From Akkermansia muciniphila (GTDB lineage Bacteria; Verrucomicrobiota; Verrucomicrobiia; Verrucomicrobiales; Akkermansiaceae), in assembly GCA_945873305.1 (NCBI GenBank), contig CAMCCX010000022.1, forward strand, positions 1 to 37,614: 37,614 bases of DNA, given 5' to 3'. The notes below the pieces were generated by a model. It made no database searches. It was not told where the DNA came from and worked only from the letters and a program-made list of their open reading frames with translations. Positions 1 to 37,614 of the stretch are shown piece after piece; positions within the stretch are counted from its first letter, which is position 1; each line of letters opens with the position of its first letter. The translations under genes were made by a program, and so were the position numbers.

Positions 1-33
1 CAATAGCTCATCAAACATAAGCGACGCAAACTC

Positions 34-2781
34 ATGACAACCATCACCAACAAACTCCTCTGTCTCCTCTTCCCGCTTGTCACGGTCGCCGCCGTGAAGG
101 CGGACGACCCAGGCGCGATTTCCTCCCATGACGTCATCTGGAACACCCCCGGCAAGAACGCCGCCGACTCCATGCCAATTGGTAATGGCGAGCTCGGAAT
201 CAATCTCTGGGTCGAGGAAAACGGCGACCTACTTTTCTATCTCGGCCGCAACGACACCCTCAGCGCGGTTTCCCAACTCTGCAAAGTGGGTGCCGTGCGG
301 GTTTCGCTTTCACCAAACCCCTTCGCCGCCGGCGCGCCCTTCCGCCAGCATCTGAAATTGCGCGATGGAGCTTGCGAAATCACCGCCGGCCCTCCGGACA
401 AACAGGTCAGCCTCCAGGTGTTTGTCGATTCCGCATCTCCGGTCGTTCATCTGCTAGGAAAATCCACGCAGCCGGTCACCGTTACGGCCAAAGTGGAAAG
501 CTGGCGCACGGAACCCCAGGCGGTATCCGATGATTCATCATGGACCATGGCTCAGGCAGCCAACAAACCGCTGCAGGCAGCCGACATCTTTCCCAAAGCG
601 GCAAAACACTCCGTCAGCTGGTATCACCGCAACGAAAACTCTTTCGCCTTTGAGGAAACCATCCGCGTCCAATCGCTGGAATCCATCCGCGATACACTGA
701 AAGACCCGCTGATTCACCGGACCTTCGGCGGCTGGGTCACCGGAACCGGTTTCGAATCCACTGATGATCGCACCCTCGTCACTCCGCAGCCCGTCGGTGA
801 CTTCCACCTGCGCGTGGCCAGCCCCTGCGAGCAGACTCCCACGGCAGAGGCATGGCTGAAATCCGCCGAATCCATCGCAAATGCTGCGGCGGATGGACAG
901 GCCGCCCTGGCCCGCACCTCCGCCTCATGGCAGAAGTTTTGGGATCGCTCTTATGTCGATACCGGATCTTCCCCGGTCACCGGAATCGGCATTCCGGAAA
1001 ATGCCCACCCCGTGAGGATCGGCGTGGATTCGCAAGGCGCCAATCGTTTCGCCGGCAGCATCGGCACCCTCCATCTCACAGGCGAAGTGATCTCTCCGGA
1101 AAAAATCGCCGGACTCGCAAAATCGGAGCCACAGACCGAAACCACCCGCAATCTCGACGCTCCTTCATTCAAGAACGGACTCAGCATCGAAGGTTGGATC
1201 AAGCCGGATTCGGGAGCTGCCGCCCGTATCCTCGACAAGCTCACGGTGGGCGTGAACGACGGGTTCCTGTTCGACATCCAACCCGAAGGAGCACTCCGTT
1301 TGATCGCAGGCCCCGCTCTCATCACCTCGCCGCAGAACGTGATCAAACCCGGCCAATGGCAACATGTTGCTGCCACATTGGATCCGAAAACCACAGCGAT
1401 GATACTCTATGTCGATGGCACGCCAGTGGCTTCGGCGCAGTCCAAGGCTACGCCCGATAACATGACCGTGGGCAAGGCGCACACGCTCCAGCGCTACATG
1501 CAGGCCTGCGCCGGACGCTCGATCTATCCGATCAAATTCAACGGCAGCATCTTCACCGTCGAGCCCACCTATCTCGGACGTGAGGGCAATCCCGACTGGC
1601 GGCGCTGGGGCGATTGCCACTGGTGGCAGAATGTCAGAATGCCCTATCACGCGATGCAGGCTGCCGGGGACTTCGATCTGATGATGCCGCTGTTCGACAC
1701 CTTCGAGCGCATCCGCCCTTATGCCGAGGCGCGGGCGAAACTCTACTTCAAGGCCGAGGGCTGCTATTTCACGGAGACCATGACCATCTGGGGCACCTAC
1801 GCCAACCGCGACTACGGCTGGGACCGCACCGGCAAGAAACCCGGAGAAATGGTGAATATGTGGGTGCGCTACGTCTGGAACCAAGGACTCGAATTGACGG
1901 GGCTGATGCTCGATTACTACGATCACACCGGGGACCAGGTCTTCCTCCAGAAGCGTTTGCTGCCGATGGCGACCTCCGTGTTGAACTACTTCGACACCCG
2001 CTTCCGCAAGGACGCCGAGGGCCGCATCGTCATCGATCCCACCCAGTCCGTGGAAACTTATTGGTATGATGTGATCAATGACACCCCTAGCCTGGCGGGT
2101 CTCAACGATGTGAGCGCACGCCTCTGTGCGCTGCCGGAAACTCTGACATCGCCAGAACAGCGGAAATTTTTCACCCACATGAAAGCGGCCGCGCCGGTGA
2201 TCCCGATCGAGGACGCACAACTCGACGGCAAAACCGTGCGCCGCATCGCGGTGGCGCAGAAATACAATCCGCAGCGCTCCAATTGTGAGAATCCCGAATT
2301 GTTCCCGATCTGGCCGTTCCGCGTCTTCGGTCTGGAGCGCCCGATGTTGGAAGAGGCTCGCAATGCCTATCAACTGCGTGGCGACCACAACGATGTCGGC
2401 TGGGGTTATGACAGCAATGCCGCCGCGCTGCTGGGGCTGACCGATGAGGCCGCTCGCATCATGAAAGTGAAGTTGGCCAACTCCAACGCCGCCTACCGCT
2501 GGCCCGCCACCTGGGGGCCGAACTTCGATTGGTCGCCCGACCAATGCCACGGCGGCAACCTGATGGCATCCATCAACTACATGCTGCTCCAGCATTCCGG
2601 CGACAAGATTCTGCTCCTGCCCGCGTGGCCGAAGGATTGGGATGTTTCCTTCAAACTCCACGCGCCGCGCCAGACCACCGTCGAAGTCATTTATCGCGGC
2701 GGGAAAATCGAAAAACTCGAGGTTTTTCCCCGGGAAAGGAGCAAGGACATCACGCTCCCGGCGGGGATCGACGCCCCGTGA
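34..2781 (+). CDS. Secreted DUF5703/GH95-like glycosidase with an inserted LamG domain
   Basis: Predicted exported protein of 915 residues with a signal peptide (about residues 1-23, ending VKA). Residues about 30-300 match the N-terminal beta domain of DUF5703-type proteins (SMPIGNGELGINLWVEENGD, then the SPNPF and LKLRDG stretches). Residues about 320-475 form a LamG/concanavalin-like domain (SIEGWIKP, WQHVAATLD, LYVDGTPVA). From about 485 an alpha/alpha six-hairpin glycosidase-like domain follows (LQRYMQACAGR, YPIKFNGSIFTVE, WGDCHWWQNVRMPYHAM). Family knowledge suggests hydrolysis of a fucose- or rhamnose-type polysaccharide outside the cytoplasm. The actual substrate is not visible in the sequence. 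The gene lies 65 bp upstream of a DHDPS-family lyase gene on the same strand, so co-transcription is plausible. The start is the ATG before the signal peptide; no strong Shine-Dalgarno is present. Only 33 bases precede it, so upstream partners are unknown. Confidence 0.82.
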   Translation: MTTITNKLLCLLFPLVTVAAVKADDPGAISSHDVIWNTPGKNAADSMPIGNGELGINLWVEENGDLLFYLGRNDTLSAVSQLCKVGAVRVSLSPNPFAAGAPFRQHLKLRDGACEITAGPPDKQVSLQVFVDSASPVVHLLGKSTQPVTVTAKVESWRTEPQAVSDDSSWTMAQAANKPLQAADIFPKAAKHSVSWYHRNENSFAFEETIRVQSLESIRDTLKDPLIHRTFGGWVTGTGFESTDDRTLVTPQPVGDFHLRVASPCEQTPTAEAWLKSAESIANAAADGQAALARTSASWQKFWDRSYVDTGSSPVTGIGIPENAHPVRIGVDSQGANRFAGSIGTLHLTGEVISPEKIAGLAKSEPQTETTRNLDAPSFKNGLSIEGWIKPDSGAAARILDKLTVGVNDGFLFDIQPEGALRLIAGPALITSPQNVIKPGQWQHVAATLDPKTTAMILYVDGTPVASAQSKATPDNMTVGKAHTLQRYMQACAGRSIYPIKFNGSIFTVEPTYLGREGNPDWRRWGDCHWWQNVRMPYHAMQAAGDFDLMMPLFDTFERIRPYAEARAKLYFKAEGCYFTETMTIWGTYANRDYGWDRTGKKPGEMVNMWVRYVWNQGLELTGLMLDYYDHTGDQVFLQKRLLPMATSVLNYFDTRFRKDAEGRIVIDPTQSVETYWYDVINDTPSLAGLNDVSARLCALPETLTSPEQRKFFTHMKAAAPVIPIEDAQLDGKTVRRIAVAQKYNPQRSNCENPELFPIWPFRVFGLERPMLEEARNAYQLRGDHNDVGWGYDSNAAALLGLTDEAARIMKVKLANSNAAYRWPATWGPNFDWSPDQCHGGNLMASINYMLLQHSGDKILLLPAWPKDWDVSFKLHAPRQTTVEVIYRGGKIEKLEVFPRERSKDITLPAGIDAP

Positions 2782-2846
2782 TCCCACGAAATTCACTGTC
2801 TTAAGCCGCTTGCCCGAATCCTCTCAACACTTCAACCTTCCCGCCG

Positions 2847-3872
2847 ATGTCTTCGTCACAATCCACCATCAACGGCATTTTTGTCCCCAACATTGTTCCC
2901 TACGACGCCAAGGGGCGCATCGATGAGGACGAACTCCGCCACATCATCCGCTGGGTGGGAGACAAGGGCGTCACCGGATTCTATCCGAACGGCAGTATGG
3001 GCGAGTTCATCCGCCTCAGCTACGAGGAACGCCGGACCGTGGTGCGCATCGTCAGCGAGGAGGCAAACGGCCGCCCAATCCTCGCCGGTGCCGCAGAAGC
3101 GAACATCGAGTTGGTTTTGGAAATGTGCAACTACTGCGCCGATCTCGGCTGCCGCGCGGTATCCATCACCGGCCCGTATTATTACAAACTCACCCAGGAG
3201 AGCATCGAGGCCTACTTCCGCGAACTGGCCGCCAAGTCGCCGATCGACATCGTGGTGTATAACATCCCGGTCTTCGCCAACGAAATCTCGCTGCCCGTAC
3301 TGGAGCGCCTCGCCATGGATTGCCCGCGCATCGTCGGCACCAAGGACACGTCCAAGGACATGGGCCGCTTCCAACAGACACTGCACACCATCAAGCGCCA
3401 GCGCCCGGATTTCTCGGTGCTCATCGGCTGGGAGGAACTGCTCTGCACCGGCCTCTTCATGGGGGCCGACGGCGGCACGCTCTCCAGCGCCGGCGTCGTG
3501 CCCGAGGTGGTGATGAGCCTCTATCACGCCGCCCGTGCCGGAAACTGGGAGAAGGCGAAGCAAATCCAGTTCGAGCTTCTCGACCTGTTCTCGCTGATGG
3601 TCGGCGCGCCGAATTTCCCCGAAGGCTTCCGCACCGGATACGAACTCCGCGGCTTCAAGGCCGGGAACGCCCGATTCCCGCTTTCACCCGCCGAACAAGG
3701 ACTCATCGCCGAGATGCGCTCCAAGCTCGCCTGCGTGCTCGCCGGCTGCGGCTTCGAGGAGGCTGCTAGCGAGTGCAAAATCAGCTGCCCGCCCAAGGCT
3801 CCGTCAGCCATGGACATCGACGCCATCGTCCAGGCCGTGATCCAAGGGGTGCAGGCCGCCCAATCCCGCTAA
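2847..3872 (+). CDS. DHDPS/N-acetylneuraminate lyase family aldolase, probably BMC-encapsulated
   Basis: Class I (Schiff-base) lyase of the DapA/NanA family, 341 residues. The TIM-barrel core spans about residues 8-305: substrate-loop motif NGSMGEF (48-54), catalytic Tyr138 in VVYNIP, Schiff-base Lys166 in GTKDTSKD. Family members cleave or form 2-keto acids, with pyruvate as a common product, from sugar acids such as 2-keto-3-deoxy sugars or sialic acid; substrate cannot be read from sequence. The usual length is about 290-310. Here the core is followed by a low-complexity linker (about 308-321, PPKAPSA) and a terminal amphipathic helix, the layout of a microcompartment encapsulation peptide. 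The next gene, 6 bp downstream, encodes a BMC shell protein, which supports that reading. A biosynthetic DapA role is less likely given the neighbours, but not excluded. Confidence 0.88.
   Translation: MSSSQSTINGIFVPNIVPYDAKGRIDEDELRHIIRWVGDKGVTGFYPNGSMGEFIRLSYEERRTVVRIVSEEANGRPILAGAAEANIELVLEMCNYCADLGCRAVSITGPYYYKLTQESIEAYFRELAAKSPIDIVVYNIPVFANEISLPVLERLAMDCPRIVGTKDTSKDMGRFQQTLHTIKRQRPDFSVLIGWEELLCTGLFMGADGGTLSSAGVVPEVVMSLYHAARAGNWEKAKQIQFELLDLFSLMVGAPNFPEGFRTGYELRGFKAGNARFPLSPAEQGLIAEMRSKLACVLAGCGFEEAASECKISCPPKAPSAMDIDAIVQAVIQGVQAAQSR
3810..3869 (+). other. Candidate BMC encapsulation peptide (C-terminal tail of the lyase)
   Basis: This stretch encodes residues 322-341 of the lyase, MDIDAIVQAVIQGVQAAQSR. 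Hydrophobic residues fall at 324, 327, 328, 331, 332 and 335, an i, i+3, i+4, i+7, i+8, i+11 pattern that places them on one face of a helix. A Pro/Ala/Lys/Ser linker separates the helix from the enzyme core. Short terminal amphipathic helices behind a flexible linker are the known signature of cargo targeted to BMC shells. The function here is inferred from pattern and neighbourhood. Confidence 0.66.
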
Positions 3873-3878
3873 CCGATC

Positions 3879-4499
3879 ATGCAAGCGCTCGGATTCATCG
3901 AAGCTCCCTTCCTCAGCATTTCCGCCATGCTCGCCCACGAGGCGGCCACCGCGGCGGATGTCCACATCCTCGGGTTCGAGGGCACCGGCAACGAAAACCT
4001 GCTCATCCGCCTCTCCGGCGACATCGCCCAGGTCCGCGCCGCGCTCGATGCCGCGGAGAGACTCGCCCCGCAGCTCGGCGCATCCATCGTCACCGGGACC
4101 ATCGCCCGCCCGGCCGAGGGATTCGACCCGATGATTCATTTCCCGAATGCAAACAACCCGCTCTACGGCGGCCGTGACCAACTCCTGCCCACCGACCATC
4201 CAGCCAACCCCGACTCTACCAAAAACATGAAACCACAAGCCATCGGCATCCTTGAAACCCAGGGCCTCACCGCCATCCTCGAAGCCACCGACGCCATGCT
4301 CAAGGCGGCGGACGTGAAACTCGTGGGTAAGGAAAAAATCGGCGCAGCCTACGTGACCGTCATCGTCAGCGGCGACGTCGCCGCCGTATCCGCCGCCATC
4401 GAGGCGGGTAAACAAGCGGTCGGCTCGCTCGGCAAAGTCATCGCCGCACACGTCATCGCCCGCCCGCATGACGAGTTGGTCGCGCTGTTGCCCAAATAG
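3879..4499 (+). CDS. Tandem BMC-domain shell protein (BMC-T, PduT-like)
   Basis: Bacterial microcompartment shell protein, 206 residues, with two BMC domains in one chain. Domain 1 is about residues 1-80 (MQALGFIEAPFLSISAML, LLIRLSGDIAQVRAALDAAE). Domain 2 is about residues 117-206 (AIGILETQGLTAILEATDAM, VSGDVAAVSAAIEAG, ending VIARPHDEL). The order resembles the PduT class, whose trimers form pseudohexameric shell tiles. The 36-residue linker (81-116, with NNPLYGGRDQLLP) is long for that class. No cysteine occurs anywhere in the protein, so a PduT-style Fe-S cluster at the pore is unlikely. The start lies 6 bp after the lyase stop codon, implying translational coupling. An internal ATG at 4227 could start domain 2 alone, but it lacks a clear Shine-Dalgarno. 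No hexamer or pentamer shell gene is present in the window; further shell genes must lie upstream or elsewhere. Confidence 0.88.
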   Translation: MQALGFIEAPFLSISAMLAHEAATAADVHILGFEGTGNENLLIRLSGDIAQVRAALDAAERLAPQLGASIVTGTIARPAEGFDPMIHFPNANNPLYGGRDQLLPTDHPANPDSTKNMKPQAIGILETQGLTAILEATDAMLKAADVKLVGKEKIGAAYVTVIVSGDVAAVSAAIEAGKQAVGSLGKVIAAHVIARPHDELVALLPK

Positions 4500-4542
4500 G
4501 CTTTCTTGTCCTCCCCGATCGGCGTCTTAAGCTGTGTGGCGC

Positions 4543-5499
4543 ATGACAATTTTTAAGAATCCGTGGCCGCATGAGGCCCATCGTTTGATCGAAATCCTGC
4601 GGTGGAAGTTGAGATGGGGGCCGCAGGAAACGCCCGAGCTGCCGGATGCGCCGCAGACGCCGGCCGCTTGGCGCGCGGTGTCGCGGGAGGAAATCGCCAG
4701 TCCGCCGGAAGCCGGCTGGCGAGTGACTTGGCTGGGGCATGCGTCGTTTTTACTGCAGGGCGGCGGGTGCTCGCTGCTGGTCGATCCGGTGTTTTCTAAC
4801 TACTGCTCGCCGCTGCCGTTCCCGAGTTTGCGGCGGAAGGTGCCGCCGCCGTGCGCGATCGGCGACTTGCCGAGGATCGATGCGATTTTACTCACCCATG
4901 GGCATTACGATCATCTCGATTTGCCGACGCTGCGGCGCATCGGAAAGGGCACAAAGATCATCATCGCGGAGGGGCACGCGGCTTGGTTGCGGCGCATGGG
5001 CTTTGCCGATGTTAGTGAGCTTGCGTGGCATGTGGGTGCGGAGATTTTCCCCGGCATCCGGGTCACCGCGACTTCGGCCCAGCATTTCACGGCGAGAAGT
5101 TTGTTTGATCGGAACCGCGGGCATTGGTGTGGTTGGTTAGTCGAAGGAGCTGATTGTAAGCTCTGGCACGCGGGCGACAGCGGCTACTGTCCGGCTTTTT
5201 CGGAAATCGGCGGACGCTACGGGCCTATCGATTTCGGGATGATCCCGATCGGCGCCTATCTGCCGCGGCGAATCATGCGGGCGATGCATTTGAATCCGAA
5301 GGAAGCGGTGGAGGCTTTCTTGGAGACCCGCTGCCGCCGCGCGGTGGCGATGCATTGGGGAACCTTTCAACTGACGGACGAGCCGCTCGGCGAGCCGCCG
5401 CTTTTGCTAGAAAAGGCGCTGCGGGAAAAGTCCCTGCCGGGGGACGTCTTCGAGGTCGCGGCAGTGGGTCACCGGTGGGAAATACGGCGGACGGACTAA
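4543..5499 (+). CDS. Metallo-beta-lactamase-fold hydrolase (NAPE-PLD/UlaG-like)
   Basis: Cytoplasmic metal-dependent hydrolase of 318 residues. The metal-binding motif THGHYDH lies at about 118-124 (His119, His121, Asp123, His124), followed by His181 (SAQHF), Asp212 (WHAGDSGY) and His271 (AMHWGTF), the standard set for a dinuclear MBL-fold site. The arrangement TWLGHASFLL near residue 65 and the final MHWGTF resemble the NAPE-hydrolysing phospholipase D/UlaG group. Substrate unknown; membrane lipids or cyclic phosphoesters are family possibilities. I chose the ATG at 4543 over the in-frame GTG at 4534 because the extra three residues add nothing recognisable. The 43 bp gap from the BMC gene leaves co-transcription open, but nothing ties its chemistry to the microcompartment. 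Confidence 0.85.
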   Translation: MTIFKNPWPHEAHRLIEILRWKLRWGPQETPELPDAPQTPAAWRAVSREEIASPPEAGWRVTWLGHASFLLQGGGCSLLVDPVFSNYCSPLPFPSLRRKVPPPCAIGDLPRIDAILLTHGHYDHLDLPTLRRIGKGTKIIIAEGHAAWLRRMGFADVSELAWHVGAEIFPGIRVTATSAQHFTARSLFDRNRGHWCGWLVEGADCKLWHAGDSGYCPAFSEIGGRYGPIDFGMIPIGAYLPRRIMRAMHLNPKEAVEAFLETRCRRAVAMHWGTFQLTDEPLGEPPLLLEKALREKSLPGDVFEVAAVGHRWEIRRTD

Positions 5500-5664
5500 T
5501 GACTGGCAGCTCGGTTACACCGCTTTTCCAAAACGAGGTGCTTGTAGAGCGATCAGGACAAGTCGCCACCGGCATAGCAGGCCGCGACGGATCATGTAGC
5601 AGGCGTTCGCAGCAGCCCCGAGGAACGCCAGAAAGCAGTCGCCGAGGATGAGGCGGCTGGATGC

Positions 5665-6150
5665 TCATTTCAAATAGCCGTCCAAACTCTCCGCGCCCGG
5701 GGTCCAGTAAGCGATGGATGCGACCTTGCCGCTAGAAAGCGTGAGAACCGTGACTTTCCCGGTCTGCACGGGGAAATGGGCGATCAGCGCGGCGTCGTCG
5801 GCGAGGATGATACGGTGGCTGTATTTCTTCATCTTGGGGATGGCGAACATGCGGCCGATGCCGGGCATGCCAAAGATGTTAGCCATGTAAACGGCCTTCT
5901 TCGATCCGAGGAATTCCATGCCGAGCGGGGAGAGCACGGCGTTGGCTTTCTTGCCGGTTTCCATGTCGTGGCTGACGAGCAGGAAGCGGGTGTCTGCTGG
6001 CTTGAAGGTGAAGGCGTTGTCGTTTTGGTCCTTGGCCGTGAAAGGCTCGACCTTCGATCCATCCGCGTAAGGTGCGGCGAAGCTGAGGCTGATGGAAAGG
6101 GCGGTGGCGGCAAGTGCGATGCCGGCGAGTTTGATGAATTGTGGTTTCAT
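5665..6150 (-). CDS. Small exported protein, possibly thioredoxin-like without cysteines
   Basis: A 161-residue protein with a signal peptide (about residues 1-25, ending SLSFA, then APYADGSKVEP). The mature part has a beta-rich pattern (NAFTFKPADTRFLLVSHDME, HRIILADDAALIAHFPVQ, KVTVLTLSSGKVASIAYW) reminiscent of thioredoxin- or YtfJ-like folds, but it has no cysteine and so no redox pair. I do not recognise the family firmly. The ATG at 6150 is chosen because it begins directly at the signal peptide; an in-frame upstream ATG at 6198 would overlap the kinase gene and spoil the signal. It follows the histidine kinase by 44 bp on the same strand and may be the last gene of that operon. Confidence 0.7.
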   Translation of the reverse strand: MKPQFIKLAGIALAATALSISLSFAAPYADGSKVEPFTAKDQNDNAFTFKPADTRFLLVSHDMETGKKANAVLSPLGMEFLGSKKAVYMANIFGMPGIGRMFAIPKMKKYSHRIILADDAALIAHFPVQTGKVTVLTLSSGKVASIAYWTPGAESLDGYLK

Positions 6151-6194
6151 GGAGTTGTCAGGCGGGGTGGTTTGGTCTAACGAGAAATGCGGGC

Positions 6195-7229
6195 TCACTT
6201 CGGCCCTGTCATCGGATTGAACCGGATGGATGCGCTGAAATCAAGCGGGCTTTGGCGGACCTCGAAGGCGATTCCGGAAGCGTTGCAAATGCCGCGGATG
6301 AGGCGCAGTCCGAGCCCGAGCCCGGCGGCGGCGGTGGGCGCCGGGTCCACGTCGTTGTGGATTTCCAAAACCGGACCGTCGTCCTCCGCGCGGCATGACA
6401 CGCGGATCTTGGATTTCGCGTAGCTCACGGCGTTTTCCAACAGGCCGTGGAGTGTCTGGCGCAGCAGGTCGGGGTCTGCCTCGATCCGGGTGTTTTCCGC
6501 CAGATCGAGCGTCATTGCCAGCGAGCGCTCGGTGGCTAGCAGCTGGTAGTCCTGGGTCACGTCGCGGACAAGATCGGATAGGGAGAAGGGCGAGGGGACG
6601 GGGACCAGCGCGCCTTGTTCCGCCTTGGCCGCCAGCAGGGCCCGCTCGACAAATCGCGAGAGCCGGGCGAGTTCGTCCTGCAAGTCCTCCTGGAATGCCG
6701 GGGGAATCCCCGCCGGGGCGTGTTCCACGCGCAGCCGCAGCAGCATGAGCGGCGTCCGGAGTTCATGGGCGACTTTCGCGGAAAACTCGGCCATTTCCTG
6801 ATAGGCGGTGCCCGCCCGGTCCAGCAGGCCGTTGAGGTGGTTGGCGAGATCGGCGATGATCGGGTCCGCCTCGGGAATGGTGATGCCGCCGCGAAGGGAA
6901 TCCGCCCGCATGTCGGCGAGCTGGCGGTTGATCTCATGCACGGGCCGCAGTGAGCGGCGGGCGAGCAGAAGTCCCGCGCCGAGCGAGAGGCAGACCAGCG
7001 GCGCGGCGGTCCACAGCCAGGTTTCCAACAGCTCGCCGAGGATGTCCTGGATTTCCTCCTCCGAGTAGCTGTTATGGAGCACCCAGCCGGGAATCTTCGG
7101 GTGGGTGCGGTCCCAGCGGCCTTCGCGCAGTTCCTCCTCCAGTTGACGGTAGGCGGTGAACATCATCACCCCGATGAGCAGCGTGCAGGACAGGACCACC
7201 CAGGCGGCGATGCGAATACGGAAACTCAT
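6195..7229 (-). CDS. Two-component sensor histidine kinase (OmpR-partner type)
   Basis: Inner-membrane sensor kinase, 344 residues. TM1 lies at about 7-27 and TM2 at about 72-92, enclosing a short periplasmic domain of roughly 45 residues. A HAMP linker covers about 93-140. The phosphoacceptor is His155 in AKVAHELRTPLMLLR (HisKA). The ATPase domain has an N-box at about 263-270 (LLENAVSY) and a G2-like GLGLGL (303-308). The G1 box is degenerate: around residues 291-298 the chain reads HNDVDPAP where DxGxG is usual, so nucleotide binding may be altered. Start and stop codons overlap (ATGA) with the response regulator, so the two are co-translated partners. The small sensor loop gives no ligand clue. 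Position downstream of the multiheme cytochrome suggests a role in sensing redox or envelope state. Confidence 0.9.
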   Translation of the reverse strand: MSFRIRIAAWVVLSCTLLIGVMMFTAYRQLEEELREGRWDRTHPKIPGWVLHNSYSEEEIQDILGELLETWLWTAAPLVCLSLGAGLLLARRSLRPVHEINRQLADMRADSLRGGITIPEADPIIADLANHLNGLLDRAGTAYQEMAEFSAKVAHELRTPLMLLRLRVEHAPAGIPPAFQEDLQDELARLSRFVERALLAAKAEQGALVPVPSPFSLSDLVRDVTQDYQLLATERSLAMTLDLAENTRIEADPDLLRQTLHGLLENAVSYAKSKIRVSCRAEDDGPVLEIHNDVDPAPTAAAGLGLGLRLIRGICNASGIAFEVRQSPLDFSASIRFNPMTGPK

Positions 7230-7912
7230 GGCTCGGCGGGTGTTTCCTCCTTGAGCGCGAAGCCCACGCCGCGCTCGGTGTGAATCAGCGGTTTGAGCCC
7301 GGGCGAATCGATTTTTCTCCGCAGGTAGTTCACATAAACATTCACCACGTTGGAGCCCGGGTCGAAGTATTGATCCCAGACGCGCTCGACCAGGCTTGCC
7401 TTTGACACCGGCCGTGGCGAGGCGGTGGCCAGCGCTTCCAAAAGTGCGAATTCGCGGTTGGTGAGGAGGATTTGCCTGCCGCCGCGATGGGCGGTGCGTT
7501 TGATCAGATCAATCTCAAGATCGGCCACGCGCAGCAAATTCGAAGTCTCCGGTTTCGCCCTGCGCTCGGCCGCGCGCAGCCGGGCCAGCAGTTCCTCGGT
7601 GGAATATGGTTTGACGAGATAATCGTCCGCACCCGAATCGAGGCCGGCCACCTTGTCGCCAAGCTCGCCGCGGGCGGTGGACAACAGCAATGTCGCGCGG
7701 CACCCTCCGGCCCGGGCCTCGCGAACGACGCTCACGCCGTCCATGCCCGGCATCGTGATGTCGAGCACGCCGGCGTCGTAAGAACGACTCTCTAACAAGC
7801 GTAGGGCCTCCAGCCCGTCGCCGGTTTCATCGATTTCGTGACCGGCCTCCCGCAGCGCCGCCACCAGATGCTTGCGCAGCCGGGCGTCGTCTTCGGCAAC
7901 GAGGATTCGCAT
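7226..7912 (-). CDS. OmpR/PhoB-family response regulator
   Basis: DNA-binding response regulator of 228 residues. Receiver domain 1-120: acidic pair Asp8/Asp9, phosphorylated Asp51 in AGVLDITMPGMDG, and the Lys of DDYLVKPYS. A C-terminal winged-helix DNA-binding domain follows (LTNREFALLEAL, VVNVYVNYLRRKID, RGVGFAL). I chose the ATG at 7912, which begins MRILVAEDD, because the upstream in-frame extension (to 7993) is proline-rich, runs into the cytochrome gene and adds no domain. It follows the cytochrome gene by 67 bp and overlaps the kinase by 4 bp. Its target genes are not visible. Autoregulation of this run of minus-strand genes is the simplest guess. Confidence 0.93.
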   Translation of the reverse strand: MRILVAEDDARLRKHLVAALREAGHEIDETGDGLEALRLLESRSYDAGVLDITMPGMDGVSVVREARAGGCRATLLLSTARGELGDKVAGLDSGADDYLVKPYSTEELLARLRAAERRAKPETSNLLRVADLEIDLIKRTAHRGGRQILLTNREFALLEALATASPRPVSKASLVERVWDQYFDPGSNVVNVYVNYLRRKIDSPGLKPLIHTERGVGFALKEETPAEP

Positions 7913-7979
7913 GGCGGCAGCTTGCCATGGCGGCGAATCGCTGGAAAGCCCCGAGATTCGCGGGGGCGGCTGGCCTGCT

Positions 7980-10229
7980 TCAGCGGTTGGCATGGATGCG
8001 GGTGAAGCGTTTCGGCTGGCCGGAGGCGGGGAAGGGGTCTCGCACTTCCAAGAGGAACGGGCTGTTGGTGATGGTCACTCCGGAATCCCAGTGGATGAGG
8101 TCCGAGCTGAAATCGACTGCTGTCGAGGCATCGCCCGGCACCGGCCCGCGCGGGATGCTCATGGTCCAGTAGCGGGTGCCGCCCATGTCGCGGAATGCCA
8201 TCTTCTGCGAGATCGGCGCGTTGGGATAGCCGACGGTGAGGCCGAGCGCGTATTCCAGCAGATCCGGCCATTGGTCGCCATCGCTGTCGAGCTTGGGAGC
8301 GGTGGCAGGGTCGCCAACCGTCACGCTGACCATGCCGAGGTTCGAATCCGCGTAGCCATCGAACGCCGCATAGCTGAACGAGTCCGCTCCGGCGAAACCA
8401 TGATCCGGATAATAAGTAGCGACGTGATTGTTCAAAGCCACAGTGCCGTGCTGTGGCTGGCTGACGATGCGCAGGGTGGCGCTGGTCTCATTGGAACCGA
8501 GCGTCAAGCTGCCGGACGCGTTGACCGCAGTGACCAGTGTCTTGCGGGTGACGACGGGCGGCGCGTTGCCGTTGAAAAGCCCGCCGAGAGCTCCGTTGTC
8601 CTCGCGTTGGTGGCACAGGAAACAACTGACGTTTGCTCCGCGGAAAAGCGGGATGTCATGTGGTGTGCCATCGTGACTGAAGGTGAGCGTCTGGTCGGAA
8701 AACGAGCGCGAGAGCGGGGTGCCGCGGCGGTCAGCACCGTGGCAGCCGAGGCATGAGCCGCTTTGGCCGTAGTCCTTGTGGGCATTGATCCAGTTGGTGC
8801 CGGTGGGATGCATGCCGTGAGGTCCGCCGCTGACCGTGGAGGGCATCGATACGTGGCAGGAGGTGCAGTTGGAACGGGTGCCGGCGTGCCCCTGCGCAGT
8901 GATGTTCTGAAGGTTGTCGTTCCGATGGCTTGCGGGAAACTCGGCGTGGGTCGAACCATGACAGGCGCTGCACTGAAGGCCGCCATGACCTTTGGAGAAA
9001 CGATAAAGTGATTTGTCGGCGAGAGGCGTGTTGGGATTGGTGGCGAACATCTGGCTGACGGGAACACGGGGCGCGCCATTGGTATCAAATACCGAAGTAT
9101 AACGGAGCTGGCCATTGTTCTGGGTGGCGCTGCCTGTATGGCACTGTTGGCAGTTAGGCTCATCGAGCCAACCGGTGCGGTCGGCGGCTCCGACCTGGCT
9201 CATGGTGCCGTGGCAACTCTGGCACTGCATCGCGGCGGAACCGTCGGGCGCGACCGCCGAGCCCATCGCGCCGCGCAGGCAGCGTGTTTCCGATCCCGGG
9301 TGGCATTGATAACACGAACTCCGGTTGGCGATGTTGTTGAGACTCATGCCGGTGTTTGGAGCGATCACCTCAGCATGCTTCGAATGCATCGACCGGGTCA
9401 GCGAATTGACGTCGGGGAAACTGGCTGCGCCGAGCGCCTCCGAAGCGTGGCAGGCGGCGCAGAGGACCGGATGGTCATGGTCGCGCACGCTCGCTTCGAG
9501 TCCTTCCGGCGGATAACCCTTGGCGGCCAGCGCGTCATCATAAGGCTGCGTGCCGACGTGACGGTCGTGCAGGCGCAGGATGTTCAAGCGGTGATCGCGC
9601 GCGGAGTCCGGCTCATTCACCCAGCCGGCGGCCGGTTTCGCGGCATCGCCCGAGCCGGACGAGTGGCACTTGCGGCAATCCATTTCAGTGGAAACCGGCA
9701 GCACCACATCCGTAGTCGCCAGCACCGTGCCGCCGGTGGTTTTCGCCGTGAGGCGCATCAACGGATAGGGATTGAATTGACCTGCGTCGTCCACCGGCGT
9801 GATCGGCACTCCCGCCGCCTCGAACCATTTCATGGCTCCGTCAAAGCCCATGGCCTGCGGCGTGTTGGATGCCCCGGGCATGTTTCTGCCAGGATTTCCC
9901 GCCGGAAACGGCAGCCCGTAATCCGGCGGAAGCGGCGCGTTGAAAAGCACCGGCGAATAATCCCAGAAGTTCGTTTTCCCGATGGAACTCGTGTTGATAG
10001 ATCCATCCGGATCGGCGACGGCCTGGTAGGTCACCACGATGCCGGTCGAGTCCGTGACCAGATGGCCCTGGGCATCGAGGAGTTGGCAATCCACGGTGTT
10101 GTAGGGCGGCAGGATCGAGAACACCGAGTAATCATCGTCCATGCAATGCATGCCGAGATTGTTCCAGCCGACGAGCGTTTGCGCCGCTGCGGCGGCGGCG
10201 AGACCGAGCAGTATGGCGAGGGGTTTCAT
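7980..10229 (-). CDS. Secreted nine-heme cytochrome c with C-terminal beta domain
   Basis: Exported 749-residue protein with a short signal peptide (residues 1-16). Nine CxxCH heme-binding motifs start at Cys185, 257, 306, 336, 360, 420, 455, 493 and 536. The N-terminal segment (GWNNLGMHCMDDDYSVFSI) belongs to a conserved domain seen ahead of multiheme regions in environmental bacteria. Residues about 560-640 resemble a cadherin/Ig-like repeat (GTVALNNHVATYYPD, GADSFSYAAFDGYAD). Near 648 an acidic DSDGDQWPDLLEYALGL calcium-loop-like stretch follows, then a C-terminal module. Such proteins carry electrons across the periplasm or on the outer surface; the redox partner is unknown. Its start overlaps the stop of the upstream giant repeat protein (ATGA), indicating coupled expression. 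Confidence 0.9.
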   Translation of the reverse strand: MKPLAILLGLAAAAAAQTLVGWNNLGMHCMDDDYSVFSILPPYNTVDCQLLDAQGHLVTDSTGIVVTYQAVADPDGSINTSSIGKTNFWDYSPVLFNAPLPPDYGLPFPAGNPGRNMPGASNTPQAMGFDGAMKWFEAAGVPITPVDDAGQFNPYPLMRLTAKTTGGTVLATTDVVLPVSTEMDCRKCHSSGSGDAAKPAAGWVNEPDSARDHRLNILRLHDRHVGTQPYDDALAAKGYPPEGLEASVRDHDHPVLCAACHASEALGAASFPDVNSLTRSMHSKHAEVIAPNTGMSLNNIANRSSCYQCHPGSETRCLRGAMGSAVAPDGSAAMQCQSCHGTMSQVGAADRTGWLDEPNCQQCHTGSATQNNGQLRYTSVFDTNGAPRVPVSQMFATNPNTPLADKSLYRFSKGHGGLQCSACHGSTHAEFPASHRNDNLQNITAQGHAGTRSNCTSCHVSMPSTVSGGPHGMHPTGTNWINAHKDYGQSGSCLGCHGADRRGTPLSRSFSDQTLTFSHDGTPHDIPLFRGANVSCFLCHQREDNGALGGLFNGNAPPVVTRKTLVTAVNASGSLTLGSNETSATLRIVSQPQHGTVALNNHVATYYPDHGFAGADSFSYAAFDGYADSNLGMVSVTVGDPATAPKLDSDGDQWPDLLEYALGLTVGYPNAPISQKMAFRDMGGTRYWTMSIPRGPVPGDASTAVDFSSDLIHWDSGVTITNSPFLLEVRDPFPASGQPKRFTRIHANR

Positions 10230-13200
10230 GGCTTTTTCAGACGGAAGAACAAATTCTGCGGTGCAGGATCGGCCACTTCCACATGATGCAGTCCGTCATG
10301 CGGCGTATCGGGACGATTCGAGTTCGTCCATGAACCGGGAGCCAAGCTTGGGCTTTCCTCAAGGATCCAGTCAGCGGGAGCAAGCGACCATTCCATCGAG
10401 AACGCGACGCCCGGCGCGGGGGCATGCTGGATATCGATCGGCGTGGGTACGTCAGCTACCACGAAATTGGCAACCAGCGAGCGCACTCCGTTCACGGTAA
10501 AGTCGTAGGAATTCAACGTGCTGACGCTCGCGCCGTTTTCCGTCCAGCCTTGGAAGACATAGCCGGGAGTCGCCGTGGCGGTTAGGGATGCGGTGTCACC
10601 CGCGATGTGCAGGCCGCCGCCAGTCACGACTCCGCCGATTGCGGGCGAGGCACCGGCCACGATGTTGAGATACGGTGTGAAATTGGCGACCAGACGGCGG
10701 TTTGCCGCCGCAGTGAACACGTAGTTGGTATCGGCGCTGACCTCCGTGCCATCCTCGGTCCATTTCACGAAGGCGTAACCTTCCTCAGGCAATGCCGAAA
10801 CCATAACATCATCTCCGTCGGCGTATGGACCGTCGCCGGTGGTGGTGCCGCCCATGCTGGTTGACGAAGTCGTGGTGACGGTCACGCCCGCGTCCCAGGT
10901 GAAGTGTGCCACCAGTTCGCGGTTGCCAGTGATGGTGAAGTCATAGGTCGGGTTTGTGCTGACCACCGTGCCGTGATCGGTCCAGTTCTCGAAACTCCAA
11001 CCGTCTTCCGGGAAGGCTTTTGCCTTGGCGTTTTCGCCGGTTTTGTAGCTGATGCTGTCCATCTCGGTGGTGCCGCCGATGGCGGGTGATGAGGTCGAAG
11101 TGACCACGAAGAACTCGTCGAACTTCGCCACCAGCGTGCGGTTGGCCGTGACAGTGAAGCTATAGCTCGGCGAGGTGCTCACCTGCGTTTCCCCCTCCTG
11201 CCACTTTGAAAACTTGTAGCCGGGTTTGGGAGAGGCCGCGACGGTGGCGATGACGCCGGTTAGGTAGGTGCCGTTTCCACTCACCGTGCCGCCCGCCACC
11301 GGGTTCGCGCTGGTGGTGACGGATTTGGGAACTCCCGCTAGAACGAAGTCCGCCACGATTGCTTTGTTGGAGGTGATTGTGAACGTATAGCTCGCTGGAC
11401 TGCCCACGAGAGTACTGCCGACTTTCCATCCGGCAAAGACATAACCCGGCGATGCCACCGCCACCACGGTAGCGCTGGCGCTGCTCGGATAGTTTCCTCC
11501 GCCGCTGACCGTGCCGCCTGCGACGGGTGTCGCGCTGACGCTCATCGCAAAGGTCGGAGTGACGATGAAGTTCGCCATCAGCGTCCGGTCCGCTGTGGCG
11601 GGGAACGTATAGGTTGCGTCGCTGCTGACCGCGGTGCCGCCCTCGGTCCAGTTCACGAACGAATAGCCCGCATTCGGGGCTGCAACGACCGTTGTAATGC
11701 TGCCGTGGTCCACCAGGCCGCCGCCGCTAGTGCTGCCTTCCGCCGGGCTGGCGCTGGTGGCGATAGTCCGTTGCTGCAGGTTGGAGAAATTGGCGACGAG
11801 CGAATGGTTCACGTCGATGGCGAAGGTGTGGCTGGTCGAGTTGGCAACGACCTTGCCGTTGTCCGTCCAATTCACGAAATGGAAGCCATCCGCGGCGTTG
11901 GCGGTAGCGGTCAGTGTGACATCCGTGCCGGACGCAAACGAACCGTCACCCGTGGTTGTGCCGGAACCGGGCGGTGAAACCGACGTGTCGACCAAGCTCT
12001 CCGGAGGCAGCGCCTGCCCCTCGGCCGCGACGCGAAGCGTGTAGGTTTTCGAAATTTCCGGGAGTTCGCCGTCGTCGGCGGTGATTTTGAAAATGAACTC
12101 GCCGCTCGCCATGGGAGTGCCGGAGAGCACGCCGGTCACGGCGTCGAAATCCATGCCGACAGGCAGCCCGCCGGTGATGGTGCTTGTGAATGGCAACGCG
12201 CCTTCCACTACCACCGTGCGTGCGGCAAAGGGCGCGTTCACCTCACCCTCGCCGATGTGGTCGATGAGTCCGACGGGTGCGTCCGCATCCACCGCCGCCA
12301 TTTGTGAACCGGTGAAGTCGCCGACGATTTCCACGGTGGACAGGTCCACTTCGACGCCGTTGATGAGTTTGACACCCACGCCGTGAATGCCGTCCGCAGC
12401 GACGGATTGCGCCAAGGCCTCGGCGGTTTCGATATCGAGCGGGCCGGTGTATTTGTAGAACTCGTAGCGCCGCGTGACGACTTCATCGGCGTTGGGCAGT
12501 TCTTCCGCCGCGGCTGCCAGTTCGTTGTTCGGCGCATCCGCCTTGTGGTAGTCCTTTTGCAGGACCTGCCATTCGGTTTCCACCTCGTCGGGCTCGCCGT
12601 TGCGCCAGTTCTTGTCATTGGAGTCCTCGGGATCGTCCGAGAGCAGGTTGCGCAGCTTCACCTCGTTGTTGTTGTGGGTGGTGGTGCGGATTTCCTTCAC
12701 CCACACCGCCTTGCCGAATTCCTTGGGCTCCGGCGCGGGTGGCGGCGGCGGCTGGATCACGGCCTGCACCGCCGGCACGCCACCAACAGCAGCCGGAAAA
12801 TAGGTGAACGTCGGCGTCGAGACCTGCACCGCCCCGCCGCGCACCAGCGCACCGGCCTGATCGACGAGCCAGTTGTAGCGGATGGCGCCGACGGCGACGT
12901 TGTAGCCCACGCCGAAGTGCTCGCCGCCGAAGTTGACCGCCGGATTGGTGAACATGTGGCCGTTGGTCGGCGCGATCGGGCCGCTGGGAATGGCGGTGTA
13001 GGATGCCCAGGAGCCATCCGGGTTCTTCTTGCTCTCCCAGCGGATGATGCACTTGGGATGCCCGGCCACTGAGTCGTCCTGGGTGATTTTGGGCGTTCCG
13101 TAGTGGTTGTAGTCGTAGGTGTAGCTGATGTCGGTGCTGCGGCAGTCCTCGAGTTCGATCTCGAAACCGTGGCAATCGCTGCCGGTATCGTTGACGGTGT

Positions 13201-13324
13201 CGAAATTATTAATGCTGCCGTAGGCGATGCTCGCGCGGGCTGAGCCGGCGAGGAGCGGGATGAGGCATGCGATGGGGAGCCATAACAGGCGGGGGCGGCG
13301 CGGGCCGGCGGGACGGGCTTTCAT
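10226..13324 (-). CDS. Giant secreted protein with Ig-like domain and seven InlB-type B-repeats
   Basis: Exported 1032-residue protein. A basic and hydrophobic signal peptide (about 1-31, ending ARA) precedes a unique N-terminal region (about 32-200) with several cysteines and a Pro-rich hinge near 191-200. A charged region (about 200-345) follows. A putative Ig/He_PIG domain lies at about 360-432 (LPVGMDFDAVTGVLSGTP). Seven tandem repeats of about 73 residues (444-954) each end like RxLVANF and contain a GYxFxxWTExGxxVS core, typical of InlB B-repeat/Listeria-Bacteroides repeats. The last 75 residues form a C-terminal module ending LFFRLKKP, likely for sorting. A surface adhesin or scaffold role is inferred. 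Translational coupling to the nine-heme cytochrome suggests the two work together at the cell surface. Confidence 0.86.
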   Translation of the reverse strand: MKARPAGPRRPRLLWLPIACLIPLLAGSARASIAYGSINNFDTVNDTGSDCHGFEIELEDCRSTDISYTYDYNHYGTPKITQDDSVAGHPKCIIRWESKKNPDGSWASYTAIPSGPIAPTNGHMFTNPAVNFGGEHFGVGYNVAVGAIRYNWLVDQAGALVRGGAVQVSTPTFTYFPAAVGGVPAVQAVIQPPPPPAPEPKEFGKAVWVKEIRTTTHNNNEVKLRNLLSDDPEDSNDKNWRNGEPDEVETEWQVLQKDYHKADAPNNELAAAAEELPNADEVVTRRYEFYKYTGPLDIETAEALAQSVAADGIHGVGVKLINGVEVDLSTVEIVGDFTGSQMAAVDADAPVGLIDHIGEGEVNAPFAARTVVVEGALPFTSTITGGLPVGMDFDAVTGVLSGTPMASGEFIFKITADDGELPEISKTYTLRVAAEGQALPPESLVDTSVSPPGSGTTTGDGSFASGTDVTLTATANAADGFHFVNWTDNGKVVANSTSHTFAIDVNHSLVANFSNLQQRTIATSASPAEGSTSGGGLVDHGSITTVVAAPNAGYSFVNWTEGGTAVSSDATYTFPATADRTLMANFIVTPTFAMSVSATPVAGGTVSGGGNYPSSASATVVAVASPGYVFAGWKVGSTLVGSPASYTFTITSNKAIVADFVLAGVPKSVTTSANPVAGGTVSGNGTYLTGVIATVAASPKPGYKFSKWQEGETQVSTSPSYSFTVTANRTLVAKFDEFFVVTSTSSPAIGGTTEMDSISYKTGENAKAKAFPEDGWSFENWTDHGTVVSTNPTYDFTITGNRELVAHFTWDAGVTVTTTSSTSMGGTTTGDGPYADGDDVMVSALPEEGYAFVKWTEDGTEVSADTNYVFTAAANRRLVANFTPYLNIVAGASPAIGGVVTGGGLHIAGDTASLTATATPGYVFQGWTENGASVSTLNSYDFTVNGVRSLVANFVVADVPTPIDIQHAPAPGVAFSMEWSLAPADWILEESPSLAPGSWTNSNRPDTPHDGLHHVEVADPAPQNLFFRLKKP
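10463..11995 (-). repeat. Seven tandem ~73-residue B-repeats within the secreted protein
   Basis: Residues 444-954 of the giant secreted protein hold seven diverged copies of one module. Each has a small-residue stretch rich in Gly (GGTVSGGGNY-like), a GYxFxxW core, an acidic WTExGTxVS turn and a closing LVANF-like strand. At DNA level the copies are too diverged to be recent duplications, so slippage is not expected. Confidence 0.85.
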
Positions 13325-13568
13325 GATGTTAGGATTTTAAGGATCGACCGGCTTCTAATCACACACCGGAAAGCGCCAAGGGCGACCAGTGCGGCGAGGG
13401 CCGCGGCACTGCGCGAGAACGATTGCGGGATGGAGCGCATCGGCCAGTTCCATGTCGCCGATATTCGATCGAAAAAGCAAAATATGCGAAGCGTTTTAAC
13501 ATAAGGAATTTCTTATCAAACATGGGGTTGTTTGGGACGCTCAGACTGCAATACTCGCCCACCACGCT
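13325..13568. promoter_or_regulatory. Divergent intergenic region with an AT-rich palindrome
   Basis: The 244 bp separate the divergently read repeat-protein gene (minus) and the YceI gene (plus), so both promoters should lie here. The stretch 13470-13530 is AT-rich compared with its surroundings. The near-perfect palindrome TAAGGAATTTCTTA lies at 13502-13515, with one mismatched pair, and could be an operator. A weak plus-strand promoter candidate is TTGTTT at 13528-13533 and AATACT at 13550-13555 with a 16 bp spacer. Neither is proven by sequence alone. Confidence 0.35.
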
Positions 13569-14117
13569 ATGAAAAACGGAACGATCACCCAACTTTGCGG
13601 CATCCTCTGCACCATCACCTTCGCCCATGCCGCCACGCTGGAGGTGGACAAGGAGCGCAGCCGGATCCAGGTCGATGCCAAAGCGACCGGACACAGCTTC
13701 GCCGGTGATCTCGGGAAATACACCATCAAAGCGGAGGGCGACGCGGTGAGCCACAAGCCAAGCGCGCTCGACCTCGCGTGGGATTTCAACGATCTCAAAA
13801 CCGGCGACGAGAAGCGGGACAAGGAGATGGTCAAATGGCTCGGCGGCGGCAAGCCGAAGGGTTCGTTCACCTTCGTGAAATCTTGGGACGAGAAGCCCGG
13901 CAGCGGGATGGCCCAGGGCACTCTCACCATCCACGGCTTCTCCAAGTCCGTCTCATTTCCTTACACCGTCAAAGTCGATGGCGAATGGGTGACCCTCGAT
14001 GGCAAGGTCTCGATGGACTATCAGGATTTCAAGCTGCCGATCATCCGCTCCATGGCCGTGATGACGGTGGACCCTAAGCTGGTGATCCGCTTCCATGTCG
14101 TGGGAAAGGTGAAGTGA
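13569..14117 (+). CDS. YceI-family periplasmic protein
   Basis: A 182-residue exported protein with a signal peptide (about 1-21, ending FAHA). The mature protein fits the YceI lipocalin-like barrel: TLEVDKERSRIQVDAKATGH at the start, the central GTLTIHGFSKSVSFPY motif, and VSMDYQDFKLP near the end. YceI proteins bind isoprenoid chains such as quinones in the periplasm. The next gene, 23 bp downstream, encodes a polyprenyl diphosphate synthase, so a shared isoprenoid or quinone theme is likely. It heads the plus-strand cluster that ends with cytochrome c genes. Confidence 0.87.
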   Translation: MKNGTITQLCGILCTITFAHAATLEVDKERSRIQVDAKATGHSFAGDLGKYTIKAEGDAVSHKPSALDLAWDFNDLKTGDEKRDKEMVKWLGGGKPKGSFTFVKSWDEKPGSGMAQGTLTIHGFSKSVSFPYTVKVDGEWVTLDGKVSMDYQDFKLPIIRSMAVMTVDPKLVIRFHVVGKVK

Positions 14118-14140
14118 ATTTCTAACTAGATCAATTATCG

Positions 14141-15079
14141 ATGACCCCGGATTCATGGTGGCGCAGGCGTGCGGGATGCGCGCACAAGTTGATGGCAGGA
14201 AGCTTCGCCCACGGCATGGGCCGGCTGAATCGCGCGGAACCCAGGATGGCCGCAGCTCTGCAGGACATCCTCGCGCGGCCCGGCTCGCTGGTGCGGGCGG
14301 TGGCCGCTTACCTGATGGGTATTGAAATGGGTGTGACCGAGGAGGCGGCGCGGGCCATCGGCTGCGGGATCGAGTATCTGCACACCGCTTCGCTCGTTTT
14401 CGACGATCTGCCGGCGATGGACGACGCGCGGATGCGGCGCGGCGCGGCCTGTGTCCATGTGGTCCATGGCGAGGCCGTCGCGATGTTAGCCGGGCTCGCC
14501 TTGATCAACCGTGCCTACGCGATGATCTGGCAGGGCATCCGCCATGCCAACCCTCAGCGGCGAGTCGCGGCGGGCGAGTGGGTGGACGGTCGTCTCGGCA
14601 TCGGCGGCGTGATCGGCGGACAAGCCTACGATCTGCGGGGCTGGCGCGGTGAACAAAGCGCCGCGGAAGTCTCGGAAGTGGCGGCCCGGAAGACGGGCGA
14701 CTTGCTCCGTCTCTGCCTGGTTTTGCCCGCCATCGTCGGGCGCGGGACGGCGAGGGAAATTCAAATGCTCGACCGTCTCGCCTTGCTCCGTGGCCTGGTC
14801 TATCAGGCTGCGGATGACTTGAAGGACGTGATTTCCGCCGAGAAAGATTCCGGGAAAACCGGCGGGCGAGACGAAGCGCTCGGCCGTCCGAATCTGGTGG
14901 TGGCGGAAGGCCTGTCTGCCGCGTTGCGCCGGTTCCGCCGTCTGAGCGACGTCGGAGACCGGGTGCAAGCCACGCTGCCCGGACCACCCGAGCGCTGGCT
15001 GATGCTGGAAATGCTCAAGGTGCCGATGCCGCTTTCCCAGGCGGAAGCGGATTCATCCATGCTGTCGGCGGCGATCTGA
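14141..15079 (+). CDS. Polyprenyl (farnesyl/geranylgeranyl-type) diphosphate synthase
   Basis: A trans-isoprenyl diphosphate synthase of 312 residues that joins isopentenyl diphosphate units to an allylic primer. The first aspartate-rich motif is DDLPAMDD (88-95) with the expected Arg pair in MRRG, and the second is DDLKD (225-229) after YQAA. HTASLVFDD just before the first motif is typical of the medium-chain group, but product length cannot be settled. The GKxT-type motif after the second Asp-rich region is replaced by GRPNLV, so the protein is diverged. The gene lies between yceI (23 bp gap) and an ABC permease (17 bp gap), suggesting a single operon. The product could supply a quinone tail or a carotenoid-like lipid. 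Confidence 0.85.
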   Translation: MTPDSWWRRRAGCAHKLMAGSFAHGMGRLNRAEPRMAAALQDILARPGSLVRAVAAYLMGIEMGVTEEAARAIGCGIEYLHTASLVFDDLPAMDDARMRRGAACVHVVHGEAVAMLAGLALINRAYAMIWQGIRHANPQRRVAAGEWVDGRLGIGGVIGGQAYDLRGWRGEQSAAEVSEVAARKTGDLLRLCLVLPAIVGRGTAREIQMLDRLALLRGLVYQAADDLKDVISAEKDSGKTGGRDEALGRPNLVVAEGLSAALRRFRRLSDVGDRVQATLPGPPERWLMLEMLKVPMPLSQAEADSSMLSAAI

Positions 15080-15096
15080 ATTCCTACAAAACCGGC

Positions 15097-16209
15097 ATGA
15101 GTCTCTGGCGAATGATTTTCACAAACCTCCGGCGCCACCGGGTGCGTACCGCTATCGGTGCGACTGGAATCGCGCTCGGGGTGGCGACGATGCTGAGCGT
15201 GGTGGGCCTGCTAGGTGGCGCGGTCAAGATGTTCGAGCGCATCCTCCGGAGTGACTCGGAGATGGTGGTGTTCGAGAAAAGCGTGTCGGACCTGTTCTTC
15301 AGCAACGTGCCGGTGGACGTCGTCGCGGAGCTTGAAAAGCAGCCTTTCGTGAAGGAGGCGCAGCCGGTGCTTTTCTCAATCATCGCCGCGCCGGACCGGC
15401 CGGTGGTCACTTGTTTCGGCATCCGCGCGACGGACGGTCGCTTGCGGAAGGGCGAGTGGCTCCAAGGCAGCGCCGTTGCATTCCGGGACGACGGTGAGGG
15501 CGTGGTGCTCGGCGAACGCGCGTCGGATTTCCTCAACGCCAAGGTGGGCGGCACCATCGAGCTGGGGCAGGGGATCTATCCGGTGGCGGGTGTGGTGCGG
15601 CTGGAAAACGGATTTGAAAACGGCGGCGTCTTCATGCCGCTGCTTGCCTGCCAGAAGGCTTTCCACAAGGAAGGCGTCTGCTCGGTGGTGACAGTCGCGC
15701 TGGCACCTGGCCACGAATCCTCGGAAGTGAAGGCGTGGATGGCGGAAAAACACCCGAAGCTCACGGCGCTGGAGAACGAGGAATTCAGCCGCAGTTATTC
15801 GCAGTTCAAGATCATGAAGACGACCGCCTGGGTCGTGGGCGGCTGCGCGTTCCTGCTCGGCGGGCTGAGCGTGACGAACACGATGATTCTATCGGTTTTC
15901 AGCCGCATCAAGGAAATCGCCATCGCGCGGGTCTGCGGATTTTCCCGCTGCCAGGTGGCGATGATGATCTTCGGCGAGTCGCTGCTGGTCTCGGCCATCG
16001 GCACGGTCGCGGGCTGGGGCTTGAGCGCGGGCGGGCTGCGGCTGCTCAAGGCGGTGCCGGATTTGCAGGGCTACATCGAGCCGAACATCGGCTGGCAGGA
16101 AGTTTCGGGAGCGATGGCGCTCGCCGCTCTCACCGCACTCGCCGGGGCGATGTATCCGGCTTGGTATGCCGCGCGGCTGAAGCCGGCGCAGGCGCTCAGA
16201 TTTGAATAA
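15097..16209 (+). CDS. ABC transporter permease, FtsX/MacB type
   Basis: Inner-membrane permease of 370 residues with the four-helix MacB/LolC layout: TM1 at about 17-40, a large periplasmic domain (about 45-240), then three TMs (about 245-270, 290-320, 340-362). It ends with the typical motif AARLKPAQALRFE. Members of this group work as mechanotransmitters, moving lipoproteins, peptides or hydrophobic molecules from the outer leaflet or periplasm; the substrate here is unknown. It pairs with the ATPase gene 14 bp downstream. The setting between polyprenyl synthase and oxidase-like genes hints at a role in assembling or supplying that membrane system. Confidence 0.88.
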   Translation: MSLWRMIFTNLRRHRVRTAIGATGIALGVATMLSVVGLLGGAVKMFERILRSDSEMVVFEKSVSDLFFSNVPVDVVAELEKQPFVKEAQPVLFSIIAAPDRPVVTCFGIRATDGRLRKGEWLQGSAVAFRDDGEGVVLGERASDFLNAKVGGTIELGQGIYPVAGVVRLENGFENGGVFMPLLACQKAFHKEGVCSVVTVALAPGHESSEVKAWMAEKHPKLTALENEEFSRSYSQFKIMKTTAWVVGGCAFLLGGLSVTNTMILSVFSRIKEIAIARVCGFSRCQVAMMIFGESLLVSAIGTVAGWGLSAGGLRLLKAVPDLQGYIEPNIGWQEVSGAMALAALTALAGAMYPAWYAARLKPAQALRFE

Positions 16210-16213
16210 CGAA

Positions 16214-16218
16214 AGGAG
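16214..16218 (+). promoter_or_regulatory. Strong Shine-Dalgarno site of the ABC ATPase gene
   Basis: AGGAG within gaaaggagaaacg, 5 bases before the ATG at 16224. It stands out because most genes in this window lack an obvious Shine-Dalgarno, and it fixes the ATPase start. Confidence 0.75.
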
Positions 16219-16223
16219 AAACG

Positions 16224-16895
16224 ATGAACACTCAAGTATTGGTGGAAGACGTTTGGAAGAGCTTTGATCGCGGCCGCATCGAGGTGCTCAAGGGCGTGGC
16301 GCTGACGGTGCCGAAGGGCGAGATCGTCGCGATGTGCGGTAATTCCGGCTGTGGCAAGTCCACGCTGCTCAACGTGATTTCCGGGCTGGAGGAAGTGGAC
16401 CGGGGAAACGTGCGGGTCTCCGGATACGACGTGGTGAGGGAGTCCACGCGCGTCGATTTGCTGCGGCATCACATCGGCTACGTGTTCCAGTTCCACCACC
16501 TGATGCCGGATCTAACTCTCGCGGAGAACTGCATGGTGCCGGTGATCGCGGCGGGTGGAAACCGCGCAGACAGCCTGGCCCGCTTGCACGAGCTGGCAGT
16601 GGCGACCGGCGTCGAGCACCGGCTCGGCCAGCGGGTGCGCGAGTTGTCCGGCGGCGAGCGCCAGCGCGGCGCGCTGGTCCGCTCGCTGATGAATGATCCC
16701 GAGCTGCTGCTCTGCGACGAGCCGACTGGCGCGCTCGATGAGAAGAACCGCGAGCGGGTGTTCGACCTGCTCATCGAACTGGTGCGTGCGCGCGGCCGGA
16801 CGTTGGTTTTCGCAACCCATGATCCGGAGCTCGCCAGCCGCTGCGACCGCACGGTCCGGATGCGGGATGGCAGGATCGAAGGATTTTCCAACTGA
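16224..16895 (+). CDS. ABC transporter ATP-binding protein, LolD/MacB type
   Basis: Cytoplasmic ATPase of 223 residues, partner of the preceding permease. Walker A GNSGCGKST (39-47), Q-loop in GYVFQFHHLMP, signature LSGGE (141-145) followed by RQRGALVRSL, Walker B LLLCDEPTGALD with catalytic Glu166, and H-loop His199 in FATHD. All ATPase motifs are intact. DEPTGALD and the compact length are typical of the LolD/MacB/FtsE branch. Its stop codon abuts the next start (base 16895 is shared), tying expression to the oxidase-like gene. Confidence 0.92.
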   Translation: MNTQVLVEDVWKSFDRGRIEVLKGVALTVPKGEIVAMCGNSGCGKSTLLNVISGLEEVDRGNVRVSGYDVVRESTRVDLLRHHIGYVFQFHHLMPDLTLAENCMVPVIAAGGNRADSLARLHELAVATGVEHRLGQRVRELSGGERQRGALVRSLMNDPELLLCDEPTGALDEKNRERVFDLLIELVRARGRTLVFATHDPELASRCDRTVRMRDGRIEGFSN

Positions 16896-18133
16896 TGTCA
16901 GCAAGCGCGCCCGCTCCGGAAGGCGAGGGTGTCGCCACCGCGGTGAAGCACGCCCTGGGCTGGCTGGTGTTGGGAAACGCGGTTGGACTTTATCTGTCGA
17001 TTTTGTTGCTCGATCCGTCTCTGCAAATCGCGGCGTGGACCTACGGTCGCTGGGTGCCGGTGCATTTGAACGCGCAACTTTACGGATGGACGTCGCTGCC
17101 ACTCGTTGCTTGGCTGCTGTTCATGTATGAGGTGAGCAGCAGCAGGGCCGCGCGTTGGGCGGCGCCAGCGGTCTGGGCATGGACCGCGGCGCTGGCGCTG
17201 GGCGCGTTGCACTGGCTCAACGGCGAGACCGGCGGCAAGATTTTCCTCGATTGGAAGGACGGCGCGCTGTGGGCGTTCGTCGCCGCGCTGGTGTTGCTTT
17301 GGAGCGTGCTGGCGGTGGCCTGGAAACAGCGCGCGGGCGGCTGGAGCAAACTGCGGTGGCGGGTTTCGTTAGGCGGGCTCGTCGGGCTGGCGATGGTTCC
17401 GGCGGCTATTATCTTAACGGCTTCGCCCGCGACTTATCCTCCGGTGGATCACACGACCGGCGGGCCGACGGGGTCTAGTTTGTTAGGGTCTTCTCTGATC
17501 GTCGTGGGGCTGATGCTGTTGCTGCCGCGAGCGGTGGCGGGCATTGGGAAAGGCAAGGCGGGGTGGGGGACCTGGGCGTATTTCGGATTCTGCTGGGTGT
17601 TCTTCGGTATCGCGGAAGCGGTCGGCGGCACGCATTTCGACTGGTGGCAGAATGTCTCGCTGCTGCTGATGCCGCCGTGGGCCTGGCTGCTGGCGCGCGA
17701 CTGGAGCGGCTTTGAATGGCCTGCCGGGTCGCGTGTGTGGCGGACGGCGATGTTCGGCTGGTGGGGGCTGCTGGTGCTGACCGGGTATCTGATGTATTTC
17801 CCGTGGATCTTGGACCGGATCAAGTTCACGCAGGGCCTCGTCGCCCATTCCCATCTCGCGATGGCGGGCTTCACCACCTCGTTTTGCGCGCTGCTGACGG
17901 TGATTCTAACTGGTAAGCGGCTGGGCGGCCCGGTCACGGTGGGCGTCTGGCATTTGGCGGTGGTGGCGATGATTGTCACTTTGGCAGCGATGGGCTGGCG
18001 CGAAGGTGCCGGGCCGTCGTGGATGTTGAAAAACCCCACTTGGCGCGAGTGGGGACTGATGGTGCGCTGTGCTTGTGGCGTGGCGATGCTGTCGGTTTCC
18101 TGCGTCTGGCTAACCCAATGGAAAACAAGATGA
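16895..18133 (+). CDS. Heme-copper oxidase subunit I-like (CcoN-like) membrane protein
   Basis: Polytopic membrane protein of 412 residues with about ten predicted helices, shorter than CcoN (about 470, twelve helices). Two regions recall the cbb3/NorB branch: PVHLNAQLYGW with His57 (compare the low-spin heme His of helix II), and GLVAHSHLAMAG with His318 and His320 (compare the H-x-H of helix X). The copper ligands are not convincing. Where a His-His pair is expected, only THFDWW (His247) is seen, and no WYGHN-type motif is present; VDHTTGG (His186) is a possible remnant. So heme b binding is plausible but oxygen reduction doubtful. The gene overlaps its downstream neighbour by ATGA, and the CcoO-like cytochrome two genes on is the likely partner. 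Confidence 0.62.
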   Translation: MSASAPAPEGEGVATAVKHALGWLVLGNAVGLYLSILLLDPSLQIAAWTYGRWVPVHLNAQLYGWTSLPLVAWLLFMYEVSSSRAARWAAPAVWAWTAALALGALHWLNGETGGKIFLDWKDGALWAFVAALVLLWSVLAVAWKQRAGGWSKLRWRVSLGGLVGLAMVPAAIILTASPATYPPVDHTTGGPTGSSLLGSSLIVVGLMLLLPRAVAGIGKGKAGWGTWAYFGFCWVFFGIAEAVGGTHFDWWQNVSLLLMPPWAWLLARDWSGFEWPAGSRVWRTAMFGWWGLLVLTGYLMYFPWILDRIKFTQGLVAHSHLAMAGFTTSFCALLTVILTGKRLGGPVTVGVWHLAVVAMIVTLAAMGWREGAGPSWMLKNPTWREWGLMVRCACGVAMLSVSCVWLTQWKTR

Positions 18134-18528
18134 ACAAGGTGAAATTTCTCAGGTTTTGGAGTGTCGCGGTGGGATCGATGGATGCCGTGACCGGGCTGTT
18201 GCTGATTTTAGTTCCGGCGCTGGTTCTGCGAATGTTGAAAATAGAGCCGCCGTCGCCGGACGCGCTGGTGTTTCTGAGTTGGATCGGCGTCTTCGTCATG
18301 GCGGTGGGCTTGAGTTATGGAATGGCGTTGGGCGGGCGCACCCGGGGCGAGACGGTATGGGCTTTCACGGCGCTGGTGAGGATTCTGGTCGCGGTGTTTC
18401 TGGTAATCCGGATTCTTGACGGGACGATGGACAAAACCTGGGCTTTGGTGGCCGCCTCCGACGGAATCGTGGGTGTCCTGCAAATCGTGATCCTGCGTGC
18501 GGGCTGGTGGAAAGTAGTTCCCAAATGA
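18130..18528 (+). CDS. Small four-helix membrane protein of unknown function
   Basis: A 132-residue integral membrane protein with about four helices (SMDAVTGLLLILVPALVL, FLSWIGVFVMAVGLSYGMAL, WAFTALVRILVAVFLVIRIL, GIVGVLQIVILRAG). No metal- or heme-binding pattern is seen. I do not recognise a named family. The ATG at 18130 is preferred because it overlaps the preceding stop (ATGA), and its own stop overlaps the next start in the same way. This sandwiched position between an oxidase-like subunit and a cytochrome suggests an accessory or assembly subunit of the same complex. Confidence 0.72.
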   Translation: MNKVKFLRFWSVAVGSMDAVTGLLLILVPALVLRMLKIEPPSPDALVFLSWIGVFVMAVGLSYGMALGGRTRGETVWAFTALVRILVAVFLVIRILDGTMDKTWALVAASDGIVGVLQIVILRAGWWKVVPK

Positions 18529-20324
18529 AAGTAGTGGAGGTTCGCGCGGCCGTCGTGGTGGCGGCGGTGTATGGCTATTTTTTGATCTTCGCGCAGTTCT
18601 CGTTCGTCGAGATTCTGCGGGCGGGTGGTGCGAGCTTGATGCAGGAAAAGGCGGCGCTCGGCGCGATGGCGGTGGCGGGGATGGCGAGCGGTTTTTTCGC
18701 CGCGTGGCGCGGGGCGGGTCCGGTGATGGTTAGGGCTGCTTTGGGATTGGCGGGGCTGAGCGCTGCGTTGGCTCCGTTTTGCAAGGCGATGCCGGGTGCG
18801 CTCGCTGTGGCGGTGGCGACCGGATGCGCTTTGGGCGTGGCCACCGTGAGCCTCGCCGCGATGCTGCCCGCCTGGTGCGGCGTGGCGTGGGTCGGTGTCG
18901 GCACGGGGCTGGGTTATGCGTGCTGCAATCTGCCATTCGTTTTCATGCAGTCTCCAACAGGCCAGGCTTGGGTGGGGGCGGGCTTTGCAACCGCTGGTTT
19001 GTTAGCGGTGCCGTCCGTCACGGAGCGGCGGGCGGATGAGGTGGTGAAAATTTTCCCGATGTGGGGCGCGCTGGCGTTGTTCACCGCGCTGGTGTGGCTG
19101 GACTCGGCGGCATTTTTCATCATCCAGCATTCGCGGGATTTGAAATCCGGCACTTGGGGCGAAGGCCTTTTGTGGCGGAACGCGGCGGTGCATCTATCGG
19201 TCGCCATTGCCGCGGGACTCTGGCTGGCGCGCGGAGGGGCGCGGATGCTGCCGGCGCTCGCGTGGGCGATTCTTGCGGCTGCGGCTCTGGCGGTGAATGT
19301 GGAATCCACGCGCGACCTCGCGGGCTGGCTCTATCCGGCGGGGGTCTCGCTTTATTCGGCAGCGCTCGTCGCATGGCCCGGCTGGTTTTCCGGGGCTAGT
19401 GATTCGCGGCGGGCGGGTTGGTGGGCGGCTTGGTTGTTCGCAATCGCCGGTTGGTTCGGCTCGGCGAACGGCATCGGCATGGCGCAGACTTTGGAGCGGG
19501 TTCCGGCTGGGTTCGTCGCCGCCGCAGGTGCCGTGGTCATCGCGGTGATGGTTCTTTCCGACCTGAAGCGCTGGCGCTCCGCCGTCGCCGTGGGTGCGGT
19601 GGTTTTGGTGGCGACGGCATTTCCGAAGGGCTCGAAGCAACCGGTCGGCGATGCTGCTGGGCGTGGGCGGCAGGTTTATCTATCCGAGGGCTGCATCCAC
19701 TGTCATTCGCAATACGTCCGCCCCGGTTCTGCGGATGAGGAAATCTGGGGACCCGCGCGAACGGTGGAGGAGGTGTTGAAAGGAGAGCCTGTCCTGATCG
19801 GCAACCGGCGCCAAGGACCTGATCTATCCAATGTCGGCGCGCGGCGCTCGGCGGCCTGGCTGAAGCTTCATTTCATCCATCCGCAAGTGCTTGCTCCCGG
19901 AACGCCGATGCCGTCGTATGCGCATCTTTTCGAGAGCGGCAAGGGCGACGATCTCGTCCGTTATCTGAAGGAATCTTCCGAGAGCAATATCGGAAAAGTG
20001 CTGGAACAGGCGTCGAAATGGCAGCCCGCTGGCTCGGCGGGTGATGGAGGTGGCAAGGAACTCTTCTCTCTGCACTGCGCCGGCTGTCATGGTGCTGGCG
20101 GGATCGGCGACGGTCCGCTTTCTTCGGATCTCGTGAGAAAGCCTGCGAATCTCAAGGACGGCCCGTTTGTGCGGACGCCGGCGGGTGATGGCTTGGATCT
20201 GCGGATCGGGCGTGCCATCAAGTTCGGCCTGCCCGGCACCGACATGCCGGGCCACGAGGTGCTCGAAGACCGGCAAGTGCTGGCGCTGACGGATTACGTC
20301 CTGAAACTACGCGGGAACCGATGA
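18525..20324 (+). CDS. MFS-like membrane domain fused to CcoO-like diheme cytochrome c
   Basis: A 599-residue protein. The first ~360 residues hold about 12-13 hydrophobic helices with an MFS-like look (two sets of six, ASGFFAAWRGAGPVMVRAAL near residues 55-75). After the membrane part, heme 1 is CIHCH (390-394) in the CcoO-like context CHSQYVRPGS, with GPDLSNVG and the ligand-loop TPMPSYAHLF downstream, close to the cbb3 oxidase CcoO pattern. Heme 2 is CAGCH (518-522) with GTDMPGHE as a likely Met ligand, resembling a CcoP-type domain. The cytochrome domains should face the periplasm. The gene ends the cluster and overlaps the convergent kinase gene by 18 bp. The start at 18525 is set by the ATGA overlap. 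Confidence 0.8.
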   Translation: MKVVEVRAAVVVAAVYGYFLIFAQFSFVEILRAGGASLMQEKAALGAMAVAGMASGFFAAWRGAGPVMVRAALGLAGLSAALAPFCKAMPGALAVAVATGCALGVATVSLAAMLPAWCGVAWVGVGTGLGYACCNLPFVFMQSPTGQAWVGAGFATAGLLAVPSVTERRADEVVKIFPMWGALALFTALVWLDSAAFFIIQHSRDLKSGTWGEGLLWRNAAVHLSVAIAAGLWLARGGARMLPALAWAILAAAALAVNVESTRDLAGWLYPAGVSLYSAALVAWPGWFSGASDSRRAGWWAAWLFAIAGWFGSANGIGMAQTLERVPAGFVAAAGAVVIAVMVLSDLKRWRSAVAVGAVVLVATAFPKGSKQPVGDAAGRGRQVYLSEGCIHCHSQYVRPGSADEEIWGPARTVEEVLKGEPVLIGNRRQGPDLSNVGARRSAAWLKLHFIHPQVLAPGTPMPSYAHLFESGKGDDLVRYLKESSESNIGKVLEQASKWQPAGSAGDGGGKELFSLHCAGCHGAGGIGDGPLSSDLVRKPANLKDGPFVRTPAGDGLDLRIGRAIKFGLPGTDMPGHEVLEDRQVLALTDYVLKLRGNR

Positions 20325-21413
20325 GGCGCGGGCGACGATTTCCTCCATCGCTGCCATGTTTTCCTCAAGCGCGCGGAGGAAGGCGAACTGATTGCGGCAG
20401 CGGTCGAGGTTGTGGCCGGGGCGCTTGATCTTGAAATAGGTGTCGCCGTTGAGGTGGTCCGTTAGGAAGCGGATGCCGCATTCGAGGGTGATCAATTTCC
20501 CGGAAAAAGCGAGGTTGGCGAGTTCGGCTTCGTTCAGGAAGGTCGCGGTTGATAGGTAGCCGCGCACCAGAGCGTCGAATCGGTCGAGGTTGACTCCGAT
20601 GTGCGAGACATCGGGGTCGTCTTCCCGAGTCGTGGGGGCGGCGGTGCGGACCATGTCGCCGAAGTCGTAGAGGGCGGAGCCAGGCATGGTGGTGTCGAGG
20701 TCGATCACGCAGATGCCTTCCGCCGTGGCCTCGTCTAGCAGGACGTTGTTGAGCTTGGTGTCGTTGTGGGTGACGCGCTCCGGGACGGCACCGGAGGCGA
20801 TGAGGTCGGTGATACGCGAGCAATCGGCGGCGCGGGCGCGGGCGAAATCGATTTCGGCCTGGGCGTCGGCGGCGCGTCCGGCGAGGTCGCTTTTGACCGC
20901 GGCCTCGAGAGCTTCCAGGCGCTTCGGGGTGTGATGGAAATCCGGGATGGTCTCATGAAGCCGCTCTCCTGATAGGTTGGCGGTGAGATTTTGAAACGCT
21001 CCGAACGCCTTGGCCGCTTGGAAGGCCTGCTCGTTGCATTCGATTTCATCATAACCGCGCGCGCCCTCGATGAACGGATAGGTCCGCCAGAGGTTGCCCT
21101 CGGCGTCGATGGCGTAGGGCTTGCCATCAAGTGCGGGGACGCAGGTGAGCGTGCGGCGGTGAGCCTCGGGATTTCCCTCGGCGAGCAGGGTGTCGAGCGC
21201 GTGGCGGGTCACGCGGGCGACGTTTTCCATCACTTTGACCGGGTTTTTGAAAACGTGGTGGTTGATCCGCTGGTGGATGTAGCGGATGCTGCACCCTGCC
21301 TGATTATACAAGGCGCAGTAGGTGTCATTGATGTGCCCGGAGCCGTAAACCTGCGCTTCGACAAAGTCGGCGCGCATTTGGAAGAGCAGGGAAATGGCGC
21401 GGAGATCGTGCAT
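20307..21413 (-). CDS. APH-fold sugar kinase, N-acetylhexosamine 1-kinase-like
   Basis: Cytoplasmic phosphotransferase of 368 residues with the aminoglycoside phosphotransferase fold. A nucleotide-loop-like GSGHINDTY lies near residues 24-32, the catalytic Brenner motif is THNDTKLNN (Asp218), and the metal-binding motif is VIDLDTTMPG (Asp238/240). The GSGHINDT and HQRIN features and the length match NahK/LnpB kinases, which phosphorylate GlcNAc or GalNAc at C1. The start ATG shares one base with the stop of the nucleotidyltransferase upstream (TGATG), so the two are coupled, giving HexNAc to HexNAc-1-P to nucleotide-sugar salvage. A GTG one codon upstream is an alternative start. Substrate specificity is inferred. 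Confidence 0.82.
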   Translation of the reverse strand: MHDLRAISLLFQMRADFVEAQVYGSGHINDTYCALYNQAGCSIRYIHQRINHHVFKNPVKVMENVARVTRHALDTLLAEGNPEAHRRTLTCVPALDGKPYAIDAEGNLWRTYPFIEGARGYDEIECNEQAFQAAKAFGAFQNLTANLSGERLHETIPDFHHTPKRLEALEAAVKSDLAGRAADAQAEIDFARARAADCSRITDLIASGAVPERVTHNDTKLNNVLLDEATAEGICVIDLDTTMPGSALYDFGDMVRTAAPTTREDDPDVSHIGVNLDRFDALVRGYLSTATFLNEAELANLAFSGKLITLECGIRFLTDHLNGDTYFKIKRPGHNLDRCRNQFAFLRALEENMAAMEEIVARASSVPA

Positions 21414-22324
21414 CACGAGAGGGTCGCGGGATATTCTCCGGTTTCGATCAGCTTGAGGATTGAGGCGACGACGTGTTGCTTGTCATCCGGATAGGTGACG
21501 CCGAACCAATGGCTGGTCGTGTCGAGCACGGCGCAATCCGCCGTGCCGGCGCGGATGAGCGCGTCGACGACGGTGGGGATGTAGTATTCGGATTTTTCCA
21601 CGTGGCCGAACCCGGTTAGGAAGTTCGTGAAGTCGTGTTCGAGGTGATCGTAGAAACACGGGGTGAAGGCCCAGAAATTCATGGAAACGGGTGACTCCTC
21701 GGACAGCGGGTTGCGGTTGCCGTTGAGGGCGTTGCCGCGGACCACGCCGTCGGCGTCGCGCTCGATTTTCACATACTCTTCGACGCCTGAGAGCAGCTTG
21801 TCCGCGGACAGGGCGCAGATGCCGCGGTTCACGTCGCCGTGGTCGGAGAGGGTGTTGATGAGCGGATAGCCGATCATGGCGTAATGGGCCTTGTCGTTTT
21901 CCGCGCGGGGGGCGGTGAGGAATGCGGCGGCGCGCTCGTAGGCGTCGCTGCCGTAGAAATCGTCGGCGTTGATGACGGCGAAGGGTTCCTTGACCAAGTC
22001 GCGGGCGGCGCGGACGGCGTGGGCGGTGCCCCAGGGTTTCGCGCGGCCTGACGGCACGGTGAATCCGCCGGGCAGGTCGTCGATTTTCTGGAACGCGTAA
22101 TCGACCTGGATCCGGTCCGCGAAACGCGCGCCGACTCCTTGTTTGAATGCCTCGGCGAAATCCTCGCGGATGATGAACACCACGCGTCCGAAACCGGCGC
22201 GGATCGCGTCATAGACCGAGTAGTCGAGCACGGTTTCTCCGTTCGGGCCCATCGGGTCCATTTGTTTGAGGCCGCCATATCGGCTGCCCATTCCGGCTGC
22301 GAGAACGAGTAGTGTTGGTTTCAT
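21413..22324 (-). CDS. Sugar-1-phosphate nucleotidyltransferase (NTP_transferase family)
   Basis: A 303-residue GT-A-type nucleotidyltransferase. The signature LVLAAGMGSRYGGLKQMDP spans about residues 5-23; the metal-binding and sugar-binding region follows (VINADDFYGSDAYERAA, MIGYPL, DVNRGIC). Such enzymes convert sugar-1-phosphate and NTP to NDP-sugar and diphosphate, with UTP or dTTP as the usual nucleotide. It is coupled to the downstream HexNAc-kinase-like gene, so HexNAc-1-phosphate is a reasonable substrate, but the closest family members also include glucose-1-phosphate enzymes. The start ATG at 22324 is chosen because it begins MKPTLLVLAAG; an in-frame upstream start at 22351 adds only nine residues. 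Confidence 0.87.
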   Translation of the reverse strand: MKPTLLVLAAGMGSRYGGLKQMDPMGPNGETVLDYSVYDAIRAGFGRVVFIIREDFAEAFKQGVGARFADRIQVDYAFQKIDDLPGGFTVPSGRAKPWGTAHAVRAARDLVKEPFAVINADDFYGSDAYERAAAFLTAPRAENDKAHYAMIGYPLINTLSDHGDVNRGICALSADKLLSGVEEYVKIERDADGVVRGNALNGNRNPLSEESPVSMNFWAFTPCFYDHLEHDFTNFLTGFGHVEKSEYYIPTVVDALIRAGTADCAVLDTTSHWFGVTYPDDKQHVVASILKLIETGEYPATLS

Positions 22325-22355
22325 GGTTTGCGAAAAACTGCGGCGGATCACAAAC

Positions 22356-22372
22356 GGGCCGCGACGCGGCCC
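22356..22372. other. Short perfect inverted repeat
   Basis: GGGCCGC-GAC-GCGGCCC is a perfect 7 bp stem with a 3-base loop, 32 bp upstream of the nucleotidyltransferase start. It has no adjacent T-run, so it is not a typical terminator. It may be an operator or a hairpin of no function. Confidence 0.35.
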
Positions 22373-22468
22373 TTAGATGCCAATTGGCGGACGTTGTGGC
22401 AATCTTTCATGTGAAGGCGGAACAAGTTGAGAGTGGGGAGTTGAAAGTTGTGGTTTGAGGGGAAGATT

Positions 22469-22843
22469 GTGGAAGGCGTGAAAGCCCGATCCGCATCCAC
22501 CGCCAGCCGGCTTGAAGACCTCCCGAACATCGGCAAAAGCATGGCGCGGGACTTGAGTTAGATCGGGATCGGGATCGGGATCGGGATCGGGATCGGGATC
22601 GGGATCGGGATCGGGATCGGGATCGGGATCGGGACGCCGCGCGAGCTGGCCGGCCGCTGGGCACTGGTGGTTTTTCGCGAGCTCGCCGGGGTCATCGGAA
22701 AGCGGCATGATCCCTGCGTTCTGCATACGCTGCTGGCAGTGGAGCATTTCTTGAAAACCTCGGAAGCGCTGCCTTGGTGGGAATTCACGTTGGAAGGAAA
22801 GCGCCTGCTCAGCGAAGATCCGCCGCACGGGTTTGCTAGATAG
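22469..22843 (+). pseudogene. Interrupted Cdd1-like helix-hairpin-helix gene with hexamer expansion
   Basis: One continuous reading frame recovers a Cdd1/'pathogenicity locus'-type helix-hairpin-helix protein. The N-terminal part reads SRLEDLPNIGKSMARDL, the HhH hairpin. The C-terminal part reads TPRELAGR, VVFRELAGVIGKRHDPCVL and LPWWEFT, the conserved features of this small family. Between them the frame meets an in-frame TAG (22559-22561) and then twelve ATCGGG units encoding alternating Ile-Gly, where a normal protein would have a single LGI-like step. No frameshift is needed: one substitution plus a repeat expansion explains the damage. The candidate start is GTG at 22469 or 22478 behind a GAGGGGAAG site. 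The gene lies tail-to-tail with lexA. It is probably inactive; readthrough of the amber codon is the alternative. Confidence 0.68.
22562..22633 (+). repeat. Perfect hexanucleotide tandem repeat, 12 copies
   Basis: ATCGGG is repeated twelve times without error (72 bp). It lies inside the damaged Cdd1-like gene, just after its in-frame stop. As a 6 bp unit it changes length without changing the frame. The perfection of the copies indicates recent slippage expansion. Confidence 0.95.
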
Positions 22844-22927
22844 CCCTCCCGTGGTATTTGCCTAATGGAGGAACCCTGCTCACTCTGGCTTCGTCGCCCT
22901 GTCAACAAGCCTGCTACGGTCCGCAGA

Positions 22928-23545
22928 TCAAGCGGCATGGCGCAGCAGCGCGACAAGGACTCCTTGGATGATCAACTCCTGGGCGGGAATTAAATCGGGG
23001 TAGTCCGCGTTTTCAGCACGCAGGAAAGGTTTTCCATGATCCACCAGATAGCGTTTCAAAGTGGTTTCACCATCGATCAAAGCAGCCACGATGTCGCCTT
23101 TCCGGGGTTCGCGGAATTCGAGGATGACGGTGTCTCCGTTGCAGATATGGGCGTCGATCATGGAGTCTCCGCGGACTTTGAGAGCGAAGGTGCGGGCGTT
23201 GCGGGGGATGCCAAGCGCGGTGATGTCGATGGAAATGCAGCCTTGGCGCTCCTGCTCCACGTCTTGGGCCATGCCGGCGGCGATGTTGCCGTAAACCGGG
23301 ATGTCGAGGATTTCCCCGCGGTCGAGTTCATCCGGGAAAATGACGGCACGGGCTTTTCCGGCGAGTCGCTGGATGACGCCTTTGCGTTCGAGCGCGCGCA
23401 AGTGGCTCATGGCAGCGGTTTGGCTGGCAAATCCAAAGTGTTGCTGGATTTCACGGGTCGATGGCATGATGCCCTCTTCGCGCTGTGTCTTCCGCAAGTA
23501 ATTAAGGATCTCCTGCTGGCGGTGGGTAAGTTCGGGACGTTGCAT
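22928..23545 (-). CDS. lexA: LexA repressor
   Basis: SOS-response transcriptional repressor and self-cleaving protease, 205 residues. The N-terminal winged helix is at about 1-65 (LTHRQQEILNYL, PSTREIQQHFGF). The autocleavage site is Ala90-Gly91 in NIAAGMA. The catalytic dyad is Ser128 (RGDSM) and Lys164 (ETTLKRY). All elements needed for RecA-stimulated cleavage are present. A perfect LexA-type palindrome lies 15-28 bp upstream of the ATG, so autorepression is expected. The neighbouring damaged HhH gene ends tail-to-tail with it, 84 bp away. Confidence 0.96.
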   Translation of the reverse strand: MQRPELTHRQQEILNYLRKTQREEGIMPSTREIQQHFGFASQTAAMSHLRALERKGVIQRLAGKARAVIFPDELDRGEILDIPVYGNIAAGMAQDVEQERQGCISIDITALGIPRNARTFALKVRGDSMIDAHICNGDTVILEFREPRKGDIVAALIDGETTLKRYLVDHGKPFLRAENADYPDLIPAQELIIQGVLVALLRHAA

Positions 23546-23559
23546 CGTTTTATGAACAG

Positions 23560-23573
23560 TGTTCCTTCGAACA
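23560..23573. promoter_or_regulatory. LexA operator (SOS box), verrucomicrobial type
   Basis: TGTTC-CTTC-GAACA is a perfect 5-4-5 palindrome. The motif TGTTC-N4-GAACA is the LexA-binding sequence described for Verrucomicrobia. It lies 15 bp upstream of lexA and 118 bp upstream of the divergent MFS gene, so it could also affect that gene. Autoregulation of lexA is the direct reading. Confidence 0.85.
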
Positions 23574-23690
23574 AAGTCGAGGACCGGGGCTGGATCAAGC
23601 GAAATTTTCGAGGTTTGTCACGGCTGCCACATCCCGCTGGCCATTCACGCGGCGGGCGTCTAGTTCCCTCGTGTGCAGGGCGAGGAGGAA

Positions 23691-24900
23691 ATGAGGAACA
23701 GACCGACGTCGGTTTTCGGATGGCTCTGGATCGTGTTTTTTTTGCACGGAATGACGCCGGGGTTTTGGTTGCCGGCGCTGACGAATATTTTGAAAGCCCG
23801 TGAACTGGGTGGCTGGGTGGCGATTGTCTTTGTGGTGCCGCCGCTCTGCGCGTTGGTGTCGCCATTGATCGGCGGCGCGTTGGCGGACCAACGGATTGCG
23901 GCGGACCGGCTTTTTGCCTGGAGCTCGTTGATCAGTTCCGGCGCGCTGTTCGCCGCGTTTGCGGCTTTGGATGCGGGGTGGAATCCATGGTGGTTCGTCT
24001 CTCTGCTAGGAGCTTACTCGCTTTTCTCCGCCCCTTCGTGGGGACTTCTGGCGACGATTTCCCTAACGCACCTGCGGCACGGCGAGCGCCAGTTCCCGCT
24101 GGTGAGGCTCGGGGCGACGGTGGGGTGGATGGCGGGCGGCCTGATCACCAGTTACGTGCTGCGTGCTGACACCAGCCCGGTGGCCGGTTACGCCTCGGCG
24201 GCGACGCGTCTGCTAGGCGGGGTGCTGGCGTTCATGCTGCCTCACACTCCTCCTTTGGGCCGGGGGAATTCTTGGAGAAGCCGACTGGGTCTGGACGCGT
24301 TCTCGTTGATGAAGCAGCGGGATTACGGCGTGTTCTTCGTGGTGACGGCTTTGTTTTCCGTGCCTCTATCGGCCTTCTACATGTATGCGCCGGAGCTGCT
24401 CAAAGTTCTGGGAGACCGGCATTCCACCGCGACGATGACCATCGCCCAGCTGACGGAAGTCGCCGCGATGTTGCTGGTGGGATCGGTGATGGTGCGGTTC
24501 AGGGTGAAGTCGGTGTTGCTGTGGGCGCTGGGTCTATCAGTGTTGCGTTTCGGCATGAGTGCTTACGCGGGGGGCTTGTGGTTCGATCGGCTGGCACATC
24601 GGTGGAATCGCGCTGCACGGGATGTGCTACACTTTTTTCTTCATCACGGCGCAGGTGTTTTTGGATCGGCGGGTGGATCCGGGGCTCAAGGGGCAGGCGC
24701 AGGGTTTGCTGGGCTTGGTTTCCGGGGGGCTCGGACCGCTGGCCGGCGCTTTGATTTGCGGGTGGCTGCGGAACCGTTGTGTCACGGCGGACGGTCAGGG
24801 ATGGATGGAGTTCTGGGCGATTCTCGCCGCGATGATCGCGCTGTGCTTCGTGATTTTCGCGGTGTTTTACCGGGGGCTTGGGAAACGCCCGGCGGGTTAA
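23691..24900 (+). pseudogene. MFS transporter, nucleoside:H+ symporter type, frameshifted at a G6 run
   Basis: A polytopic inner-membrane transporter of about 400 residues. The N-terminal frame (23691 to about 24574) encodes FFLHGMTPGFWLPALTNIL, VVPPLCALVSPLIGGALADQ and VLRFGMSAYAG. The family's C-terminal part is found one base over: IGGIALHGMCYTFFFITAQV and QGLLGLVSGGLGPLAGAL, ending at 24900. Removing one G from the run of six at 24569-24574 joins the frames smoothly (SAYAGACGSIGWHIGG). The overall pattern is that of the NupG/XapB-like nucleoside or nucleoside-like permeases. The start ATG at 23691 follows GAGGAGG very closely; GTG at 23673 is an alternative. The cause may be a real mutation, phase variation or a sequencing error. 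Confidence 0.78.
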
Positions 24901-25751
24901 GCGAGTTCGCAGGCGAGGCGGATGGCGGCAATCATGGAGGACGGGCTGGCGAGGTTTTTCCCGGCGATGGAGAAGGCTGTGCCGTGGTCCGGACTGGTGC
25001 GCGGCTTGGGCAGGCCGAGGGTGACATTCACGGCGGTGTCGAAGTCGAGAAGCTTGAGCGGGATGAGTCCTTGGTCGTGATACATGGCGAGCACGGCGTC
25101 GAACCGACCTTGGGCGGCATCGCGGAAAATCGCGTCGGGAACGGCGGGGCCGGTGAAAATCGCGGATCCGGCCTTGTTCAGTTGGTCGATGGCGGGGCGG
25201 ATGATGCGGATTTCCTCATCGCCGAAAGCGCCGTTTTCTCCGGCGTGGGGATTGAGTCCGGCGACGGCGATGCGGGGGTGATCGATTCCGCGGCGCTTGA
25301 GGAACTCCGCGGTGAGCATGCCGATGCGGGCGATGCGCTCGACGGTGAGTAAGTCCGGCACACTTGCGAGCGGCTCATGGATCGTCGCGAGACCCACGGT
25401 GAGGCTGGCCCCTGTGAGCAGCATGCCGTAATTTCCGACGCCGAAGGCATCGGCGAAATATTCCGTTTGGCCGGGGAAGGGGAAACCCAGCGATTGCAGG
25501 CCCTCTTTTGAAACGGGGCCGGTGACGACCGCGTCGGCAGAGCCGTTTTTCAATTGGCGGACGGCTTCGTCCAAGGCCGCGAGCGCGGCGGCAGCGGAGC
25601 GGGCGTCGGGCTTTCCGAGGTTTCCCGCGCTGCGGTCGCCGAGGATTTCGAGGTCAAATCCCCGAGGAATGAGCGGGGAAGCCAGCGCGAGGTCGATGAC
25701 TTCCGGTCCGACGCCGGCGGGATCGCCGAGGGTGATGAGAATGCGTGGCAT
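24897..25751 (-). CDS. pdxA: 4-hydroxythreonine-4-phosphate dehydrogenase (PdxA)
   Basis: Enzyme of the DXP-dependent pyridoxal phosphate pathway: NAD-dependent oxidation of 4-phosphohydroxy-L-threonine, followed by decarboxylation. The family markers are present: ITLGDPAGVGPEV at the N-terminus, LNPHAGENGAFG with a metal-binding His, AMYHDQGLIPLKLL, and LGLPKPRTSPDHGTAFSIAG. At 284 residues it is shorter than the E. coli enzyme (about 329), through compact loops rather than a lost catalytic block. Its stop overlaps the convergent MFS gene by 4 bp, leaving no terminator between them. Confidence 0.94.
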   Translation of the reverse strand: MPRILITLGDPAGVGPEVIDLALASPLIPRGFDLEILGDRSAGNLGKPDARSAAAALAALDEAVRQLKNGSADAVVTGPVSKEGLQSLGFPFPGQTEYFADAFGVGNYGMLLTGASLTVGLATIHEPLASVPDLLTVERIARIGMLTAEFLKRRGIDHPRIAVAGLNPHAGENGAFGDEEIRIIRPAIDQLNKAGSAIFTGPAVPDAIFRDAAQGRFDAVLAMYHDQGLIPLKLLDFDTAVNVTLGLPKPRTSPDHGTAFSIAGKNLASPSSMIAAIRLACELA

Positions 25752-25870
25752 TGCGGAATTGTCGGGCTATCTCGGATGGCTGCCAAGCGGGGAAATCGTG
25801 GAATGAGGGATACTCCGTTTTTTCCTTTTGGGAGCTTGCGGGAAGGAAACGGGCTTCTTAGCTTCCGCGC

Positions 25871-26374
25871 ATGACGCTTTCAATAACCCATGTCATTATT
25901 CTCGGAGCCTTGTGCTCGTTGCTCACTCACTGTGGCCCGTCATCGATGGGAGGCGGCAATCTCGGCGGGCCGAGCGTGGAGGAGAGGAATGCGAAAATCG
26001 CCAGCGAGCCGACCGGTGACTTCTTCTATGGCCGGCGCTACTATGTGGAGAAAACCCGTTTCTGGGGCTACGTCCGCCAGCCCCGGCAGCCATGGAGCCG
26101 GGCCAAATTGGTGATCATGCGCGAGGATAAGAAAACAAGTCCCGACCGGTTTTCCGAGGACGGTGCGCCAGGCCAGCGATACGCCTTCGACAACAACACC
26201 GAATACCGTCTCCGAGGATACTATACCGGCCAGCAGGCATATGATCCAAACAGCAACCAGTTCCTCTCAGAATTCATGTTGACCGGGTATGAGCCGTTGG
26301 ATCGCCAGCCGGGATGGTTGTTCCGGCCGGACGACCGCTATGATCGCTCGCGGATCACGATGATTCCACGTTGA
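25871..26374 (+). CDS. Small predicted lipoprotein of unknown function
   Basis: A 167-residue protein with a lipoprotein signal (lipobox SLLTHC, Cys21). The mature part is rich in Arg, Tyr and Asp (FFYGRRYYVEKTRFWGYVR, YRLRGYYTGQ) with no domain I recognise. It reads divergently from pdxA across 119 bp. Its stop codon overlaps an alternative TTG start of the next gene, so the two are probably co-expressed. Membrane-anchored placement is inferred from the lipobox. Confidence 0.75.
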   Translation: MTLSITHVIILGALCSLLTHCGPSSMGGGNLGGPSVEERNAKIASEPTGDFFYGRRYYVEKTRFWGYVRQPRQPWSRAKLVIMREDKKTSPDRFSEDGAPGQRYAFDNNTEYRLRGYYTGQQAYDPNSNQFLSEFMLTGYEPLDRQPGWLFRPDDRYDRSRITMIPR

Positions 26375-26400
26375 ACGCCATTCCGGACTTTTATCAGCGT

Positions 26401-27417
26401 ATGAAAATCAAGGATGTCAGGCGTTCCGTCCAGTCCTACCGGGCCACCCGGGCGGCGGGTGATGCTCCCAACATGGGACCAGTCGCGCGGATGCGTGGCA
26501 CGGGTCTGCCGAAGCAAGGGCGCAGGCAAAAGCGCGATGAAAGTAGCCGGGGCAAGCGAGGCCGGGACTATCGTAAGAGGCTGGTCCGGATGTGGTCGGT
26601 GATCTTGTGCGGAGTGGCGCTGGTGATCTTGGCGGCTGTCTTTCTCCTGTGGCTGGGTCCGAAGATGCAAGCGGACGGAGGCCGGGCGGGACAGGTTTCG
26701 ACTGAGCCTATCCAAGAGGTGCGGGTGGTCTCGCGGTTTGACTCGCCGTCCGAGGACGAGGCGCTTGCTTTCGTCAAGCAGGCTCTATCTGTTCGTGAGC
26801 CTGGGAAAATCGCCGGTTTCTTCCGTCCGGGGGCGGCGACTCCGCAGGAAGTGGTGGACTTTCTGACACGCATGGAATCCGTGGACGGCGTGATCGAGCG
26901 CTATACATGGCTCAGCAGCATGGATGCGAACCGGCTTTCGATTGACGGAGTGTTAGTGGGCTTCAAGGGGCTGGAGAAGCCGATTCCGAGACTGGCATTG
27001 CTCACTCCCGACGAGACTGGCAGATGGCGAATCGACTTTGACGCATTCGCCCGCGTTGTGAAGCCGTCGTGGAAAGATCTGTTTGAAAAAAACGCAGCTC
27101 TCGCGCAAGTGAGGGTTTATGTGGCCAAGGACAGTTATTATAACGGCGCGTTCAAAGACGACAAGGAATGGATCTGTCATCGCATGGTTTCACCTGACAC
27201 TGAAGACGTCCTGCTGGGCTATTGCAAGGTCGGGTCACGCCAGGCCGCCGCGCTGAACTGGATGTTTTCCAAGCAAGAGAAGGTGGCCCGCGCGACCTTG
27301 GAAATCCGGAGGGTGGAGGGCGCCGAGCCCCATCAATTTGAAATTCTCAAGGTCGTTGCCGAGGACTGGGTCGCGGGCGAGGTGCCTTTTGAAGAAAGTT
27401 TCAACGACTTCAAATAA
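26401..27417 (+). CDS. Single-pass membrane protein of unknown function
   Basis: A 338-residue protein from the ATG at 26401. The first ~60 residues are strongly basic (GRRQKRDESSRGKRGRDYRK) and cytoplasmic. One transmembrane helix lies at about 64-86 (VILCGVALVILAAVFLLW). The rest is a soluble domain with SFVRQAL-like helices (LAFVKQALSVREPGKIAGFF) and a beta-rich end; no known family is recognised. An in-frame TTG at 26371 overlaps the preceding stop (TTGA) and would add ten residues; the ATG is preferred. It is followed by a strong hairpin shared with the convergent TPR gene. Confidence 0.72.
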   Translation: MKIKDVRRSVQSYRATRAAGDAPNMGPVARMRGTGLPKQGRRQKRDESSRGKRGRDYRKRLVRMWSVILCGVALVILAAVFLLWLGPKMQADGGRAGQVSTEPIQEVRVVSRFDSPSEDEALAFVKQALSVREPGKIAGFFRPGAATPQEVVDFLTRMESVDGVIERYTWLSSMDANRLSIDGVLVGFKGLEKPIPRLALLTPDETGRWRIDFDAFARVVKPSWKDLFEKNAALAQVRVYVAKDSYYNGAFKDDKEWICHRMVSPDTEDVLLGYCKVGSRQAAALNWMFSKQEKVARATLEIRRVEGAEPHQFEILKVVAEDWVAGEVPFEESFNDFK

Positions 27418-27449
27418 CCGGGGAGCGGATCTCTATCCGTAAAAAAAGG

Positions 27450-27473
27450 CCGCCCTTCCAAGCGGAAGGACGG
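27450..27473. terminator. Bidirectional rho-independent terminator
   Basis: A 10 bp stem with one mismatch (CCGCCCTTCC paired with GGAAGGACGG) around a 4-base loop. On the left it is bounded by a run of seven A, on the right by a run of five T, so it can terminate transcription in both directions. It separates the convergent membrane-protein gene and TPR gene. Confidence 0.82.
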
Positions 27474-27490
27474 CGGATTTTTCCAACGGA

Positions 27491-28879
27491 TCAGGCGTAG
27501 GATGATTCCACGCGTTGGGCGACGTCGCGGTAGCCGTAATCCACTTCGTAGATTTGCTTGAAGCAATCGAGGGCGGAGGGCTTGTCACCCACTTCGGAGT
27601 GAATGAGTCCCTTTTCGTAGAGGACTTCCTTTTTGGTGTTGTCCATGGCGACGAGGTCGGCGAGGGCGTCTGATAGCTGTTTGATGGCAAGGTCGAACAT
27701 GGCTTTGGCGCGGAACGCGCGGGCCAGTGTGAGTAGCACCTTGGTGCGGATGTGCGGGTTGCGGGTCGCCTGTTGGAGGTGGGGGATGGCGGCGCTGTAT
27801 TCGCCGGCCTTGTAGAGCGCGGTGCCGAGTTCGAAACGGAGCTGTGGATCGGTCGGGTTTTGATCGACACGCTTTTGGGCTTCGGCGACTTGCTCGGCGA
27901 TGCGGTCGGCCTTGCGGGCGTCGAGCGCGGCTTTGAGTTCCTCGTTTTCCGGATCGGCGGCGGCGGCGATCTCGAGATTTTTCATGTCGGTCTCGAGGGC
28001 GCGGTCGTTCATCGCGGAGGCCTTGGTGGCGAGGGCGACGTCGCCATTGCTGAGCGAGTGGGCCCAGCTGAAGAAAGTGTGGGCCTGGTGCCAGTCTGCG
28101 AGCTGCTCGTAAATGCCTGCCAGATCCTTGACCGTCGCGAGGTGGTTGGGATCCGCGTTGTATTTTTCGATGATCTTGTCGCGGCGTTCTTCGAGTTGTT
28201 CGCGCGTGAGGCCGGTGCGGGAGGCTCTTTCGAGCTCTTCGAACTCGGCGGAGTTTTTCATGAGCGAACGCATGTCGGCGTTTTCATCCCACTTTTGCTT
28301 TTGCATGGAGGCCCGTGCGGAGGCGTCCTTGGAGCCCTTGATGGCGGGGCCGTCGGTGGGGTGGTGTTTGATGATGTCGTTGTAAACTTCCGACGCCAGT
28401 TGCGGTTGTTGGCGGGAGATGTAGAACTCGGCGAGCTTGTGAAGCAGCTTGGCGTTTTCGGGGTTGCCTTTGCGGATGGTTTCAAGGGCGAAAGCGGCAG
28501 TCTCGAAAAGTTCGAGCTTGAGACAGGTGTCGAAGAGCAAGTCGTTCGCTTGGTCGCTGAGCGGATCTTTTTCCAGTTCCTTCTCGATCAAGGGGAGGGT
28601 GCCCTCGGGGTCCTTTTTGGCCTGGCCTTGGAGTTTCATCACGCTCATGCCGCCGCCCGACATGCCGAAGAGGCCGCCTTTTTTCTTGGTGTTTCCGGTC
28701 AGCTGGAGCTCGCAGGTCCGGAGTATTTTCCGGCCGTCGAGGAATCCGGGGCTGTCTTTGAGGACGGCTTGGAGAAGGGTGATGCCGTAGGGAATGTTGG
28801 ACGTTTGGACAGCGGTGAGCGCTTTGAGCCAAAGTGGTTTGAGGTTCGGCGGAAGTTCTTTTTCGGTGATCTCGGGCAT
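27491..28879 (-). CDS. Tetratricopeptide repeat protein
   Basis: Cytoplasmic helical-repeat protein of 462 residues with no signal peptide. Several TPR-like units are seen, clearest at about 125-195 (AAFALETIRKGNPENAKLLH, LASEVYNDIIKHHPTDGPA) and at 345-450 (GTALYKAGEYSAAIPHLQQA, LTLARAFRAKAMFDLAIKQL). A central coiled-coil-like charged region (about 195-250, LEERRDKIIEKY) interrupts them, and a Gly/Met-rich patch (GLFGMSGGGMSVM) lies near residue 71. It is probably a scaffold for protein complexes; partner unknown. It diverges from infA across 225 bp. Confidence 0.83.
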   Translation of the reverse strand: MPEITEKELPPNLKPLWLKALTAVQTSNIPYGITLLQAVLKDSPGFLDGRKILRTCELQLTGNTKKKGGLFGMSGGGMSVMKLQGQAKKDPEGTLPLIEKELEKDPLSDQANDLLFDTCLKLELFETAAFALETIRKGNPENAKLLHKLAEFYISRQQPQLASEVYNDIIKHHPTDGPAIKGSKDASARASMQKQKWDENADMRSLMKNSAEFEELERASRTGLTREQLEERRDKIIEKYNADPNHLATVKDLAGIYEQLADWHQAHTFFSWAHSLSNGDVALATKASAMNDRALETDMKNLEIAAAADPENEELKAALDARKADRIAEQVAEAQKRVDQNPTDPQLRFELGTALYKAGEYSAAIPHLQQATRNPHIRTKVLLTLARAFRAKAMFDLAIKQLSDALADLVAMDNTKKEVLYEKGLIHSEVGDKPSALDCFKQIYEVDYGYRDVAQRVESSYA

Positions 28880-29104
28880 GGCGTTGAGAATAATGGGGTT
28901 TTTTTAAGAATGCCACTTTGCGATGGCTGAGGCGGGAAAACTGGAGCGGTTGCGACGGCTTGGCAAGCATGGGGTGGTGTAGAAAAGAGGGTGAATGCGA
29001 GAATCGCGCGCTTTTTGGGATTGATGGCCCGGATTCGATGAGTTACCGAAGTCCTGCAAGGCGTGGCTTTCCAGTCCGCCTTTTGTATTATCGCTCAAGT
29101 CAAT

Positions 29105-29398
29105 ATGCCTCCTCGCCCAAAGAAATCGGGACGTCGTCTCAATCGCAATCGTTATGGTCCACCGAAGCGTTCCACCAAGGACGAAGAAGAAAAAGCGGTG
29201 GAAGTGGATGGTGAAATTTCATCCGTTCTCGCCGGCACCATGTTCCGGGTGAAGCTGGAGAGCGGGCACGAGGTGCTGGCTCACATTTCCGGTAAAATGC
29301 GCAAGCGTTTCATCCGTCTGGTGGTCGGTGACAAGGTCAAGATGGAGATGTCTCCGTATGACCTGACCAAGGCCCGGATTGTCTTCCGCTTGAGCTGA
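29105..29398 (+). CDS. infA: Translation initiation factor IF-1 with basic N-terminal extension
   Basis: Small ribosomal A-site-binding factor with an S1/OB fold. The core (about residues 30-97) has the conserved sequence [35 protein letters not shown] and [13 protein letters not shown]. Ordinary IF-1 has about 72 residues; here about 25 residues precede the core, rich in Arg, Lys and Pro ([20 protein letters not shown]). The ATG at 29105 is used because any shorter start would be inside the charged stretch, where no other ATG occurs. The stop lies one base from the convergent scpA stop. The extension is the only oddity; the core is intact. Confidence 0.93.
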
Positions 29399-29406
29399 TT
29401 CAAGCG
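29387..29406. terminator. Hairpin spanning the convergent infA and scpA stop codons
   Basis: CGCTTGA-GCTGAT-TCAAGCG is a perfect 7 bp stem with a 6-base loop that includes both stop codons. There is no T-run in either direction, so it is a weak terminator at best. It may protect transcript 3' ends or simply reflect codon sequence. Confidence 0.35.
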
Positions 29407-30179
29407 TAGTCGGCCCCGACCTCGGCGGCTTCGAGCGCGGCAACGGATTGGTTGTCGCGCCTTTCGATGACGATGTCGCCGAGCAGTTCGCTCTGGCGAA
29501 CGATGAATTGATTGAGTTTCATCAATTCGAGCAAGGCGAGGAAGGTGACGATGACCTCGGCCTTGGTGGTGGCCGTTTGGAAAAGCTCTTCAAAGCGGCG
29601 CGACTCGCCCGGCGCGAAATGGCCGAGAAGCAGCTCGATTTTATCCGAAACGGTGTAGCGGTCGTCGATGATGTCGCCGAAATCGTGGGATTCCTCGAAG
29701 CGTTTCAGGACGTTTTGGAACGCGCGGATGAGATCGAAAATCGAGACTTCAGCCAGTGCGGCGGGTTCCTCGGCGGGCAGGTCGGAGGTGTCCGGTTGGT
29801 GGGCGAAACGACCTTCCTGCTCGAGTTCGCGGAGGCAGAGAAAACCGGCGGCGTCCTTGAATTTCTTGTACTCGATGAGCTGACGGATGAGCTCCCAGCG
29901 CGGATCGTCTTCCTCGGCGTCTTCCTCTGGCGGTTGATCGACGCGCGGCAGGAGAGTCCGGCTTTTCAGATACATCAGGTTGGCGGCCATGACGATGAAC
30001 TCGGAAGCGAGGTCGATGTTGAGCAGCTTGAAGGTGTTGATGTAATCGAGATACTGGCGGGTGATGCGCTCGATGGAAATGGAATGGATGTCCACCTCGT
30101 CCTTCTTGATGAGGTAGAGGAGGAGGTCGAGAGGACCTTCGAAGATTTCGAGGCGGACTTTGTAGTCGTTGGCTTCCAC
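29400..30179 (-). CDS. scpA: Segregation and condensation protein A
   Basis: Kleisin subunit of the SMC-ScpAB chromosome-condensation complex, 259 residues. The N-terminal kleisin motif is clear: VRLEIFEGPLDLLLYLIKKD, then IASEFIVMAANLMYLKSR-type helix (ASEFIVMAANLMYLKSRTLL). A central acidic linker (about 85-100, EEDAEEDDPR) and a C-terminal winged-helix region (about 195-245, TKAEVIVTFLALLELMKLNQ) follow. ScpA bridges the SMC heads with ScpB; no scpB lies in the window. It diverges from an AsmA-like gene across 103 bp. Confidence 0.94.
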   Translation of the reverse strand: MEANDYKVRLEIFEGPLDLLLYLIKKDEVDIHSISIERITRQYLDYINTFKLLNIDLASEFIVMAANLMYLKSRTLLPRVDQPPEEDAEEDDPRWELIRQLIEYKKFKDAAGFLCLRELEQEGRFAHQPDTSDLPAEEPAALAEVSIFDLIRAFQNVLKRFEESHDFGDIIDDRYTVSDKIELLLGHFAPGESRRFEELFQTATTKAEVIVTFLALLELMKLNQFIVRQSELLGDIVIERRDNQSVAALEAAEVGADYA

Positions 30180-30282
30180 GGGGCGGGTGGTAGGGGATGG
30201 GTGAAGTGTGTGCGAGGTAAATTTCCCTCGCCTCAGCAGTGGAGGAGCGTTTTACTTCCGGCGCCGCAAGGCGAGTCGAATT

Positions 30283-31929
30283 ATGGAAGCCGAACAAGCG
30301 CAAGATTTTAATGAACGCCTGAGCCAGTGGGTGGCAAACCAAGGGTTTTGGTTTCAACTTCGGTATTCGATGACGGGCAGCGGCGGCAAGGGAACGGCGA
30401 TGTTCCATTTGCTACGAATGTCCTTCAGGGTCTTCGTTTTCCTGCTCGTGGTGGCCGCCGGGACGTGGGTCTATCTGGCGAAGCGGACTGAAACAAAACG
30501 GTTTAACACCGGCTTGCAGGCATCCCTTCAGTCCGGGCTTTCCGCGTCCGAGATTGAGCTCAAGGGGTTTTCCCGCGTCCAAGGCCAGCTCGAAATCAAT
30601 CGGCTGGCGTGCAAGGGCGGCGGGCAAACATTCTTCACCACGCTGGAGGCCAGAAACATCCGGTGTAAAATGGGATTCCTCGATGGTTTGACCGGGAAAT
30701 GGGATCCGGGAACCATTGCCCTATCAAGGCTCGATGTGGATCTCCACGCCGGCGCGGATGACGCGCAGTCGGCCAAGATGCTCGCAGCGGCTCTCTTCAA
30801 GAAGTCTAACGATGTGTTGATCAACTCGTTGGAGATCACCGACGCGACCTTGCACTGGGGATATTCCGAACGGACGCGCGGGGCCATCGAGAACAGCGTT
30901 CTCAAAGTCCAGCGTGTGGGAAGCGGCTTGAAATTGAGTTTCGCGGGTGGGACGTTTTCGCAAAATTGGTTGCGGCGGGTCGAGATCGTCAGCTTGGTGG
31001 TGGTCTGCGATCCGGATGGTTTGATCTTTGAAAAGGCGGAGTTTCGGCGAGGGCAAGGGACGGTCGATTGTTCCGGGCTGAGAGTGACCGGGGGCGAGCG
31101 CCCGTTGGTCGAGGGACTGGCGAAGATCCGCAAGCTCGGCTTGGACAGCGTGGTGCCACCGGCTTTGAGAAGTTTCGTCGAGGGATCGATCTCCGGGGAT
31201 TTCAAAGTTTCGGGATCGACCAATTCGTCTGACGGGATCGGCTTCGAAGGCCAGGTCGCGTTGGATGGCCAGGATACGATCAGTCTGCGGGAGCGGCTTC
31301 ATTTGCTGAAGGCGCTGTCGGTGGTGGACTACGTGCGGAACTATCACCGGGTGGATTTCCGGGAAGGTTCGTTCCAAATGAAGACGGGCGGCGGAGGCAT
31401 GGTTATCACCGACCTGAAGTTGAAAGCGGAAGATCTGTTTTCCCTCGAAGGAAGCCTGCGGGTGAGGCTGCCCACGGCGGAGGAGACCAAGGCGGCTTTG
31501 GAGAAAACCGCGGGAGCCGGGAGTGCGCCGTTGTTCAAGAGCGATGAGACTGAGAATGAAGAGGTCGTCTCCTCAAAGGGGGGCGATTCGGATTTCACCC
31601 TGCGCCGTGCGGCTCTGGCTGACAAACGGTCGAGGGACGGCAACATGGGAGAGACGGCGTCCTCTTTGTTTGACCGCCTGGGGCTCAGTCTTGAGATGCG
31701 TCGTCTTGAAGAGCAAGCGGCGGACCGCTTGTCCAGGACGCTACGTTACGACGGTTTGTTCCGGATCACCCTGCCGGCGGATGCTTTCGAGCGCGCGCCA
31801 AAGCTGTCCGCGCAGTTCCCGGTGGATGCCAACATCGGCAGGATTCCGTTGATGGTTCCCGTCGAGGGCGGTCTCTATGAAATCACCCTGACGCAGGCCG
31901 AGGACATCTATCAACAAGGGACTCGCTAG
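30283..31929 (+). CDS. AsmA-like membrane-anchored protein
   Basis: A 548-residue protein with one N-terminal transmembrane helix (about residues 45-68, MSFRVFVFLLVVAAGTWVYL) and a long beta-rich periplasmic part. Repeating strand patterns such as IELKGFSRVQGQLEINRLAC, GTVDCSGLRVTGG and MKTGGGGMVITDLKLKAEDL resemble the AsmA/DUF3971/TamB-like group that spans the envelope and may move lipids. A charged coil (about 430-500) interrupts it. I call it by general resemblance only. The start ATG at 30283 is used; an upstream in-frame extension to 30208 has no clear start context. Confidence 0.62.
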   Translation: MEAEQAQDFNERLSQWVANQGFWFQLRYSMTGSGGKGTAMFHLLRMSFRVFVFLLVVAAGTWVYLAKRTETKRFNTGLQASLQSGLSASEIELKGFSRVQGQLEINRLACKGGGQTFFTTLEARNIRCKMGFLDGLTGKWDPGTIALSRLDVDLHAGADDAQSAKMLAAALFKKSNDVLINSLEITDATLHWGYSERTRGAIENSVLKVQRVGSGLKLSFAGGTFSQNWLRRVEIVSLVVVCDPDGLIFEKAEFRRGQGTVDCSGLRVTGGERPLVEGLAKIRKLGLDSVVPPALRSFVEGSISGDFKVSGSTNSSDGIGFEGQVALDGQDTISLRERLHLLKALSVVDYVRNYHRVDFREGSFQMKTGGGGMVITDLKLKAEDLFSLEGSLRVRLPTAEETKAALEKTAGAGSAPLFKSDETENEEVVSSKGGDSDFTLRRAALADKRSRDGNMGETASSLFDRLGLSLEMRRLEEQAADRLSRTLRYDGLFRITLPADAFERAPKLSAQFPVDANIGRIPLMVPVEGGLYEITLTQAEDIYQQGTR

Positions 31930-31932
31930 AAA

Positions 31933-32838
31933 TCACGCGTCGGCCGCGAGACCGAGGCTGTGATAGATCTCACGGGTCGCGTGGCTCTTGTTGAGCGTGT
32001 AGAAGTGGATGCCGTCCACGCCTTCGTTGAGGAGTCCGGCGCATTGCTCGGCGGCGTAGTGGATGCCGACGCGCTCGACGGCTTCGGCGTTGGAATTCGC
32101 CCGGTCAAGCGCTCGCAGCAACTTGGCGGGGTATCTTGCGCCGGCGGCGAGTTCCGCCATGCGTTTCATGCCGGAGAGCGATGTCACCGGCATCACGCCG
32201 GCGATGATCGGGACGCGGATTCCCGCCAGATCGCAGCGGTCGCGGAAATCCAGGAAGTCGTGGTTGTCGAAAAACAGCTGGGTGCAGATGTAGTCGGCGC
32301 CTTCATCGACTTTCGCTTTCAGGAAATCGAGTTCATCCATCCGGTTCGGAGTCGTGGGGTGGCCTTCGGGAAAGCCCGCCACGCCGATGCCGAAGCCGCG
32401 CGGGTCGGGGTGGGCGCCGGATTCGTTGAATTTGCGGATGAAGCGGACCAAGTCGGCCGCATGGCGGAATCCGCTTTCCGACCAGTCGTAATCGGGTTGG
32501 TCGCGTGGTGGATCGCCGCGGAGCGCGAGGATGTTGCTGACGCCCGCCGCGGCGTAGCGTCCGAGGATTTCCGCGACTTCGTGTTCGGAATGACCGACGC
32601 AGGTGAGGTGGGGCACGGGCGGGATGGTGGTCGTCTGTTTGATGCGGACGACGAGGTCGTGGGTCAACTCGCGGGTGCCGCCACCGGCACCGTAGGTGAC
32701 GGAAACGAAGGACGGGCGCAACGGTTCGAGCTCGCGGATTGCCTGATAGAGATCCTCCCAGGAGGCTGCGGTGCGTGGCGGGAAAAATTCAAAGGAGAGC
32801 GACGGTTTCGAATCGCTGAGGATGTCTCGGATGTGCAT
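31933..32838 (-). CDS. metF: 5,10-methylenetetrahydrofolate reductase
   Basis: Flavoenzyme that reduces methylene-THF to 5-methyl-THF for methionine synthesis, 301 residues, single-domain bacterial type. Markers are the N-terminal SFEFFPPRT with catalytic Glu, VTYGAGGGTRE, HLTCVGHSEHEV, ILALRGDPP, and QLFFDNHDFLDF followed by PIIAGVMPVTS. Length and motif order match MetF. It is convergent with the AsmA-like gene (3 bp between them) and divergent from the EF-hand gene. No S-box riboswitch is evident upstream. Confidence 0.95.
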   Translation of the reverse strand: MHIRDILSDSKPSLSFEFFPPRTAASWEDLYQAIRELEPLRPSFVSVTYGAGGGTRELTHDLVVRIKQTTTIPPVPHLTCVGHSEHEVAEILGRYAAAGVSNILALRGDPPRDQPDYDWSESGFRHAADLVRFIRKFNESGAHPDPRGFGIGVAGFPEGHPTTPNRMDELDFLKAKVDEGADYICTQLFFDNHDFLDFRDRCDLAGIRVPIIAGVMPVTSLSGMKRMAELAAGARYPAKLLRALDRANSNAEAVERVGIHYAAEQCAGLLNEGVDGIHFYTLNKSHATREIYHSLGLAADA

Positions 32839-32917
32839 GGCGGATGGGTGAGTGGTAACGGCGGGTTTCCGGGCCGGAGACCGAAACTTTTTCAGGGTGG
32901 CGGAGTTTCTTTGTCAC

Positions 32918-32940
32918 TTAGCTTCGCGTTACGCAGCTAA
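32918..32940. other. Imperfect inverted repeat between metF and the EF-hand gene
   Basis: TTAGCT and AGCTAA frame a hairpin with an inner CG/CG pair and a CGTTA loop, one mismatch. It lies 17 bp upstream of the EF-hand gene start, followed by an A-run. It could be a regulator-binding palindrome or a leader hairpin. No further evidence. Confidence 0.3.
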
Positions 32941-32957
32941 AAAAGCGTCAATTGCCC

Positions 32958-33737
32958 ATGAAAACAATCCCTGTTTCCTTCCTTGCTGCGGGAATGCTGC
33001 TGCCTGTGGTGTGCCTTGCCCAGCCGCCGGCTCCGCCGAAAAATCCGCCACCGAACGAGAAGCGCGAGCGGCGGGGAATGGATCGTCCGTTTGGCGAGGG
33101 ATTGAAAGCCGCGGATTCGAATCACGACGGTCTGATTTCAAAGGAGGAGTTCGCCGCGATGCCCCGGATTGCGAATCTGCCCGAGGAAAAGCGGGGAAAC
33201 CTGTTCAAGCGTTTGGACAAGAATGGCGACAGCTCCTTGAGCAGGGATGAGCTCGGTCAGATGGGCAAGCCTCGCGATGGAGAAGGCCAGCCGATGGCGC
33301 GCTTGTGGGAACTCGACACTGACAAGAGCGGCGGAGTTAGTTTTGAAGAGTTCAAGGGCGGGCGGTTTTTTGTGAAGCTGCCTGCGGAAAAGCAGGAGGC
33401 AGTTTTCAATAGATTGGATACCGACAAGGACGGATTGGTCACGCCGAAGGACCGGCCGGAGCCCGCGTTCAAGCGTCCCGACGGCAAGGAACATCGGAAA
33501 GGCCCTGATGGCAAACACCCGGCGCGAAAGGATGATTCGGGTAAGTCCGATCCGATCAATGCCCGCCTGGATTTGAATGGCGACGGTGCTTTGTCATTCG
33601 CTGAATTCCGCGCCGGACCGGCGGTCAAGGATCTCACCGAGGACGAGCAGGAGCAGCGCTTCGAGCTGCTCGACCGCAACGGGGATCTTAAGATTTCCCC
33701 GGAGGATTTCCCGCCGCCGCCACCGCGCGCCGACTGA
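32958..33737 (+). CDS. Secreted EF-hand calcium-binding protein
   Basis: A 259-residue exported protein with a signal peptide (about 1-22, ending CLA), then a Pro-rich stretch. Six EF-hand-like loops follow: DSNHDGLISKEE, DKNGDSSLSRDE, DTDKSGGVSFEE, DTDKDGLVTPKD, DLNGDGALSFAE and DRNGDLKISPED. Most loops keep Asp at positions 1, 3 and 5 and an acidic residue at 12; the fourth ends in Asp rather than Glu. A charged, His/Lys-rich spacer separates loops four and five. Calcium binding outside the cytoplasm is the likely property; role unknown. Many such proteins are encoded by Verrucomicrobia and Planctomycetes. A strong terminator follows. Confidence 0.86.
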   Translation: MKTIPVSFLAAGMLLPVVCLAQPPAPPKNPPPNEKRERRGMDRPFGEGLKAADSNHDGLISKEEFAAMPRIANLPEEKRGNLFKRLDKNGDSSLSRDELGQMGKPRDGEGQPMARLWELDTDKSGGVSFEEFKGGRFFVKLPAEKQEAVFNRLDTDKDGLVTPKDRPEPAFKRPDGKEHRKGPDGKHPARKDDSGKSDPINARLDLNGDGALSFAEFRAGPAVKDLTEDEQEQRFELLDRNGDLKISPEDFPPPPPRAD

Positions 33738-33751
33738 GGTCTTGAAATGAA

Positions 33752-33785
33752 AAAACCTCGCGCCACCGGAGTGGCGCGAGGTTTT
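33752..33785. terminator. Bidirectional rho-independent terminator
   Basis: A perfect 15 bp stem (AAAACCTCGCGCCAC and its complement) with a CGGA loop. A and T runs form the base of the stem, so it works both ways. It separates the EF-hand gene from the convergent secDF. Confidence 0.92.
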
Positions 33786-33800
33786 CCGTGAGTGGATGAA

Positions 33801-36242
33801 TTAGGCGGAGGCGGCTTTGGTTTCCGCCGCGATCTCCGTAGCGAGCACGTCTGAGCGGAGATCTCCGCCCTTGCGGGTGCTCCACCAGAGCACGACCGGC
33901 GAGGCGACGAAGATCGACGAATACGTTCCGACGAGCAGGCCGATGAGGATCATCACGGAGAAATCCCGCAGCGAGGATCCGCCGTAGAGGGAGAGAATCG
34001 CAACGGTGATGATGGTGGTGGCGGATGTCAGCAAGGTCCGTGACAACGTGGCGTTGATCGCCTCGTTCATGATTTCCTTGATCGATCCGCTGCGGGTGAG
34101 CAGGCTTTCGCGAATCCGGTCGAAAACGACGATGGTGTCGTTGATCGAGTAACCTGCGATGGTCAGGATCGCGCCGACGTGGATCAAGGAGAGTTCTCCG
34201 CCAAAGAGAACGACGAATCCAACCGCCACGATCACGTCGTGAAGGATGGCGATGAATCCGCCCAGGGCGAAGGAGAACTCGAAGCGGACGGTGATGTAAA
34301 TCAGGATGCCCAACAGGCCGAGGACGAGCGCGAGCAGAGATTCCTTCATGAAGGTGTCGCCGATGAGGGCGGAGACTTCCTCCTTGCTGCCGTCGATCAG
34401 GTAGTCGGTGCTGCTGTCGCTGGCGACTTTGTGTTGGCCGAGCACGGGGATCGATTCGCGCAGTTTGGCGGTGATCTGGTTGGCATCCCGCGAATCGCAG
34501 CGGATGGTGAGCAAGGTGCCGGTGGCGGGATTGCTTTGTTCCTGGGGATAGGCGGCCTTGACGAGGGTGAGGGGCTTGAGCGCGTTGTCGACGTCGGCGA
34601 TGGGGACTTGATGTTCCTTGCCCAATTGGAACTGGATGAGCGTGCCGCCGGTGAAGTCGATGCCGAGCGAGCGCTCGCGCTGGATCCCGAAGGCACCGAA
34701 GGACAGCACCACGAGCGCGAGGGAAATCATGGCCGCCAAGCGGCGTTTGCCGAGGAAGTCATAGTTGGTCGCGTGGATGAGATTGAGGAAACTGAGTTTC
34801 TTGAGGATGTTGAGGTCGATTCCCCAACGGAACAGCACGCGGGTCACGAGAATGGCGGAGAACATCGACGCCAGGATGCCGATGGTCAGGGTGACGGCGA
34901 AGCCTTTGATCGTGCCGCTGGCCATCCAGAACAGGATGATGGCAGTGATCAGCGAGGTGAGGTTGGAGTCGAAAATCGCGCTGAACGCCTTTTCATAAGA
35001 AGCGGCGATGGCGTTCTTGAGGGATTTCCCGGCTTCGATTTCCTCGCGAAGACGTTCGTAAATGAGCACGTTGGCGTCCACGGCCATGCCGATGGTGAGG
35101 ATCATCCCGGCGATGCCCGGAAGCGAGAAGGTGAATCCAAACATGGCCATCACGCCGAAGAGGATCACGCCGTTCACCACCAAGCCGAAGAGCGCGATGA
35201 TACCGGCCAAACGGTAGTAGAGAAGCACGAAGACGGCGGTGATGGCCAGACCGATGATGCCGGCCCAGATGCCTTGTTCGACCACGGCCTTGCCCAAGGT
35301 GGGGGAAACCGTGCGCTCTTCTTCGACGACGAGCGAATTTTCCAGCGGGTTCATCAGGGCGTTGGCGAGGTTTTGAACTTCACCTGGCTCGGTGAGCCCG
35401 TCGATCTGGAACTGCTTTCCGAGAGGTCCGTGCTCCTTCAGGCCCGGGGCGCTGATGACCTCGCCATCCAGCACGATGGCGATGCGGTCGCCGGCATTCA
35501 TGTCCTTGGTGAGGGCGATCATTTTGTCCTCTCCGTCACTGTTGAGAGTGATGGACACGGCGTCTGCTTGTTGGGGCGAAGGGGTCGCGAGGGCGATGTC
35601 TTTTCCGCCGAGTGCGGCTACGCGCTTGAGCAGGATCGGGCGTTGAAGCTCCTTGCCGTCCTGATCCTTGTTCTTTTGATTGAATGCGAGATAGCCCGGT
35701 TCCTTCTTTAGACCCTCGAAAACCTGCTGGGCAAGAGTTTTGCCGTCTGCTCCGACTTCATCATTGCGGGCGCTGACCTTATGAAGTTGGAGCTTGGCGA
35801 CTTTTTCCAAGGTCGTCCGGATGCGGGCGGATTCTTCGGGCTCCACGCCGGGCATTTGGACCAGGATGCGGCTTTCACCCTGGCGGGCGATCATCGGTTC
35901 GGCGGTGCCCATGCTGTTGAGGCGCTTTTCGATGACGATGATGGCTTGATCCACCTGCTCTTTGGTGATGGGCATTTTCGAGCCGTCGTCGCCTTCCCGC
36001 TCTTGGATGCGGAGGGCAAACGAGGAGCCGCCGATGATGTCGATGCCGCCTTTGAGGCGTTCCTTGAGCGGAGTGGCGGCGAGCACGCAGAGGGCGCAAA
36101 CGCCAAGCAGTAGCACGGTGCCGACGTTGCGCTTCCGCCGCTCGATGTCAGTGGCGAAATACCAGAAGAACAAAATCATCAGGATCAGCCCGGTGACGAA
36201 CAGGGTCAGCGGATCTTCGTAGAAAGCGGTGGCGGCAAGCAT
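33801..36242 (-). CDS. secDF: Fused protein translocase subunit SecDF
   Basis: Inner-membrane RND-like component that uses proton motive force to complete Sec-dependent export. 813 residues. An additional N-terminal TM (about 10-30) precedes the SecD part: the LKGGIDIIGGSSFALRI motif near residue 65, the large periplasmic P1 domain with DKMIALTKD and DGEVISAP, then TMs with GMAVDANVLIYERLREE. The SecF part begins near 490 (NYDFLGKR, LGIDFTGGTLIQFQLG) and contains GYSINDTIVVFDRIRE. Separate secD and secF genes are the rule in E. coli; fused secDF occurs in several phyla. It follows yajC by 46 bp on the same strand, the usual yajC-secD-secF order. Confidence 0.96.
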   Translation of the reverse strand: MLAATAFYEDPLTLFVTGLILMILFFWYFATDIERRKRNVGTVLLLGVCALCVLAATPLKERLKGGIDIIGGSSFALRIQEREGDDGSKMPITKEQVDQAIIVIEKRLNSMGTAEPMIARQGESRILVQMPGVEPEESARIRTTLEKVAKLQLHKVSARNDEVGADGKTLAQQVFEGLKKEPGYLAFNQKNKDQDGKELQRPILLKRVAALGGKDIALATPSPQQADAVSITLNSDGEDKMIALTKDMNAGDRIAIVLDGEVISAPGLKEHGPLGKQFQIDGLTEPGEVQNLANALMNPLENSLVVEEERTVSPTLGKAVVEQGIWAGIIGLAITAVFVLLYYRLAGIIALFGLVVNGVILFGVMAMFGFTFSLPGIAGMILTIGMAVDANVLIYERLREEIEAGKSLKNAIAASYEKAFSAIFDSNLTSLITAIILFWMASGTIKGFAVTLTIGILASMFSAILVTRVLFRWGIDLNILKKLSFLNLIHATNYDFLGKRRLAAMISLALVVLSFGAFGIQRERSLGIDFTGGTLIQFQLGKEHQVPIADVDNALKPLTLVKAAYPQEQSNPATGTLLTIRCDSRDANQITAKLRESIPVLGQHKVASDSSTDYLIDGSKEEVSALIGDTFMKESLLALVLGLLGILIYITVRFEFSFALGGFIAILHDVIVAVGFVVLFGGELSLIHVGAILTIAGYSINDTIVVFDRIRESLLTRSGSIKEIMNEAINATLSRTLLTSATTIITVAILSLYGGSSLRDFSVMILIGLLVGTYSSIFVASPVVLWWSTRKGGDLRSDVLATEIAAETKAASA

Positions 36243-36288
36243 GGTGGGGTGGGCGGTTTTAGGCTCCGGAATCGGTCAATCAGGGGGA

Positions 36289-36630
36289 TTATTTGGCGGC
36301 GGCGACGTCCTTTTTGTGGACGACGGCGACGGCCGCTTTGTCGAATTCAAGCATGGTGCCCTCGGCGACTTTGATCATCACGGTGTGCTCTTTGACATTG
36401 TGGACGATGCCGTGGATGCCGGACGAGGTGACGACCTTGTCGCCGGACTGGAGCGAGGCGATGCGCGCGGCCATTTCCTTGCGCTGCTTCTGTTGCGGGC
36501 GGATCAGGAGGAAATAGAACATCACCACCATCAGGCCCATCATGACGAAGGGGCTTCCGAGAATTCCTCCCGCAGGAGGAGGCGTTTCAGCAAGCAGGGC
36601 GGAGGAAAGCAGGGCGTGGATTGGTGTCAT
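36289..36630 (-). CDS. yajC: Preprotein translocase accessory subunit YajC
   Basis: Small single-pass membrane protein of 113 residues that joins SecDF in the holotranslocon. The TM helix is at about 27-46 (FVMMGLMVVMFYFLLI), followed by the diagnostic RPQQKQRKEMAARIASLQSGD and a small beta domain (VVTSSGIHGIVHNVKEHTVM). The start overlaps the tgt stop by ATGA, and secDF follows, so the order tgt-yajC-secDF matches the operon common across bacteria. Confidence 0.95.
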   Translation of the reverse strand: MTPIHALLSSALLAETPPPAGGILGSPFVMMGLMVVMFYFLLIRPQQKQRKEMAARIASLQSGDKVVTSSGIHGIVHNVKEHTVMIKVAEGTMLEFDKAAVAVVHKKDVAAAK

Positions 36631-37614
36631 GATGAATTGGATCGGGTGTAGCGCCGGATGAAGGAGTCTTTATAGGCGGAGAAGTTTCCCGCGGCGATGG
36701 ACTCCCTTGCCCCGGCGACGAGGGACAGGTAGAAATGCAGATTGTGGAAGGAAAGCAACCGCAAACCGAGGATTTCACCGGCGCGGAAAAGGTGCCGGAG
36801 ATAGGCACGGGAAAATCGGGCGACGTGCGGGTGCGCGCTCTCGCAGACCGGCCGCGGGTCTTTGGCGTGGATCAGGTTTTTGATGTTGATCGGGCCGTCG
36901 AGTGTCATCGCCATGCCGTGGCGGGCGATCCGGGTGGGCATCACGCAGTCGAACATGTCCACGCCGCGGGCGATCATTTCCAAAATCTGCGGCGGCGTGC
37001 CGAGTCCCATCGCGTAGCGCGGCTTGTCGTCAGGCAGAAACGGCACCGCGTTCTCGATGGCGCGGAACATCTCGTGCTCCGGCTCGCCCACCGAGACGCC
37101 GCCGATCGCGTAGCCGTCGAAGCCGAGCTCGACCAGTTCGCGCGCCGATTGCTCGCGCAGGTCGGCGTAAATCGAGCCTTGGACGATGCCGAAATGTTGC
37201 TGCCTGCCGCTGCCGGAGCGCGGTTCATTTTCCGTCACCCAGTCCTTGCAGCGCTTCGCCCAGCGGCTGGTCAGCGCCAGCGATTTCGCCGCGTAGGTCT
37301 CGTCGCAGGGGTAGGGCGGGCATTCGTCGAAGAGCATCGCGATGTCCGATCCGAGCGCGCCTTGGATTTCCATGCTGAGCTCGGGAGTGAGCAGCATTTT
37401 CGAGCCGTCGAGGTGGTTGTTGAAACGCACGCCCTCCTCGGTGATTTTGCGCAGTTTCGCCAGCGACCAGACCTGGAAGCCGCCGGAATCGGTGAGCATG
37501 GGTTTTTGCCAGGTGGTGAAACCGTGAAGGCCGCCGAGATCGCGGATCAGTTCGTGGCCGGGACGGAGCCAAAGGTGGTAGGTGTTTCCCAAAATGATCT
37601 GGGCACCGAGCTCC
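36627..37614 (-). CDS. tgt: Queuine/preQ1 tRNA-ribosyltransferase, 5'-truncated by the window
   Basis: Base-exchange enzyme that swaps G34 of GUN-anticodon tRNAs for preQ1 (or queuine). About 329 codons are visible and the N-terminus continues beyond the right edge. The markers are LGNTYHLWLRPGHELI, TDSGGFQVWSLAKLRKI with the catalytic Asp, FDECPPYP, GGVSVGEPEHEM, YAMGLGTPPQILE and FDCVMPTRIARHG with the nucleophilic Asp. The structural zinc motif is unusual: where CxCxxC is expected before SRAYLRHL, this protein reads CESAHPHVARF, so the three cysteines are replaced by Ser, His and Val, with a Cys two positions ahead. Downstream HNLHFYLSLVAG is normal. Confidence 0.93.
   Translation of the reverse strand, partial: ELGAQIILGNTYHLWLRPGHELIRDLGGLHGFTTWQKPMLTDSGGFQVWSLAKLRKITEEGVRFNNHLDGSKMLLTPELSMEIQGALGSDIAMLFDECPPYPCDETYAAKSLALTSRWAKRCKDWVTENEPRSGSGRQQHFGIVQGSIYADLREQSARELVELGFDGYAIGGVSVGEPEHEMFRAIENAVPFLPDDKPRYAMGLGTPPQILEMIARGVDMFDCVMPTRIARHGMAMTLDGPINIKNLIHAKDPRPVCESAHPHVARFSRAYLRHLFRAGEILGLRLLSFHNLHFYLSLVAGARESIAAGNFSAYKDSFIRRYTRSNSS

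Follow-up and report, generated by a model that had tools for sequence, protein, structure and literature searches.

In the window analysed here, a stretch of 37,614 nucleotides of Akkermansia muciniphila DNA that makes up the whole of contig C22 in a genome of 3.06 Mb (171 contigs, 95% complete), a lyase gene is closely followed by a gene for a bacterial microcompartment (BMC) shell protein. This raises the question of what the lyase does beside a shell: whether it is the signature enzyme of an organelle of its own, a further cargo of an organelle encoded elsewhere in the genome, or an enzyme that shares an operon with a shell gene by chance. An earlier note on this DNA had described a tailed lyase of the DHDPS family with Tyr138 and Lys166 and a two-domain BMC gene whose start lies 6 bp past the lyase stop, and all of these features were confirmed.

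The lyase and its family

The lyase gene (2847..3872, + strand) encodes a DHDPS/NanA-family class I aldolase of 341 amino acids (PF00701 DHDPS, Pfam E 2.4e-51). Residue 138 is Tyr and residue 166 is Lys, and both were invariant, together with the motifs NGS.GE and YNIP, in all 53 aligned lyase rows. The AlphaFold monomer had a confident barrel core, and the Schiff-base lysine and catalytic tyrosine in a TIM barrel place the protein in the DHDPS/NAL class I aldolase superfamily. Seven NCBIfam models matched the lyase, each of them below its cut-off. An identity as DapA was ruled out by the NCBIfam dapA score (134 bits, cut-off 206) and by a separate DapA on contig C145 of the same genome (336 bits, above the cut-off); an identity as N-acetylneuraminate lyase (NanA) was not supported, with both nanA models below their cut-offs (150 bits for a cut-off of 281 and 134 bits for one of 382). 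At the site of an arginine that has a role in DapA-type enzymes, the lyase reads YNIPVFANE and the DapA on C145 reads YSVPGRS. The closest solved sequence was YagE, named a probable 2-keto-3-deoxy-galactonate aldolase, with the 53-row profile, and a KDG/KDPG aldolase with an 8-row profile; YagE also ranked first in the Foldseek search with the lyase model (TM 0.91 by target length).

Upstream, a glycoside hydrolase-like protein is encoded at 34..2781 on the + strand (PF18961, PF13385 and PF22124, which are DUF5703_N, LamG-like and GH95-like catalytic domains), and the same kind of gene stands 5' of the lyase in L081/L043. This protein is probably a sugar supplier encoded in one operon with the lyase.

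The C-terminal tail as a putative encapsulation peptide

The last 32 residues of the lyase (310-341; 3774..3869, + strand) form a tail of linker and terminal helix, which we propose to be an encapsulation peptide on the basis of its sequence, the AlphaFold model and its retention in relatives. In the monomer model the linker at residues 315-322 had a pLDDT below 50, and a helix spanned residues 324-340. Among 80 relatives (the best 80 of 573), 74 kept the tail, 72 of them recognised by a motif that was composed after tails had been seen, and L128 and L159 recognised by eye; the six without it were L084, L119, L124, L134, L142 and L150, where L084 is a copy disrupted at its C-terminus that shares an assembly with L082. 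More distant homologues served as controls, with a usable ORF in 15 of 23 control loci, and a loose form of the motif matched 1 of the 15, as far as can be seen by chance. The tail thus has what marks an encapsulation peptide, being a terminal helix after a flexible linker that is absent, apart from this loose match, from untagged homologues. The hydrophobic moment of the window's tail was reached by 12% of shuffles and is not unusual for its composition; among the relatives' tails (best 80 of 573), 25 of 74 had a moment that fewer than 5% of shuffles equalled. It is conservation, position and context that make the case for an encapsulation helix.

When a tree of 89 rows was computed from an alignment stripped of the tail columns, 78 lyases formed one group (SH-aLRT 99) apart from 11 controls, which comprised 10 of the 15 control loci and DapA, and whose placement is weakened by some long control branches. 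L084 was omitted for its disrupted C-terminus, and L094 and L148 as near copies. Mapped on this tree, presence and absence of the tail require six changes, a number consistent with a single gain followed by five losses. The proposal in the earlier note that the tail is a cargo tag drew support from the flexible linker, from the retention among the best 80 of 573 and the tree, and from the association with BMC-bearing genomes given below; on these comparisons of sequences it is well supported that the tail would act as an encapsulation tag and the lyase as cargo.

The tandem shell protein

The shell gene (3879..4499, + strand) encodes a protein of 206 amino acids with two PF00936 domains, a tandem BMC-domain protein in which both domains have the ordinary BMC-H order. 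Its AF2 model had a mean pLDDT of 85, and the best fold match was the tandem BMC-H of a synthetic shell, PDB 6NER. CcmO was the top NCBIfam match, but an identity as CcmO was not supported, at 114.5 bits against a cut-off of 270. The segment between the domains (4107..4232, + strand) carries a conserved N-P/A-LYGG motif, which inspection of alignment A3 by eye showed in 21 of its 25 rows, and residues 91-120 had a pLDDT of about 60. Two loops are conserved as well, again by eye, KEKIGAA of domain 2 in 23 of 25 rows and GNEN of domain 1 in 13 of 25, and these loops may line a pore suited to an acid or to pyruvate.

Conservation of the pair and co-occurrence with BMC genes

Most of the 80 lyase loci from named genomes (best 80 of 573) belong to Verrucomicrobiota or Planctomycetota; two are from Latescibacterota and one is an Omnitrophota record. 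In 41 of these best 80 of 573, the 1.3 kb downstream of the lyase held a BMC-domain gene in the same orientation; in 38 there was none, and in one the contig ended first. Where the gap between lyase and BMC gene was measured (23 loci), it was -4 to +19 bp in 19. The BMC gene lies upstream of the lyase in L106, and the lyase stands beside main-locus genes in L114 and near pduL in L112. The pairing is not due to chance, because, of the 80 (best 80 of 573), 41 have a BMC gene after the lyase and 74 retain the tail. One locus titled Hydrogenedentota, L094, had match figures and a lyase end identical to those of L093 (Opitutales) in a genome without BMC-P, and for these reasons was taken as a mis-binned contig.

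BMC-P was present in 46 of 49 lyase-bearing genomes (chosen from the best 80 of 573), with exactly three matches in 45 of the 46 and five in one. The 49 genomes hold 50 of the 80 loci, were picked for spread and include the tail-less L119, L124, L142 and L150; for the remaining 30 loci, BMC-P was searched in those genomes that recur in a set of 286, and those that recur in a set of 59 were searched for PF00936 instead. Across the class, these 286 genomes held the lyase (E up to 1e-60) in 20 cases, BMC-P in 97 and both in 18, so that the share of genomes with BMC-P was 18 of 20 where the lyase is present and 97 of 286 in the whole set (Fisher p 1.1e-7, with no correction for kinship). The two exceptions were G152 (74% complete) and G231 (99% complete, with a tail-less lyase), which agree in coordinates and size with the genomes of L112 and L150, respectively. 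In addition, PF00936 genes were found in 22 of 59 genomes, 37 of which belong to the window's genus; in that genus, all seven genomes with a near-full-length lyase of at least 55% identity were among the 19 of 37 with PF00936 (p 0.005); the lyase of G014, which is among these seven, lacks the tail. A further genome of the genus, G005, had no more of the lyase than a stretch of 46 residues interrupted by stops, and no PF00936 match.

The expectation that the tail is confined to BMC-bearing genomes was checked in part across the 49 genomes, where the three without BMC-P were the suspected mis-bin L094, the 74%-complete genome with a lyase near pduL (L112) and the genome of the tail-less L150. 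The converse does not hold, and a strict one-to-one rule of tail and BMC was not supported: four tail-less lyases are in BMC-bearing genomes (L134 in G014, L124 in G072, L119 in G084 and L142 in G094), G072 having a tailed copy too (L103).

The main PVM locus and the satellite status of the pair

Genome-wide, genes for BMC-H and BMC-P, aldehyde dehydrogenase and phosphotransacylase were located on another contig of the same genome, C12, where three BMC-P and three BMC-H genes share one locus with pduL, an acetate-kinase-like gene, an aldehyde dehydrogenase, a class II aldolase and a malate/lactate dehydrogenase. The pduL and malate/lactate dehydrogenase genes were named by reading the sequence, PduL without a family search. 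The aldehyde dehydrogenase and the kinase pass an NCBIfam cut-off, and the aldolase is below, with FucA-type models among its matches. A BMC-P/BMC-H set with class II aldolase, aldehyde dehydrogenase, PduL and kinase makes C12 a PVM-type host, and the locus shares these parts with the PVM-type BMC (Planctomycetes-Verrucomicrobia; fucose/rhamnose) as described in the accessible text of PMC4207490 and PMC8857213. The shell genes of C22 are of the PF00936 type only, and all three BMC-P matches of the genome are on C12. A shell gene of a single type apart from the main locus is called a satellite BMC locus in the available parts of PMC4207490 and PMC8217296; with a standard PVM locus on another contig, the lyase and shell genes form a satellite in this sense.

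The main PVM locus was read in 20 of the 46 genomes with BMC-P; 19 of these loci include a class II aldolase, and the twentieth (L163) breaks off where its contig ends. All 18 class II aldolases with printed ends closed in a tag-like terminal helix, as judged by eye. Since these aldolases are present and so tagged, two aldolases would feed one organelle. The proposal that the lyase is the signature cargo was thus not supported, given the PVM locus of the window's own genome and the class II aldolase in 19 of 20 main loci, and the idea that it substitutes for the class II aldolase was ruled out by the same count.

Pathway genes and the candidate substrate

We propose the lyase as a candidate 2-keto-3-deoxy-L-fuconate (or 2-keto-3-deoxy-L-rhamnonate) aldolase, judging from its gene company. 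The dapA-type gene of Campylobacter is an L-KDF aldolase, as Watanabe is said to have reported in 2020, and this L-KDF aldolase (FucH) is presumably Cj0481 of Campylobacter jejuni. According to the accessible parts of the sources, L-KDF aldolase ends one branch of the non-phosphorylating fucose route and yields pyruvate and L-lactaldehyde (PMC11199699), lactaldehyde is processed by PVM compartments (PMC8857213), and in Campylobacter the fucose operon combines a dapA-type gene and altronate-hydrolase-type genes with a dehydrogenase and an amidohydrolase (PMC12566272).

The lyase of L082 is 91% identical to that of the window; in this locus, permeases, a lactonase, a galactarate/altronate-dehydratase-family protein, a short-chain dehydrogenase (SDR) and a GH29 fragment precede the lyase and the tandem BMC gene on the same strand. 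The SDR passes the NCBIfam L-fucose dehydrogenase cut-off (363 bits against 300); the FucP-like permease (252 bits, cut-off 280) and a RhaT-like permease are below theirs, and the lactonase has L-fucono-1,5-lactonase as its sole NCBIfam match, below the cut-off. L082 shares with the Campylobacter jejuni Cj0481 locus a dehydrogenase, an amidohydrolase, a galactarate/altronate-type dehydratase and a FucP-like permease, as far as the available text of PMC12566272 and PMC11199699 describes it, and the likeness is one of gene company. The tail and the shell gene are additional features of the present lyase locus.

Contig C43 of the window's own genome encodes two transporters (one of the SSS type, and RhaT), a GH29 fucosidase and a further GH29 piece, an SDR, an MR/MLE dehydratase, a RhaM-type mutarotase and a MaoC-like protein, and a lactonase gene runs off its end. 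The SDR scores 156 bits with L-fucose dehydrogenase (cut-off 300), and the MR/MLE dehydratase scores best with L-talarate/galactarate dehydratase, below the cut-off. Among the neighbour proteins scored, none exceeded the cut-off of the L-fucose dehydrogenase, L-fucono-lactonase, FucP, RhaT or L-rhamnonate dehydratase models except the SDR of L082. The end of C43 and the start of the window share eight bases, and the lactonase frame stops within the window, overlapping the glycoside hydrolase start at 34; an overlap of at least 15 bases was sought for C43 and none was found. The shared bases and the continued frame suggest, but do not prove, that C43 and the window form one operon.

At least one of lactonase, SDR and MR/MLE dehydratase lay near 49 of the 80 relatives, at least two near 23, and none near 31 (best 80 of 573). 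These counts come from single-query phmmer searches with superfamily-level matches and flanks cut by contig ends, and they are not proof of function. The gene neighbourhood is consistent with the release of an aldehyde and pyruvate that the earlier note had suggested. In addition, the window's genome has a fucose-isomerase domain and a rhamnulokinase-like gene (below its cut-off), so that a phosphorylated route may exist too; a view in which this genome uses fucose solely by the non-phosphorylating route was not supported for the same reason. Both fucose/rhamnose routes may coexist or divide the sugars.

Discussion

We consider it probable that the pair is a satellite module of the PVM organelle, in which the tagged lyase would be a second, encapsulated lactaldehyde-producing aldolase and not the signature enzyme of a new organelle. 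The tail, the shell gene, the main locus of the same genome, the pathway-type genes and the co-occurrence can be read directly from the sequences, and from them we infer the substrate, the encapsulation and the pore role as follows. In the cytosol, L-fucose and possibly L-rhamnose would be converted by dehydrogenase, lactonase and dehydratase to 2-keto-3-deoxy-L-fuconate (or -rhamnonate), and the tagged aldolase would dock within the shell by its C-terminal helix. There, a Schiff base on Lys166 would allow cleavage of the keto-deoxy acid to pyruvate and L-lactaldehyde, and the latter would pass to the aldehyde dehydrogenase, PduL and acetate-kinase-like enzyme of the main locus; because cleavage would occur inside the shell, lactaldehyde would arise where these enzymes sit. 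The tandem shell protein would form a pseudohexameric tile that may hold a pore, letting the keto acid in and pyruvate out.

As an alternative, the lyase could be a PVM cargo that acts on another 2-keto-3-deoxy acid of the gluconate, galactonate or pentonate type and releases glyceraldehyde or glycolaldehyde in the shell. YagE and the KDG/KDPG aldolase are named for other sugar acids, the MR/MLE protein of C43 leans towards L-talarate/galactarate dehydratase at a score below the cut-off, and 31 of the 80 relatives (best 80 of 573) have none of the three neighbour types; yet the GH29 domains, the RhaT- and FucP-like transporters, the mutarotase and the lactonase beside the pair or on C43, the SDR of L082 above the L-fucose dehydrogenase cut-off, and a common organelle of the lactaldehyde-handling PVM type all argue for a fucose- or rhamnose-derived acid, and we regard a different acid as rather unlikely. 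The tail in turn might be a helix for the tetramer or for a partner, with the shell gene a separate satellite that came into the operon by chance. Such a role would suit the ordinary amphipathicity of the single tail and the four tail-less lyases of BMC-bearing genomes, but it is very improbable in view of the low-confidence linker before the helix, the strong co-occurrence of lyase and BMC-P, the lack of BMC-P in the genome of the tail-less L150, and the similar helices that by eye close 18 class II aldolases.

That the pair is an independent microcompartment apart from the PVM organelle, with the lyase as its signature enzyme, seems to us hardly credible. The pair does lie on a separate contig with a shell gene of its own; however, the three BMC-P matches of the genome are all on C12, 45 of the 46 BMC-P-positive genomes have exactly three BMC-P matches (one has five), and a phmmer query with the PVM aldehyde dehydrogenase had no best match in the 80 lyase loci (best 80 of 573).

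Extending the reading of the pair as a PVM satellite, we incline, with some reserve, to view the PVM compartment as a two-input organelle. An ancient and portable satellite, made of a tagged 2-keto-3-deoxy-sugar-acid aldolase and a dedicated tandem tile with its own pore, would add lactaldehyde from the non-phosphorylating route to a shell fed by the phosphorylated route; pyruvate would be exported, and Verrucomicrobiota, Planctomycetota and Latescibacterota would share the module. If this is true, one shell takes in a phosphate-free keto acid besides the input of its class II aldolase, so the demands on the pore would change, which could explain why a special shell protein stands alongside the enzyme. 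The pair would furthermore serve as a genetic marker of polysaccharide degraders that use the non-phosphorylating fucose/rhamnose route, and compartment engineering would gain a new tag for cargo as well as a new aldolase.

In the accessible text of PMC4207490, PMC8217296 and PMC8857213, the PVM organelle is described with a class II (AraD-like) aldolase only, an enzyme that, as described there, acts on phosphorylated sugars, and a word search of the available parts of PMC4207490 and PMC8217296 found no mention of dihydrodipicolinate or DHDPS. The satellite differs from that description by adding a tailed DHDPS-family class I aldolase and a tandem BMC protein. The individual parts are known; in the passages of the literature that could be searched, no paper was found to report a lyase of this sort as BMC cargo or to describe the combination of lyase, tail and shell gene. 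Part of the present picture may be in print already, since the accessible part of PMC12263773 credits Sizikov 2020 with a non-phosphorylated fucose pathway in sponge-associated Verrucomicrobia.

A parallel is given by the 'EUT modules' of HO/SPU compartments, likewise satellites that join a substrate enzyme to a matching tandem shell protein and are proposed to extend the substrate range of the main BMC; they differ in having ethanolamine enzymes instead of a sugar-acid aldolase, and a tandem protein of the EutL type instead of ordinary order (PMC8217296, available text). The shell protein itself has two BMC-H-like domains in common with CcmO and the tandem BMC-H of 6NER, whereas its conserved inter-domain segment and its metabolosome, not carboxysome, context set it apart from both.

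The Tandem Shell Protein and Apparent Decay of a Lyase Copy

The segment joining the two BMC domains of the tandem shell protein (window 4107-4232) carries an N-P/A-LYGG motif, which was kept in 21 of 25 alignment rows when counted by eye, and this segment may act in docking or as part of the shell lattice. Domain 2 opens with an internal Met (NMKPQAIG, window 4227-4229); the alignment revealed that close relatives have this Met too, and a separate internal start for domain 2 is possible. Another type of tandem BMC gene, each domain of which scored ∼81–87 bits, was carried by other genomes of the window's genus (G006:C9, G018:C16, G019:C304, G026:C110, G029:C62, and G036:C49).

In genome G005, which is 94% complete, a lyase fragment of 46 residues containing two stops was identified (G005:C77:18195-18332), and the PF00936 search of this genome gave no match. 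The fragment looks like decay following organelle loss.

Genes Accompanying the Module and the Lactonase

In some loci of the module, a URO-D/MtaA-like gene sits between the SDR and the dehydratase. It was assigned by Pfam in the lyase-relative locus L103 (6669-7916), and in L086 (2722-3975) by the resemblance of the start of its sequence to that of L103. Additionally, the lactonase and RhaT were repeatedly adjoined by MaoC-like and CaiB-type CoA transferase-like genes, both on contig C43 of the window's own genome (locus L187; 848-1363 and 3486-4649, respectively, both on the minus strand) and in L082, L083, L090, and L095. The MaoC-like assignment came from Pfam on C43 and from reading by eye in the other four loci, and the CaiB-type identity was read by eye from the sequence throughout.

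Further downstream in the window, two neighboring minus-strand genes (7980-10229 and 10226-13324) encode a cytochrome-like multihaem protein, which includes an Ig-type domain, and a large protein containing seven divergent InlB-type repeats.
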